Positions 1-51,417 of a stretch of DNA of 51,417 nt are shown in pieces. The DNA comes from a virus. Each line of letters begins with the position of its first letter. Positions within the stretch are counted from its first letter, which is position 1. Under the pieces are notes generated by a model, which did not search any database, was not told the origin of the DNA, and worked only from the letters and a program-made list of their open reading frames with translations. A program made the translations under genes and the position numbers. The stretch is taken from the IMG/VR virus record IMGVR_UViG_3300009124_000024, positions 1-51,417 of that record, one strand, 5' to 3'.

Positions 1-82
1 AAGAATTAGATATGTGCCATACATTCTGTTACATCCAGCTACAATCTATTATAGTGGTATGTAGTAAAAAATAGTGTAACAA

Positions 83-220
83 TTAGCTACGATTTATTTC
101 TTGATTGATATATTTTTTCTTTCCCTCGTATACAGAAGTCCAAGGAGCGTAGAGAGGAAGCGGGTAGTCCTTCTTTCCTTCTGCTAATTTCTTATACCAT
201 TCAGCATCATATTTTGCCAT
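83..220 (-). CDS. Small hypothetical protein, 45 aa
   Basis: This short ORF starts with ATG one base after the TGA of the upstream 134-aa gene and ends at a TAA, giving 45 codons. The protein begins MAKYDAEWYKKLAEGK and is rich in lysine and aromatic residues, with a YPLPLYAPW stretch in the middle. I recognise no family. Translational coupling to the upstream gene (stop TGA, one spacer base, ATG) and the absence of any other ORF here support a real gene. It is the last gene before the left edge. The final 82 bases of the window hold no ORF, only a TATAAT-like hexamer on the minus strand near 49-54 that could be the -10 of a downstream gene outside the window. Function unknown. Confidence 0.55.
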   Translation of the reverse strand: MAKYDAEWYKKLAEGKKDYPLPLYAPWTSVYEGKKKYINQEINRS

Positions 221-221
221 A

Positions 222-626
222 TCAGCAATTCCAAGCACGTAAAGATTTATTAATACGGGAGTCAGGATCCCTTGCTGTCTTCTTAGAAGTTAGCTTTGCT
301 TTCATTCCTTTCATTCGAGCACAGAATGATTTCCTCCTGGGATTTCCAACCTTCTTTGATGGTGCCTTAAGGTCAGATCCTGGATTTTCTCTCTCGTAAG
401 ACTTTCGTCCCTTTTCGTTGAGTCCTCCTTTTTTGTTCTGTCCTTCTTTTCTGGTCCAGGCTGCTTCTCCGAGGACTGACTCTTTGAAGTTTTTTGTGGC
501 ATACTTGTCCCAGTAGGAGACACCGTAGGCACACTCTGCTCGGGTCTCCCACTTTTCACACTTGGGACAGTATCGTTTTTCGGCAGATTCTCTAATGTCA
601 TGCCTTAGTTGTTTGAACGACTTCAT
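222..626 (-). CDS. DUF6321-like protein with N-terminal cysteine cluster
   Basis: The 134-aa product has two parts. The first ~60 residues contain a cysteine cluster (CPKC near residues 20-23 and another Cys at about 32) that could bind a metal. The C-terminal half has the pattern GGLNEKGR ... GSDLKAPSKK ... KSFCARMKGM ... RDPDSRINKSLRAWNC. I associate that pattern with the phage domain DUF6321, whose function is unknown. A good ribosome site (AAGGAGA) lies just before the ATG. It sits downstream of a structural gene and close to the terminase genes, so it belongs to the late transcription unit. The strongly basic C-terminal domain would suit nucleic-acid or capsid-DNA contact, but that is inference. 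The family call is by eye. Confidence 0.75.
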   Translation of the reverse strand: MKSFKQLRHDIRESAEKRYCPKCEKWETRAECAYGVSYWDKYATKNFKESVLGEAAWTRKEGQNKKGGLNEKGRKSYERENPGSDLKAPSKKVGNPRRKSFCARMKGMKAKLTSKKTARDPDSRINKSLRAWNC

Positions 627-637
627 ATTTAGTCTCC

Positions 638-1426
638 TTAGTTATCTACGAGAATAATATCAAAGATTGCTCCACCACCTACACCACTTTGAGAGAGACT
701 TTTTATTTCTATATCTGTTTTCTCTTCAAATCTCAAAGGAACTGGATAGTCATAGTTGAACCCAGAAGCAAATACTCCAAACTGACCTTTAACATTAAAT
801 GCTCCACCAAAAGGTCTTGCATACAATCTAAACAGAGCATCATTGTTAGCATCAATAGAACCTTGAAGTTTCATCAAATATCCTGTTTTGCCAGCAGGGA
901 TCGTATATAAGGACATCAAAGTTTGACCAGCACCAGCAATAATTACTGCTACATCATTGACACCATTTTTAATTCTAATCTCATCCTCATTAGTTGTGCC
1001 AGTATTTGCAGTAACCATTCTTGCACGGAACACTCTGGAGAATTGTGCTACTGATGCAGCACCACCAATAGTCAAGGTTTCTGTTACTGGAGCATAGTTT
1101 TCATCTAAACCCTGAACTTCTACAGTTCCGCCATCATCATCAGCACCACCAGCATTATCTGCAACTGCAGTTACTGTAGCGGCAGCATAGTATGCATAAT
1201 CTGCTGCCTTATCCCAAATGGTTTGCCAAGAACCAGCAATAACATCTCTAAATCCAAACTTATTGATGTGTGAATATCCTTCTAGATCTCCAGCAGCAAT
1301 AGGAATGTTAGCAGCAGATCCATAACTATTCAGTGGGTTGCCGTCTTGGTCGGCAAGCATCACCACCTCAAAGTTTGTTGTGTCCTGTGCTCTATATGCT
1401 TGAGCGTCTTTGTTCCACTGTGCCAT
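638..1426 (-). CDS. Virion structural protein (predicted), 262 aa
   Basis: The 262-aa protein begins MAQWNKDAQAYRAQD and is predicted to be mostly beta-strand, with many Val/Thr/Gly alternations and no signal peptide or membrane segment. The composition resembles cyanophage virion proteins encoded near the terminase, but I cannot assign a T4 number. The middle region (about residues 80-120) has an acidic Gly/Asp run (ADNAGGADDDGG) followed by strands. Its ATG overlaps the TAA of the preceding 85-aa gene (TAATG), so the two are translationally coupled. A head or tail decoration role is possible; only the structural character is inferred. Confidence 0.7.
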   Translation of the reverse strand: MAQWNKDAQAYRAQDTTNFEVVMLADQDGNPLNSYGSAANIPIAAGDLEGYSHINKFGFRDVIAGSWQTIWDKAADYAYYAAATVTAVADNAGGADDDGGTVEVQGLDENYAPVTETLTIGGAASVAQFSRVFRARMVTANTGTTNEDEIRIKNGVNDVAVIIAGAGQTLMSLYTIPAGKTGYLMKLQGSIDANNDALFRLYARPFGGAFNVKGQFGVFASGFNYDYPVPLRFEEKTDIEIKSLSQSGVGGGAIFDIILVDN

Positions 1427-1683
1427 TAGATTTCTACGGGATCGTTGTTTACATCGTGGCGCTGATACGGCGCTGGTGTTCTAACAGTATTGTCATAGTT
1501 CCTAGCTTGAAATGTGCCAGGAGTGATAACAGAATTTGAAACATCACGAGGAACATAATCAGCATTCCAGTCTTGATACGTCACCGTGCTCCAACCCTCA
1601 GTGCCAGAAAACTGATTTACAGTTGTGCTTCCTGGTTGCGGGGATACAGCAACATTATTAATGTCGTATCTAACGTATGCCAC
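1426..1683 (-). CDS. Small structural-type hypothetical protein, 85 aa
   Basis: The 85-aa protein starts at a GTG that shares its G with the TAG of gp16 (TAGTG) and ends overlapping the ATG of the next gene. It is rich in Asn, Tyr, Thr and Pro (for example VTYQDWNADYVPRDV), with no membrane segment or cysteine. The start and end sequences resemble each other (YDINNVAVSP near residue 6 and HDVNNDPVEI at the C-terminus), suggesting a short internal repeat. Its placement in a chain of one-base overlaps between gp16 and the 262-aa structural protein argues for stoichiometric expression with virion components. No family recognised. Confidence 0.65.
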   Translation of the reverse strand: MAYVRYDINNVAVSPQPGSTTVNQFSGTEGWSTVTYQDWNADYVPRDVSNSVITPGTFQARNYDNTVRTPAPYQRHDVNNDPVEI

Positions 1684-2102
1684 TAATCTTCTGCTTTTTC
1701 TTTATTTATCTGCTTCAACATTTTCTGTAGGTCTGCTGTGCTACCTACAAACAAATTATTTGTGGTATTGTTGGTCTCTCGCTTGGTGGGTGCCTCAAGG
1801 TTCTTCATCTTCTGCTGTAGATCCATGAGTTTATCAGTGGCGTCTGCTACCTGCTTCATGGCATTCACAGCGACTTCGTATGCTCTGGGGTGCCCTGACT
1901 CCTGTGCCACCTCTAAGGCACCGTTGAGCGCCTCTGTGCCCTTGTCTATGAGGGAGTAGAGTTGCCCACGGGTATATTCGTAATCTTTTGTCTGATCGTC
2001 CTTGTCTGCCTTTACAGGAGGTTTCGGTTTCGTAGGTTCAATGTCAGTTGCTTCGACTTCAATGTCGAACATATCTTCCATGTTATCTTCAAACTTGCTC
2101 AT
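1683..2102 (-). CDS. gp16: Terminase small subunit gp16
   Basis: The 139-aa product has the layout of T4-like small terminase: an acidic N-terminus (MSKFEDNMEDMFDIE), a Lys/Pro/Asp-rich linker, and a long central helical region from about residue 40 to 105 (YTRGQLYSLIDKGTEALNGA followed by HPRAYEVAVNAMKQVADATD). In T4-like phages gp16 forms the ring that recognises concatemeric DNA and regulates the gp17 motor. The gene overlaps the gp15 stop codon (ATGA), the usual T4-like order gp13-14-15-16. The large terminase gene is not in the window and would be expected beyond the left edge. Length is a little under T4 gp16 (164 aa). Confidence 0.9.
   Translation of the reverse strand: MSKFEDNMEDMFDIEVEATDIEPTKPKPPVKADKDDQTKDYEYTRGQLYSLIDKGTEALNGALEVAQESGHPRAYEVAVNAMKQVADATDKLMDLQQKMKNLEAPTKRETNNTTNNLFVGSTADLQKMLKQINKEKAED
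1703..1710 (-). promoter_or_regulatory. Candidate T4-type late promoter (GATAAATA) inside the end of gp16
   Basis: On the minus strand the octamer reads GATAAATA, matching the NATAAATA late promoter consensus of T4-like cyanophages. It lies within the last codons of gp16 and about 20 nt before the GTG of the 85-aa gene, a position that would let it feed the downstream structural genes. Because it also encodes lysine-rich residues it could be coincidental. Confidence 0.4.
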
Positions 2103-2899
2103 AGTAGTTCAATACCTTCATTAAATCCAAAATCGTCGCTTCCTGTTAGGAGAGTATCGTCGAGTGCGTTAACAACACCATCGTTGTTCTTATCTTCAAG
2201 TGCCTTAGGTGTATAGGTAACCTTTGTAGTTCTTTGTGGAACTGCAGCATTGATACCTTCGTATACAATTGCTTTCTTGATAACACCTGCCTGGTCAAAG
2301 GGACCATAGATGTAAGACTTACAGGTAAAAGATAGTGTCCATGTAATATATCTACGATCAAGGAAGTTATCATCCCACGCATCATCATACTGAACACTGT
2401 TTAATATGATGGCAACATCTCTTTTCTCATTCATATCTGGGATCATGTTGAGAGTGATGTTAAACGATGGTTGAAAGTATGGTAAAATCTGCTCAAGAAT
2501 TTGCAGACCATCATCTTGGTTCTTAGCAATAATACCAAGTTCAAATTCAATATTATATGGAACAGGAACATATTGTTCTCTTACTTCAGTACCATCGTCC
2601 TGAATAATAGTTCTATATTTTTGAATAGGAGAAGTTTTACGCTGAGCATCATATTGGATACCAGTCATCTCGAAGTAGAGACGTGGCAATGTAATAGCAA
2701 TCTTTCTATCAACATCTGGATTTTGTTCCAGACGTGTCAAGAACTTTGCTTTTGGTCCATATGCCAGAGGAACTTTTTCTTCTTCCAATACAGAATTATC
2801 GGAAGGATCAACCTTCTTCAAAGTAATATTATTGAAGAGGGTTCCAAACCCAATAATATTTTTACGAATAATTTCGTTATAAAAATGTGCCCCTAACAT
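2099..2899 (-). CDS. gp15: Tail terminator / sheath stabiliser gp15
   Basis: The 266-aa product matches T4-like gp15 in length (T4 gp15 is 272 aa) and in recognisable blocks: an N-terminal MLGAHFYNEIIRKNIIGFGT, a middle block KIAITLPRLYFEMTG, and FELGIIAKNQDDGLQILEQI, followed by PYFQPSFNITLNMIPDMNEK. gp15 forms a hexameric ring that caps the contractile tail and connects it to the neck. The ATG overlaps the gp14 stop (TGATG) and the gene's end overlaps gp16, giving continuous translational coupling through the neck block. The final ~50 residues contain a short EDKNNDGVVNALDD segment with the spacing of a calcium-binding or dockerin-like loop. That segment is unusual, and whether it binds calcium is unknown. 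Confidence 0.94.
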   Translation of the reverse strand: MLGAHFYNEIIRKNIIGFGTLFNNITLKKVDPSDNSVLEEEKVPLAYGPKAKFLTRLEQNPDVDRKIAITLPRLYFEMTGIQYDAQRKTSPIQKYRTIIQDDGTEVREQYVPVPYNIEFELGIIAKNQDDGLQILEQILPYFQPSFNITLNMIPDMNEKRDVAIILNSVQYDDAWDDNFLDRRYITWTLSFTCKSYIYGPFDQAGVIKKAIVYEGINAAVPQRTTKVTYTPKALEDKNNDGVVNALDDTLLTGSDDFGFNEGIELL

Positions 2900-4017
2900 C
2901 AGATGCTACCTATATAATTTCCTGCTTCACCGAACGGGTTGCCCTCAGTCCAATCAATAATATTGTCAGCGGCATCTTCGATTTCTCGATTTTGATCATA
3001 CTCGCTGTTGGTATTATTTAGAGTGTCGTAAGACTCAGGACTCCACTTGGCACCTGAAGTTAGACCAGTTACGGTCTCTGCAGTTGTGAAGGTTCCTGTT
3101 CTGTTGATGATCTCAAGTTTTCTTGTAGCAGAATCCCAGGACTTGACTTCTGCTCTGTTATCTTTTGGCGAGTAGTCGATCGTAACGGTAGGTGTTGAAG
3201 TATACCCAGAACCACTACTAAGGATAGTGATGCCAGTAACAAGACCAGTCGAACTAACTGTTGCTGTGGCTGTCGCTCCACTTCCTCCCCCTCCCGAGAT
3301 AGTGACTGTTGGTGGTATTGACTGAATATAATGAGATCCAGAATCTGTAACAGTAATACTATCAACAGAACCACTTCCTGCGTCTGCAGTTGCCTTAGCA
3401 AGGAACTCATCACCCACAACTTCTTCGCCAACAGTGAAGTTGCCGATGCCACCAGGATCCATGAACATAAGAATAGCAGGAGACATGATAGTCTCAAGAA
3501 CATCAATCTCATCAACACCTGTGGAGATGTCGTCGCTGCCATACTCATAGATCTCAGCAGTCATTGTGTAAAAGTAGATCTTACCTAACTGGTAGAATGG
3601 ATCTTCTCTTTCTACAAATTTGATCTCGTAGATATCTTGTGTAAGTGGGAAGTATAATAAGTCACCCTCGTTAGGACGACCAGGAACAGTCAAAGTGTAA
3701 CTTGATGCTGCTTCTTCCCATCTACGTTGAGACACAACAAAACGAACCTCGTCGGTAATACGAAGTCCAAACTTGCTGATGAATTCTGATGGTGACCCAA
3801 AACCTTCTACATTTTGTAGAAGCATCTCTACCTGAAACTGACTCTCAAATTTGTTGTAGATAACGTCATCCAAGACTCCATCAGTAATAAGAGTTCTTGG
3901 TAGGTAGTAGATATCTGTGCCGAACAGTTTGATCTGCTCATCCACAAGATCTTGAACGAGACCTTGCTCGCCAGTTGTGCCGCCGTAGTAACTTGGAAAA
4001 TATGGTGATGTTGGCAT
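2899..4017 (-). CDS. gp14: Neck protein gp14 with inserted beta-repeat module
   Basis: The 372-aa product carries the gp14 signature. The N-terminus (MPTSPYFPSYYGG) leads into LVDEQIKLFGTDIYYLPR, then SQFQVEMLLQNVEGFG and FGLRITDEVRFVVSQRRW, typical of T4 neck protein gp14. gp14 joins gp13 to complete the neck after DNA packaging. It is about 115 residues longer than T4 gp14 (256 aa). The extra length is largely a Gly/Ser/Thr-rich segment at roughly residues 205-280 with two 'xxYxxxPPTVTISG / GSGYTSTPTVTI' repeats. The final stretch (WTEGNPFGEAG) returns to a gp14-like C-terminus. It begins two bases after the gp13 stop. The assignment is firm; the role of the insert is unknown. Confidence 0.94.
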   Translation of the reverse strand: MPTSPYFPSYYGGTTGEQGLVQDLVDEQIKLFGTDIYYLPRTLITDGVLDDVIYNKFESQFQVEMLLQNVEGFGSPSEFISKFGLRITDEVRFVVSQRRWEEAASSYTLTVPGRPNEGDLLYFPLTQDIYEIKFVEREDPFYQLGKIYFYTMTAEIYEYGSDDISTGVDEIDVLETIMSPAILMFMDPGGIGNFTVGEEVVGDEFLAKATADAGSGSVDSITVTDSGSHYIQSIPPTVTISGGGGSGATATATVSSTGLVTGITILSSGSGYTSTPTVTIDYSPKDNRAEVKSWDSATRKLEIINRTGTFTTAETVTGLTSGAKWSPESYDTLNNTNSEYDQNREIEDAADNIIDWTEGNPFGEAGNYIGSI

Positions 4018-4018
4018 C

Positions 4019-4849
4019 TTATCCGATCATGTCCATTGGTGGGAGTGAGTAATCTGTCATCATCCTTGACTCCAGTTCCTTCACTTCAGTGTTACCATCT
4101 TCCCAAATCTGACGACCATTTAAGGTAACGCCACCAGGAAGTTGAACTGCGTTATACTTAATCAAGTTCTGTCCCCACTGTCTCTTCATTAAAGCAGTGG
4201 CATATCTCTTGACAAAACTGTCATTGTATACCTGAGTAAATTGAGTTGGATCGAGATATCTGTGACAATCAATAAGTAGATATTGATCCTCTACAATTCT
4301 TGACTTATCAATGTCAATGTAGAGACGATCTTGTCTCTTATTAAATCTATACTCAATAAGCGCACCAGTATTGATAATCATATCAATAGTCTCAAAGTGC
4401 TGCTTGATCATAAAGTAGTTTGTCAGATCAAAGTTACCAAAACTAAATGCAGAACCTGATGAGAATGAGAACAGATCCATCAGATAGTATTGGTTACTCA
4501 TACCAAACAAATTGTTCCTCATAAAGTTTGAGGATACACCAAAGACTTTAGAAATACCAATAACTGCATCAGGGACTTCGATGTAGTTATTTCGGTTTTC
4601 CCATGCGTCTGTGTTTGGTGCAGCACTTGCCTCATCTGATGAATCAAATCTGGTTACATCCGCAGCAGTGAACTTGTGCTTTAGATACATCCTCTCCACA
4701 CCATCGAAATGATATTCGTGGTAATACTGAATTGCTTGATCAATGATATCATCTGCTTGCTCGTCTGCAATATTAATCTGCAGCACAGGAGCACCCAGTT
4801 GACGTTTACAATAATCAACTAATTCTTGCTTTGTTGCTGGTGAAGCCAT
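4019..4849 (-). CDS. gp13: Neck protein gp13
   Basis: The 276-aa product is a gp13 homologue (T4 gp13 is 309 aa). It has the N-terminal YCKRQLGAPVLQINIADEQ block, then QAIQYYHEYHFDGVE, the central NNYIEVPDAVIGISKVF, and the C-terminal FVKRYATALMKRQWGQNLIK, all familiar from T4-like neck proteins. gp13 binds the portal after packaging and, with gp14, makes the site to which the finished tail attaches. It is the first gene of the neck block (13-14-15-16). Upstream there is no long leader: transcription can start at the GATAAATA octamer inside the terminator hairpin at 4862-4897, about 30 nt before its ATG. Confidence 0.95.
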   Translation of the reverse strand: MASPATKQELVDYCKRQLGAPVLQINIADEQADDIIDQAIQYYHEYHFDGVERMYLKHKFTAADVTRFDSSDEASAAPNTDAWENRNNYIEVPDAVIGISKVFGVSSNFMRNNLFGMSNQYYLMDLFSFSSGSAFSFGNFDLTNYFMIKQHFETIDMIINTGALIEYRFNKRQDRLYIDIDKSRIVEDQYLLIDCHRYLDPTQFTQVYNDSFVKRYATALMKRQWGQNLIKYNAVQLPGGVTLNGRQIWEDGNTEVKELESRMMTDYSLPPMDMIG

Positions 4850-4861
4850 GCATCTATATAC

Positions 4862-4897
4862 AAAAAGTCCCTACCTGTATTTATCAGGCAGGGACTT
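4862..4897 (-). terminator. Intrinsic terminator after the 63-aa gene
   Basis: On the minus strand a 13-bp stem (arms 4885-4897 and 4865-4877) has one G-U wobble, a 7-nt loop (4878-4884) and a following T run (complement of AAAAA at 4862-4866). It begins five bases after the stop codon of the small coiled-coil gene. It is one of the strongest hairpin-plus-U-tract terminators in the window and lies just ahead of gp13. Confidence 0.85.
4878..4885 (-). promoter_or_regulatory. T4-type late promoter (GATAAATA) in the terminator loop, for gp13
   Basis: The loop of the terminator hairpin plus the first stem base read GATAAATA on the minus strand, a full match to the late promoter octamer. Transcription starting about 7 nt downstream would begin within the second arm of the hairpin and give a leader of about 20 nt for gp13. 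This would separate gp13-16 expression from the upstream unit. Confidence 0.7.
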
Positions 4898-4901
4898 AGA
4901 C

Positions 4902-5093
4902 TTATTCTGCTGCTTCTTCGGCGGGTTCTTCTTCTACTGCTGGAGGGTTGAGAAGATCAAGGGTTTCCAGTCCGCCTTGAAGTTTTAGTTTATACTCTCT
5001 TGCTTTAGCAAGGTTTGCTTCCAATTCAGCAATTTGCTTGTCGGTGGTAGCAAGTTGCTCGTCAAAATTCTTTTTTAGTTGTTCAGTGTCCAT
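4902..5093 (-). CDS. Small coiled-coil protein, 63 aa
   Basis: I use the ATG at 5093 (MDTEQLKKNF) rather than an in-frame GTG three codons earlier. The protein is almost one continuous amphipathic helix (DEQLATTDKQIAELEANLA and onward) followed by a Pro/Glu/Ala acidic tail ending EEPAEEAAE. No enzymatic motif is visible. It has its own late promoter at 5121-5128 and is closed by a terminator, so it forms a single-gene late unit. The architecture suggests an oligomeric accessory protein, perhaps for scaffolding or assembly, but that is inference. Small helical proteins of this style are common in cyanophage genomes. Confidence 0.75.
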   Translation of the reverse strand: MDTEQLKKNFDEQLATTDKQIAELEANLAKAREYKLKLQGGLETLDLLNPPAVEEEPAEEAAE

Positions 5094-5120
5094 AGTTATC
5101 ACATTAAATTACGTGTGTAT

Positions 5121-5128
5121 TATTTATC
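5121..5128 (-). promoter_or_regulatory. T4-type late promoter (GATAAATA) for the 63-aa gene
   Basis: The minus-strand octamer GATAAATA lies 28 nt before the chosen ATG at 5093 and overlaps the last two bases of the 2OG oxygenase ORF (stop region at 5127). Spacing and sequence fit a late promoter. Confidence 0.7.
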
Positions 5129-5708
5129 AAAAATTTCCAAGGTTAAATGAAAGAGAAATTCGGTTACCCTCACAAAAATGTGGTTCTACGTAATGATCTA
5201 ACCAGTTTGGAAAAACAAAAGCATGACCAATTTTTGGAGTAATCTTATGATATACCTGATGATTGTAATACTTACCAACTCTGGTCTGAGTTCGAGGGTC
5301 TACAAAAACAAGTTGTCCTTCGTTGTTTAAATTTTCAGGGACATCCAAATACAACACTCCACTATACAAACAAGATGGGTGGTTATGGAAAACGGAATGG
5401 TCTCCCTGTCTCATTACCATACCCCAGCAATTAATTCTACATAATTCTGGGGGAGGAATAGCTCTATCTTCAGAAACAGCATGTTCTGTCAACATTCTGT
5501 GAATTAGAAGTTTTAAATCTTCTGACCAAGATTCTTCTAAAAAACAAAGATCATCTGAGGAATGATACCCAGTAGGTCCCCTCATAGAATATTGTCCCTT
5601 AGTGGGATTTTCTGATTCTTGATGTAAAATATAATTGATAATATCATGTCTAATAATATCAATGTCTTTAATTACATAATCAGATACTTTAGTAACAAAT
5701 AAATCCAT
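5127..5708 (-). CDS. Putative 2OG-Fe(II) oxygenase
   Basis: The 193-aa product resembles the small 2-oxoglutarate/Fe(II)-dependent oxygenases common in marine cyanophages (2OG-FeII_Oxy_5-like). The core runs from about residue 110: NCWGMVMRQGDHSVFHNHPS, then SGVLYLDVPE, a turn with VFVDPR, GHAFVFPNWLDHYVEPH, and RISLSFNLGNF at the end. Candidate metal ligands are the His residues of HNHP and the His in WLDHYVEPH. The Arg of RISLSFNL is the likely 2-oxoglutarate anchor. Such enzymes hydroxylate a protein, nucleic acid or small molecule; the substrate is not evident. It sits between fibre genes and the neck block, which suggests it might act on a virion protein. An AT-rich leader precedes the ATG. 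Confidence 0.82.
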   Translation of the reverse strand: MDLFVTKVSDYVIKDIDIIRHDIINYILHQESENPTKGQYSMRGPTGYHSSDDLCFLEESWSEDLKLLIHRMLTEHAVSEDRAIPPPELCRINCWGMVMRQGDHSVFHNHPSCLYSGVLYLDVPENLNNEGQLVFVDPRTQTRVGKYYNHQVYHKITPKIGHAFVFPNWLDHYVEPHFCEGNRISLSFNLGNF

Positions 5709-5734
5709 AAAAATATAAAATTAAATATATTATA

Positions 5735-6091
5735 TCACAATCCAGATGGTTTGGGAATACTTGCCTTGACACTCATAATTTCATCGAGCATATAACCTTC
5801 TGGTCCTAAATCCACACCATTATCTCTCATATGAGACAAAATTTTCCAGATAGAATCAATTTGCTCAGTTTCATCTGGATACTGCTCTCTTCTCTTACCC
5901 ACGTAAGAAAGATCAACATTATTTAAATCTGGGTGTCTTCTATGTTCCCAAATCATATCTTCCCATTCTTCACGGGTATATGGTCTTTCTGTACCATTAC
6001 CTTCTACGTGAGTATAATTCTCTGGTCTGTCTCCTTGATTCCAGTAGAAATTGATTTTTTCTTCTTTTGAAATTTCTCTTAATTGTTTCAT
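5735..6091 (-). CDS. Tail fibre assembly / chaperone-like protein, 118 aa
   Basis: The 118-aa protein is hydrophilic and aromatic-rich. Residues about 70-85 read RREQYPDETEQIDSIWKIL, resembling the 'RxxxYPSIxxQLDxIY' motif found in many small tail-fibre-associated or chaperone proteins. It directly follows the 302-aa tip protein, the normal position for a fibre assembly factor. No membrane segment or signal peptide is present. The ATG lacks an obvious Shine-Dalgarno sequence (leader TAAGCTAAAGCA). The fibre-assembly role rests on one motif and position; it could instead be a minor structural protein. Confidence 0.6.
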   Translation of the reverse strand: MKQLREISKEEKINFYWNQGDRPENYTHVEGNGTERPYTREEWEDMIWEHRRHPDLNNVDLSYVGKRREQYPDETEQIDSIWKILSHMRDNGVDLGPEGYMLDEIMSVKASIPKPSGL

Positions 6092-6118
6092 TGCTTTAGC
6101 TTATAGTAGTAGAATATA

Positions 6119-7027
6119 TCAAACATTCATGTATGGACCAGCCTCAGGGTAATCCCTAATGGATGGTTGAGTAGCATAAACAGCACAAGCAAAGTTGCAA
6201 CCACTAGTAACACTTCTCATGTTTTGGTTGTTGTAAACTCTAATACCGCTTAAGGGATATCCAGTGCTGTTATATTGAGAAGCACCTCTCCAAACTCCAC
6301 CACCGTAGTATGCACCACCATTTTGCTCTGTAGCACCACCACCATGATAGAAGAATGACCAATAGTTAGCGGTAGAACTATTCGGTGTATTTCCTACCCA
6401 TACATGCGAAGACCAAGACGCTTCACCGTTTGACTGTAATTCATAACTACCATTTAATGTAGTAATCTGGAAGTATGATCTACCACCAGTACCAGAAGCA
6501 TCTCTGGGTCTACCATCATTAGCGTGCCAACCAGATCCCATGTGGAAATAGTTGTTAGATGTATCTACATTACCATCTGCTTTGATAAAACGACAGTAAT
6601 ACTCACCATTAGCAGCACCTTGCTCATAGAAATTTAGTACAATTTCATATGAGTGATAAAATTGTGGTGTGTTAGCACTAGTGCCAGGACCCCAAACAAT
6701 ATCAACACTGCCCCAAGCATCTTTTCTTTCAACCCAAGCAATCAATTTTCTACCACCAACAGGAACCCATAGGGCACTTGAAGGTGATCCAGCTTGGTTC
6801 TCAAAATAGTGCTCTAATTGACCGTCATCAGTATTATATCTTACTGTCTCACCAGTTTCTGTAGTTCTTTCGGCACGGGATCCTCTTTTAATGCCAGCTT
6901 GAGCAAATGGATCTTCACCGCCAATGGTCATACCTGTTGGCATATTTACAGTTCCGTCAGCGCCCAAGGTAAGAGCAGTTGTTCCCCCCTGAGCCCTGAG
7001 TTCACTAACTTCTATAATACTTGCCAT
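6119..7027 (-). CDS. Distal tail fibre tip / adhesin candidate, 302 aa
   Basis: The N-terminal ~50 residues (MASIIEVSELRAQGG, then LTLGADGTVNMPTGMTIGG) are the usual start of short cyanophage fibre proteins. Residues 50-100 hold a short 'VRYNTDDGQLEHYFENQAG ... LWVPVGGR' segment. The C-terminal two thirds is rich in Gly, Ser, Tyr, Trp and Asn with FYHGGGATEQNGGAYYGGGV and three Cys, typical of receptor-binding tips. It follows the 3523-aa fibre, has its own pair of late octamers, and precedes the assembly-factor candidate. I infer that it binds the host surface or caps a fibre. No enzymatic motif is visible. Confidence 0.72.
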   Translation of the reverse strand: MASIIEVSELRAQGGTTALTLGADGTVNMPTGMTIGGEDPFAQAGIKRGSRAERTTETGETVRYNTDDGQLEHYFENQAGSPSSALWVPVGGRKLIAWVERKDAWGSVDIVWGPGTSANTPQFYHSYEIVLNFYEQGAANGEYYCRFIKADGNVDTSNNYFHMGSGWHANDGRPRDASGTGGRSYFQITTLNGSYELQSNGEASWSSHVWVGNTPNSSTANYWSFFYHGGGATEQNGGAYYGGGVWRGASQYNSTGYPLSGIRVYNNQNMRSVTSGCNFACAVYATQPSIRDYPEAGPYMNV

Positions 7028-7051
7028 GAGTTAAAAGGGTTCTTGTCGTTA

Positions 7052-7065
7052 TATTTATATTTATA
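7052..7065 (-). promoter_or_regulatory. Two overlapping late promoter octamers (TATAAATA twice)
   Basis: On the minus strand TATAAATATAAATA contains two overlapping copies of the late octamer TATAAATA (7058-7065 and 7052-7059), 25-32 nt before the ATG of the 302-aa fibre gene. The upstream copy overlaps the stop codon of the 3523-aa fibre. The two copies are in register for alternative start sites 6 nt apart. Confidence 0.75.
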
Positions 7066-10000
7066 CAACAGACCAGGCGGCACCATCCGAGATAGTGATT
7101 ACTGTATTTGTACCAAGCACCAAAGGACCAACTGACATAGCATTTGTATTTGCAGGTATTGTGATGTTTTCATCAATAGATGATTTATTACATCTAATAA
7201 CTCCGTAAGTATCAAGGAAGAGTCTCTCTCCATTCATTCTGTAAACATTATCATTTCTAGTGAAAGGACCTTGAGGGTCAGTTGGTGGTCTGTAAGTAGT
7301 ACCATTGATGTTGGTAGATCCTTCTACATCAAGAGCATAATCTGGATTTTTCGCTTCGGAGAAATTAATACCAACTTTAGTTGGTCTGTAGATATCTATC
7401 TCGTTGGGAGATTCAGTCCATCTTGAGGTAACAAACTCGGCATTGTTTTGGAATACAAGACCGTTAATGTTAATGTCTCCACCAATATTGAGAGTATAGA
7501 CTCTTTCAATTGGGTTTCCATCTTCGTCTTCTTCCTCAGGATCTGTGCCACCAAATACCGAAGAGTTAATAGCAACTCTATTATTAGTACCTTGAATAGC
7601 AAGAGCAGGAGTTGATTTCCAATCGTTATTAGAATTACTATGATCACCAGCAGTGATCTCAAATACATCATCAGAAGATAGTTGGTTACCAACTCTAAAG
7701 TTGCTAAGATAGTTTCCTGTGCTACCAATTTCTCCACCAGTAGCACCAAGGAATAGCATTGCGGATCCATTATTGGAATCAGCAAGACCAATGCTCATTG
7801 AATCCTTAGCAGTAATTGTAGTCTCAGCAAAAATAGTACCAGTAACGTCTAATTTATATTGAGGATCTGTGTTGTTAATACCAACGTTACCAGTTGGACC
7901 AACTCTAAATTTCTCACTTAGAGTGCCAGATCCAGTGTTACCAGATCCCACAGCAGTGTAAACAACGAAGGATCCACAACCTTCAGATTCAATACCAGTA
8001 AAACCAGCACCACTTGGATCTGTATTACCAACCTGAGCACCAATTCTTACCTGTGGAGTAAAATTCTCGCCAGCATCTTCAAAAGCAAAGTCAATGAAAG
8101 TCTTTTGACCATTGATTGGAGTAATGTTTCCATCTGTTCCATCCGTACCAACATTATTGGTAAGACGTAGCATTGTTGTGCCATCACTTGATCCAGTATT
8201 TGTATACTGGAAAACATCAAGTCTGACAGATGGAATTGTTCCGATACCAACACCATCTGTAGGATCAACAGCTAAAGTATTTGTTCCTACTACAAACTGA
8301 CCATTATCAATAACACTAAGATTGCCATATAGTGTAGTAGCACCAAAAACATCCAATGATTGATCAGAATTACTATCACCAATATCCAAAGGACCAGTTA
8401 GTGTTCCACCAGCAAGTGGTAAGTTATCAGAAGCAAGACCAGTTAGATTTGCTGTAATTACACGAGCATCAAAGTCTCCATTTTCATCTCGCATTACGAG
8501 ACTACGAACAGATACATTCAGATCAGGAGTATTGACATTAAAGTCAGAAACTCCTCCTGTTGTGGTATATGTTGAACCAGTTGCAGATACTGTAATTAAT
8601 GTGTTACCCTCGTTCCAAATTTTGTTCTGACCAATAGTGAATGCATCAGGAGATGCAACAAGAACGTCAAGGTTACCACTACCAACATTAGAACCACCAC
8701 CACTTGCTTTAAATCCAGAGTTGTACCAATTGGTTGGGTCTGGTGGAGGATTATCGGAAGATCTGAACCAAATTTGTGGAGTGGTATCACTTCCAGATTG
8801 CCCGTCACTTCTTCCCATCACCATCAGGGATTCGCCAGCATTACTCTCTAAACGAATAACTTCAATGTTACCGTCTGGCATGTCATCAGCATTTCCATCA
8901 TAAGCAGAAATTGAATAATCACTAAATGGAATTTGAACAGTGTCGTCGCCAAGTTCTACGCCCTTTAAGACATCACCATTTGCGTCAACGGATTCAAAGT
9001 TTCCACCAGTTTCAAGAGAACCAGTGACAATAGCATATAAAGCAGAATAGTCATCAATATTACCTGTTTGAGTAGTATCAACAACATCACCATCAATATT
9101 GTATACGGTAATGTTAGTTACTCTAATTTGACCAGGGTCATTTCCAAGAGCATCAAGAATTTTTACAATTGGTGGGTTGTCAGTAAATGGTGCATTGTCA
9201 AATGCAGCAATAGTAGCAGCAGTTACTTCTGAAATGTAAATGTCATACTTAATACCAGTACCAACACCCTCAAGAACTCTTAGTCTTTGATTGAAGTCTT
9301 TCTTAGTTTGATATGTTGGTAGTCTTCTATCAGCAAGATCTCCGTAGATAAATGTATTAGCATTTTGATACCACTTACCAGTTCTGCTTCTCAAACGATA
9401 AGCATTGGGTCCTGCAATTTCTGAAGAGTTTGCTGGGTCTGTATTGTAGTCATTTCGAGAAGACCAAATTTTGCCCCATGAAGTCCAGTTTTGGTTGGAT
9501 GTAACAGAACCATTACTACCTCTAACATATACGTTGTTTCCATCAGTGAAACCTAACTGAAGAACACCACCATATTGGTTGGTAGTACTAGTACCACCAC
9601 CTCTAATAGAAAGAACAGTGTTATAGTCAGAAGCAGTGCTTTGAGTTACTGTTTGACCAGTCTGAGGATCAAGAATATCTTTTGTTGGGGGATCAAGTAA
9701 TTGGTTAGTAGAGTTTTGTCTAACCGCTACAGTAGCACCAGCTCTAATATCAAATGGCAGTAAATCGGTAGTTAAAGAACCAGTTTGTGATGATAGTGTA
9801 ACTGTGTTACCAGACTCTCCAGTAATATCAATAGTATATTCTCCAGAGAGGTATGCTGGTTTTAGTCTGCCAGCATTAATGTTATCTGCATCTCTATAGT
9901 AAGAACCTTGCTTACCATCAAGAAGGTCAGCATCAAGACCAGAATCAATACCAACATTAAGTTGAACAGATCCATTATCTCCAAGAATAAACTGAGACTT

Positions 10001-13000
10001 TTTGTATCTGGAAACACCAACTGTACCAAACTCATCACTGCTTAGAGTATCTGATGTTGCTCTCTGGACATCAATTGTGATGTCTCCTTCCAGTTTATCT
10101 TCAGTGGTTACTTTAGCTCTTAAAATTAGTCCACTGCCAGCAGTTCCAATTTCAGATGGAGGTAGAACTTGGAAGTCGCCTTGGAATGCTGCACCAGGAT
10201 TAACAACTTTTGCTAAAGTAACAACACCACCAACAACAGTGAGATCCATTAATGCATCTTTAGCACCATTTCCTTGCGTGCCTCCACTAACAAGAATGTT
10301 ATTAAAGACACGAGTTCCAGGATCGCCATCATTGAATCCAGATCCACCATCTTCAATTAAAATCTCAGAAAGGGATCCAACAGTAGTAAGTAAAGACTCA
10401 ATAATGACAGGAGCTTCTGGTCTATTGAATTCTAAAATAGTTCCAGCAGGAATTGTAGATGTTAATCCATCACTTAAAGTAATTCTGACATAGTTTGTAG
10501 TTCCAACAACAATAGAATTAACTTGATCGATTGTTGTTCCTGCTTGAACTCCAGTAGCGCTTGCTAAACTATGACCGACAATAAGAGCATCAGTATTATT
10601 TGTTGAGTTGACCTCAAATAGAATAGTATCAGAAGAAGCATCTTGTGCAGTTGTCAGGAAATATCTATTCTCTACTTTTCTAAGTGATTTTACAACTTTT
10701 TTGTAAGAAGAATCACCAGCAAGGAATGAATCTGAGTTTGCTTCTGATGAATTATCGGATAGAATGTCTGTAGGAATTGGACCATCAACGATGGATCCTG
10801 CAGAAATTGTTCCAGTATTCAAAGACACCCAGTTAGCATCATCAAATGCAGAAGTATTGACAACTCTAACAACGTCTACGGTTTCAGAAGGAACATCACT
10901 GGATTCGATTGTATCTGTATTGACAATCTTAATACTGTTTACAATATCTCCATATAGTCTGCTTTCAATCTGTGCAGTTGCTGTTGCTCCAGATCCACCA
11001 GAAGTATTGGTAAACGAAATAGTTGGTACAGAATTATATCCAACACCACCCTTATAACCAGATGATTCAACAATGTTAATGGCAACAACTTCTCCGCCAG
11101 CAACAACTGCTACAGCAGCTGCAGCAACGTGACCAAGCGAAGTGCCAGTATCTGTAATTACAACTGTTGGAGGGTTTGATGTAGAATAACCTGATCCACC
11201 ACCCCCTTCTGGAATAACAATTTTACTGACAACTCCAGGTCTGTATTCTGTTAGTTGAATCTTACCACCAGAACCACTACCAGTGAAGATGTCATTAACA
11301 GTAAACTGCAGAGAAGTATCTACAGCAATACCCAAGAATAGCGAATCTGTATCAGTATTGAGGATATATGCTTCGCCATCTTCGACAGCAATGTCACCTG
11401 CTCTTACACCCTCAAGAGATAATCTTTCTTGCTCATCTGCAACACTATAAACTTCAATAGGACTTACGGATGGCAGTTGTGATTCAGAAATCAAACCAGT
11501 ATCAGTAAGTTCGACCAGTGCTCCAGGGACTTGGTTTGTGGTAAATCCTTTACCGATGTATTGACCAAGGTTGTTAACAATAAAGTCTCTAACTGCTTTC
11601 TGAGTAGGTAGAGTCTTATCATCAGCATCCGATCCACCAAGTGTGTTCAACTTACTGAAACCAGTAATAGTAACGTCACCGCCACTCAGTTTCAGGAAGT
11701 CAACTTCCGAGATCGAAACTGTACCTTTGAACTGAATGTTACCAGTTCTGTTTTCAATGATAACGAAGTCACCAACTTTAAAGTCGCCAAGTTCATCAGT
11801 ACCAGAAGCATAGACTCTACCATAGTCTTCAGATACCATTTCCTGAGAACCGATCTTGATACCACCGTTCTCTGGCAAAGCATCATAGTCAACACCAGAT
11901 CCCACAAATTCAAACGTGTGAGAAGAAGAGTTAACGATAGATGGTCTATGCAAAGCAATATTCTTACCATCAAGAACCGATGGTGCTACAGGTAGTCCTG
12001 TTAAAGAATCATTCAAATCGATTTCTGATGCTCCTGATCCATCAGAAACTGTAATTTCTGCACGGAAAGGAGGACCTTCTGCAAGAATTTTTACATCAGT
12101 AATTGCATATTCTAAATCTGGATCACCAGTTTCATAACCATCAACCTTGACAATATAGTGCTCAAGTGGAGCTCTTCCTAAATTATCAACAGTGAATACA
12201 GTCAGACCACTAACAGCTTCACTTACAGCATCAATGTATGCTCTTTGATAACCTAAAGTGGACTCATAACCTGCGTCAAATGAATATGGTTCTCTTCTGT
12301 AACCTCTTGCTCTCAGAGCATATGTACCAAAGTTAGATGCTGAGTTGGTAACAGATGCATAACCACCAGACTCAGCAAGAATACCATCTACAGTAAAGAT
12401 ACAGAAGACAGAAACCAACTGAACATAACCATCTTCAATAATCTTATAACCAATACCATTCTTCTCGGAAACAATCGTGAATGCCGCAGCAACCATCGAC
12501 TTACCCTGGTTCGGGAATGTTGCCTTACCTTCTGTAAGACCAGGGAATGGACAGTTAGGTTGCTTAACTTTAGAACCATCGATCAGAGCACCACTACCAC
12601 CAATCTTAGAAATGATAGAAGAGTTCTGTGTATATGGAGATGCTGAGATGATAGGTAGATCATCGTAGATACCACGAATAGTTACAGTATTTCCACTGGC
12701 ATCTCTAAGAACATTATCAGGATAATTGATAATAGAACCAGTTTCAAATAAAGTTCCAGTCGTTCTGGTTGTAGTTCCTGGTTGAACTGCTGTTGGACTT
12801 GAAGGATCTTCAGCAAACTCAAGAATGCCATCAATTAATCCAAATGATGTAGTAAGAGTTTGCTCTACGTTCGCGCAAGGAGCACTACCACCAGAAGGAT
12901 AAGCAGCAACTACATTGGTTCCAGTAACACGCTCAAATTGATGTGTTGATTGTGGGAGGTGCTGAACTGCTCCTGTCGTGGCAGATACAAATGCGTGAGC

Positions 13001-16000
13001 AGTTTGTGGTTCGTGCTTAATCGCATTAGCAGTAGCACTTACAAATGTGTGTGCTGAAGTATCAGAAGAAGATCCAACATTAATAGTGAATGTACCATCT
13101 TGACGCTGTAAAGCATTAGGAGCAAATGATACAAATGTATGTGTAGATTGATCTCTTGGAATTGGTAAACCGCTAATGGCAATAGTATTAGCGTCAACTA
13201 CATCGATAGCAAACCATCTACCGCTTGCATACTCATAAGAGCGTGGATATGTATGCTGTGTAGCATTACCATCTAAATCACATGTGAAGGTGATAGCATT
13301 ATCATCAATCTTGATGTAATCACCCTGACTGAATCCATGACCATTTAGGGTAATGGATAGTGTTCCTCCTTCTGGATTGTATGAAGCACTTGATGGAGTG
13401 TGAGTTGTATTTCCAACAGATGTGATAGCAATTGACTTACCAGCAAATGGATCCTGTCCAGGACGTGGATATGTCTTAGGATCATTAGGATCAGTTAGAC
13501 AAGTAAAGGTAAATGAGTTGTCCTCAAGAACAACACCACGACCAACACCAAGACCATGCTGACCTACAGTGACTGTCATGTCACCCGTAGTAGGATCATA
13601 TGTAGCAGCAGTTGGTGTGAAATACTTGTTAGGACCAGAAGCACCTACGTTAACTGTAATAGTGTCTTCTGTAGCTGATTTGATCTTCAGTGATCTACCA
13701 GCAAAAGGATCAATGCCAGGACGTGGATATGTCTTCTGAGCATCATTATCATCCATATTGCAGGTGAAGGTGAAGCTGTTATCAGCAAGAACAATTCCTT
13801 CTCCCGAAGTCAATCCATGACCTTCACCAAGTGTAATTACAAAATCACCTGTAGCAGGATCGTATGTAGCAGCAGTTGGCGTCCATGACTGATCAGAACC
13901 AGAAGCACCTACATTAACGGTAATAGTATTAGTAGTTACAGAAGTAATTGGTAAAAGTTGTGTAGCAGCTGGTTGATCAGATTCTGGTAGATAATGCTCG
14001 GACCTGTAGTTGTCCATAGCACATGTGAACACAAACGATTCAATTTCAAGTCTGATTGATTCGTTTGTTGTTACTCCATGAGGAGCAGCAAATGTCATTA
14101 CGAAATCGCCAGTAGCAGGATCGTAAGTAGCATCAGTTGGAGTCAGTTGTGCCGTGGGGGTGCCATTAGCATCAACTAAAATCGTAGTGTCAGTAAACTG
14201 AGGGATGATTGTATAGTCAGCAGTTACAGCAGTTCCAGTTGCCGTCTTCCAGTTCCTCATTGCCTGGATAGACAAATCTCTTACTTTCTGGAAAGCATAT
14301 CTGGTAGCACCAAGTTCTGACGCTGGAACACCAGTTAAGGAAGTTCCCGAATAATACAACTCAGCTGCGTTTACAGCACCATAGTTTCCACCTAAAACTA
14401 AATCTCTAAGTACACCACTCAGAATATAATTAATATCTCTACGGCACTTGCGTTCATCAATGTTGTTGAGAGCAAGAGAAGGATATCTAACTACTGCTTT
14501 ATTGTATGCTTCGTCTGCAATATGATGTCTGTTTCTTGAGATCAAATAAGCAGCATCAAGGTAAGTTCCAGACGCATCATTAGCAAGAACATCTACAAAC
14601 AGATATGATAGAGTATCAATTGCTGCAGCTACGTTAGCACAAGCAGGAGATGCGGTATCATCAATAACCGTATCATCAATATACTTGGTTAATGTTGTGT
14701 ATTGTTCGACGTATACTGGATCTGCGGGAGTTCCATTGCCAGTACGCCATTTTCTCATAGCATACGTTGCTAACTCTCTGGCATACTCAATAGCTCTTAC
14801 AGTTTGAGTAATTTCATAGTCAACATATTCAATTTGACCAGCATCAATGTATCTCTTAGCAGCATTAATAATGTTGTAGTTGCTTCCAAATTCTAAGTCT
14901 TGGATTAGAGCATTAAGGAAGTGACCAACGTCTCTACGGCATTTAGAATCGCTTACAGGGATGTTAAAACTTGGATAGGTCTTCTCCGTTACAACACCAT
15001 CGATGGTGCATTGTACGACCATACCAGCGAGTTGAATGGTATCATCTTCACTAAAAACAGGAGACGCATCGATTGTAATAGTTGCTTCGCCTGTAGTATC
15101 ATAATCGTAATCAAATCCAGTAACATTATACGTATTAATACCAAACGTTACTGTACCACCACTGACATAAGTGTGAGCAAATCTTGAAGTTCCGAGATAG
15201 ATCTTGAAGTCATTTCCTCCACCAGCACCAATGTCATATGGGAAGAAATATTCTTGCTTAAATTGATCGTTGATTCTACCTACAACTTCATCAGCAATAA
15301 ACTCAATGTTATTTCTGATCTGTAAACAAGCATCCTGATATCTTCTTGCTAATGGTTGAGCAAGAGGGAACTTGTTAGGAGAGTTGAGTAGTGATAAAGT
15401 AACAGATCTTGTGTATGTCTTTACAGATGCTACTGCGCCATAATCAGCAGGATCGTAATCTTCATATGATCCATCTCCTGGGTCAGTTGCATATGGAGCA
15501 TACTTCTTGGGAATAACAAATCTTCTTGCACGACCATCAGCATCTTCAATGACCTTATAGATTCTCTGCTTACCATTTAAGAAGTCAATAGCTGGTGGCA
15601 GACCTTCAATTAGTACCTCATCACCTTCCTTGAAGTCGTGAGTATTGAGAGCACCGTCAAGTTGGTTTGTATAGAATACAATACCTCCCAAATCTTCAGC
15701 ATTACCATAAATTTCACTCTGGAAACCATCAGTAAATGTTCCTTGCAGAGTGAAGTCAATTCTTGGAATAGGAAGTCCAACAACAGTGTTTGGATTATCA
15801 CCTTCAAACACAACTTCACCTTCTGGTGTGGTTGAGTTTACTTCTCTGGCATTGAAACTATATGCATTACGAACATAAGTCAATCCAACCGTACCATTGG
15901 TATCAACACCTTGATTGTGCGTAGGGGCGGATGTACCAGAAGTTCCAGCAGTAGTTACTTCATAAACATAAGCAGTTAGAGATTGATCTCCAAGGACAGC

Positions 16001-17632
16001 ATCGGTCCAAACAAAATCTCCTAATGCATATGCTCTTTCTGGTTTCCACTTGGTTGTTCCAGAACCACCATAGAAGAATGTTTCAGCATTATTGAAAGTA
16101 TCACCAGAAGTTCTGACGATATTTTTTAAAGAACCTGTCTGATAAGCATTAGGATTTCCTTGTTCATCTGTAGATGCTGGATCATCGATATCAAAAGTAA
16201 CCCCACCAATAACACCAGTTGCTCTGGAGTTTACACCAAAAATTTCAATACCTGCAACCAGTTGATTTAAACCAGCAAGGTTAAAATCAAACAATGCAGA
16301 GAAAGATTCATTTCCAAAGAATTGATGACCTACTGGGAAGTTAGTTCCGAAGTCTCCATTAGCAGCAATATCATAAGATAATCTTTGCTTGTCATCAAAG
16401 ACCATAGCAAAGTCCCATGTACCAATAGATCCACCATCAGCATTGACTTTATCTTGATAAGTTACGCCAATAACATAGTTCTTATCACCAAACTTGAAAA
16501 TGTGTTTTCCAGTATTGTTTGGACGAATAATAACCAGACGAAGGTTATCACCAACAATAGAAGCATCTGGCGGAATCGAAATTGGGTTATCTTCTAAGTA
16601 TTCGCCACCAGCAATAATAATAGATTCTTTAACACCAGGAGTCTGCCATGCCAACTGACATGCTTTTTTAATTGTTCTAACTGGGTTAACTGGTGAACGA
16701 CCATCGTTGGTGTTGTCACCAATCTGTTCAGAAACATAGATACGACCACCAACGTCATTTGTTGCGAGGTTCAGAACATATTCTGTGGTAGCAACTTTAT
16801 CAGATCTATCTCCAAGTAAAGGAGTGATTGATCTTGGGAATACGCCAGACTCACCACTTTCTCCATAAAAAGGAAGACTTGGTGAATTGACCCTATAACC
16901 AATATGCTTCATACGGACTTCGCCGTTCAACTCAGTTCCATCGGTATGGAAAGGTGGCAAATTGGATGTAACACCACTATTCAGTGCTTGATAAATATTG
17001 GTTCCATTAAAATAATATTGATCTTTATCAATTTTAGTGTTAGTGGGGAACTGTGTTCCAGTTCCATTTGCCCAAGTTTTTAAATCGACAGCACGAACTT
17101 TAATGTCTGGAGTAACCAGATTATTAATGTCAAGATTTAGAATGTTTGCTGTATCAGAAATAATAGAGGTGGATGTTCTGATAGCACCATTAACATCAAG
17201 TTCAAATTCAATAGTATCAAGTGCTGATTCAGCAGTACCACCACTACCGCCACCACCTTCGATTGTTATGCTTGGAGGAGATGCATAACCATCGCCAGGA
17301 TTATCAATACCAATAGAAGTAATTCTACCAAAAGAATCAGTTTCTGCAGAAGCAGTAGCTTGTATACCACCTGTTAATGTGGGAGGACTAATATTGACAC
17401 TTGGATTTGTGGTATATCCAATACCAGGAGTTAAAACTTTGATAGAATCAATACGCCTTCCAGTTCTGTTAATACCTACTCTGGGTAGATTAGAGTCTAC
17501 ATCAATTTTTGCTTGGAAGATTTCTCTTTCTTCTGTACCAGAACCAGCTCTAATTCTTACCGAACCGCTACCGATAATAGTAGAATCAACGCCTCTTAGT
17601 TGCTCTCTGTCAGAATTTAACTGAAAACTCAT
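7061..17632 (-). CDS. Giant tail fibre / virion structural protein, 3523 aa
   Basis: This is the largest ORF in the window. Reading from the N-terminus: two 'GIGYTTNPSVNI / GDGYASPPSITI' repeats (about residues 70-130); a putative right-handed beta-helix segment near 295-360 (DGRSPVNPVRTIKKACQLA, then PPDASIVGDNL); three related helical blocks near 767, 897 and 1064, two beginning with KCRRD; four tandem ~85-residue repeats near 1150-1500, each with 'TYDPxTG ... FTC ... YPR'; short HTFVSA repeats; a TLPTQKAVRDFIVNNLG block near 2010; and a RRLPTYQTKKDFNQRL block near 2770. The C-terminus ends in a beta-prism-like tail (NTNAMSVGPLVLGTN). These features suit a long multi-segment fibre. The ORF is intact and starts 50 nt after the 171-aa gene. 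Confidence 0.88.
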   Translation of the reverse strand: MSFQLNSDREQLRGVDSTIIGSGSVRIRAGSGTEEREIFQAKIDVDSNLPRVGINRTGRRIDSIKVLTPGIGYTTNPSVNISPPTLTGGIQATASAETDSFGRITSIGIDNPGDGYASPPSITIEGGGGSGGTAESALDTIEFELDVNGAIRTSTSIISDTANILNLDINNLVTPDIKVRAVDLKTWANGTGTQFPTNTKIDKDQYYFNGTNIYQALNSGVTSNLPPFHTDGTELNGEVRMKHIGYRVNSPSLPFYGESGESGVFPRSITPLLGDRSDKVATTEYVLNLATNDVGGRIYVSEQIGDNTNDGRSPVNPVRTIKKACQLAWQTPGVKESIIIAGGEYLEDNPISIPPDASIVGDNLRLVIIRPNNTGKHIFKFGDKNYVIGVTYQDKVNADGGSIGTWDFAMVFDDKQRLSYDIAANGDFGTNFPVGHQFFGNESFSALFDFNLAGLNQLVAGIEIFGVNSRATGVIGGVTFDIDDPASTDEQGNPNAYQTGSLKNIVRTSGDTFNNAETFFYGGSGTTKWKPERAYALGDFVWTDAVLGDQSLTAYVYEVTTAGTSGTSAPTHNQGVDTNGTVGLTYVRNAYSFNAREVNSTTPEGEVVFEGDNPNTVVGLPIPRIDFTLQGTFTDGFQSEIYGNAEDLGGIVFYTNQLDGALNTHDFKEGDEVLIEGLPPAIDFLNGKQRIYKVIEDADGRARRFVIPKKYAPYATDPGDGSYEDYDPADYGAVASVKTYTRSVTLSLLNSPNKFPLAQPLARRYQDACLQIRNNIEFIADEVVGRINDQFKQEYFFPYDIGAGGGNDFKIYLGTSRFAHTYVSGGTVTFGINTYNVTGFDYDYDTTGEATITIDASPVFSEDDTIQLAGMVVQCTIDGVVTEKTYPSFNIPVSDSKCRRDVGHFLNALIQDLEFGSNYNIINAAKRYIDAGQIEYVDYEITQTVRAIEYARELATYAMRKWRTGNGTPADPVYVEQYTTLTKYIDDTVIDDTASPACANVAAAIDTLSYLFVDVLANDASGTYLDAAYLISRNRHHIADEAYNKAVVRYPSLALNNIDERKCRRDINYILSGVLRDLVLGGNYGAVNAAELYYSGTSLTGVPASELGATRYAFQKVRDLSIQAMRNWKTATGTAVTADYTIIPQFTDTTILVDANGTPTAQLTPTDATYDPATGDFVMTFAAPHGVTTNESIRLEIESFVFTCAMDNYRSEHYLPESDQPAATQLLPITSVTTNTITVNVGASGSDQSWTPTAATYDPATGDFVITLGEGHGLTSGEGIVLADNSFTFTCNMDDNDAQKTYPRPGIDPFAGRSLKIKSATEDTITVNVGASGPNKYFTPTAATYDPTTGDMTVTVGQHGLGVGRGVVLEDNSFTFTCLTDPNDPKTYPRPGQDPFAGKSIAITSVGNTTHTPSSASYNPEGGTLSITLNGHGFSQGDYIKIDDNAITFTCDLDGNATQHTYPRSYEYASGRWFAIDVVDANTIAISGLPIPRDQSTHTFVSFAPNALQRQDGTFTINVGSSSDTSAHTFVSATANAIKHEPQTAHAFVSATTGAVQHLPQSTHQFERVTGTNVVAAYPSGGSAPCANVEQTLTTSFGLIDGILEFAEDPSSPTAVQPGTTTRTTGTLFETGSIINYPDNVLRDASGNTVTIRGIYDDLPIISASPYTQNSSIISKIGGSGALIDGSKVKQPNCPFPGLTEGKATFPNQGKSMVAAAFTIVSEKNGIGYKIIEDGYVQLVSVFCIFTVDGILAESGGYASVTNSASNFGTYALRARGYRREPYSFDAGYESTLGYQRAYIDAVSEAVSGLTVFTVDNLGRAPLEHYIVKVDGYETGDPDLEYAITDVKILAEGPPFRAEITVSDGSGASEIDLNDSLTGLPVAPSVLDGKNIALHRPSIVNSSSHTFEFVGSGVDYDALPENGGIKIGSQEMVSEDYGRVYASGTDELGDFKVGDFVIIENRTGNIQFKGTVSISEVDFLKLSGGDVTITGFSKLNTLGGSDADDKTLPTQKAVRDFIVNNLGQYIGKGFTTNQVPGALVELTDTGLISESQLPSVSPIEVYSVADEQERLSLEGVRAGDIAVEDGEAYILNTDTDSLFLGIAVDTSLQFTVNDIFTGSGSGGKIQLTEYRPGVVSKIVIPEGGGGSGYSTSNPPTVVITDTGTSLGHVAAAAVAVVAGGEVVAINIVESSGYKGGVGYNSVPTISFTNTSGGSGATATAQIESRLYGDIVNSIKIVNTDTIESSDVPSETVDVVRVVNTSAFDDANWVSLNTGTISAGSIVDGPIPTDILSDNSSEANSDSFLAGDSSYKKVVKSLRKVENRYFLTTAQDASSDTILFEVNSTNNTDALIVGHSLASATGVQAGTTIDQVNSIVVGTTNYVRITLSDGLTSTIPAGTILEFNRPEAPVIIESLLTTVGSLSEILIEDGGSGFNDGDPGTRVFNNILVSGGTQGNGAKDALMDLTVVGGVVTLAKVVNPGAAFQGDFQVLPPSEIGTAGSGLILRAKVTTEDKLEGDITIDVQRATSDTLSSDEFGTVGVSRYKKSQFILGDNGSVQLNVGIDSGLDADLLDGKQGSYYRDADNINAGRLKPAYLSGEYTIDITGESGNTVTLSSQTGSLTTDLLPFDIRAGATVAVRQNSTNQLLDPPTKDILDPQTGQTVTQSTASDYNTVLSIRGGGTSTTNQYGGVLQLGFTDGNNVYVRGSNGSVTSNQNWTSWGKIWSSRNDYNTDPANSSEIAGPNAYRLRSRTGKWYQNANTFIYGDLADRRLPTYQTKKDFNQRLRVLEGVGTGIKYDIYISEVTAATIAAFDNAPFTDNPPIVKILDALGNDPGQIRVTNITVYNIDGDVVDTTQTGNIDDYSALYAIVTGSLETGGNFESVDANGDVLKGVELGDDTVQIPFSDYSISAYDGNADDMPDGNIEVIRLESNAGESLMVMGRSDGQSGSDTTPQIWFRSSDNPPPDPTNWYNSGFKASGGGSNVGSGNLDVLVASPDAFTIGQNKIWNEGNTLITVSATGSTYTTTGGVSDFNVNTPDLNVSVRSLVMRDENGDFDARVITANLTGLASDNLPLAGGTLTGPLDIGDSNSDQSLDVFGATTLYGNLSVIDNGQFVVGTNTLAVDPTDGVGIGTIPSVRLDVFQYTNTGSSDGTTMLRLTNNVGTDGTDGNITPINGQKTFIDFAFEDAGENFTPQVRIGAQVGNTDPSGAGFTGIESEGCGSFVVYTAVGSGNTGSGTLSEKFRVGPTGNVGINNTDPQYKLDVTGTIFAETTITAKDSMSIGLADSNNGSAMLFLGATGGEIGSTGNYLSNFRVGNQLSSDDVFEITAGDHSNSNNDWKSTPALAIQGTNNRVAINSSVFGGTDPEEEDEDGNPIERVYTLNIGGDININGLVFQNNAEFVTSRWTESPNEIDIYRPTKVGINFSEAKNPDYALDVEGSTNINGTTYRPPTDPQGPFTRNDNVYRMNGERLFLDTYGVIRCNKSSIDENITIPANTNAMSVGPLVLGTNTVITISDGAAWSVV
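13130..14180 (-). repeat. Four tandem coding repeats of about 230-275 bp in the giant fibre
   Basis: The translated repeats share the order 'TPTAATYDPATGDF', a GHGL/HGV turn, 'FTFTC' plus Asp, and 'YPRPG' followed by an 'ITSVxxxTITVNVGASG' strand. Comparable positions fall near 13228, 13455, 13709 and 13985, so the units differ in length. The first and last copies are the most diverged. Boundaries are approximate and set from the protein, not from nucleotide alignment. Confidence 0.75.
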
Positions 17633-17681
17633 GTTACCGTCCAGCCTCTGCCGATAGTTTTATTCTCCTTTCTATTTAGCA

Positions 17682-18197
17682 TTAAGTCCAGTCAATACTT
17701 ACGACTTGAACATATGCAACCCACTTAACTGTCTGTCCTGGAGCGCCTCCAGATTTACTAACAGAATAACTAAATCTGTTAGCAGCACCTGTGTCAAATA
17801 ATTCTGCTGTCCATGTCTCACCTGCAGGAATACTGTCTTTAATAATAGTGGTTAAATTGGATAACTCTTGTACAGAACCAGTTGCTCCTACCTGAACAAC
17901 AGACTCAATTTTTTTAGAAAAATGTCCGAGACCTGTACTATTAACTCCAATAATATGTGCTGTAATAAAATTAACTGTGCTTGATGGAATTGTGATTAGA
18001 GTTCCAATGTTATCTAAAGCAAGCGTTGTGGTGGTGCTTCCTCTCAGAATATAATTGGTTGAAGTAGCGTCACTAAAATCACTATTTTTTACTTGAAGCG
18101 TATTAACATTAACGAGATCATTAGTTTCCGTAACTACAGTAGAATTTCCAACAGAAAACCCTCCTAAAGAATCAAATGTTTTTAGTTGCTCTGCCAT
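17682..18197 (-). CDS. Fibre-associated structural protein, 171 aa
   Basis: The 171-aa protein begins MAEQLKTFDSLGGFSVGN and is dominated by Thr/Val/Ser-rich beta strands. A central block (LRGSTTTTLALDNIGTLITI) leads into SVVQVGATGSVQELSNL, and the C-terminus reads PGQTVKWVAYVQVVSIDWT. No catalytic motif, signal or membrane segment is present. It lies between the 1631-aa and 3523-aa fibre-like genes with a good ribosome site (AAGAGGT), so it is probably a small virion component such as a fibre connector or decoration protein. That role is inferred from position and composition. Confidence 0.7.
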   Translation of the reverse strand: MAEQLKTFDSLGGFSVGNSTVVTETNDLVNVNTLQVKNSDFSDATSTNYILRGSTTTTLALDNIGTLITIPSSTVNFITAHIIGVNSTGLGHFSKKIESVVQVGATGSVQELSNLTTIIKDSIPAGETWTAELFDTGAANRFSYSVSKSGGAPGQTVKWVAYVQVVSIDWT

Positions 18198-18202
18198 TTA
18201 TT

Positions 18203-21200
18203 TTACCTCTTGGTGATACTATTTACAATAGTAATTTGGACAGTATCGCCTACAGATAAATTTGTATCCAAATTAACGGTAAGTCTAACTCTATTAGAAG
18301 GATCAAAATCAAATACTGTAGAAATTAGTCTTGCTCCAGTCTTTAAATTATTAAAGTCTGTATAGAAAATATCAGATCCTTTATCAACAACCAAAAATTC
18401 AACAACTTCTTTATCTCCAGTAGTTGTATTATGAGCAGTTACTACTACTTTACCAGATGCTTCTGTAGATGGATTGTAAACAATAGCATTTGCAGAGTTA
18501 ATAGTTCCTCTTTCTAAATCTAATTTGAACGTATTGATTCTTGAGTGAACAAGTTCAAAATTAGTTAAGGTGTTATTTAGTATAGTCAGATTGTTTGGTG
18601 TACCAGTGCTAAATCCTAAGTTATAAATTACTTCTCCAGTATCATTTAATCTTAAAAGATGATCATTATTAATACCTGTAGAAAGACCAAAATCTAAATT
18701 ATCTTTAGTGGTTGTAATTTTTGTAATAGTGGAATTACTATTATCAATAGAAGTTTCTAAATTATTAAACGTGACTAAAGACGCTTCAATATTTAAATTG
18801 CCAGTACCAGCAGATTCTATAGTATCAATAGAATCAAACAGTAATTTATTAGTTGTCAATCTTAAAGTATTATTTCCAGCATTGAAGAAGTATAAAATAT
18901 CTTCATCATTACCAGGAGCAGTTTCAGCATCGATTTTTGTATCTTGATCAACGTCTTTTACGCCGCCAAGTCCGCCCCATTGAGTACCATTAAATCCTTC
19001 AAACTGAGAATCGGTTGTGCTATATCTGATAGAACCTTGAGCAGGATTTCCTTTTGAGTTATTGTCACCTACTGGGACAACTAAAGAAGATGTTCCTTGA
19101 ACTACTACTTTTTGGGTTCCAGTTGGTTTAATAATGATGTCATTTACAGTAGAAGAAATTTCGTTATTCGAGAAACGAAGTTCTCCATTTACCACCAAAT
19201 CCGTGAATCCAAGAGGATCAATTCGTACTTCTGAAACTTCTTCAAAAGTTAATGGTGCTACTGCTGTTGTAAAATATCTAAGTGTAGCAGATCCGTTAGT
19301 AAAATTATCTCCAGTAACATCTGTTGGTTCAGAACCAGAAGTTCCTGTTGATCCTCCACTAACAACTTCGTAAATATTATTTCTGTACTTTAAATACTGT
19401 CCAGCAGTTACAGGAGAATTTGCTGCCCAATTAATATAGGTAGGAGCAGATACGTTAATAGATCTAACTTTCTTTAAATTGACAAACTCTAAGTATTGTG
19501 GACTTACTTTTAAAGTGTTAGTATTATCATTGATAAACCAGAGAGTATTATCATTTGCTCCTACAGTTTCTTCAGCAAGAATAGTGGTATTACCATCAAG
19601 ATCTCGAACTCCTCCTAATGACGACCAAGAAGCATTAGCTTCACTAAATCCTTCGTATTGGTTGATATCAGTATTAAAACGAATGTATCCATTCTTAGCG
19701 AGTGATGGTTTTTGTGCTTCTGTTCCTGCTGGAATGGCAAGAGCAGTTTCTGATTTTACAACTGTGACATCACTGGTAGATCCTGGTTTAATTTCAATAC
19801 TTGTACCAGGAGTTGATTTAATCTGATTGTTTTCAATAAAGAGTAAATCATTAATATTTAAAGATGATGTAGTTTTTAATTCACCAGCAGTTTGAATGTT
19901 TCCAGTAGATTGCTCTGCTGAAATTAAAGTTCCGATAGCAACGTCAGAAACAAAATTTGTGGTTGAAGTAGTAACAGTAATCGGTCCAGTTGCATTCTCA
20001 ATATTTGTTGCTGTTAAAGTAGTAATAGATGCAGCTGGTGAAGATACGGATGTGGTAAATGTTCCAGCATTGATCGTTGCACTTGCAGAAACTTCCAGGG
20101 TTGATACATTTAAATTGCCATCACTAACACCTGCTGTAAATACATCTTCCAAATCTAAAGCGGTTACCTGAGCAGAAAATCCACTACCAAAAGTTTTTGG
20201 ATTATTTAAATCAATAGTTAATGATCCACCAGCATTTGCTGCGGAAGTTGAATAATAAAATAGATTGGGAGTATTTTCATTAATAGTAATTGATAAAATA
20301 TTATTGACAACAGAAACTCCTTCTGTATATTCTGAACCACTAAACAACAAAGTAGCACTTCCACCAACAGACGCTGGAGAGCTTGCTGTAAGATCATTGC
20401 CATTTATAGCAGTAATTGTAGTACCTGCAGGAAATGCTCCTTCACCAAAAACTGCTGAAACAGACATTCCTATAAACAATGAAGAAGTATCAGACACAGA
20501 AAATGCTGTACTTCCTAAAGTTAAAGTAGATGTAAGATTTTCTACGACGTAAAAAGAACCATCTTCTACTTCACTTAATTTAAATAAAATGTCGTTTTCA
20601 ATAACTGTTGGAGATGAGTAATCAAAATTATAAGTATTTCCAGCATATAGTGTCAACGAATCTTGCAATACGCCATCAATAAAAAATCTTTTAGTAGCTG
20701 TACTTGCAGTTCCGATAGTGAATACTGGAGAAGATGTGCCAGTAATTGCGACTTCATTTGTTGCAACAAGTCCAATTCCATCTGCTAAAATAGACGTAAT
20801 AAATCCTCCATTAGAGGATACACTATGAACAACTGCTTCGGGATTTGTAGAAGATCCAGTAACAGTAAGGACGATATTATCAGCAGGTGTAGATCCTCCA
20901 ACTTGACTTCCAGAAAGAGTTATCGTATCATCAGCAGCATATCCAACTCCCGCAGAAATAATATCAATTTGTACTACTGCTCCTAAATCTCCAGTTTCAG
21001 CACCATCCCCTCTTGTTACAGTAAATGTTGCTCCTGTTCCAGATCCAGATGTTGAGCTTTGAGACACCTCAACAAATTCTCCACTGGTTGTAGTAACAGT
21101 TGTAGTTGTAGGATCAACTCCTTCAATACTTCCGTCTGGAATTTTAATAGAATCTCCAACAGAAATTGATGCAGAAGAAACAGCGGGACTGAAAGTTAAC

Positions 21201-23098
21201 TCTTGAATATCTCCTGCGGTTACTAATGCAGTAATTGGATTAGTAAGTTCTACAGGTGATAAAGAAATTGTATCTTCTAAAGAATATCCTACTCCACCCT
21301 CAGTAATAGTTACTGTACTTACTACACCAGTATCATTTACTGTATATGACCAAGCATTAGCTCCAGTATTATATCCCCATGGTGGAGTGAATGTTAGAGT
21401 AGTGCTTCCTGATGAAGTTGGAGTTTCCGATAAACCAATAACTCCAGTTACTGGATCAAATCCATCAAGAGTAGTTCCAGGAGGAATAAGATTACCACTT
21501 ACAAGATAACCATTTGCTACATTTAATGTAGACAATGTAGGAACTGTAGTTATTAAAGCTCCATCATCATTTGCAATAGTTGCTGCTCCTGTTTGTTCTG
21601 GAGGTAAAGACAGCACATCTGAACTGGAATATCCAGAACCATAACTGGAAAATGTAATATCCGAGACAGATCCAGGATCGACATTTAGAGTATATTCAAA
21701 TCCACTACCAAATCCACCTAAATCTGATTGTGATACAGAAAGAACATCTCCATCATCATAATCAGATCCAGAAACAAGGGCAAGAACTGAAGTTACTGTA
21801 CCGTTATACGTAGCGGCACTTATTTGAATATTACCTGTTGTTGCAGTGGTAGCAAATAGAATAGGACCAAAAACAGTAAGATTGTCATTAACGAAGTAAT
21901 CATTTCCAGCAGCATCCATAGTGATGGAAAAAATCTCTCCAGTAATAGTATTTCCATCTCCTACAGTAATAGTAGCAGTTGCTCCAGATCCATAATTTCC
22001 AGACGATCCAGTGCCAACAGTAATGGTGTTACCCATATTATCATGATTAGCACAATAATATTGAATTTGAGTACCATAATAAGTAGCATTTGGTTTTACA
22101 ACTAATTCAATGAGAGAATTAGATGTACCTTCAATTCCGTATTTTGTAACTACAAAAACATTATTATTTAAAGCACCACCATTTGCATCAGCAAACTCAA
22201 AGACATGACCATCAAGAGTAGCATCTCCAATTAGAAAATGATATGTATTACCTTCAACTAAATTTAATGTAGGATTGTTAGATCCATCGATAGTAAAAAT
22301 GTTATCTGGTGGTGGTGTATTTGGGTTAGCAGTTGTAGCTACAGTAAATGTAGTTGTTGGTACATTAAGCAATGAAGTAGAGATATAGTCTCCGTCTGTA
22401 AGACCACTTCCAGCATTAGTAACGTTTGCTGATAATGTTGGAGATCCTGAAACCGTAACAATTGCTCTACCGTTTGATCCAGAACCACTTACTGATGTGA
22501 ACGGCACATTAACGTAAGTTCCAGAGTTATAACCAGAACCCGCATTAGTAATATCACCTACAATACCTGGAACTGTAAATACCATTACAGAACCAGTCCC
22601 TGATCCTCCATCCAAAGTAGCAGACCAAGATCCTTCAGTATAGTTTTCTCCAACTGAGGTAACAGTTCCACTAAATCCAACAACACTTACTGTAGCTAAA
22701 GCACTTTGTCCTGTACCACCAGTAACACGTACATTTAGAAAATTGCCCTCGTCGTATCCAGATCCAGGATCTGTGACATTTAACCCAGAACTAATAAGAC
22801 TACTTCTTCTTACAATAAGATCTTGATATGAAATTACAGAAGATGGTTCAAAATCAAGAATTTTTTTATCGGAACTAACAAATCCAATGCTTCCTGCTCC
22901 AGATTTGTATATTCCAAGTTTTGCATCATTAACAAAAGATAGAGATGGGTTTCCAACAGTACCATCTCCTAACTTTAAATTACCAGTAGATAGATCACTA
23001 CCACCAGCAGAAATGTTAAAAATCTGCGACCCAATCTGGTTAATTTTCTGCCTTTGAGTTTCAAAGGTGTCTGATTTAGCGACGTTAATTGCTGGCAT
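18203..23098 (-). CDS. Fibre-like virion protein with cupredoxin-like segment, 1631 aa
   Basis: The N-terminus (MPAINVAKSDTFETQRQKIN) resembles the attachment segment shared by T4 gp10/gp12/fibritin-type proteins and their cyanophage relatives. Residues ~100-800 carry many 'GSGYNSGTYVNV'-type repeats. At about 270-360 there is a cupredoxin-like block (NLVEGNTYHFLIGD ... HVFEFAD ... YYCANHDNMGNTITV). A weaker second copy near 815-930 lacks the Cys/His cluster. The C-terminal half has two long repeats of 'IRYSTTDSQFEGFNG.QW..LGGVKD ... NNTLRL', typical of cyanophage fibres. It overlaps the upstream 64-aa gene by 14 nt. A peripheral baseplate or short-fibre role is likely; the exact T4 counterpart is unclear. 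Confidence 0.85.
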   Translation of the reverse strand: MPAINVAKSDTFETQRQKINQIGSQIFNISAGGSDLSTGNLKLGDGTVGNPSLSFVNDAKLGIYKSGAGSIGFVSSDKKILDFEPSSVISYQDLIVRRSSLISSGLNVTDPGSGYDEGNFLNVRVTGGTGQSALATVSVVGFSGTVTSVGENYTEGSWSATLDGGSGTGSVMVFTVPGIVGDITNAGSGYNSGTYVNVPFTSVSGSGSNGRAIVTVSGSPTLSANVTNAGSGLTDGDYISTSLLNVPTTTFTVATTANPNTPPPDNIFTIDGSNNPTLNLVEGNTYHFLIGDATLDGHVFEFADANGGALNNNVFVVTKYGIEGTSNSLIELVVKPNATYYGTQIQYYCANHDNMGNTITVGTGSSGNYGSGATATITVGDGNTITGEIFSITMDAAGNDYFVNDNLTVFGPILFATTATTGNIQISAATYNGTVTSVLALVSGSDYDDGDVLSVSQSDLGGFGSGFEYTLNVDPGSVSDITFSSYGSGYSSSDVLSLPPEQTGAATIANDDGALITTVPTLSTLNVANGYLVSGNLIPPGTTLDGFDPVTGVIGLSETPTSSGSTTLTFTPPWGYNTGANAWSYTVNDTGVVSTVTITEGGVGYSLEDTISLSPVELTNPITALVTAGDIQELTFSPAVSSASISVGDSIKIPDGSIEGVDPTTTTVTTTSGEFVEVSQSSTSGSGTGATFTVTRGDGAETGDLGAVVQIDIISAGVGYAADDTITLSGSQVGGSTPADNIVLTVTGSSTNPEAVVHSVSSNGGFITSILADGIGLVATNEVAITGTSSPVFTIGTASTATKRFFIDGVLQDSLTLYAGNTYNFDYSSPTVIENDILFKLSEVEDGSFYVVENLTSTLTLGSTAFSVSDTSSLFIGMSVSAVFGEGAFPAGTTITAINGNDLTASSPASVGGSATLLFSGSEYTEGVSVVNNILSITINENTPNLFYYSTSAANAGGSLTIDLNNPKTFGSGFSAQVTALDLEDVFTAGVSDGNLNVSTLEVSASATINAGTFTTSVSSPAASITTLTATNIENATGPITVTTSTTNFVSDVAIGTLISAEQSTGNIQTAGELKTTSSLNINDLLFIENNQIKSTPGTSIEIKPGSTSDVTVVKSETALAIPAGTEAQKPSLAKNGYIRFNTDINQYEGFSEANASWSSLGGVRDLDGNTTILAEETVGANDNTLWFINDNTNTLKVSPQYLEFVNLKKVRSINVSAPTYINWAANSPVTAGQYLKYRNNIYEVVSGGSTGTSGSEPTDVTGDNFTNGSATLRYFTTAVAPLTFEEVSEVRIDPLGFTDLVVNGELRFSNNEISSTVNDIIIKPTGTQKVVVQGTSSLVVPVGDNNSKGNPAQGSIRYSTTDSQFEGFNGTQWGGLGGVKDVDQDTKIDAETAPGNDEDILYFFNAGNNTLRLTTNKLLFDSIDTIESAGTGNLNIEASLVTFNNLETSIDNSNSTITKITTTKDNLDFGLSTGINNDHLLRLNDTGEVIYNLGFSTGTPNNLTILNNTLTNFELVHSRINTFKLDLERGTINSANAIVYNPSTEASGKVVVTAHNTTTGDKEVVEFLVVDKGSDIFYTDFNNLKTGARLISTVFDFDPSNRVRLTVNLDTNLSVGDTVQITIVNSITKR

Positions 23099-23279
23099 TT
23101 CTTACGATCTCTGCTAAAAGTTGCTTGATGTCAGATAGTTCTTCCTTCAATGTATTTATGTCACTCCTCATTGCTGATATTGTTTGCGACGCAGACTTTT
23201 TAGGGGGCAACTGTTTGTTTACAATTGCCCCAGTCTGAGGGTCTCTATATAAATTTTCATAACCCTGAACTTTTATCAT
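23085..23279 (-). CDS. Small coiled-coil linker protein, 64 aa
   Basis: The 64-aa protein begins MIKVQGYENLYRDPQTGAIV, and its second half is a helix with heptad character (SAMRSDINTLKEELSDIKQL). Its start overlaps the stop region of the 2760-aa gene by 4 nt and its end overlaps the 1631-aa gene, so it is translated as part of a coupled set. Similar small proteins occur between large baseplate/fibre genes in marine T4-like phages, I believe. It may trimerise or cap a fibre; this is inferred from the heptad pattern only. Confidence 0.72.
   Translation of the reverse strand: MIKVQGYENLYRDPQTGAIVNKQLPPKKSASQTISAMRSDINTLKEELSDIKQLLAEIVRNASN
23153..23160 (-). promoter_or_regulatory. Candidate late promoter (CATAAATA) upstream of the 1631-aa gene
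   Basis: The minus-strand octamer CATAAATA matches NATAAATA and lies about 55 nt before the ATG of the 1631-aa fibre-like gene, inside the 64-aa ORF. The first base is C, which the cyanophage consensus tolerates. Moderate support only. Confidence 0.45.
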
Positions 23280-26200
23280 GCTGATGCAACAATTCTAATG
23301 TCTTGGATCTTGGGAACATATGAAGGATTATCAGACTGCATACTAATCTTGATTCCAAAGGAAGTAAATTCATCAAGATTGTCAACACTATATCTAAACT
23401 CTTGGTAAGAAGATTGCTCTTCTTTCTGTGCAGAAATAGTGTTCTGTGCAGTTGCAAGACTCATCTTGTTAGAATAACCTGTTCCATTGAATAGTTTCCA
23501 ATCAAGGTTCTCGAATGCTTTCTGAACAGATGTAGTTTTTGTCTTATATGCAAGTCTAATATCTTCACTATTAGTTACATTGGCAGTGATGATTACATCA
23601 ATTGCAGATGCTTGATTGTTAAGACTGATTTCTTTGGTTACATACTTAGCAACAGAAGAACTGTCTTTAGATCCATTTTCAGGAACAAAGTCAACACCAT
23701 CCGAGAAAGTCATAGACTTGACTTCATAGAACAACTCATTTCCAGTGTCAAGATTTGACCATGAAACCAAATCACCAACCCTAAGAATATCTGCAAGTTG
23801 TTCGGAGGTTGTTTGTGCTCTTACAAACACTCCGCTTTCAGCATCGCTTGTATAATTAGAGTTGATTGGTTGTTTGTCATTTTCAAGTGTTAGTGTTTGT
23901 GTAGGAACATCCCACGTAACTACAGTTCCAGAAATCAAGTTATCATAGTTCTGTGTAGTATTTGATGGGTTAATAGCAGTTACCAACTGATCAAAGTCAA
24001 AATCTGGGAATTGTCTATTGAGTCCAGCAGCACTAACATTTACTTCGTATGGATAAGAAGTTACAGTTTCGCCAGATACAGGATCGACTACTTGTGTAGG
24101 ACCAAAGTTACTTCCTTCTTGAGATTGTACTGAGAAGAACAGTTTTTCGCTTGCGCTAAGAACACTGTTGTTAGTAATCTTCAAGAACAATGCATTACTT
24201 GTAGCATCATATCTTACAACTTCTCCTCTGCTTCCTGATGGTTCAATTCCAAGAGAATCATTACCAATTCCTTCTACAGTTTGACCAATTTGAATAGATA
24301 CAGAGTCGCCGTTTGCGTCTATGTTACCTTCGACAGTTAGTCTGTATACTGGATAGAATTCAATCAACTGATATCTCTTTCCGAATCTCTCTTCCTGACC
24401 AGATGATTTCTCGATTCTATTTGTAGAGATTTTAATAGATGAAGTATTCAGATCAATTACAGGTGAGAGGTATGATTTTGTAGAAGACAATTCAAGTCTG
24501 TATACCAAACTATTATCAAGGTTGTTTAATAGAGTATTGATATCAGAAGAAACTACTTTCTGGTTAATAAAGAACTGTTCTTCATTTAAGAAAGTTCTCT
24601 CAAATTTAGAAACAGAATACGAAGTGTAGTTTTCGGTGTCAGAATCAACAGGAACGATGTTTGTTGTTTTGACTGATGTATCAATATTAGTTCCAGGAGA
24701 CTGGATGTATGCTAACTGAGCAAGAAGTCTTTCATACTTTTTATTGGCAGCAATTAATGCCTTCGATCCACCACCAAAGATGGTATCTGCTGCTCTTCCA
24801 ATTCCAGAAATATTAAATGTATCAACACCAGCATTAGAAACTTTAAACAGAGTAGAGTTCAAAGTGCCCTGAGTAAATCCAGCAGTAGTCTCTAAGTTCT
24901 TGAAGAAGACATATGATCTACCATCTTCAAGTCCATGATTCTTGTGAGTAACTTTAAGGATATTATTGTTATTCTTGAATAGAGTTGAAGTTGCATTCGC
25001 ATTTGCAAATGCATATGTTTCCAGAGGATTCTTGGTCATTGATTCATAACCAAGAGGCATGTTTGTAATATCAATCGTTGCATTATTCAAGATATCAAAT
25101 TCTGCACGATACAGTGTGAACTTAATATCTTCAAAGAGATCTTCTACCCATGTGCCAGTGTTCTGTGACTTGTAAACAGATCCCAGTGATGGATTTGTAG
25201 TAACAGTTGTATTAGTTGCAATCTCAGTCTCACCAAGTTTAGATGCCCAAATTGCATAATCTTGAGAATCGGTTTCAACGACCAGAGCATACTCTGTATT
25301 ATTCTGTAAATATACAGGATAATCAAAATGGAACTTGGATGGAGTTGTAGAAGCAATGACATCAGGAGTGTCTACTGCAACACCCATACGTACAGCAGGT
25401 TCAGTGATTTCAATTTCTGTATCAATGATAGCACCAGCATTTCCTAATCCCGTTCCTCTAATAACAACAGAAGGAGGTTCTGTGTATCCTCTTCCAGCAA
25501 GAGTTAGGTTGGCATTGTAAATCAAACCATCAGAAACTTGAACAGTTCCTGTTGCGTTGCTTCCACCTGGGAGACTTGGACTTTCGATAGTAATTGTTGC
25601 GGTAGCATAATTTGCACCAGTGTTTGTAATCTTCATTGCAGATACAACACCAGAGTCTTTAGCAATACGCATAGAAAGTTCGGTGTTATTTGCATTATTA
25701 AAGGCAACAATAGAAGAAACAGTCAGTGGTTCATTTGGAACAAAAGCAATGCCATTGTTGTTTTCTAAGATAATGGTGTAAACTTGCTCATTTGTTAGAA
25801 CAATTTCACCATCTTCAGATGCTCCAACTTCGTTTCCATTCTTATCAAGGACTCTTAAAATAGGACCAGAAGCATTAGAATTAACGCCGATTACATTCTC
25901 TCCTTCTAATACAGTTAAGGTTCCAGAAACATATGCTTTCAAATAAGTATATGGTTCAAGAACAACTTCTGTTCCTGGAACAACATTTTTGCCAGGTTTC
26001 TCAGAATCTACATCAGTCAGATAAACGCGAATGGGGATAGTATCACTCTTCTTGGAAATGAATAGATCAAGACCAGTAGCAAATACTCCACCCTCATAGT
26101 TTTCTACCTTGAAGGTTTGTGCAAGTGGGTTTGGTTTCTGCTCTTGCTCTGTATTATTGGAAATTAACTGAGTTCCTTCGTTTGCTTTGAAGTATGCTGG

Positions 26201-29200
26201 TTTCGTAGAAATAATAGTTCCAGGATTCTCTGGAAGAAGACCAGTAGCATAGAACTTAGTTTCTGCAAATGTTTCTACAAGAGACTTATCAGAATTAGTA
26301 GCACTTGAAGTAAATCTTAGAGTCTTTTCTCCTACAGTGATTCTGACTTCTTCAGAACCTTCATCATATGAAACTGTATTAACATCACCAGTCCATTCAG
26401 TTTTTTGTGTGGGAGCATATCCTGCAGGAATCAAGATAATACCACTTGCGTTTCCATTGTCATCAGTGATAATAGGTGAACTAAATGTCGATAAAGAGTT
26501 TCCTGCAATACCAGTAAATCTGATATCTGGGACTGCCCATCTATTGACATTCTTACCTTCTAAGTATACAAATACTTCAGTTTTTGGTTTTAGTCTACGT
26601 AGAGCAAATTTTACAGGGATGCTACGAGCAAAGTATTGCAGTGAACTTACTACAGACTTTCCTCTGCTTACTCTTGTAGAAACACCCTTAGCAATCTCAT
26701 TATTGAGTGGACTAATGTTAGAAGAACTTGCTACAGATGCATCTACAACTTCAGATGCTCCTTCCTCACTATTTGTTGTAGATAGTGAATTGATATTAAA
26801 GAAAGTTCTTTCGGTTCCAGTCCAGGTAACAATAAATGAATTATACAGACTTGAGAACGCAGTAGTTACATCATCTTTTGCAAGGAAAGGAACAAACAGA
26901 TTGGTATTATTATCTGTAACCAATGGTGCAATAGATCTGTCATACCAAGAATCTACTCTTGGGGAGATGTTGAGATCTCCAACATACTGAAGAACAACAA
27001 ATGGATTTGGATTGATTGTCTTTGTAGCAAAGTCATTGCCAAGAAGTTTTTGATTAGTAAACGGAAGTGTCAATACACCATTGTTGTTTACATAACCAGA
27101 GACTTGTCTTTGGTCATCTCTTGTATTGACTTCTTTGACATCAAGACTTTCCTCATTAACTTGAGGTCTGAGAACTGATTGCTGAGTGTCGATAGCACAA
27201 AGATGGTCAATAGACTTGACATCGCCTTTGTGAGTTTCAAAGTTATCAACAAAGAAACCAGACTTAAATCTATCCAGACCAATTTCATCTTGAATCTGCA
27301 TGTTTAATGCTTGCTGTTCAAGAACACTTAATGAAGTATAGTATTCAAGTCTTTCAACACGACGATCCAGTTTGCCGATGTCCTTCATTGTGTAACGCTT
27401 ATTCTCTACAGGAATAATACGAACGTCTCTATAAGAATCGGTGTATGCAGGAACATACAGATAGAACAGAGCAATGCTATCGCTAATTTGCTCAGGTCTT
27501 GATGGATTCAATGATGCATTGCCTTTCTTTACAATAAAATCTCCTTTAGTGTTTAGATAGACACCATCAATTCTATCAAGATACTGAGTCTTATTGTACT
27601 TAATGGTAAACGATAGGTCAGCATCGTCTGCTGGTGTGCTTGATGCAATACCACCAGTTCCACTAAATGATAGATAATCATCCTGTGCAAGGAAAGACTT
27701 ATCTAAGTATCCAGGAACAATATTTGAATTGTCAACTTTTGCTCGGAAGTCAAAGACATCTTTCAGTGATACCAGACCATTTGCAACAGAGTTGAAAGTT
27801 GGAATTTCATCTTCTAACACACCTGCTTCATGAAGATATGAATCGATAGTACAGAAGTCACCCTGTGAATGCTCGAAATAATCAAAAGCAATAACTAACT
27901 GACCTACAGGTGCAGTCTGTCCAGGTTTCAATACAATTCTGGAAACATCGTAATGGGTATCTCTTTGACCATTGTCAAATGTATATCTGTTAGTAACATC
28001 AGTTCCAGATACTAATCCGCCTGCAGCATCTACGCTTGGTGGAGCAGAAATAGAACCTTCATATACATATCTCAGTTTGAAGACATCTGCATATGAATTG
28101 ATTTGAATAGTCTCACCTTCGTATTCTTGTCCAGTGAAAGGAACAACGTTGGTTCCACTTGCTTGTACAATAATTCTCTTATTTCTGATTGCAGTTTTCA
28201 GTCTTGGTTTTGCTTTAGAGACTTCTAATGTTGCAGTCAGTTTTAGGGTTGGGAAATCAATGTCAGGTAGAGTGAATGCAGGATCTCCTGTTACAGGATT
28301 TGCTGCTCTATCTTCTAACTTAGTTCTGATTTCATCAATATCTCCAAAATGATTCTCTGGGAAGTTTAGAGTTACACTACCAGCAGTTAGGTTGCTTTCA
28401 GATTGATTGATGCTAACATACGAAGGATCTACGTAAATTACGTCACCTGCTTTCAGTGGTCCTCCATACAAATTAAGAGTACCATCAACATTGAGTCCAT
28501 GAATAGCAACTCCAGGATCAATAACAGTAACTAAGAAATTCTGTTGTGAGAATTTAGCAAAACGTTGAGTACCAAATGGCAACTGAGCAGCAAATGTCAA
28601 ATTACCAGCACCAGAAGATGCGGTAGTGATAAAGTCTCTTCTGAAGTTATATCTGATCTTAGAATCTTCAGAAGAATCGATCAGTGTTTTGATTTGCTTA
28701 TCGCCTGTTGGGAATACCAGAGATCCTTTTGGATTTTCAATCAGTGGTTTGTTTACAACAACACTTGCAGAAGATACAGTCTCTTGAAGAGTTCTATCGA
28801 GGTAAATTCTTGATCTCTTTACACCATCTGGTCTGGTTGCATACTGAACAATATACTTGTAAATATTGCCTGCATCATCGGAGAATTGAATTACATCTCC
28901 CTGAGCAAGTAGTCTTGATGCATCACCACTAAATCCATTACATTCAATGAACTTGTATCCTTTAGTTCCAGAGAACGTAAAGTCTGTGACAGAGAAAGCA
29001 TCAATAAAGTTGGTCTTTTCTAACTCAACGTCTGCTGTAAACTTATTTCTATTTCCAGAACCAAATTGAGAATAGAGAGACTTAATGTTCTTAGGTGAAT
29101 ACGTATATACTGTATTTCTAAAAAGAACAGGAGTGATTAAACAGTTATTAGTCTTAACTTCAGATAGTTCAACTACAGGTGGTTGAGAATAGATAGTGCT

Positions 29201-31558
29201 TACTGCATTTCTATCTTTAACAAATGCTCTGGTAATAGATCCACCACCAGTGATACTTAAATCAATTTGGTTGCGATTATAGGTAATTCCATCCAATGAA
29301 AGAGTGGTTGACGTAGAATACGCATCTCCTCTCTTAGTTACAATAAAGTGAGAAATAGTGTCATTAATAGCAATCTTTACAGTAGAACCATCTTCTCCAA
29401 TAATTGTTTCTCCTGGCAGGAACTCACCCGACACCATGACAACAAATAATTTGTTGATAGATGAATAAGTTGATTGAGTGCCACCTTCAATGACAGCAAC
29501 TGCTTTGCTGGTAGAACCATAGATATACTTACCAGAAGTCCATGTAGACCCAATCAAATCATCTTGCAGAATAAGTCTGGTAAAGAATTCTGGAGCAAAA
29601 TATGATAGGTCAAATACAGAGTTGTATTGCTCCAATCCAGATGCTAACTTACCTTTGGAAACAACTTTGTCTGTGTCTTTATTGAATCCAGAACTAATTT
29701 CTTTCAGAGCAATGTTTTTTGGTTTTGCAAGACCAACAATAGGAGTAATGCTTTCGTTGTAGTCATCAATTCTAAACAAAGGATCTACATTGTTTTGAAC
29801 ATTAGACTCATTGATAAACAAACTACGAGTGCTTTGAGAATCTGTCAAATCGTAGTTTGTCAGGAAAACGTCTAACTCACCACGGTTTCCTTTTACTGTA
29901 ATCTCTAAAAAGTCAATAACACCTGAACCATCAATTTCAGGACGCTTTACACGAGAAACTGCTAAAACGTCTACAGACGAATAATCATTCACTGAACCAG
30001 CATCTGATCGTGTTTTAATGAACCATAACTTTGGAATTAAACTTTCAAATCCATCTCCAAAGTTTCCGTATGTAAAATCGGTATCAGTTAATGTTACGTA
30101 GATAGTTTTAATGCCATCAGCAACATTAAAACCAAGACTTCTTCTTGAAAGAGTTTGCTTTGCATCAGTAGAGAGCTCTGTGCCATTAAGTCCTACAGAA
30201 CCATCATTGAATACAGAGTTTAAGTAAATAGTTGGATAAGCAGTTAACTCAGATCCTTCTGCATTTAGAGGTACAGTTCCATAAACATTAGTAACAAAAA
30301 ATGACGAAAGACCTGCTGTCTTGAGTGTTTGATTTTCTCTCTTTAAAGTATCTCTTGCTTTATCAATTTCGAGATACTTAGTTTCTTTATTCTTAACTTC
30401 GTAACCTTTAATATATGCTTTGCCAGCACCAATGGTTCCGAGTAGTTTTGCTTCTGCAGCAGATTCTACTAAACCATTGACAAGACCATCACCATCCTTT
30501 GCGTAGAAACCAAGGTTGTCGTTCTGTTGGTAATACTCTCTAACCTGCAGAGGGAAAGGTTCTACAACATAATCACCAGACTCATCAAAAGTCTTTTTGG
30601 CAAGTGCTGCTTCAACCAGAGAGAAATCATTTGCTTTGAGTTGCTTTTGAATGACTCCATTCCTAACAAGAAGCAACTGAATGAAATTTCTATCAGTTAA
30701 AGCAAAATAATCATATCTTACTAATTCAAGATCAATCTTTAGTCGATGTGCTCCAGGTGCAGAGAAGTTAGAAAAACCTCTTGCATTGTCATATAAAGAT
30801 GCATCTTGCTCTGGTGTTACCAGACTTTCTGAAATTTTAAATCCAACCTTTGCAGATGGTAGATCATAGTATTTGTTGATGACGAGCAGCTGCTCGGAGT
30901 TTCTTACAAAATATCCATTTACAAAGTAAATGCCTTCTTCTACTTTAACAGCAGAAGCATATCCCATAGCAGGACTATCTAAGAATGCTTGGGTATTAGT
31001 ATCAGGATCAGTTACAGCAATAGAAGTAGGAAGAGAAACACCATCAGTACCTACGACTAACAGAGGAGAGTTGACGCCCCCTACAACCTCCAATGTTTCG
31101 CCCTGACGGAATCGCTCTTCGTCTCCAGATGAACCACTATCTAAGTAGTTTACGTAGATAGTATCAGACTCAGTGTCAGATCCATACTCAGCTGCAATAA
31201 CGCTTGCAATAACCCCAGATGAAATACCAGAAACCTTAAGACCAATTAATGTCTTGATATCATATTTTTGATAAGTAATGTTACCATCGTCGTCAGATAC
31301 CGCTACCTCAGATACGGATGACAACTTGACATAGTTAAGTCTTGTGTTGAGACCTACTTCTCCAGGCACAACAAGATCGCCTTGCTTGAAGACGTTCCTA
31401 CCGAAATTCTCTAATTGGGTTTGCAGAACAGACTGGAGAGTAGTTAACTCTCTTGCCTGAACTGCATACCCTGGTCTAAATAAGACCTTATAGAAATTTT
31501 TCTGAGGATCAAAGTCTTCAAAGTAAGGCGATGCGTTTAAGTTAGTATTCTGAGGCAT
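23276..31558 (-). CDS. Giant DUF4815-like baseplate/virion protein, 2760 aa
   Basis: The N-terminal region contains LNASPYFEDFDPQKNFYKVL, then RPGYAVQARELTTLQSVLQ, FGRNVFKQGDLVVPG and a long region to about residue 600. This matches the DUF4815 family of phage structural proteins as I know it. Later parts include GSVTLNFPENHFGDIDEIR (~1060), a helical RYTMKDIGKLDRRVERLEYY segment near 1390, a jelly-roll-like block near 1850-2150 (TIPIRVYLTDVDSEKPGKN; YPVYLQNNTEYALVVETDS), and GY-repeat modules near 2000. The C-terminus ends with VPKIQDIRIVASA. It follows gp8 in the place where T4 has gp9/gp10, so it probably replaces peripheral baseplate or fibre-socket proteins. A CTAAATA sequence upstream is a weak late-promoter candidate. 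Confidence 0.85.
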   Translation of the reverse strand: MPQNTNLNASPYFEDFDPQKNFYKVLFRPGYAVQARELTTLQSVLQTQLENFGRNVFKQGDLVVPGEVGLNTRLNYVKLSSVSEVAVSDDDGNITYQKYDIKTLIGLKVSGISSGVIASVIAAEYGSDTESDTIYVNYLDSGSSGDEERFRQGETLEVVGGVNSPLLVVGTDGVSLPTSIAVTDPDTNTQAFLDSPAMGYASAVKVEEGIYFVNGYFVRNSEQLLVINKYYDLPSAKVGFKISESLVTPEQDASLYDNARGFSNFSAPGAHRLKIDLELVRYDYFALTDRNFIQLLLVRNGVIQKQLKANDFSLVEAALAKKTFDESGDYVVEPFPLQVREYYQQNDNLGFYAKDGDGLVNGLVESAAEAKLLGTIGAGKAYIKGYEVKNKETKYLEIDKARDTLKRENQTLKTAGLSSFFVTNVYGTVPLNAEGSELTAYPTIYLNSVFNDGSVGLNGTELSTDAKQTLSRRSLGFNVADGIKTIYVTLTDTDFTYGNFGDGFESLIPKLWFIKTRSDAGSVNDYSSVDVLAVSRVKRPEIDGSGVIDFLEITVKGNRGELDVFLTNYDLTDSQSTRSLFINESNVQNNVDPLFRIDDYNESITPIVGLAKPKNIALKEISSGFNKDTDKVVSKGKLASGLEQYNSVFDLSYFAPEFFTRLILQDDLIGSTWTSGKYIYGSTSKAVAVIEGGTQSTYSSINKLFVVMVSGEFLPGETIIGEDGSTVKIAINDTISHFIVTKRGDAYSTSTTLSLDGITYNRNQIDLSITGGGSITRAFVKDRNAVSTIYSQPPVVELSEVKTNNCLITPVLFRNTVYTYSPKNIKSLYSQFGSGNRNKFTADVELEKTNFIDAFSVTDFTFSGTKGYKFIECNGFSGDASRLLAQGDVIQFSDDAGNIYKYIVQYATRPDGVKRSRIYLDRTLQETVSSASVVVNKPLIENPKGSLVFPTGDKQIKTLIDSSEDSKIRYNFRRDFITTASSGAGNLTFAAQLPFGTQRFAKFSQQNFLVTVIDPGVAIHGLNVDGTLNLYGGPLKAGDVIYVDPSYVSINQSESNLTAGSVTLNFPENHFGDIDEIRTKLEDRAANPVTGDPAFTLPDIDFPTLKLTATLEVSKAKPRLKTAIRNKRIIVQASGTNVVPFTGQEYEGETIQINSYADVFKLRYVYEGSISAPPSVDAAGGLVSGTDVTNRYTFDNGQRDTHYDVSRIVLKPGQTAPVGQLVIAFDYFEHSQGDFCTIDSYLHEAGVLEDEIPTFNSVANGLVSLKDVFDFRAKVDNSNIVPGYLDKSFLAQDDYLSFSGTGGIASSTPADDADLSFTIKYNKTQYLDRIDGVYLNTKGDFIVKKGNASLNPSRPEQISDSIALFYLYVPAYTDSYRDVRIIPVENKRYTMKDIGKLDRRVERLEYYTSLSVLEQQALNMQIQDEIGLDRFKSGFFVDNFETHKGDVKSIDHLCAIDTQQSVLRPQVNEESLDVKEVNTRDDQRQVSGYVNNNGVLTLPFTNQKLLGNDFATKTINPNPFVVLQYVGDLNISPRVDSWYDRSIAPLVTDNNTNLFVPFLAKDDVTTAFSSLYNSFIVTWTGTERTFFNINSLSTTNSEEGASEVVDASVASSSNISPLNNEIAKGVSTRVSRGKSVVSSLQYFARSIPVKFALRRLKPKTEVFVYLEGKNVNRWAVPDIRFTGIAGNSLSTFSSPIITDDNGNASGIILIPAGYAPTQKTEWTGDVNTVSYDEGSEEVRITVGEKTLRFTSSATNSDKSLVETFAETKFYATGLLPENPGTIISTKPAYFKANEGTQLISNNTEQEQKPNPLAQTFKVENYEGGVFATGLDLFISKKSDTIPIRVYLTDVDSEKPGKNVVPGTEVVLEPYTYLKAYVSGTLTVLEGENVIGVNSNASGPILRVLDKNGNEVGASEDGEIVLTNEQVYTIILENNNGIAFVPNEPLTVSSIVAFNNANNTELSMRIAKDSGVVSAMKITNTGANYATATITIESPSLPGGSNATGTVQVSDGLIYNANLTLAGRGYTEPPSVVIRGTGLGNAGAIIDTEIEITEPAVRMGVAVDTPDVIASTTPSKFHFDYPVYLQNNTEYALVVETDSQDYAIWASKLGETEIATNTTVTTNPSLGSVYKSQNTGTWVEDLFEDIKFTLYRAEFDILNNATIDITNMPLGYESMTKNPLETYAFANANATSTLFKNNNNILKVTHKNHGLEDGRSYVFFKNLETTAGFTQGTLNSTLFKVSNAGVDTFNISGIGRAADTIFGGGSKALIAANKKYERLLAQLAYIQSPGTNIDTSVKTTNIVPVDSDTENYTSYSVSKFERTFLNEEQFFINQKVVSSDINTLLNNLDNSLVYRLELSSTKSYLSPVIDLNTSSIKISTNRIEKSSGQEERFGKRYQLIEFYPVYRLTVEGNIDANGDSVSIQIGQTVEGIGNDSLGIEPSGSRGEVVRYDATSNALFLKITNNSVLSASEKLFFSVQSQEGSNFGPTQVVDPVSGETVTSYPYEVNVSAAGLNRQFPDFDFDQLVTAINPSNTTQNYDNLISGTVVTWDVPTQTLTLENDKQPINSNYTSDAESGVFVRAQTTSEQLADILRVGDLVSWSNLDTGNELFYEVKSMTFSDGVDFVPENGSKDSSSVAKYVTKEISLNNQASAIDVIITANVTNSEDIRLAYKTKTTSVQKAFENLDWKLFNGTGYSNKMSLATAQNTISAQKEEQSSYQEFRYSVDNLDEFTSFGIKISMQSDNPSYVPKIQDIRIVASA

Positions 31559-31601
31559 TGTGTATTACTAACGTTCTAATTTCCTAACGTTATTTAGGAG
31601 A

Positions 31602-33509
31602 TCAGAACTCAATTACTAACTTGATGTCTTCGATTTGGTCAGCTGCGCGGGTGATGAGTCTTCTGTTCTCAACATAGATGATGTCGCCAGAGTTGGGTTC
31701 GATCTCAGGGAAACCGAAACCATTGGTGAATGGAACACCAAGAAGAGTTTGAGCGGTAGCAGTAGCATCTACAGTACCAGCAGCAAGTGATGCACCACCA
31801 GTAATAGCAGCACCATCTTCAAATGCTCTTACAACACCGCCATCAGCATGAAGATCAGGAGACTGGATATACTTAAGAACACCAGAAGTTGTTGAACCAG
31901 AATCAAGTGTCCAAGAAACTACAGTACCTTTAGCAGTTCCACCTGCACCAAGTGCTTGAGTGATTTCTTCGTCAGCAACGTAGTCAGTTCCACCTGTACC
32001 AGTGATCTTAACAGCATAAAGACCATTAAGAGTATCTAATACTGCGGGATCTGTAGTAGACCAGTTGAATGGATCCTTGATGATACCGATACGACGGAAG
32101 TCGTTGTCAACAGGGAAGTCTCCAGAACCTTCAGCATAGGTCAGACGGATGTTCGTCATAACACGCTTAGCATTGAGTTCCAGTTCAAAGTCACCGCCGT
32201 GACCGCCCTGAGGAGGAAGAACAGGCTCAAGTGCGCCAGTTCCAGTAACGCCAGTGCGTGCAGTTGTCAGTGCTTGCTCAGCAAACAGACCGTACTTAAC
32301 ACCACCAACAGTTGCACCATCGTCAAGAGCAATAGAAGCATAGGTGTAACCAGAACCACGCTCAACCATTGTTACAGATGAAATCAGACCACCAGCAACA
32401 ACGATCTCAGCAACTGCTTGAGTACCATTGATTTGACCATCACCAAGAACAGGTGCATAGTGAGTTCCGTTAGGAAGACCTGTACCTCTGTCTTCTACAA
32501 GAGTAATGTCAATAGCACCATCAACAGCAAGTGCTTCAGTTGCAGCACGGGTTGCTTCGGCAGTTGCATTATAAGGAGTTGCGCCAAGGTTAATTGGCAT
32601 GAAGTTTGTTGAGAGGAATCTCAGTACATCATCAGTTGGGATGGTGTACATATATTTCCAAACATAACCAGAAGAACCAGCAGCAGCAACTACAGCACTT
32701 GCAGCTTCGGTGAAGAGTCCAGTTCCTGCATCATAAGTTCCTTGACCTGCGGAAGGAGTAGTCTTTGGTTCGTAGATGGGATTAGGATCAACCTGACCTG
32801 GGAACTGACCATTATACAGACACTTGAATACTTCGTAGTTGCTATTGACAACGTAGAACTTAGCATCACCGATGCTATTAGCACCAGTGGTGGACTGCTT
32901 ACCTACTTGACCAGTTGTGGTTGCTGAATAATCAGGCTTCCACATGTCGAAACGTGGTTCCGATGCAAGAAGGTTCCAATCATAACGTGTGATAACACTA
33001 CGTGCAAATTGATCGGTAATACGCTTAGCAGCGATGATTTCGTCATAAACATCATACTTCTCTCCCTGGTTATCAAGAGGAGTAGGAGGAGTATCTTCTG
33101 TTGAGTAGCGATAGACACCTGCTTTTGCTTCAGCACCAGTGTCTGCAGCACCATTCCAACCCTCAAGAGTTGCACCAGGCAGAGGAGCTGAGTTTACCGA
33201 TGGGGTTACGTCGCTGAGAATAAGAGAATTGTCATATACTTCTTCGATTGATGCACGGAATGGTGAGTTAGCAAAAGTATATGATCCGTTAGTATCAGAA
33301 GAAACGTAGACAAATTGATTCTCTACGAATGGAGTGGAATTCGCGGAAAAAATTTCAAGGTATGCATCCCAGCGTTGGGGGCGACCAACGAAGAAATACA
33401 TCCTTGTTTTTTCTGCGCTATCGTCAGCGCCACCAACGGGTTCGCTCAGCGATTCTAAAAATTGTTTAGCATTAAAGATTCTAAACTTATCTGAGATGAT
33501 TGCAGCCAT
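31602..33509 (-). CDS. gp8: Baseplate wedge protein gp8
   Basis: The 635-aa product matches T4 gp8 (334 aa) at several points: an N-terminal SDKFRIFNAKQFLESL and YFFVGRPQRW, then VNSNYEVFKCLYNGQFPG, SGYVWKYMYTIPTDDVLRFL, a later DFRRIGIIKDPFNW, and the C-terminal DIIYVENRRLITRAADQIED ending in KLVIEF. gp8 is a wedge component that dimerises next to gp7. The extra ~300 residues lie mostly in the middle and include GSGY-type beta-repeat material (VERGSGYTYASIALDD near residue 385) and an acidic Gly-rich stretch. It has a clean late promoter 36 nt upstream and is followed by the 2760-aa protein. Confidence 0.94.
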   Translation of the reverse strand: MAAIISDKFRIFNAKQFLESLSEPVGGADDSAEKTRMYFFVGRPQRWDAYLEIFSANSTPFVENQFVYVSSDTNGSYTFANSPFRASIEEVYDNSLILSDVTPSVNSAPLPGATLEGWNGAADTGAEAKAGVYRYSTEDTPPTPLDNQGEKYDVYDEIIAAKRITDQFARSVITRYDWNLLASEPRFDMWKPDYSATTTGQVGKQSTTGANSIGDAKFYVVNSNYEVFKCLYNGQFPGQVDPNPIYEPKTTPSAGQGTYDAGTGLFTEAASAVVAAAGSSGYVWKYMYTIPTDDVLRFLSTNFMPINLGATPYNATAEATRAATEALAVDGAIDITLVEDRGTGLPNGTHYAPVLGDGQINGTQAVAEIVVAGGLISSVTMVERGSGYTYASIALDDGATVGGVKYGLFAEQALTTARTGVTGTGALEPVLPPQGGHGGDFELELNAKRVMTNIRLTYAEGSGDFPVDNDFRRIGIIKDPFNWSTTDPAVLDTLNGLYAVKITGTGGTDYVADEEITQALGAGGTAKGTVVSWTLDSGSTTSGVLKYIQSPDLHADGGVVRAFEDGAAITGGASLAAGTVDATATAQTLLGVPFTNGFGFPEIEPNSGDIIYVENRRLITRAADQIEDIKLVIEF

Positions 33510-33544
33510 TGTTGTTTTTCTCTGGGACGTTTTAATATCTGATT

Positions 33545-33552
33545 TATTTATA
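33545..33552 (-). promoter_or_regulatory. T4-type late promoter (TATAAATA) for gp8
   Basis: A perfect TATAAATA on the minus strand lies 36 nt before the gp8 ATG in the short gap after the 176-aa gene. It probably allows gp8 and the fibre genes to be transcribed independently of the gp25-6-7 unit. Confidence 0.8.
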
Positions 33553-33569
33553 TGGTATTTATTTTAAGA

Positions 33570-34100
33570 TCACTCTGGACCAGAAAATTGAACCAACTCA
33601 TCATTGTTATTTAGCGTGTTTGGTCCGCTTACTACGTAACCTGTAAACGTAGTTGCGGTTTTTGAAGTATACTCAATCAAACTTCTTTGTGAAGTAAACA
33701 AATGACCACTATTATAAAAATTAGAAGTAGCAACTACAGTTATTGTACTGGGAGCATTTGCATCTTGTGAAAGTGTTTGATTTCCATTAGCAAGAGTAAC
33801 TCCCATAACCATACTAGATGGTCCTGCATTAAATCTAATACCATTAAGAGTATATGATGATAGCGATCGATCTTCAAAATCTCTAATTGTAAGTGATGGA
33901 AATGCTCTTGTAATATCATCAATGATGACATCACCTTCAAATTTATATTTTTCAAAGTCTTTAATTCTTGGTCCAGCAGTTCCGCTATTAAAAGATGCAA
34001 ATCCATCAGGGATTCGTTGACTAAAGTTTTCTACTGTAACAGTAGTACCATCTCTTTTAGTTACCTCATTATAAGGTGATGCTAATGTTAATTCTGCCAT
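33570..34100 (-). CDS. Small baseplate-region structural protein, 176 aa
   Basis: The 176-aa product begins MAELTLASPYNEVTKRDGTT and has predicted beta structure with 'RAFPSLTIRDFEDRSLSSYT' near residues 60-80 and a C-terminal 'TFTGYVVSGPNTLNNNDELV'. It shares its first base with the gp7 stop (TAATG coupling) and lies between gp7 and gp8. I recognise no T4 counterpart by sequence. Its location suggests a wedge or wedge-associated component made in proportion to gp7. No catalytic, signal or membrane features are visible. Confidence 0.72.
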   Translation of the reverse strand: MAELTLASPYNEVTKRDGTTVTVENFSQRIPDGFASFNSGTAGPRIKDFEKYKFEGDVIIDDITRAFPSLTIRDFEDRSLSSYTLNGIRFNAGPSSMVMGVTLANGNQTLSQDANAPSTITVVATSNFYNSGHLFTSQRSLIEYTSKTATTFTGYVVSGPNTLNNNDELVQFSGPE

Positions 34101-37100
34101 TAGTTTCTTGTCTTAATAGATGTTTGTAGAACAACAAATTCTTCAAAGTAATCAATAATTCCCATCTCTCTTTGGATGGAGACATCTGCTGGTTTTAATC
34201 TTCCGTCAATAGTTGGGAAGTTTGATGTAACACTATATGTAGAAGAGATTCTATTGACACTCAGGTCAACATTAGTTTCAATGAACGAATGTGTGCGGAC
34301 ATCTGCCTCACCATATAGATCAAGTACCGTGAGAACTCTCTTAGGACCGTCCTCAGATTGACCTCCTGCAATACCACCATCAGCAGTTCTTGGGAAATCT
34401 ATACGGGCAGATAGATCACGTAGGTTAATAACAGTTTCGGAAACAGTATATGTTGTAAGTGCTTCAAGTTCAGCAATTGTAGGAGATGCACTAACATTAA
34501 TGATAGTCTCGTAAGTTCCAAGAACGCTGGAGAATGCAAGTTCTGTTCTGAATCCATCAAACGTAGTAATCTCAGTTTGAACTTGCAGATCTTCTCCAAG
34601 AACATCAATATTAATACCGACTTGGTTGAATCTCTCAACAGACTTAACCTTAACAGAATCGGAGGTAATAGTAGAGACAGCTGCAACTACCTGAGTGACA
34701 CTGCTATAAGAAGATGAAGATTGAGATCCATCCAAATATGTTGTTGGAGGAATAATAAAGATCTCTCTATCTACTTCAATAGCATCAGGTATGTTTGTAA
34801 CAATTTGATGATCCCTAATATAATTTCTTTCTGCGAGATCTTCTCTCATTCCAACATCAGAAGATGTGGAAAGAGTTGTCGTAACTTGAATTGATCTATC
34901 AGGATTATTAGTAATAGATGTTTCAGATGGATTAAATATAGATCTTGCCGAAACAATTACTTCAGATACTTCTACTTGTGGAGTTACAATCTGGAATTCA
35001 TTTTCAATTTCAATATAACGTTCAGAATTCTTAACTTCTTGCTCAGATATAATCTGAGACTTCAGTTCAACCAACTTAGCGTCAGTCACCCTGACAGCAG
35101 ATTCAGTAATAAGAATAGTGGTAGGACCAACAGGAAGAACAACAACTGATGTAGGAATTGTTCTTAGATATTGACCAGCAGGATGTGCCTGAGCTTCTGT
35201 TCCCTCAATACCTCTCGTTACTTCATAGAATCTATCGGTTAGTGTTTTTTCGTAAGAAACAATCTCTTTTCCAATTTGCAGAGTTCCTGAAGTTGGGAAT
35301 AGTGTCGTGCTTGCAACATAAACTGTAGTTGCAGTTGGAGATAACGGAGAATCCAAGAATGTTCCAGTTGCACTGAAAGAATCTTCCTTAACAAAAACTG
35401 CAGGGGTATTAATCTGCTTGTGAATTATTGATGTAATAACATCACAAACTGTTTCTGGTTCTTGAGTAGTTGTGATAGATTGAACAGAGTTAACAGTACA
35501 TGTAATGACTGTTTCATTGGCAATAAGTGCAGATGCAACTTGATCAAATGCACCAAATGCTTCTCTCTTTGTGAAAATTTGAGATCCGCCAGGTGCAGGT
35601 CTGATACTTTCACCAAGTTGGTGACCAGAAGGATTGACAATATCACCAGCAGATTGAAGAATAGTAGTCCACTGGTCATCAGATGTTAACTGATCTCCAG
35701 CAAATCCACCAACTGCAATAATAGAGAAAATAGTTGCCTGTAATCCTTCGCCCAGTAGTGTAACTTCTGTCTGAACAACAGACAAAGCACCACCAGCAGC
35801 AACGTCACTTTCAATGTTAAGAACACTAAGAGAATTAATTACTCTTTGTGAATTTTTCTTGACAACATATCCTCTGGTAACAACTGCTTTTGGTGGTTGT
35901 GTATAACCAAAACCAGGACTGGTTAAGACAACATCTAAGATTTGACCATCTTTTGTGAGAACTTCGGCACGAGCACCACCACCATTGCCATCAACAGGAA
36001 CAAACTTAACCTGAGGAGGAACAAAGTATTGATATGCAGTTGGTTGTAAGAGAATACCAGTATCAAAGAATAACTGGAGATCTCTTCTGTTCCATTCTAA
36101 ATCACTAAATCCAAGACCACTTACTCTACCAGAAGAATCAATTTGAGTGGTGATACTAAGACCTTCACCTCTTACAATGCCATTGTAGTTTGTTACATCA
36201 ACCTTTGCAAAATGCTCATACTTAGCAGTTTGTCCTTCGCCAAAATTTCTTAAACTTGCTTTGCCAGGAACATATTCAATTGTTCTATATTCAGACTCTC
36301 CGTCAACTAAAATTTGATCTCCAGGTTGAATATCAAGTGTTGTTGTGTTAATATTATAGTATGCTTGATTTCCAGTTTCGGAACCTCTAATCCATGCTGG
36401 AAGATTACGACTTAACTGTCTTCTTCCTTCATCATCTACATCATAAGATATATCAATAGAGAATGCTTTTGAGATTACATTGAACGAAATAAATTCGGAG
36501 AAATCTGCTTTGTCTGTAACATAAATCGAATGAACTCTTGAATCATCTGCTGTGTTTGTTAGAGGATTATATGACAGATTTTCAAAGTCAATATTTGCAG
36601 CATTTAATAAAGTGAGTTTAAAATTAGTTGCAACTACACCAACTTTAGATTGTCCACTCTGTGTCCCATCTGCAAGTTCATCAAATCGTGCAAGAGACAA
36701 CGATCCAAGAATGTGTCTGGATCCATCACTCTTAATAGTGTATACAAGTTTGGGTGTTGATGGATTAAAACTGTTAAGTCTTCCTTGCCACTCAAGATAT
36801 TCGGCATTTGCTTGGGGATCATCAATTACTCTATTAATTTCAACAGTAATTTCATTTGTAAGTCCAACTCTGTCAAAATCATAGAAAGATAAAGTCTTAG
36901 GAACATCTCTGCCATACAAAGAGATTAATCTTACTCTATTTTGTACAGACTCTCCTGTTTCAGGAGTATACTTAGTAATAGGAGATAAGAATGTTAAATT
37001 AGGACCATTAAGAATGTAACTGTTTGGATTTTGTAAAACTCCATCAACAAATACTAATACGAATCTATCGTCAGTAATGTTCTTGACTCGTCCATCTACT

Positions 37101-40100
37101 TCCCCAAATACCAAATATGGTCCTACTCCTCTATAAGGAATCAGGTTGTTATCAATTCTGAATCTATCATAACTACCAACACCATATCCAAAGAAAGTCT
37201 CTTTCTGGTCTAACTGAACTGGTGGGGAATCAATGTCATCATCGAAGTTTCTTGGTGGTTCAGAGAATACAATAGCATCAGGTTCCGCAGGATTTGGTCT
37301 TCTGAGAATATAATATGCATTTCCTAATGGTGCTTCAGGAGATTCTTTTGCTTCCTGAAGGATACCATTAATAAAGATCAAGAATTTTTCACCAGGATCT
37401 GCTTTAACGATAGAACCATTTTCCCAATAAAGATCAAACTGATTTGCAATACCATCAAATTGAGAAGAAATGTTTTTCAGTTTTCTTAGATATCTTTCGT
37501 TATAACCATTGTCTTTAAATCTAAATGCTTTACATACTAACTTTGCTGCATCTGTTTCATAAGTATCATCGAGGTTTTCACCAGTTTGTGGGAACAAAGG
37601 ACCAAGGGGTGCTTCACTAAATGTGATATTGTTTCCAGAAACTTTGAATGATTTTCCAGGTTCCTGTGCAATACCATTCAATGTCAAGAACAATTCTTGC
37701 TCATTATATGGAGCATATGGAAGATTAGTTTTTTTGTCGAGTAGAGTAAAGGTTTTTCTGCCAAGAATATTACCATTACCAATAACTCCCTCTACAACAT
37801 CATAAGCAGGGGCATCGACAGATGTAACCTCTACTGTAATATATGATGCTGCATTCTCATAGAAAGTGATCTGATCACCAACTTCAAATCCTGATGAAAT
37901 CTGAGAAAAGTCAGATTCAATGGATTCAATCAATGCACCAAATTCATAACTTGACCCATCTGGATTGATATCATATTCTCCAAATGGGAACAAGAAACCA
38001 ATAGACATTCTTGTGATCTTGGTTAGATCAAAAATACCAGATCCATCAGTTGCATATTCATCATTTGGAAGAATGGAGTAATTATCATTACCATCCCAAG
38101 ATTGAGCAGGGGAACCTGAATTAATAAAAGGAACAATAGCAGGTTGGTTCTTGCTATTGCTGACCATTTTAAATTTGATCCAATGAGCATACGAACCCAG
38201 TGGAATGTTAAACGCACCACCAATATCAGTATATGCAAATGTGTTTGAAGAATTGTCACCTGCTTTTGTGATTGCTCTAATAGATCCTACATAATCTTCC
38301 TTAGTAGCATAGCGACCATTGAAAGGTTGTGCCAAGATCAGTTCTCTTGCAATAATTCCTTCGGTATCATACTCATCAATAGAAATAGATCCAACACCTC
38401 TACGAAGAGTAGTAGTTGCTACACTGACAAAAGAGTTTGTGATCTTAGTTGACTTATGCTCTGTAGAGACTGTCTTAGGAGCAAGTTCGATGTAACTAAT
38501 AGATGTTGTAGGAGTCTGAACAGTTGGCATAGTTGCTTCCTGTTCCGAATCAATCAGAACTTCACCAAACAGTTGGAAACCTGCAGGGTGTGTAGTTTGC
38601 TTGATCAGATCTCTCCATACATCAATTGGAGTTCTTGACTGAATGACGTAAGAAAAATCTTGATAATAATATGAATCAGTAACTTTTTGATATCTACTTC
38701 CAACTTTTCCTCTGTCAGAAGAATACCTTCCTAAGTTATCATAGTAAGATTTAATTTCAGGTTCAAATTCTGTATACAATACATCACTAACTTCTACAGA
38801 CCTTTCAGAATCTTTGACAGACTTGAGAGGTAGATTTAGATCTACTGTGCCAGTAATTTTTGATAGTCTTAAAATATTAGATCCTGTTCTCCATCCTTTA
38901 TCTGAAACAATAGCACTGAAAATTACAGTTTGACCAACTCTTTGCTCAACTCTTTCTCCACGGTAGAATTTTGGTTCATCACCTTTTACTACTAATGCAT
39001 AATTTGATCTGTATGAAGAGAGAAGAGTCTTATCTGTATGGAATGAACCACCATTATTAATGATAGATAAGTCCTGAGGAACACCAATAGTTGTTGATTT
39101 AAAGAATCCTTTTACAGCACCCTCATATACAGTTACAGTTGGAGCATAGGTAAACCCAGATCCAGGAGATACAATTTCAATTTTAGTAATCCTTCCAGAC
39201 TCACTTGATACTTTAAATTCTGCGCCAGATCCATCACCATTGGTAACGATTGCCTTAGGATTGATGTAGTCTTTACCAACTTCCGTCAGATTTACAGATG
39301 TGATAGATCCAGTAATAGTATCAAACTTTGTCTCAACTACTGCTGCATTGTCATTAGAAACAAAACAACCATCAAGAATTGGCAGTCTCTTATAATCAGA
39401 TCCTAAGTTTGTAATTCTTGTGGAATAAATTTTTCCTTGTGCAAATGGAGAGTTTGTGGTATATTCAATATCTCCAGTTCCAATATAATCTGGTGTTTGT
39501 GGAATTTCGTATGCAAACTTAGTTGAAGTAGCAAACAAAACAGTCTTTGGACCAGTTAAAGGATCGTCAATAACTTTCAGTGCCGCATTATCGGTATTAA
39601 CATCACTCGATGCTTTAATGAAGTAATAATAAGTATCAAAGTTTACAGGGAACCTTCTTTGAGGAGCTCCTACAATATTAGGACCAAAACCTAAAGTAAT
39701 AGCAACGTATGATCCTGGATTTCCTGGTTGAATGCCACTTACTTCTTTTTCTTCAGTAAAGATACTTCCAGTTCTGCTGGCAGAGAAATCCAAGAAAATA
39801 CCATTCATAGAGACATGACTGGTGTCAAACAAATAACGATAGTATTTTTGAATTCTAATATCAGTATTAATATCGTATGTTGCAAATGTTTGATCTTTAG
39901 AGAATTCTAATTTGTTTTCTCCAACAGTCGTAGAAGAAATAGCAATAGATTTTCTTGGTGAACTATTATCCTGGAAAATAGTGCTATTTGTTATTTGTCT
40001 GGGATTTGTTGCATTGTAATTATAAGCAACAGTTACTTCTTGGGTTTTATCGTCATATCCAATAATAAATGGATCATTTAAATCAGTACCAAGAGGTCTT

Positions 40101-43100
40101 GCATCATCATTAAAACGATATACTCCATTATATAAAGTAACAGGTGCTTCGTTAAAGTGATCTGTAATTGAAGTTCCTTCTTGACCTCTCAATACAGTTA
40201 CTGTTCTGGAATTTGAGTCAATAGACTCAATCTTCATAATTTCACTATCAACTTTGATGAAATCATTTTCGGATAGTTTGTTAATCTGTCTTAAAGTAAG
40301 TTCTTTGTTCTGTAGAGAAAATCCGACATGATCAACATTGAGTGCTAATCTTTGCGTAGAAATTTCAATAGGATTTCTTTGAAGACTGTTATCTAAAACT
40401 GTTAGAGTGTCTCCTTTGATATAACCTGAACCTTTAGATGTGATTTCAATAACTGAACAACTACCATAACCAACCCCTGCAGGATCATTTACTACAATTC
40501 TTGCTCTGGCATTATTTTCATCTCCAGGAGCACCAATACCATTTCTAACTTGAGTTTGATCGAAGAAAATTAGTTCTACATCCAAATACTCACCTGATGT
40601 GTAACCAAGACCACCATTGAGTAAATCAACTCTACCAACACCAGTATCATTAACAATACTGCTAAATGATGGTGGTCTTAGAGTAACGGTCTGATAAAAT
40701 CTCTTTCTTACATAATAGGTTGTAGTAGTTTCACTTTCATCAGGAACGATATCAACATTAACAATACTTCCAACACCAACATTATGAGGAGCATCAGTCT
40801 CCATCAATGCAATATCATTGTTGATAACAAATGGTGTCAGACCTTTACTCAATGAAGTGTATGTAACTACTTCTAATCCTACATCATCTCCTAAGGTTGT
40901 GCTTTGTAAGAAATAATTTTTTGTAGCACCTTCTGGAACCACAAATTCTCCAGTGAGAACTTCTACTTTTAAGGAGTTTTGATCTGTTGTAGATTCTAAA
41001 ATTTTTCCAGTAGCAAGAAGATCATCATCACCATCAGTTAATAATAATGTAGAATTTGAAGTAAATGATGCATTATCACTAATAATGATGTTAATGATAT
41101 TACTGGAAGAATTTAAGACACTGCCTTCTTTGTAAGTTCCTGTAACTTGATCAATGACAAATTCATTGCCATTAAACACTTGACCAATTACACGTCCCGT
41201 AAAATCAGAACCTTCTTGTGTAATAATGTCATCTTTGAACAAATATGCAGGTGAAGTTAGTTTTACTAAAGCAACACTAAAATTATTTGTTGGATCTAAA
41301 GATGCAGATGTCAATGAAGTAACATTTTTTCCTGTAACTTCTGCAACAACAGCAGCTGCCCCAGATCCTTCTGATCCTAAATCAGAAACAATAAATCTGT
41401 TACCAACTTTAAATGATGCTGGAGATTCTTCAATGTCCAAAGAAGATACAGAACCTTTTGATGTTTTGTTTACTTGGAAGACAACATTGCCCCCGTTTTT
41501 AGAAATATCAGAAGTTCTTAGTCTTTTTGCATAGAATGGGATATCATCTTGTGATAAATCTGCATTGTAATTAGAGTCTACAGGAAGAGAATAGAAATTC
41601 TTACCTAAGATGTATGGAAACTTTGGAGCACCATTACTATCAATAGTGACAAAATATGCATAAACACCTTCAGGATATTCTGGTGTTACACAGAATCTGC
41701 CGTTGTTTTCATCTAATTCTAATTTACCAGTCTCTGTTGATGGATTCCATTGATAATCCTCAATAAAAGTTCCTAAAGGAAATACTTCTGGGTTAGGACC
41801 ACCAAGACGGTTATTTTTCAGACTGTAACCAGAACGAATTCGATTGACAGCACTATTGCTGTCTAAAGGGTTGCTAAAACCATAAGGACCATAAATGGGA
41901 TTACCATCATAAGCATATCCCAAAATAGGAGAGTGATTGGATCCATCGTCGTTAAGTTCGTTTCTGAGTTCAGATGGGTTTGCTACGATACCATAACCAA
42001 ATCCTTTTGTTGGATTGTAGTTTTGGAATACGTAACCATTGGAATCGTCGAGTTTATCGCCAAGATTTACATATCTGTCTTTTGTGTATGTGGTAATATT
42101 TGCTGTTGCTTCTGCATCTACACCTACAGGAAGAATATCAACAATAACTTCTCCTCTGGTATAGAACTTACCTTCGTCCACCATTTCAAAATCAACGACC
42201 TTGCCATTTTCCAAAATGGCATTATATTCAGCAAAGCGACCTTTACCTAAACGGTCAACAATTCTTACTGTAGGTGGAGTCGTATAATACTCACCAGAGT
42301 CTACAACTTGAATACTTGTAATTCTTCCGAAAGTAACAATAGCACCTGCTCGTGCTCCTCTACCAGAGGTAATTGTAACTGAAGGATCTTCAGTATAACC
42401 AGTAGTATCTAATAATTCAATACTATCTACAGTTTCTCCAGAAAGTTTTGATCTTGCTTTACCTGGAGTATTGTTAATTAAAACAGTGGGAGGATCAATA
42501 TATCCAGATCCTTTAGATGTAACAGAAAAAGACTCAATAGGACCAGACTTAACCTGAGAGAAATCTTTATAACTAAACGCTACAGTACCATCTATAAAAA
42601 TACCAACATCTCTCTGTGTGGTTGGATATGTTTCGGTAATAGTTTGAGGATTCTTTCTAATCAACCTCATCACTTTTTGATCACTCACTGTTGCTTGAGT
42701 GGTCGCTTTTAAAATTGCTCTGCTTGGATATGAAGATGAGCAGATGTAGTAATAATTTGAATCTTCGTAAATAGCAGATACATCTGTATTAAACTCACTA
42801 ATCTGACTGGTGATTACTGGGTTATTACTGATTGCCTTTGTAGAACTTGAAATCCATCTGGTTGCATTCTGAGATTTATCTGTAATGATAGGATCTCTGG
42901 TAATAAAACCAGGATCAGAAACTTCAACAAAATCACCTTCTTCTGAATATGGTGCTTCTACTGATGGGTTTAAGTTATATAAAACTCCAAGAACTAATAG
43001 TTTTACGTTTCCTGCACTTACAGTAGAATAACTATAGACATCAGTTCCCTCTGTGTAAGTATTAGATGTCTCTCTTGACTCTACGTAAAACTGATTAATA

Positions 43101-44152
43101 TTTTTTTCGTTATACCTAAATTCTTCAGTGCCAATTAAAAATCTACCTCTTGGTTTGAATCCTTGAGTAGAAAATACGTTTACTCTATTGCCAGGACCAA
43201 GATTTGGAATAAATGTTTCTGTTAACTCTGTTTTAGAAGCAACATCAAAAGAGTTGTTCAAAGAAGCAGTATCTAAGACAATTTGATATAATTGATCTCC
43301 ATCAACTACCCCAGCACCAAGAACGTTGTCTACAATCGCAGAAGCATACCCAACACTTGAATTGAGTGGATCTAAAGATTGAACAAGAGTCTCTCCAACG
43401 AGAGACTTAGGATCACCAGAAAGAACTTTTACTTTCAATGAATATGATGTAATCCAATCTGAAGTAGAAGACTTTAAAGTAAAATCTTTTGGTTTTACAA
43501 CCTCTGGTCTGTCATTAGATACCAGAGTGTTGAAAATAAATTTGATAGATTTATCTGTGCCTTTTGCACGATAAAAACTGGAAATATTCTTGATTAATGT
43601 TCTTTTATCGACCGCAGACTTTAGATACTTTTCTGGGAACGATGCAAGGTAGTCAGACTCAAAGTTTTTTACAATAGCATACAAAAACAGATTACTGATG
43701 TTCTGGACATTAGAACCAGATACATGCTGTTCTGCTAAAGTAGATACAAAATTACTCTTGTCGTATAAGTCTCCTAATGTAGTATTACCACTTACACCAC
43801 GAGATACTTCTTTAAACTGAGTGGCAGTTCTCTCTTTATAAAAGAGAATCTCATCCCCAATCTTAATATATCCGTTCTGCTCTGGGAATGAAGTCGCATC
43901 AACAACAGTAATCGTTGTGTCACTCGCTGACACAGATTCTGACAATATAGTATTTTCTTTTAGAAGATTCTGCTCATAAAAATCGATATCACGATATTTC
44001 GTGATATTTTGAATCACATCGAGAGGTTGTCCCCTAAGTTCTAACTGCTCATAGTATTTCTCAATAACTTTTGAGAAATTCTCATAATCAGAAGAAATGA
44101 ACTCGGGTAATTGGGTCTCAATTAGAGTAGATATTCTTCTAGTCTCTGCCAT
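34100..44152 (-). CDS. gp7: Giant baseplate wedge protein gp7, 3350 aa
   Basis: The N-terminal ~250 residues align by eye with the C-terminal part of T4 gp7 (1032 aa). LIETQLPEFISSDYENFSKV and FLYAIVKNFESDYLASFPEK lead into RTLIKNISSFYRAKGTDKSI and then KVLSGDPKSLVGETLV. The partner motif WRDLIKQTTHPAGFQLFGEV occurs near residue 1850, like T4 gp7's HPVGFGF segment. Between and after these lie insertions: two 'GYIKIGDEILFYK'-type modules (~100 and ~2960), several GSGYxxPPTV repeats, and a YHYH-like block near 742 (LGYAYDGNPIYGPYGFS). gp7 initiates wedge assembly with gp10 in T4. It starts 6 nt after the gp6 stop, the conserved 6-7-8 order. The ORF is uninterrupted. The identification as gp7 is good; the roles of most inserted domains are unknown. 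Confidence 0.87.
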   Translation of the reverse strand: MAETRRISTLIETQLPEFISSDYENFSKVIEKYYEQLELRGQPLDVIQNITKYRDIDFYEQNLLKENTILSESVSASDTTITVVDATSFPEQNGYIKIGDEILFYKERTATQFKEVSRGVSGNTTLGDLYDKSNFVSTLAEQHVSGSNVQNISNLFLYAIVKNFESDYLASFPEKYLKSAVDKRTLIKNISSFYRAKGTDKSIKFIFNTLVSNDRPEVVKPKDFTLKSSTSDWITSYSLKVKVLSGDPKSLVGETLVQSLDPLNSSVGYASAIVDNVLGAGVVDGDQLYQIVLDTASLNNSFDVASKTELTETFIPNLGPGNRVNVFSTQGFKPRGRFLIGTEEFRYNEKNINQFYVESRETSNTYTEGTDVYSYSTVSAGNVKLLVLGVLYNLNPSVEAPYSEEGDFVEVSDPGFITRDPIITDKSQNATRWISSSTKAISNNPVITSQISEFNTDVSAIYEDSNYYYICSSSYPSRAILKATTQATVSDQKVMRLIRKNPQTITETYPTTQRDVGIFIDGTVAFSYKDFSQVKSGPIESFSVTSKGSGYIDPPTVLINNTPGKARSKLSGETVDSIELLDTTGYTEDPSVTITSGRGARAGAIVTFGRITSIQVVDSGEYYTTPPTVRIVDRLGKGRFAEYNAILENGKVVDFEMVDEGKFYTRGEVIVDILPVGVDAEATANITTYTKDRYVNLGDKLDDSNGYVFQNYNPTKGFGYGIVANPSELRNELNDDGSNHSPILGYAYDGNPIYGPYGFSNPLDSNSAVNRIRSGYSLKNNRLGGPNPEVFPLGTFIEDYQWNPSTETGKLELDENNGRFCVTPEYPEGVYAYFVTIDSNGAPKFPYILGKNFYSLPVDSNYNADLSQDDIPFYAKRLRTSDISKNGGNVVFQVNKTSKGSVSSLDIEESPASFKVGNRFIVSDLGSEGSGAAAVVAEVTGKNVTSLTSASLDPTNNFSVALVKLTSPAYLFKDDIITQEGSDFTGRVIGQVFNGNEFVIDQVTGTYKEGSVLNSSSNIINIIISDNASFTSNSTLLLTDGDDDLLATGKILESTTDQNSLKVEVLTGEFVVPEGATKNYFLQSTTLGDDVGLEVVTYTSLSKGLTPFVINNDIALMETDAPHNVGVGSIVNVDIVPDESETTTTYYVRKRFYQTVTLRPPSFSSIVNDTGVGRVDLLNGGLGYTSGEYLDVELIFFDQTQVRNGIGAPGDENNARARIVVNDPAGVGYGSCSVIEITSKGSGYIKGDTLTVLDNSLQRNPIEISTQRLALNVDHVGFSLQNKELTLRQINKLSENDFIKVDSEIMKIESIDSNSRTVTVLRGQEGTSITDHFNEAPVTLYNGVYRFNDDARPLGTDLNDPFIIGYDDKTQEVTVAYNYNATNPRQITNSTIFQDNSSPRKSIAISSTTVGENKLEFSKDQTFATYDINTDIRIQKYYRYLFDTSHVSMNGIFLDFSASRTGSIFTEEKEVSGIQPGNPGSYVAITLGFGPNIVGAPQRRFPVNFDTYYYFIKASSDVNTDNAALKVIDDPLTGPKTVLFATSTKFAYEIPQTPDYIGTGDIEYTTNSPFAQGKIYSTRITNLGSDYKRLPILDGCFVSNDNAAVVETKFDTITGSITSVNLTEVGKDYINPKAIVTNGDGSGAEFKVSSESGRITKIEIVSPGSGFTYAPTVTVYEGAVKGFFKSTTIGVPQDLSIINNGGSFHTDKTLLSSYRSNYALVVKGDEPKFYRGERVEQRVGQTVIFSAIVSDKGWRTGSNILRLSKITGTVDLNLPLKSVKDSERSVEVSDVLYTEFEPEIKSYYDNLGRYSSDRGKVGSRYQKVTDSYYYQDFSYVIQSRTPIDVWRDLIKQTTHPAGFQLFGEVLIDSEQEATMPTVQTPTTSISYIELAPKTVSTEHKSTKITNSFVSVATTTLRRGVGSISIDEYDTEGIIARELILAQPFNGRYATKEDYVGSIRAITKAGDNSSNTFAYTDIGGAFNIPLGSYAHWIKFKMVSNSKNQPAIVPFINSGSPAQSWDGNDNYSILPNDEYATDGSGIFDLTKITRMSIGFLFPFGEYDINPDGSSYEFGALIESIESDFSQISSGFEVGDQITFYENAASYITVEVTSVDAPAYDVVEGVIGNGNILGRKTFTLLDKKTNLPYAPYNEQELFLTLNGIAQEPGKSFKVSGNNITFSEAPLGPLFPQTGENLDDTYETDAAKLVCKAFRFKDNGYNERYLRKLKNISSQFDGIANQFDLYWENGSIVKADPGEKFLIFINGILQEAKESPEAPLGNAYYILRRPNPAEPDAIVFSEPPRNFDDDIDSPPVQLDQKETFFGYGVGSYDRFRIDNNLIPYRGVGPYLVFGEVDGRVKNITDDRFVLVFVDGVLQNPNSYILNGPNLTFLSPITKYTPETGESVQNRVRLISLYGRDVPKTLSFYDFDRVGLTNEITVEINRVIDDPQANAEYLEWQGRLNSFNPSTPKLVYTIKSDGSRHILGSLSLARFDELADGTQSGQSKVGVVATNFKLTLLNAANIDFENLSYNPLTNTADDSRVHSIYVTDKADFSEFISFNVISKAFSIDISYDVDDEGRRQLSRNLPAWIRGSETGNQAYYNINTTTLDIQPGDQILVDGESEYRTIEYVPGKASLRNFGEGQTAKYEHFAKVDVTNYNGIVRGEGLSITTQIDSSGRVSGLGFSDLEWNRRDLQLFFDTGILLQPTAYQYFVPPQVKFVPVDGNGGGARAEVLTKDGQILDVVLTSPGFGYTQPPKAVVTRGYVVKKNSQRVINSLSVLNIESDVAAGGALSVVQTEVTLLGEGLQATIFSIIAVGGFAGDQLTSDDQWTTILQSAGDIVNPSGHQLGESIRPAPGGSQIFTKREAFGAFDQVASALIANETVITCTVNSVQSITTTQEPETVCDVITSIIHKQINTPAVFVKEDSFSATGTFLDSPLSPTATTVYVASTTLFPTSGTLQIGKEIVSYEKTLTDRFYEVTRGIEGTEAQAHPAGQYLRTIPTSVVVLPVGPTTILITESAVRVTDAKLVELKSQIISEQEVKNSERYIEIENEFQIVTPQVEVSEVIVSARSIFNPSETSITNNPDRSIQVTTTLSTSSDVGMREDLAERNYIRDHQIVTNIPDAIEVDREIFIIPPTTYLDGSQSSSSYSSVTQVVAAVSTITSDSVKVKSVERFNQVGINIDVLGEDLQVQTEITTFDGFRTELAFSSVLGTYETIINVSASPTIAELEALTTYTVSETVINLRDLSARIDFPRTADGGIAGGQSEDGPKRVLTVLDLYGEADVRTHSFIETNVDLSVNRISSTYSVTSNFPTIDGRLKPADVSIQREMGIIDYFEEFVVLQTSIKTRN

Positions 44153-44158
44153 TTAAGA

Positions 44159-45967
44159 TTACTCTTTGTAAATCGTGAATGAACTCTTAGGGATGTCCAC
44201 ATCGAGATATACTTCTCTTGTGGCAAGGATATCGTTATTCAAAGGAATAGTTCTGATTTCGATTTTGTTATCGAAGAAACTACCCTCAATAATTGTAAGA
44301 TCGTATAATCTAATTTCGCCTTTTGTATAATCGACAGTTCCAACAGAGTCGTTTAGAACAATCTTTTCGCCAGTTATAGAGTCTACTCTATATAGGATCA
44401 TTTTACCAGATCTATCTTCGAGAAACACAGTATACAGAGGATACTCGCTTACTCTAAATCCTGTAGACTGAACAATAATGTCATCATCGCAAGTATCATC
44501 GAAGGCATTCTGAAAACAGATTTCATAAAAGAACTTGCTGTTAATTGCAGGATAGAAATCCTTTCTCATTTTAATAGTAGTGAGATTACTATTGATACTA
44601 CGGTCAGCATCGTCAATTACACCAATAAACTTAGAATATCTAAACTTACCATTAAATTTTTCTGTATCAGATGAAACAATATATTGCTCTAATCCAGAGA
44701 TTATTTTTGATTTAATTTCATCTACAGTCTGATTAGTCTTAATTTTGCTGTAGTAAACCTTTGAAGTCAATTCAACATAAAGAACAGATGCATCAATTAC
44801 GTCTGGTGTAATAGACGCAACCATGTATGGTTTTAGACCATCGATGATCTGTCTCTTAGTAACAGAACTTAAACGTGGTGCAGTAGAAGGTTTGACAACA
44901 ATCTTAACTTTTCCATACTCAGGGGGATCATCTTCTTCGCCACCAAATGTAATAATGTCTGCAATAGCAGGATAAATCTCTCTTACAATTGCTGCATAAT
45001 CAGAAGCAGTAACTGCTCTGTTCTGTGTGCCATAGAATTTAGGAGCATTGAATTTGATCTTCTTGACAGATTCAATCTCAGACCCACCAGATGCCACTTC
45101 TACAAGGTCTGACGATCCGCTATACACAACGTCGTAATTGTAGTTAGAGTCGCCTTGTGGGTCTTCCAGGACGCCGTTAAAGGTGAATGATCTTGCACCA
45201 TTAGATTCAGGTCCCTTTGTTGAGATATAAGTGATCTCAACCACGTTACCAGACTCAAGAGATCTGCCCAAAACACCATCACCAAAGAAAATCTCATACT
45301 GCTCGTCTTCAATCTCTTCAACATAGAAGACGCTCGATTCTCCAGTGATATCTAAAATACTATCTGCTCTTGCATAAACCTCACCAACGGTGCTCTGTGA
45401 CGATGGGAAAATACGCACTCTAAGCGTTGAAATGTCTGCACTGGGGTTTTGGATCACAAAACGGTTTGAACGTGCTGCATTGACCGTATAAGTGTCAGTG
45501 ACGAAGTTTCCCTCGTAGATCTCCACATTCTCAAAAGATGCTGTACCTCCTACAACTGCTGTCTTAATATCTTCAACAGCTACAAAGTTGTAAACATCAT
45601 TATCATATGTGGCATTGAAACCCGATCCTTTCTTCAGAACGATTTCATTTGGAGCAACATTAGGAAATACAACATCAAAGTTGAGAATTGCTCTTGGTGA
45701 TGTTGCCGACTTCGGTGTATAACCTAATTGCTTTGCCAGTGCCACCACATTGTCCCTGAGCGTTGCTGAATCCAGAAACGTCTCATTCACCACCATGTTG
45801 GTGTTAAATGCTGTGTAATACGTATTATATGCTAATACGTCAAGCAGATTCGACCATACTGAACCTTCAAAATCAAAATCAGTAAATTCTCCCTGCGATC
45901 TCAAGTATTCCTTGAGAGCAGTCTTGATGTCTGCAAAGTCTAAGTTTGATAGTTGAACGTATGGCAT
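44159..45967 (-). CDS. gp6: Baseplate wedge protein gp6
   Basis: The 602-aa product is a clear gp6/baseplate J family protein. The N-terminus has LSNLDFADIKTALKEYLRSQ, then FDFEGSVWSNLLDVLAYNTY and NMVVNETFLDSATLRDNVV, followed by AKQLGYTPKSATSPRA. The middle has YEIFFGDGVLGRSLESGN and NRAVTASDYAAIVREIYPAI. The C-terminal half carries 'YSKFIGVIDDADRSINSNL'. T4 gp6 is 660 aa and forms the iris-like ring that holds the baseplate wedges together. It overlaps the gp25 stop by one base (TAATG) and is followed by gp7, the conserved 25-6-7 order. Confidence 0.97.
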   Translation of the reverse strand: MPYVQLSNLDFADIKTALKEYLRSQGEFTDFDFEGSVWSNLLDVLAYNTYYTAFNTNMVVNETFLDSATLRDNVVALAKQLGYTPKSATSPRAILNFDVVFPNVAPNEIVLKKGSGFNATYDNDVYNFVAVEDIKTAVVGGTASFENVEIYEGNFVTDTYTVNAARSNRFVIQNPSADISTLRVRIFPSSQSTVGEVYARADSILDITGESSVFYVEEIEDEQYEIFFGDGVLGRSLESGNVVEITYISTKGPESNGARSFTFNGVLEDPQGDSNYNYDVVYSGSSDLVEVASGGSEIESVKKIKFNAPKFYGTQNRAVTASDYAAIVREIYPAIADIITFGGEEDDPPEYGKVKIVVKPSTAPRLSSVTKRQIIDGLKPYMVASITPDVIDASVLYVELTSKVYYSKIKTNQTVDEIKSKIISGLEQYIVSSDTEKFNGKFRYSKFIGVIDDADRSINSNLTTIKMRKDFYPAINSKFFYEICFQNAFDDTCDDDIIVQSTGFRVSEYPLYTVFLEDRSGKMILYRVDSITGEKIVLNDSVGTVDYTKGEIRLYDLTIIEGSFFDNKIEIRTIPLNNDILATREVYLDVDIPKSSFTIYKE

Positions 45968-46359
45968 TATCGAGTTCTCTCTAAGAAGAATTCTATGGCG
46001 ACTGGAAAGTCTTCTCTACCAATAATTTCAAATTCTAAAGCAACATCAAATCCATTATCATCATAATTAGCATCAACTTCTATACCAGTTACGGTAATTC
46101 TTGGTTCAAATTGATCTAATGTATCACGAATATTAGAACTAATTTCAGACGCAGTTACTACATCCAAATTCTCAAATAGTAATCTACGAAGATTTGAACC
46201 TAACTGCGGCTGAAATGGTCTCTCACCTTTTGATGTTAGTAGCAAATTTACAACAGACTGCTTAATTGCAGCATCATCCTTCTTGACAATTAAGTCACCT
46301 GTAACGGGATGTGGTTTGAACGTGACGTTCAAATCCTTGAAGGTTTGGAACTTTGCCAC
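45967..46359 (-). CDS. gp25: Baseplate wedge protein gp25
   Basis: The 130-aa product is a gp25 homologue, nearly the same length as in T4 (132 aa). Recognisable elements are the N-terminal FQTFKDLNVTFKPHPVTGDL, the segment LLTSKGERPFQPQLGSNLRR followed by LLFEN, and the conserved FEPRI (EPR) core used for contact with gp6 and the sheath. gp25 nucleates sheath assembly at the baseplate rim. The start codon is GTG (MAKFQ), chosen because it gives the family length. No strong Shine-Dalgarno is visible. The late promoter at 46384-46391 would give a short leader. Confidence 0.96.
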   Translation of the reverse strand: MAKFQTFKDLNVTFKPHPVTGDLIVKKDDAAIKQSVVNLLLTSKGERPFQPQLGSNLRRLLFENLDVVTASEISSNIRDTLDQFEPRITVTGIEVDANYDDNGFDVALEFEIIGREDFPVAIEFFLERTR

Positions 46360-46383
46360 ACGAATAGTAGAGTGTATCTTATC

Positions 46384-46391
46384 TATTTATA
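46384..46391 (-). promoter_or_regulatory. T4-type late promoter (TATAAATA) for gp25-6-7
   Basis: A perfect TATAAATA on the minus strand lies 25 nt before the gp25 start and just before the stop codon of the 64-aa gene (46393 region). It is placed to drive the wedge block. Confidence 0.8.
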
Positions 46392-46392
46392 G

Positions 46393-46587
46393 TCAGTCTG
46401 ACCAACGCTCTACAAAATCATCAAACCCATTCTGTCCACCACAGGGACGACTCATACGATCCTCAGGGGGCGTTGAATACTTATTCTTTCTATGCTTCTT
46501 CAACCAGTATTCGCTATCAACCTCCGTGATAAGTGTCATTCCTGACTCTTTAAATTCTTCGCTCTTATCGACTGGTGAATTTGCCAT
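46393..46587 (-). CDS. Small hypothetical protein, 64 aa
   Basis: The 64-aa protein begins MANSPVDKSEEFKESGMTLI and ends FDDFVERWSD. It is hydrophilic with a basic centre (YWLKKHRKNKYS) and acidic ends. A strong ribosome site (AGGAGG) precedes the ATG, and the first 23 bases overlap the end of the upstream 162-aa gene, which argues for a real, coupled gene. No domain recognised. It sits directly before the gp25 late promoter, so it is in the upstream late unit. Confidence 0.72.
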   Translation of the reverse strand: MANSPVDKSEEFKESGMTLITEVDSEYWLKKHRKNKYSTPPEDRMSRPCGGQNGFDDFVERWSD

Positions 46588-47053
46588 TGACTATCCTCCT
46601 ATACATTGATGGCGACCAATACTTATAATAATCAGTTTTGTGCAAAGTTTCTCTCGCACTCTCTAATTTATCACGTTTTTGAATGAGTAGCAAGTTTCCT
46701 TTACTAAAGTTTGTCTGGACACCACTAATGTGAGTAGTGTCATCCATATGATCATCAAGCACAACATACTCTGCTTGACTCATATTAAGTTCCGCAACCC
46801 GCTGCATCATAGCGCATTCAGAGATGTCGTCCTCCAAAATGAAGATGATAACGTCCGCATCAGGTAATGAATTCAGAGTCACACGCCGCAAGGCACGCTC
46901 CTCTATATGAACAGACGCAGAAAAAGCGTAGGGACAGATGGAATGTCCACCCAGTTCCCCACGCTTCTCAGAGATATTCTTAATCCATTCTCTAACTTTA
47001 CTTACCTTGTCCACGATACATTTTTCTCGCTTTGTTGCGACTGGTACTGGCAT
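46565..47053 (-). CDS. Cyanophage conserved hypothetical protein with CPYA motif, up to 162 aa
   Basis: The reading frame gives up to 162 aa from an ATG at 47053 (MPVPVATKREKC). The recognisable conserved part begins about residue 15: VREWIKNISEKRGELGGHSI, then CPYAFSA, followed by ADVIIFILEDDISE and EYVVLDDHM. The ELGGxxICPYA stretch recurs in cyanophage proteins of this kind as I recall. The alternating strand/helix pattern suggests a compact alpha/beta fold. The first 15 residues overlap the 48-aa gene in another frame, so a later GTG (VDKVSK) may be the true start. No enzymatic activity can be assigned; the single conserved Cys could be catalytic or metal-binding. Confidence 0.72.
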   Translation of the reverse strand: MPVPVATKREKCIVDKVSKVREWIKNISEKRGELGGHSICPYAFSASVHIEERALRRVTLNSLPDADVIIFILEDDISECAMMQRVAELNMSQAEYVVLDDHMDDTTHISGVQTNFSKGNLLLIQKRDKLESARETLHKTDYYKYWSPSMYRRIVNGKFTSR

Positions 47054-47144
47054 ATTTAGTATGCTTCCCCTTTCCCTGACGGGATTTCTTGGGTTTTGCT
47101 TCTACGTAACCGCCAGAACCTGTGAGTGAAGGACGCTTTGCCAT
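46998..47144 (-). CDS. Small basic protein, 48 aa
   Basis: This ORF (MAKRPSLTGSGGYVEAKPKK, then SRQGKGKHTKYASTSRNKAR, ending MYRGQGK) runs from an ATG with a good ribosome site (CGGAGA) to a TAA. It is very rich in Lys, Arg, Gly and Ser, with almost no acidic residue, as expected of an RNA-, DNA- or phosphate-binding peptide. It overlaps the first ~56 bases of the 162-aa ORF in a different frame. I recall closely similar small basic proteins at this position in marine T4-like cyanophages, function unknown. A TATAAT-like hexamer lies about 20 nt upstream of the ATG. Confidence 0.68.
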   Translation of the reverse strand: MAKRPSLTGSGGYVEAKPKKSRQGKGKHTKYASTSRNKARKMYRGQGK

Positions 47145-47178
47145 AGTTTCTCCGTGTGTACTCTCATATTATAGCATA

Positions 47179-47517
47179 TTATGCGGCAAATACTCTCGCT
47201 GTGCTCGCTTTTGCAATGGTAATGTTAGTAGATGAGTTCAACACATCACCCTGCTTACCAATAGACTGCTTCCCAACCTTTACAGTGCTCACTGCCTTTA
47301 AAGTTCTTGGACTCTGGCATGGATCGCCCTTCGGTGTCGTCCCTGGTGCTGGTCTGAAACTATCTGTGTTCTTCAGAACTAACTGCTTACCAGCATAGAC
47401 CTTAACAACACCTCCACCACCTACTGAAGGTCGCCCTAAGACTAAAGGCGGTGTATTACATGTGCCCTTTCCGCCAGAGTCTGTTGATGTAATGTCAGCA
47501 ACTGGTTTACCTGCCAT
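47179..47517 (-). CDS. PAAR-like baseplate tip protein
   Basis: The 112-aa product begins MAGKPVADITSTDSGGKGTC and has the compact Gly/Pro/Val-rich composition of PAAR-repeat proteins, with NTPPLVLGRPSVGGGGVVKV, then KQLVLKNTDSF and KVGKQSIGKQGDVLNSSTNI. PAAR proteins (T4 gp5.4 type) cap the central spike of the contractile tail and sharpen it for membrane penetration, usually coordinating a metal at the tip. Two Cys (near 20 and 67) are possible ligands. A ribosome site (AAGAGGT) precedes the ATG. The start lies within the end of the 77-aa gene (76-nt overlap). It is encoded ahead of the wedge block. Confidence 0.82.
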   Translation of the reverse strand: MAGKPVADITSTDSGGKGTCNTPPLVLGRPSVGGGGVVKVYAGKQLVLKNTDSFRPAPGTTPKGDPCQSPRTLKAVSTVKVGKQSIGKQGDVLNSSTNITIAKASTARVFAA

Positions 47518-47675
47518 CGTACCTCTTGTAACTGTATATAAGTGTCATTGAGAAAATCTACCAAGGTCTCATGTTCCTCCGACCCTGGTCGGCAATACAT
47601 TAACGTGGTCGGTTCCTCACAGTCCCTCAGTCTCTTCTCCAAGGAATTCAACTGTGCTATCAACTCTTGCTCCAT
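47442..47675 (-). CDS. Small coiled-coil protein, 77 aa
   Basis: The 77-aa protein starts MEQELIAQLNSLEKRLRDCE, followed by a Pro/Thr/Cys-containing turn and a second helix HETLVDFLNDTYIQLQEVRW. The two-helix pattern with heptads suggests a helical hairpin or dimer. Its last 25 codons overlap the PAAR gene in a different frame, and its first 20 codons overlap the 84-aa gene. Such overlap in phage genomes usually reflects tight translational coupling. A shorter version cannot be excluded since the C-terminal part is coded within PAAR DNA. Function unknown. Confidence 0.62.
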   Translation of the reverse strand: MEQELIAQLNSLEKRLRDCEEPTTLMYCRPGSEEHETLVDFLNDTYIQLQEVRWQVNQLLTLHQQTLAERAHVIHRL

Positions 47676-47871
47676 TTTTAAAACTTTCTCGATAATTTAT
47701 ACCGTATGCCCCGAAGGCACTCGAAATGTCGATTTCAGGTGCTGCTGAAGCAGCACCAAAATAGTCCATCGCAGCATCTTCGATTGCATCGGCAAACTCA
47801 TTAAACTCGTCGAACCTCTGCTCCTTAATAGTGCCGTCCTTGGTCTTATAAGTGATTTTATGTTGTTCCAT
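47617..47871 (-). CDS. Hypothetical protein, 84 aa
   Basis: I take the ATG at 47871 (MEQHKITYKTKDGTI) because the upstream in-frame codon at 47895 is a TTG inside the 38-aa gene. The protein has an N-terminal beta hairpin (KITYKTKDGTIKEQRFDEF), then an acidic helix (EFADAIEDAAMDYFG) and a Gly/Ser/Ala-rich middle, ending in VDSTVEFLGEETEGL. It is acidic overall. The ATG lies one base after the TAA of the 38-aa gene, so the two are coupled. No family recognised. Confidence 0.68.
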   Translation of the reverse strand: MEQHKITYKTKDGTIKEQRFDEFNEFADAIEDAAMDYFGAASAAPEIDISSAFGAYGINYRESFKNGARVDSTVEFLGEETEGL

Positions 47872-47872
47872 A

Positions 47873-47989
47873 TTAGTCGTCTTTGAATAATCCAAATACT
47901 GCAGTTAATACTGAGTGAAATGCAACATATAAGAAGAACTTAGAATCCTGGTCGCTGTCCTTCCTTCTCTTCGCAGGTGCTTGTGCCAT
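47873..47989 (-). CDS. Small membrane-type protein, 38 aa
   Basis: The 38-codon ORF encodes MAQAPAKRRKDSDQDSKFFL followed by a hydrophobic stretch YVAFHSVLTAVFGLF and a short KDD end. A basic N-terminus and one predicted membrane segment suggest insertion in the inner membrane with the N-terminus inside. The ribosome site (CTGAGG) is good, and the gene begins only 3 bases after the 42-aa gene's stop. It may be a minor late membrane protein; a lysis-related role cannot be judged from sequence. Confidence 0.6.
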   Translation of the reverse strand: MAQAPAKRRKDSDQDSKFFLYVAFHSVLTAVFGLFKDD

Positions 47990-47992
47990 TTT

Positions 47993-48121
47993 TTACCTCA
48001 GGGATTTTTTTATATATTGCCATACAGCATCATTTAAATTCCCTCTCATGATATTCACAGTCTCTATGAGACATATCGTAATATAACTAATTTCCTCTCG
48101 GAATGTGGTCGAGGTTTTCAT
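47993..48121 (-). CDS. Small hypothetical protein, 42 aa
   Basis: The ORF starts at an ATG about 46 nt downstream of the late promoter at 48167-48174 and ends at a TAA just before the 38-aa gene's ATG. The product (MKTSTTFREEISYITICLIE, then TVNIMRGNLNDAVWQYIKKS) is amphipathic with a central hydrophobic segment and a basic C-terminus. It would be the first gene of the late unit. No family recognised. Its position between a late promoter and a coupled gene supports a real gene despite its size. Confidence 0.52.
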   Translation of the reverse strand: MKTSTTFREEISYITICLIETVNIMRGNLNDAVWQYIKKSLR

Positions 48122-48166
48122 GGCAAAATTTTCTGGGCAATTTTTTTGTATATGGGGGACCCGTAA

Positions 48167-48174
48167 TATTTATC
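48167..48174 (-). promoter_or_regulatory. T4-type late promoter (GATAAATA) opening the late region
   Basis: The minus-strand octamer GATAAATA overlaps the stop codon of the 69-aa ORF (48170-48172). It is followed by the 42-aa, 38-aa, 84-aa, 77-aa and PAAR genes with no obvious terminator, so it probably drives that set. It marks the point where sigma70-like promoter signals give way to late octamers. Confidence 0.75.
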
Positions 48175-48379
48175 TTCTTCTCAGATACTTAATAATCTTG
48201 GCAATTAATCTGATCACAAATCCTATGAAAGTTTCTGAACTTCTGGACGCATGTCCCCTTCGGTTTTTTCTGGTATTTTGATTTCTACTATAAAACTCAT
48301 AAATCTCTCTTCTCTCTTTGCGTCTCGCTAACTCATGTGCTCTTTGAGTTGATTTGCGTAACTTTTGACCTTTTCTCAT
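48170..48379 (-). CDS. Small highly basic protein, 69 aa
   Basis: The 69-aa ORF starts MRKGQKLRKSTQRAHELARR and is very rich in Arg and Lys. It has a central YEFYSRNQNTRKNRR and a C-terminal amphipathic or membrane helix (TFIGFVIRLIAKIIKYLRRR). No clear Shine-Dalgarno is visible before the ATG, so the gene is uncertain. If real, the composition suggests a nucleic-acid- or membrane-binding peptide. It is the last gene of the small-gene block, and a late promoter overlaps its stop. Confidence 0.48.
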   Translation of the reverse strand: MRKGQKLRKSTQRAHELARRKERREIYEFYSRNQNTRKNRRGHASRSSETFIGFVIRLIAKIIKYLRRR

Positions 48380-48489
48380 GTTTTTGTGGCGGCGGATTTT
48401 TTTTATTTGAAAGAATATATCGAAGGCGCTGGGAAACGTTTATAGATTAGGTACGCCAGATGGGACCCGCTCGGCGCTCGGGGGTATAC

Positions 48490-48516
48490 AAAAAAGGGGG
48501 CATATTACTGCCCCCT
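48490..48516 (-). terminator. Intrinsic terminator after the HicA-like gene
   Basis: On the minus strand a perfect 7-bp GC-rich stem (GGGGGCA paired with TGCCCCC, arms 48509-48515 and 48496-48502) with a 6-nt loop is followed by six T residues. It begins about 6 nt after the end of the 66-aa gene. It closes the two-gene unit 48946-48521. The next ~110 bases (48380-48489) hold no gene. Confidence 0.85.
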
Positions 48517-48520
48517 GTCT

Positions 48521-48721
48521 CTAGCTAACTGCTGCGAGAGATCTTCTCACTTGTCGCTTAATCTGTGCGATGGCATAGTTATCAGATGGAGATTTGCTGC
48601 ATGTTTGAACTAAACCCAATGTGGGATGTTTATATTTAAGGTGCTTAGAATCGTCAAAGAAAACAAATCCAGATTCTGCCATGATGGCATCAACTGCCTT
48701 GCGATACTTCCTGATGTTCAT
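48521..48721 (-). CDS. HicA-like small RNA-binding / RNase-fold protein, 66 aa
   Basis: The 66-aa protein has the layout of HicA/YcfA-like dsRBD-fold proteins: an N-terminal helix (MNIRKYRKAVDAIMAESG), FVFF, a short strand pair around KHLKYKHPTLGLVQT with a His (residue 27) at the position used as catalytic His in HicA, then SKSPSDNYAIAQIKRQVRRS. HicA toxins cleave mRNA and are about this size. The 'SPSD.xA...IK.Q.RR' ending resembles the distinctive HicA-like end seen in phage proteins. No HicB-type antitoxin is recognisable; the partner upstream is the unrelated-looking 71-aa gene, 9 nt away. A toxin role is speculative; it could be a phage RNA-binding protein acting on host mRNA. Confidence 0.6.
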   Translation of the reverse strand: MNIRKYRKAVDAIMAESGFVFFDDSKHLKYKHPTLGLVQTCSKSPSDNYAIAQIKRQVRRSLAAVS

Positions 48722-48730
48722 AGTAGAGAA

Positions 48731-48946
48731 TCAAGCGCAGTGGGCGAAACCGATAGACTCGGTGATGGGTGACGAGCGAACCCAGGCAACGGGTTCACCA
48801 GAGGGAGGGCATCGCCAGATGATGCATTCCTCTCCCCATGCCTTAGCGAGACGGTAGGCGTGGTTGATGTCGGTTGCCCAATCGCATCCCCACTCATCGA
48901 AGGATGACCATGAGGCAGGTTGGACAGCGAAGCAAGCGGTGGGCAT
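48731..48946 (-). CDS. Hypothetical protein, 71 aa, upstream partner of the HicA-like gene
   Basis: The 71-aa protein starts MPTACFAVQPASWSSFDEWG and continues with a helix (DINHAYRLAKAWGEECIIWR) and a strand-rich end (PPSGEPVAWVRSSPITESIG). It contains four Cys and several Trp, unusual in its surroundings. I recognise no family and it does not look like HicB. It shares a promoter and terminator with the 66-aa gene. The ATG is preceded by a leader of about 20 nt containing AACAACAACACAGACACAC, nearly identical in style to the leader before the 70-aa gene at 49353. Confidence 0.58.
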   Translation of the reverse strand: MPTACFAVQPASWSSFDEWGCDWATDINHAYRLAKAWGEECIIWRCPPSGEPVAWVRSSPITESIGFAHCA

Positions 48947-48968
48947 GTGTGTCTGTGTTGTTGTTGAT

Positions 48969-49013
48969 ATTCTACAGGGTCAGGGGCGCACTGCCTGCTC
49001 TATGGTGGACAGT
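48969..49013 (-). promoter_or_regulatory. Promoter D: ACTGTCCACCAT element, 27-nt spacer, TAGAAT
   Basis: The minus strand has the 12-mer ACTGTCCACCAT (49002-49013) followed after exactly 27 nt by TAGAAT (48969-48974), then a leader of about 22 nt to the ATG of the 71-aa gene. The 12-mer lies inside the reading frame of the 37-aa peptide. The same 12-mer-to-hexamer geometry recurs at 49802-49846 and 50770-50814. Confidence 0.6.
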
Positions 49014-49093
49014 GCGTCTGCCGTCACAGTACGGGCAGGGGTGCTAGTCCAGAAGAGAACGCCAACCGCTGCCAGGATGATGAGTCGGAACAT
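48980..49093 (-). CDS. Small predicted exported peptide, 37 aa
   Basis: The ORF encodes a Met-Phe-Arg start, a hydrophobic core (LIILAAVGVLFW), then TSTPARTVTADALST and IEQAVRP. The short positive N-terminus, hydrophobic core and TPA-type end resemble a signal peptide or a single membrane anchor. The mature part would be about 20 residues. The ORF ends 6 nt before the TAGAAT of promoter D, and that promoter's upstream element lies within its frame. Small peptides of the 'TADGL..IE..' kind occur in cyanophages as far as I recall. No Shine-Dalgarno is obvious. Confidence 0.5.
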   Translation of the reverse strand: MFRLIILAAVGVLFWTSTPARTVTADALSTIEQAVRP

Positions 49094-49140
49094 GGTCTGC
49101 CTGTGGTAGGATGGGGAACGGGGTTTGGTAAGGGCGTCGA

Positions 49141-49353
49141 TCACAGGTCTGCCAGCATCTCATCCAGGGCAGCAGTGTCGATCGTGCCATCCATCCAGCG
49201 GGCACCGTCTGGGGTCATCTGCCCCCACATCATCTCAAGGCGAGGGATCAGGCGATCGTAAGAATCGTAGCGCTGGGCGACCTTATAGGTCGTCTCGTCG
49301 TTGCTGATCCAGAGGGCGACGTTCCAGGTTGCCCAGTTTGCCCATCCGTTCAT
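49141..49353 (-). CDS. DUF7249-like protein, 70 aa
   Basis: The 70-aa product begins MNGWANWATWNVALWISNDE, a pattern (N..TWNVALWI.ND) that I associate with a phage and plasmid family now called DUF7249, followed by TTYKVAQRYDSYDRLIPRLE and an acidic end. It is short, Trp-rich and cytosolic in character; the function is unknown. The leader shares CCTGTAGGATA with the promoter D region and contains a CACACAACACACAAACGGAG stretch with a GGAG ribosome site before the ATG. Confidence 0.72.
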   Translation of the reverse strand: MNGWANWATWNVALWISNDETTYKVAQRYDSYDRLIPRLEMMWGQMTPDGARWMDGTIDTAALDEMLADL

Positions 49354-49400
49354 CGTGTGTCTCCGTTTGTGTGTTGTGTGTATCCTACAGGCAGTGCCGC

Positions 49401-49586
49401 TCAGTGGCGGTCGCTGATGTGCCAGTTACCCGACTGACTGGTGGCAACGCGACCCTCACGAACTGCCTTGCGGTATGCTGCCTCTCGTGCGAGTTGCTGC
49501 ATGTAGGATGCCATAGCACCCTGCACAGCGGGGTCGTTGGCAGCAGTGGCATTGGTCAGGAACATTCCGTTGTGTTGTTTGATCAT
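49401..49586 (-). CDS. Small hypothetical protein, 61 aa
   Basis: I use the ATG at 49586 (MIKQHNGMFLTNATAANDPA), because the longer version from 49649 reads through promoter C and the end of the upstream gene. The protein has a helix (AVQGAMASYMQQLAREAAYR) and a basic stretch followed by SGNWHISDRH. No family recognised. Its start lies 6 nt downstream of the TATACT -10, so its message may be leaderless. Confidence 0.62.
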   Translation of the reverse strand: MIKQHNGMFLTNATAANDPAVQGAMASYMQQLAREAAYRKAVREGRVATSQSGNWHISDRH

Positions 49587-49592
49587 GTCCTT

Positions 49593-49635
49593 AGTATAGG
49601 GGATCTGGTGGGCAGTGGGGAGAATGGTGGACAGT
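49593..49635 (-). promoter_or_regulatory. Promoter C: ACTGTCCACCAT element, 25-nt spacer, TATACT
   Basis: The minus strand has ACTGTCCACCAT (49624-49635), then 25 nt, then TATACT (49593-49598), 6 nt before the ATG at 49586. The element starts just after the stop codon of the 52-aa gene. Spacing is two bases shorter than in copies A, B and D. Confidence 0.62.
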
Positions 49636-49636
49636 C

Positions 49637-49795
49637 TCAGGATTGCCACATGGCACGACGGCGACGCTTCTCAACTTGCTTAGGGGTCAGGCAGGCACCC
49701 TGTCCGAAGTTCTCAGACTGACACCAGTTCCGAGGGGGTGTATAGTTCTCACCGAAGGCAGCGAGGTTGGAGCGGATGCGTTGATCGTTGTTCAT
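49637..49795 (-). CDS. Small hypothetical protein, 52 aa
   Basis: The ORF starts ATGAACAACGATC and encodes MNNDQRIRSNLAAFGENYTP, then PRNWCQSENFGQGACLTPKQ and a basic end (VEKRRRRAMWQS). Two Cys and a cluster of Arg stand out. The ATG lies 6 nt after a TATAAT box, predicting a leaderless message. The first five codons resemble the start of the 63-aa gene (ATGAACAA). No family recognised. Nucleic-acid binding is possible given the Arg cluster. Confidence 0.6.
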   Translation of the reverse strand: MNNDQRIRSNLAAFGENYTPPRNWCQSENFGQGACLTPKQVEKRRRRAMWQS

Positions 49796-49801
49796 GAAAC
49801 C

Positions 49802-49846
49802 ATTATAGGCACAGGGTGGGACGATTCCAGGGTGATGGTGGACAGT
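49802..49846 (-). promoter_or_regulatory. Promoter A: ACTGTCCACCAT element, 27-nt spacer, TATAAT
   Basis: The minus strand has ACTGTCCACCAT (49835-49846), then 27 nt, then TATAAT (49802-49807), 6 nt (GGTTTC) before the ATG at 49795. No good -35 hexamer is visible at the usual spacing, so the upstream element may substitute for it. Confidence 0.68.
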
Positions 49847-49872
49847 GTGCCAACTGACCCTGGTCAGCCGCG

Positions 49873-49901
49873 ATTCTCAATAGTGGATGTAAATTGAGAA
49901 T
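49873..49901. other. Hairpin with 9-bp stem (ATTCTCAAT / ATTGAGAAT)
   Basis: A perfect 9-bp inverted repeat with an 11-nt loop lies between the 67-aa gene and promoter A. It has no T tract on either side, so it is unlikely to be an intrinsic terminator. It could be an RNA processing or protein-binding site. Confidence 0.5.
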
Positions 49902-49923
49902 GCATGATTGCAGCGGATGAGTG

Positions 49924-50127
49924 TTACTGTGCCTCAGGGATTAGATCGATCAAAGTCTCCTCATCATAGAGATCTTTGATCTCTTCAATCATCTCATCCT
50001 CACTGCAATCCTTGTATGCATTCATTAGATATTCATGCACTATTGTCACCAGGCAATCTGTATCCATGCCATCGATAATGAGGTTGGCATAGTTCTCTTT
50101 AAGAGCAAAGAGTTCAGCGTCGTTCAT
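49924..50127 (-). CDS. Acidic helical protein, 67 aa, cyanophage-type
   Basis: The 67-aa protein is predicted helical and strongly acidic: MNDAELFALKENYANLIIDG, then MDTDCLVTIVHEYLMNAYKD and MIEEIKDLYDEETLIDLIPE. I recall similar small acidic proteins with EEIxDLYDEE in T4-like cyanophages. The charge could mimic nucleic acid or bind a basic host protein, but no target is evident. The ATG lacks a strong ribosome site and lies 39 nt after the stop of the 110-aa gene. Confidence 0.66.
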   Translation of the reverse strand: MNDAELFALKENYANLIIDGMDTDCLVTIVHEYLMNAYKDCSEDEMIEEIKDLYDEETLIDLIPEAQ

Positions 50128-50166
50128 GTTAAGAATGCAGTGGTGAATGTGTGGACTAAGTGTAAC

Positions 50167-50499
50167 TCAACCCAGACGCATAGAAGAGAAGAATGGGACA
50201 GTAGTTAGACCCTGTGCAGTGTTCATCTGAACGAACCATTCAAAGTTCTTTTGAAACACACCGTCACCCTTTTCACCATGCTCAGTGAGAATAGCATTCA
50301 GACGAGATTTGGTGGTGTTAGATTGCCAACCACCATCAAAGAGGCGGATGAAAGTATCACCAACATCAGCAATATGATTGCCATGCAGGAACACTTGAGA
50401 AACACCAGTCTCAGAATCGAAAGTAACAGCAGTGTTACCAGATTGCCAGTTCTTGTTGTTAGAAATGGCATTGTTCATTTGCTGTTCGATCTTACGCAT
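50167..50499 (-). CDS. Cyanophage conserved hypothetical protein, 110 aa
   Basis: The 110-aa protein starts MRKIEQQMNNAISNNKNWQS, followed by a strand region (AVTFDSETGVSQVFLHGNHI), FIRLFDGGWQSNTTKSRLNA and an end VPFFSSMRLG. I believe this type, with a 'MRKIEQQMN.AI.N.KNW' start, recurs in cyanophages and cyanobacterial mobile DNA; no function is known. A TATAGT hexamer about 32 nt upstream could be its -10. The Asn/Lys-rich start and compact strand-helix pattern suggest a small DNA- or RNA-binding protein, which is inference. Confidence 0.68.
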   Translation of the reverse strand: MRKIEQQMNNAISNNKNWQSGNTAVTFDSETGVSQVFLHGNHIADVGDTFIRLFDGGWQSNTTKSRLNAILTEHGEKGDGVFQKNFEWFVQMNTAQGLTTVPFFSSMRLG

Positions 50500-50543
50500 G
50501 ATTTGAAGTGGTTTGTGAACTTGAGACTATATTTGCAGAGGAT

Positions 50544-50562
50544 GGGGGCAATTGCAACCCCC
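50544..50562. other. Short GC hairpin without T tract after the 63-aa gene
   Basis: A 5-bp G/C stem with a 9-nt loop lies 9 nt after the 63-aa gene's stop. The loop contains most of GCAATTGC. No run of T follows, so terminator activity is doubtful. Confidence 0.35.
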
Positions 50563-50571
50563 TGTGTGACA

Positions 50572-50763
50572 CTAGATCAACTGGTCAGCAACTGCCCCCA
50601 TAACGTCGCCATACTCTCCCACAATGTCACCGAAGGCATCTCGGATGTAGGCATAAGATCCGCTCTCGTCATGCATAGAGAAGCAGATGTCCATGGCACG
50701 ATCCAGGTCGGTCGTGGTCTCGGTCTCGCCCAGGGCAGGGCAGGTGATGGTGAAATTGTTCAT
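50572..50763 (-). CDS. Small hypothetical protein, 63 aa
   Basis: The 63-aa product begins MNNFTITCPALGETETTTDL and has an acidic helix (DRAMDICFSMHDESGSYAYI) and a C-terminal FGDIVGEYGDVMGAVADQLI. It contains two Cys and many acidic residues, and appears cytosolic. The ATG lies 6 nt after TATAAT, so the message may be leaderless. No family recognised. Confidence 0.62.
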   Translation of the reverse strand: MNNFTITCPALGETETTTDLDRAMDICFSMHDESGSYAYIRDAFGDIVGEYGDVMGAVADQLI

Positions 50764-50769
50764 GCAACC

Positions 50770-50814
50770 ATTATAAGCACGGGGTCTGGCGATCTGAGGT
50801 CAACAGTGGACAGT
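50770..50814 (-). promoter_or_regulatory. Promoter B: ACTGTCCACTGT element, 27-nt spacer, TATAAT
   Basis: The minus strand has ACTGTCCACTGT (50803-50814), then 27 nt, then TATAAT (50770-50775), 6 nt (GGTTGC) before the ATG at 50763. The element is preceded by TGTGACGG at the same distance as in promoter D (TGTGACGG, 6 nt, CACTGTCCAC). Confidence 0.68.
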
Positions 50815-50824
50815 GTGCCGACCG

Positions 50825-50938
50825 TCACACCAATTTCTTATACAAACTAATGCAATGCTTGATGACAACAAACCAGAAGATGTGTGGGCGAGTGTATACT
50901 TCAAAGGATGGCATGTAGGGTTCAGTTCGTGCTGCCAT
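50825..50938 (-). CDS. Small possible membrane peptide, 37 aa
   Basis: The ORF encodes MAARTEPYMPSFEVYTRPHI followed by FWFVVIKHCISLYKKLV. The second half is hydrophobic with a basic end, consistent with a membrane-associated helix. It starts 9 bases after the stop of the 60-aa gene, so it could be coupled to it. No ribosome site is evident. Uncertain gene. Confidence 0.4.
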   Translation of the reverse strand: MAARTEPYMPSFEVYTRPHIFWFVVIKHCISLYKKLV

Positions 50939-50947
50939 GAGTTTGTA

Positions 50948-51130
50948 TCAGTTAGTGCCGAACATTTCTTGATACAAATCGAGATCCTGATTCTTATACT
51001 TTTCATTGGTCAACCAGATCTCTTGTTCAATCCATGCAACTTCGTTTCGTGCTTTCAACAAACGCTCGCGCAGTTCGTATAACTTTTGGTTGCGCTCAGT
51101 GATAGTCAAAATGAAAAATCCCGTCAACAT
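50948..51130 (-). CDS. Small helical protein, up to 60 aa (start uncertain)
   Basis: From the ATG at 51130 the product begins MLTGFFILTITERNQKLYEL, then a coiled-coil-like helix (RERLLKARNEVAWIEQEI) and LYQEMFGTN. The ATG sits inside the first-strand arm of the terminator-like hairpin at 51114-51152, so the first residues are coded by hairpin and T-tract DNA. A later TTG giving TITERN is an alternative start that clears the hairpin. A GTGTCCAC element lies 39-46 nt upstream of the ATG. No family recognised. Confidence 0.5.
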   Translation of the reverse strand: MLTGFFILTITERNQKLYELRERLLKARNEVAWIEQEIWLTNEKYKNQDLDLYQEMFGTN

Positions 51131-51152
51131 GTATACAATACACGTTAACGGG
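51114..51152 (-). terminator. Terminator-like hairpin overlapping the start of the 60-aa ORF
   Basis: On the minus strand a 15-bp stem (51138-51152 with 51120-51134, two G-U wobbles, 3-nt loop) is followed by ATTTTTC. It lies about 50 nt after the stop of the 53-aa gene, which it could terminate. The second arm contains the ATG of the next ORF. Confidence 0.75.
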
Positions 51153-51201
51153 TGCTTTGGGCAATTTAGTGGACACTTAGATTAGTGGCACACATTGTTG
51201 G

Positions 51202-51363
51202 TCAATCGTCGAAATAATCTGTATCTTTGAATTTGCGTTGTGATTTTGTTCGAGTTGTGTAACGCTTAGCGTTTGCAATTTCGTAACCAAAGTCTTCGTA
51301 ATCATCTTCAAAGTCTACTTTGTAAGATGAATCGCTGGTGTACTTCTTTGTCGATTTTGCCAT
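51202..51363 (-). CDS. Small hypothetical protein, 53 aa
   Basis: The ORF from the ATG at 51363 encodes MAKSTKKYTSDSSYKVDFED, then DYEDFGYEIANAKRYTTRTK and SQRKFKDTDYFDD. It is charged and Tyr-rich, with a patch of acidic residues flanked by basic ones. The upstream region is AT-rich, but only a weak promoter can be proposed. I recall similar small MAKxxKKYTSD-type proteins in cyanophages; the function is unknown. Confidence 0.62.
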   Translation of the reverse strand: MAKSTKKYTSDSSYKVDFEDDYEDFGYEIANAKRYTTRTKSQRKFKDTDYFDD

Positions 51364-51417
51364 TGTAAGTATCAATAATACCAGTAAAATACCAAATTAT
51401 TTAGTAATAATAACGAT

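Follow-up and report, generated by a model that had tools for sequence, protein, structure and literature searches.

The 51,417-nt viral record IMGVR_UViG_3300009124_000024 (IMG/VR), analysed over its whole length and hereafter called the window, carries on its minus strand small genes preceded by near-copies of one 12-mer and a -10 box, which raises the question of what kind of promoter they use and what recognizes it. A sequence-only reading had reported four such 12-mers, their spacings to the -10 box and three ATGs lying exactly 6 nt past it (49586, 49795 and 50763), all of which were reproduced. The repeat holds with four copies, although only the 9-mer ACTGTCCAC is invariant among them, the 12-mer at 50814 reading ACTGTCCACTGT. 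Four exact copies of the 9-mer compare with 0.40 expected in the window, a number reached in 1 of 100 shuffles. The four promoters claimed are all present, but the window holds six, two (operators at 49438-49419 and 51189-51170) having been overlooked (Table 1). The two sites with -10 boxes at 48974 and 49598 score only 15-16, close to the noise level. The TGA within operator 2 is the stop codon of the upstream ORF 50938-50825, and gene 49353 has an ordinary leader with GGAG.

Table 1 Dyad operators and -10 boxes of the six minus-strand promoters in the window.
Feature	Position	Strand	Exact ACTGTCCAC	12-mer to -10 (nt)	Context
Dyad operator 1	51170..51189	-			within GTGCCACTAATCTAAGTGTCCACT; score 20.0 (weight matrix, paired with the -10 at 51140)
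-10 TATTGT	51135..51140	-			4 nt before ATG 51130; gene 51130-50948, 60 aa, phrog_19748
Dyad operator 2	50807..50826	-	50814-50806		within GTGACGGTCGGCACACTGTCCACT; reported 12-mer at 50814-50803
-10 TATAAT	50770..50775	-		27	6 nt before ATG 50763; predicted leaderless gene 50763-50572, 63 aa, phrog_25733
Dyad operator 3	49839..49858	-	49846-49838		GTCAGTTGGCACACTGTCCA; score 28.8, highest in the window
-10 TATAAT	49802..49807	-		27	6 nt before ATG 49795; predicted leaderless gene 49795-49637, 52 aa
Dyad operator 4	49628..49647	-	49635-49627		within GTGGCAATCCTGAGACTGTCCACC; score 16.3; includes stop codon of gene 49795-49637
-10 TATACT	49593..49598	-		25	6 nt before ATG 49586; predicted leaderless gene 49586-49401, 61 aa, phrog_14769
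Dyad operator 5	49419..49438	-			within CAGTCAGTCGGGTAACTGGCACATCA; score 25.2; inside 3' end of gene 49586-49401
-10 TAGGAT	49382..49387	-			28 nt before ATG 49353; gene 49353-49141, 70 aa, DUF7249
Dyad operator 6	49006..49025	-	49013-49005		within GTGACGGCAGACGCACTGTCCACC; weak left half; score 15.2; reported 12-mer at 49013-49002
-10 TAGAAT	48969..48974	-		27	22 nt before ATG 48946; gene 48946-48731, 71 aa, phrog_6036; not leaderless

ACTGTCCAC proved to be one variant of the right half of a larger dyad element, TG[A/C]CA[G/C]TT-N4-AA[G/C]TG[G/T]C(A)CA, also written TGNCASTT-N4-AASTGNCACA. The earlier proposal of a class II activator site at -40 to -51 thus keeps its fixed spacing and the activator that this implies, but the 9-mer does not stand alone and belongs to a dyad centred at about -53.5, taking the A of the leaderless ATG as +1. 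A scan of IMG/VR that permitted spacings of 14-44 nt gave 112 sites, of which 100 have the element 31-33 nt ahead of TATAAT; TATAAT was demanded by the search, and its conservation is no test in itself. The same architecture, with sharply peaked spacing, is present in over 100 IMG/VR contigs and is therefore more than chance. As previously noted, no good -35 is visible: information between positions -40 and -21 does not exceed 0.18 bit, a TTGACA-type hexamer 16-18 nt from the -10, as in a canonical sigma-70 promoter, is not conserved, and the canonical extended -10 is absent from most sites.

Relatives that keep the genes also keep the dyad and its spacing, and in the orthologue promoters the 6-nt distance to the ATG is retained while the spacer diverges. 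Operator 1 and its -10 are kept in the orthologues of S-WAM2, L014 and L077, operator 5 is identical in sequence in S-H9-2, and operator 3 is conserved in S-H9-2 although the 12-mer is altered there to GAGTGTCCACT. With its peaked spacing, lack of a -35 and conservation across orthologues, the recurring promoter architecture is real. We consider it likely that these promoters form a class in T4-like cyanophages, in which a dimeric protein bound to a dyad 53-54 bp or so upstream activates the host sigma-70 polymerase at a TATAAT that has no -35. The predicted DNA-binding dimer would occupy the dyad, whose centre lies about 53-54 bp before the predicted start of transcription, and would bring the host polymerase, carrying the primary sigma factor, to that -10; activation and the use of sigma-70 are what we infer from the promoter sequences. 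The distance from dyad to -10 is constant to within about 1 bp, and the sequence between them is free, so that it often holds the terminator of the upstream gene; a complete terminator lies within the spacer in about one-fifth of the IMG/VR sites.

The distance from the -10 to the ATG is bimodal, at about 6 nt or at 20-35 nt with few sites between. The expectation of leaderless mRNAs stands for a subset with the 6-nt spacing, kept in orthologues, but not for most of the class, whose ATG lies 20-35 nt after the -10 and whose mRNAs would carry a leader of about 15-25 nt. The 6-nt spacing is preserved down to about 35-45% protein identity. For gene 50763 it is kept together with the -10 in S-RSM4, S-WAM2, L014 and L020, and for gene 49586 in S-WAM2, S-H9-2, S-RSM4 and L020, as well as in Syn1, L109, L083 and L095, whose start codons are set a few codons off. 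In the S-H9-2 and L020 orthologues of the latter gene a TGA stands in frame two codons ahead of the ATG, and this, together with the 6-nt distance, supports the ATG as the true start. Transcripts of genes 49586, 49795, 50763 and probably 51130 are predicted to begin on the ATG or within about 2 nt of it, probably yielding leaderless mRNAs that would be translated as such. Such a leaderless subset would account for the mis-annotated start codons of some of these genes.

A palindrome at the end of a gene could also act as RNA. On that account the dyad would give the preceding gene a 3'-terminal stem-loop with a role in RNA processing or stability, and the spacing to the -10 would be a coincidence; a perfect version could form a hairpin of 8 bp closed by a 4-nt loop, and in 219 of 293 sites the upstream stop codon lies inside the dyad or next to it. 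Across 139 elements, however, the two arms vary independently of each other (G/C table, p = 0.69), paired cells matching the independent expectation at all eight arm positions, and many sites carry CAST/ASTG mismatches. The absence of covariation points to a DNA operator with two half-sites, and the RNA hairpin, which also leaves the fixed spacing to the -10 unexplained, was rejected as extremely improbable. The element might alternatively be a repeated linker, a recombination joint for small gene cassettes and not primarily a promoter, since it sits at the stop-to-start junctions of small genes and recurs before unrelated downstream genes. This is highly unlikely: there is no long identity between sites, only the operator, the -10 and short motifs in the leader being conserved, and the spacing to the -10 is promoter-like; recombination may be a by-product.

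A two-half-site operator equally typically serves a repressor. T4-like phages switch early genes off, and with strong -10 boxes present the polymerase might use the -10 alone, the dyad being an operator for later shut-off without any activator. We regard this as unlikely, because a dyad centred near -53.5 is outside the core promoter, neither a -35 nor, at most sites, a canonical extended -10 is available to compensate, and a spacing fixed to about 1 bp suits contact with the polymerase but is not required for repression.

Activation from a distal dyad has close parallels. The late promoters of P2 (Ogr) and P4 (Delta) combine a phage activator, a dyad near -55 and the host sigma-70 polymerase with no useful -35. 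The geometry of the present dyad is alike, whereas the Ogr/Delta operator sequence is different and those promoters are late rather than early; the present element is probably not a member of that group; the phyletic-pattern search of Syn9 ORFs described below found no Ogr-type zinc-finger activator. T4 middle promoters likewise have an activator box in place of the -35 before a sigma-70 -10, but the MotA box lies at -30 and is not palindromic. Nothing above 0.18 bit resembling such a box was found between -40 and -21 here, and the T4 genome itself is not enriched in the dyad. Cyanomyoviruses lack motA and asiA homologues, and T4-like cyanophages are without the T4 proteins that redirect the polymerase, Alt, ModA/B, MotA and AsiA (PMC2984593). 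Halovirus HF2 resembles the window in having repeated intergenic sequences that carry promoters (PMC8707807), but the virus and its promoters are archaeal and the sequence is unrelated.

We then asked how widely the element is distributed. By the weight matrix, each of seven T4-like cyanophages, from both marine and fresh water, holds 12-33 promoters, compared with 0.4-1.2 once the genomes are shuffled; Syn9 has 15 and P-TIM40 21 sites at a score of at least 18 (shuffled, 0.4 and 0.8). All T4-like cyanophages tested have the dyad more often than its reversed control, and it was not clearly enriched in T4, Syn5, P-SSP7, S-TIM5, PSS2, Ma-LMM01 or the pelagiphage HTVC008M. The suggested scan of related cyanophages for the exact motif succeeded only in that the dyad architecture recurs: ACTGTCCAC with TANNNT gave one match in S-H9-2 and none in nine others, failing as a class marker in most isolate phages because the right half varies (TGTCCAC vs TGKCACAC). 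A position-specific k-mer enrichment in six genomes, made without a dyad model, was uninformative.

Whose protein binds the dyad bears on the idea of a small-gene regulon under a host or phage activator, of which the activator is implied by the fixed spacing, while the regulon gives way to a promoter class found generally in T4-like cyanophages and a broad host regulon becomes unlikely. A host transcription factor exploited by the phage, a variant compatible with the main explanation, is a real possibility that approaches an even chance. Early transcription precedes phage proteins unless the factor is injected, and there is precedent in PhoB binding upstream of S-PM2 genes (PMC10976474). The Pho box of those promoters (PyTTAAPyPyT/A) does not match the dyad, however, nor does the NtcA consensus. 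The hosts WH7803, RCC307 and WH5701 show no enrichment (dyad 19/12/10 vs reversed control 27/23/22), counts per genome in 201 host-family genomes are similar to control, and a few conserved-looking host matches (L655-L662) had no comparable promoter; a broad host regulon was rejected on these counts. Moreover, S-TIM5, Syn5 and P-SSP7, from other families with such hosts, show no clear enrichment of the dyad, and freshwater S-CRM01 keeps the element with a different host. A host factor having very few sites of its own could still fit. More tentatively, an activator specified by the phage, injected or made at once, may act on the dyad near -53.5 and drive early promoters across the genome, arranged as junctions of stop codon, operator, terminator, -10 and ATG with a conserved leaderless subset. 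A phyletic-pattern search for it (present in the seven element-bearing phages, absent from HTVC008M) returned 23 Syn9 ORFs with none preferred, mostly spurious or known (psbA, psbD, MazG, ThyX-like, Hli) but including a conserved basic protein of 48 aa, phrog_516.

The element is not known to match any named cyanophage promoter motif, and searching the literature for its sequence brought up nothing relevant; it has nevertheless probably been described already. For Syn9 and P-TIM40, Doron et al. (2016, ISME J) reportedly found a novel early-gene regulatory element, conserved and abundant in T4-like cyanophages. Both phages carry the present element, which is likewise conserved across T4-like cyanophage genomes and metagenomes, and the two are probably the same. 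We know of no leaderless class, nested terminator or dyad geometry at -53.5 in that account.

T4-like cyanophages rank with the ocean's most abundant viruses, and the element bears on how host transcription is seized. An operator of exact geometry and known consensus can serve as bait for the binding protein, and the consensus allows candidate early genes to be predicted in thousands of uncultured genomes. With nested terminators, tens of small genes could each own a promoter in very little space. In Syn9 the sites are concentrated among the small genes upstream of gp25, and psbA, psbD, talC, nrdA/B, gp43, gp41 and uvsX have no site immediately in front of them. In P-HM2, AMGs belong to the middle genes (PMC5082946), and this avoidance of AMGs and core replication genes fits an early class; the genes driven by the element may be expressed early. 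A few sites precede genes that are not necessarily early, such as cobS in Syn9 and S-PM2.

The window is a T4-like cyanophage genome fragment. Among isolates, Synechococcus phage S-H9-2 comes closest, with 96.5% identity across 89% of the window's right part, followed by S-RIM32 (81%). The small genes under study form a minus-strand run immediately upstream of the baseplate genes gp25 and gp6. The four copies of the 9-mer ACTGTCCAC and their coordinates, the spacings of 25-27 nt from the surrounding 12-mers to the -10 boxes and the three -10-to-ATG distances of 6 nt described in the sequence-only reading were all correct on re-check. The number of exact copies in the window (4 versus 0.40 expected; 1 of 100 shuffles) is unusual on its own, and other genomes give the stronger evidence. 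The pattern ACTGTCCAC-N22..30-TATAAT-N3..9-ATG was sought in 2.9 million viral contigs; among the matches listed, 82 combined a first gap of 28-30 nt with a second of 6 nt, and in 18 the two gaps measured 28-29 and 4 nt. When a wide gap was allowed (CAGTT-N4-AACTGTC-N14..44-TATAAT), it measured 31-33 nt in 100 of 112 distinct sites. The motif at fixed spacing from TATAAT, which had been proposed for a search in related genomes, is widespread with strongly non-uniform gap lengths, and the recurring promoter architecture is real rather than a product of chance. The 9-mer stands as a recurring motif but not as the complete element, being a variant of the right-hand part of a larger dyad, TG[A/C]CA[G/C]TT-N4-AA[G/C]TG[G/T]C(A)CA, that emerged from comparison of Syn9, S-PM2, P-HM2, P-TIM40 and S-RIM32.

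A weight matrix combining dyad, spacing and -10, trained on 58 isolate sites, found six promoters in the window, adding two to the four already reported. In the orthologous upstream regions of S-H9-2, S-RSM4, S-WAM2, S-H9-1, Syn1 and IMG/VR contigs, the dyad is conserved together with its spacing and the offset of the ATG, and the spacer has diverged. Mechanical ORF calling prolonged window gene 49586 upstream across its -10 to a GTG start at 49649; in its orthologues in S-H9-2 and in one IMG/VR contig (L020), an in-frame TGA two codons upstream of the ATG makes an earlier start impossible. Leaderless-type small genes, with the ATG close to the -10, are mis-annotated at the start or missing in some deposited records, among them S-H9-1 191787-191972; in S-H9-2 (MW147367), one starts at 629-631 versus 701 as annotated. 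The window also holds a GC island near the GC content of some marine Synechococcus hosts.

Additional promoters and local features of the window
Feature	Position	Strand	Remarks
Promoter of gene 49353	-10 at 49387	minus	ordinary 28-nt leader; operator overlaps end of upstream gene
Promoter of gene 51130	-10 at 51140	minus	
GC island	48700-49900		54-59% GC versus 39% window-wide; coincides with genes 48946, 49353, 49586 and 49795
phrog_516 gene	46998-47144	minus	very basic 48-aa protein, near gp25

The promoter sits in a compact junction. A complete intrinsic terminator, whose T-run stops immediately upstream of the -10, occupies the spacer at 71 of 318 IMG/VR sites (about a fifth; 0.4 in shuffled spacers and 0 in windows 100 nt downstream) and at 15/142 isolate sites, and at 219/293 sites a co-directional upstream ORF terminates near the operator, with its stop codon between -25 and +14 relative to it. 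Together these give the order stop - operator - (terminator) - -10 - (leader) - ATG. None of the window's copies has a spacer terminator.

Among the 318 IMG/VR sites, selected independently of ATG position, the ATG lies 20-35 nt past the -10 in 224 and 4-7 nt past it in 17, with few between. Leaderless spacing therefore marks a separate class that is in the minority. Of the six window genes, four belong to it, with the ATG at 6 nt in three of them and at 4 nt in the other. The usual -10-to-+1 distance would place transcription start at the ATG in this class. DUF6267 genes (M(A)KNTHLEHxED..., PF19782/phrog_455) lie downstream of many leaderless-type IMG/VR sites (loci L006, L027, L034, L036, L043, L047 and others); the DUF6267 gene of S-H9-2, S-RIM32 and P-HM2 has no such promoter. 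Immediately after the -10, a 5' leader AACTTCAGTT-(M)AAAC recurs (IMG/VR sites; S-H9-2 122300, S-RIM32 184279), with TTCAGTT at exactly offset 3 in 31/224 leadered sites versus 1 in control windows, and another leader type, GGTAATCAA, is found repeatedly at offset 5-6. These leaders are possibly an initial-transcribed or translation element.

At a matrix score >=18 (shuffled-genome background, 0.4-1.2 sites), the six training genomes, whose counts are partly circular, held 12 (S-H9-2), 15 (Syn9), 22 (S-RIM32), 33 (S-PM2), 17 (P-HM2) and 21 (P-TIM40) sites; independently of training, freshwater S-CRM01 had 22 and pelagiphage HTVC008M had 1. Counted against its reversed pattern, the dyad alone was enriched in all seven matrix-positive cyanophages and in P-SSM2, Syn1, Sf-CH11, S-H9-1, S-RSM4 and S-WAM2; T4, S-TIM5, PSS2, Syn5, Ma-LMM01 and P-SSP7, host genomes WH7803, RCC307 and WH5701, and 201 host-family genomes gave no clear enrichment. 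Judging by sequence, phages from other families that infect hosts of the kind listed here do not use the element, and a T4-like phage whose host lives in freshwater does use it.

Doron et al. 2016 reportedly described a novel early-gene regulatory element in Syn9 and P-TIM40, conserved among T4-like cyanophages, which we presume, with good probability, to be the dyad element. The promoter class has probably been described already; its dyad geometry, its nested terminator and the predicted leaderless subclass extend past the earlier description that could be traced. Syn9 sites are concentrated among the small genes that come before gp25, and none directly precedes psbA, psbD, talC, nrdA/B, gp43, gp41 or uvsX. 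The auxiliary metabolic genes of P-HM2 are all middle genes (PMC5082946). Both observations fit, without proving, an early class of element-bearing genes. Phage cobS bears the element in both Syn9 (130405) and S-PM2 (90563), despite its replication-region location.

If transcription in the 6-nt class starts at the A of the ATG, the -10 would span -12 to -7, and the observed gaps would put the centre of the dyad at about -53.5. The noted lack of a good -35 holds, no position in that region exceeding 0.18 bit across 217 non-redundant sites. Across 139 isolate elements, none of the eight pairs shows linked variation between the dyad arms, which disfavours an RNA stem-loop and fits two half-sites that a protein dimer would contact. 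A distance that is constant to about 1 bp, across a spacer whose sequence is free, matches the needs of an activator that would touch RNA polymerase; a repressor could also occupy such a site but would not need this spacing, superfluous for repression. The closest analogues, in mechanism, are the P2 Ogr/P4 Delta promoters, with a dyad near -55, and T4 MotA promoters, in which the activator replaces the -35. Phylogenetic range favours a binder specified by T4-like cyanophages; if the genes are early, a protein of the host or one that is injected would be favoured. A phyletic search for the binder gave no convincing candidate. The phrog_516 protein is absent from HTVC008M by search and conserved in 7/7 element-bearing phages.
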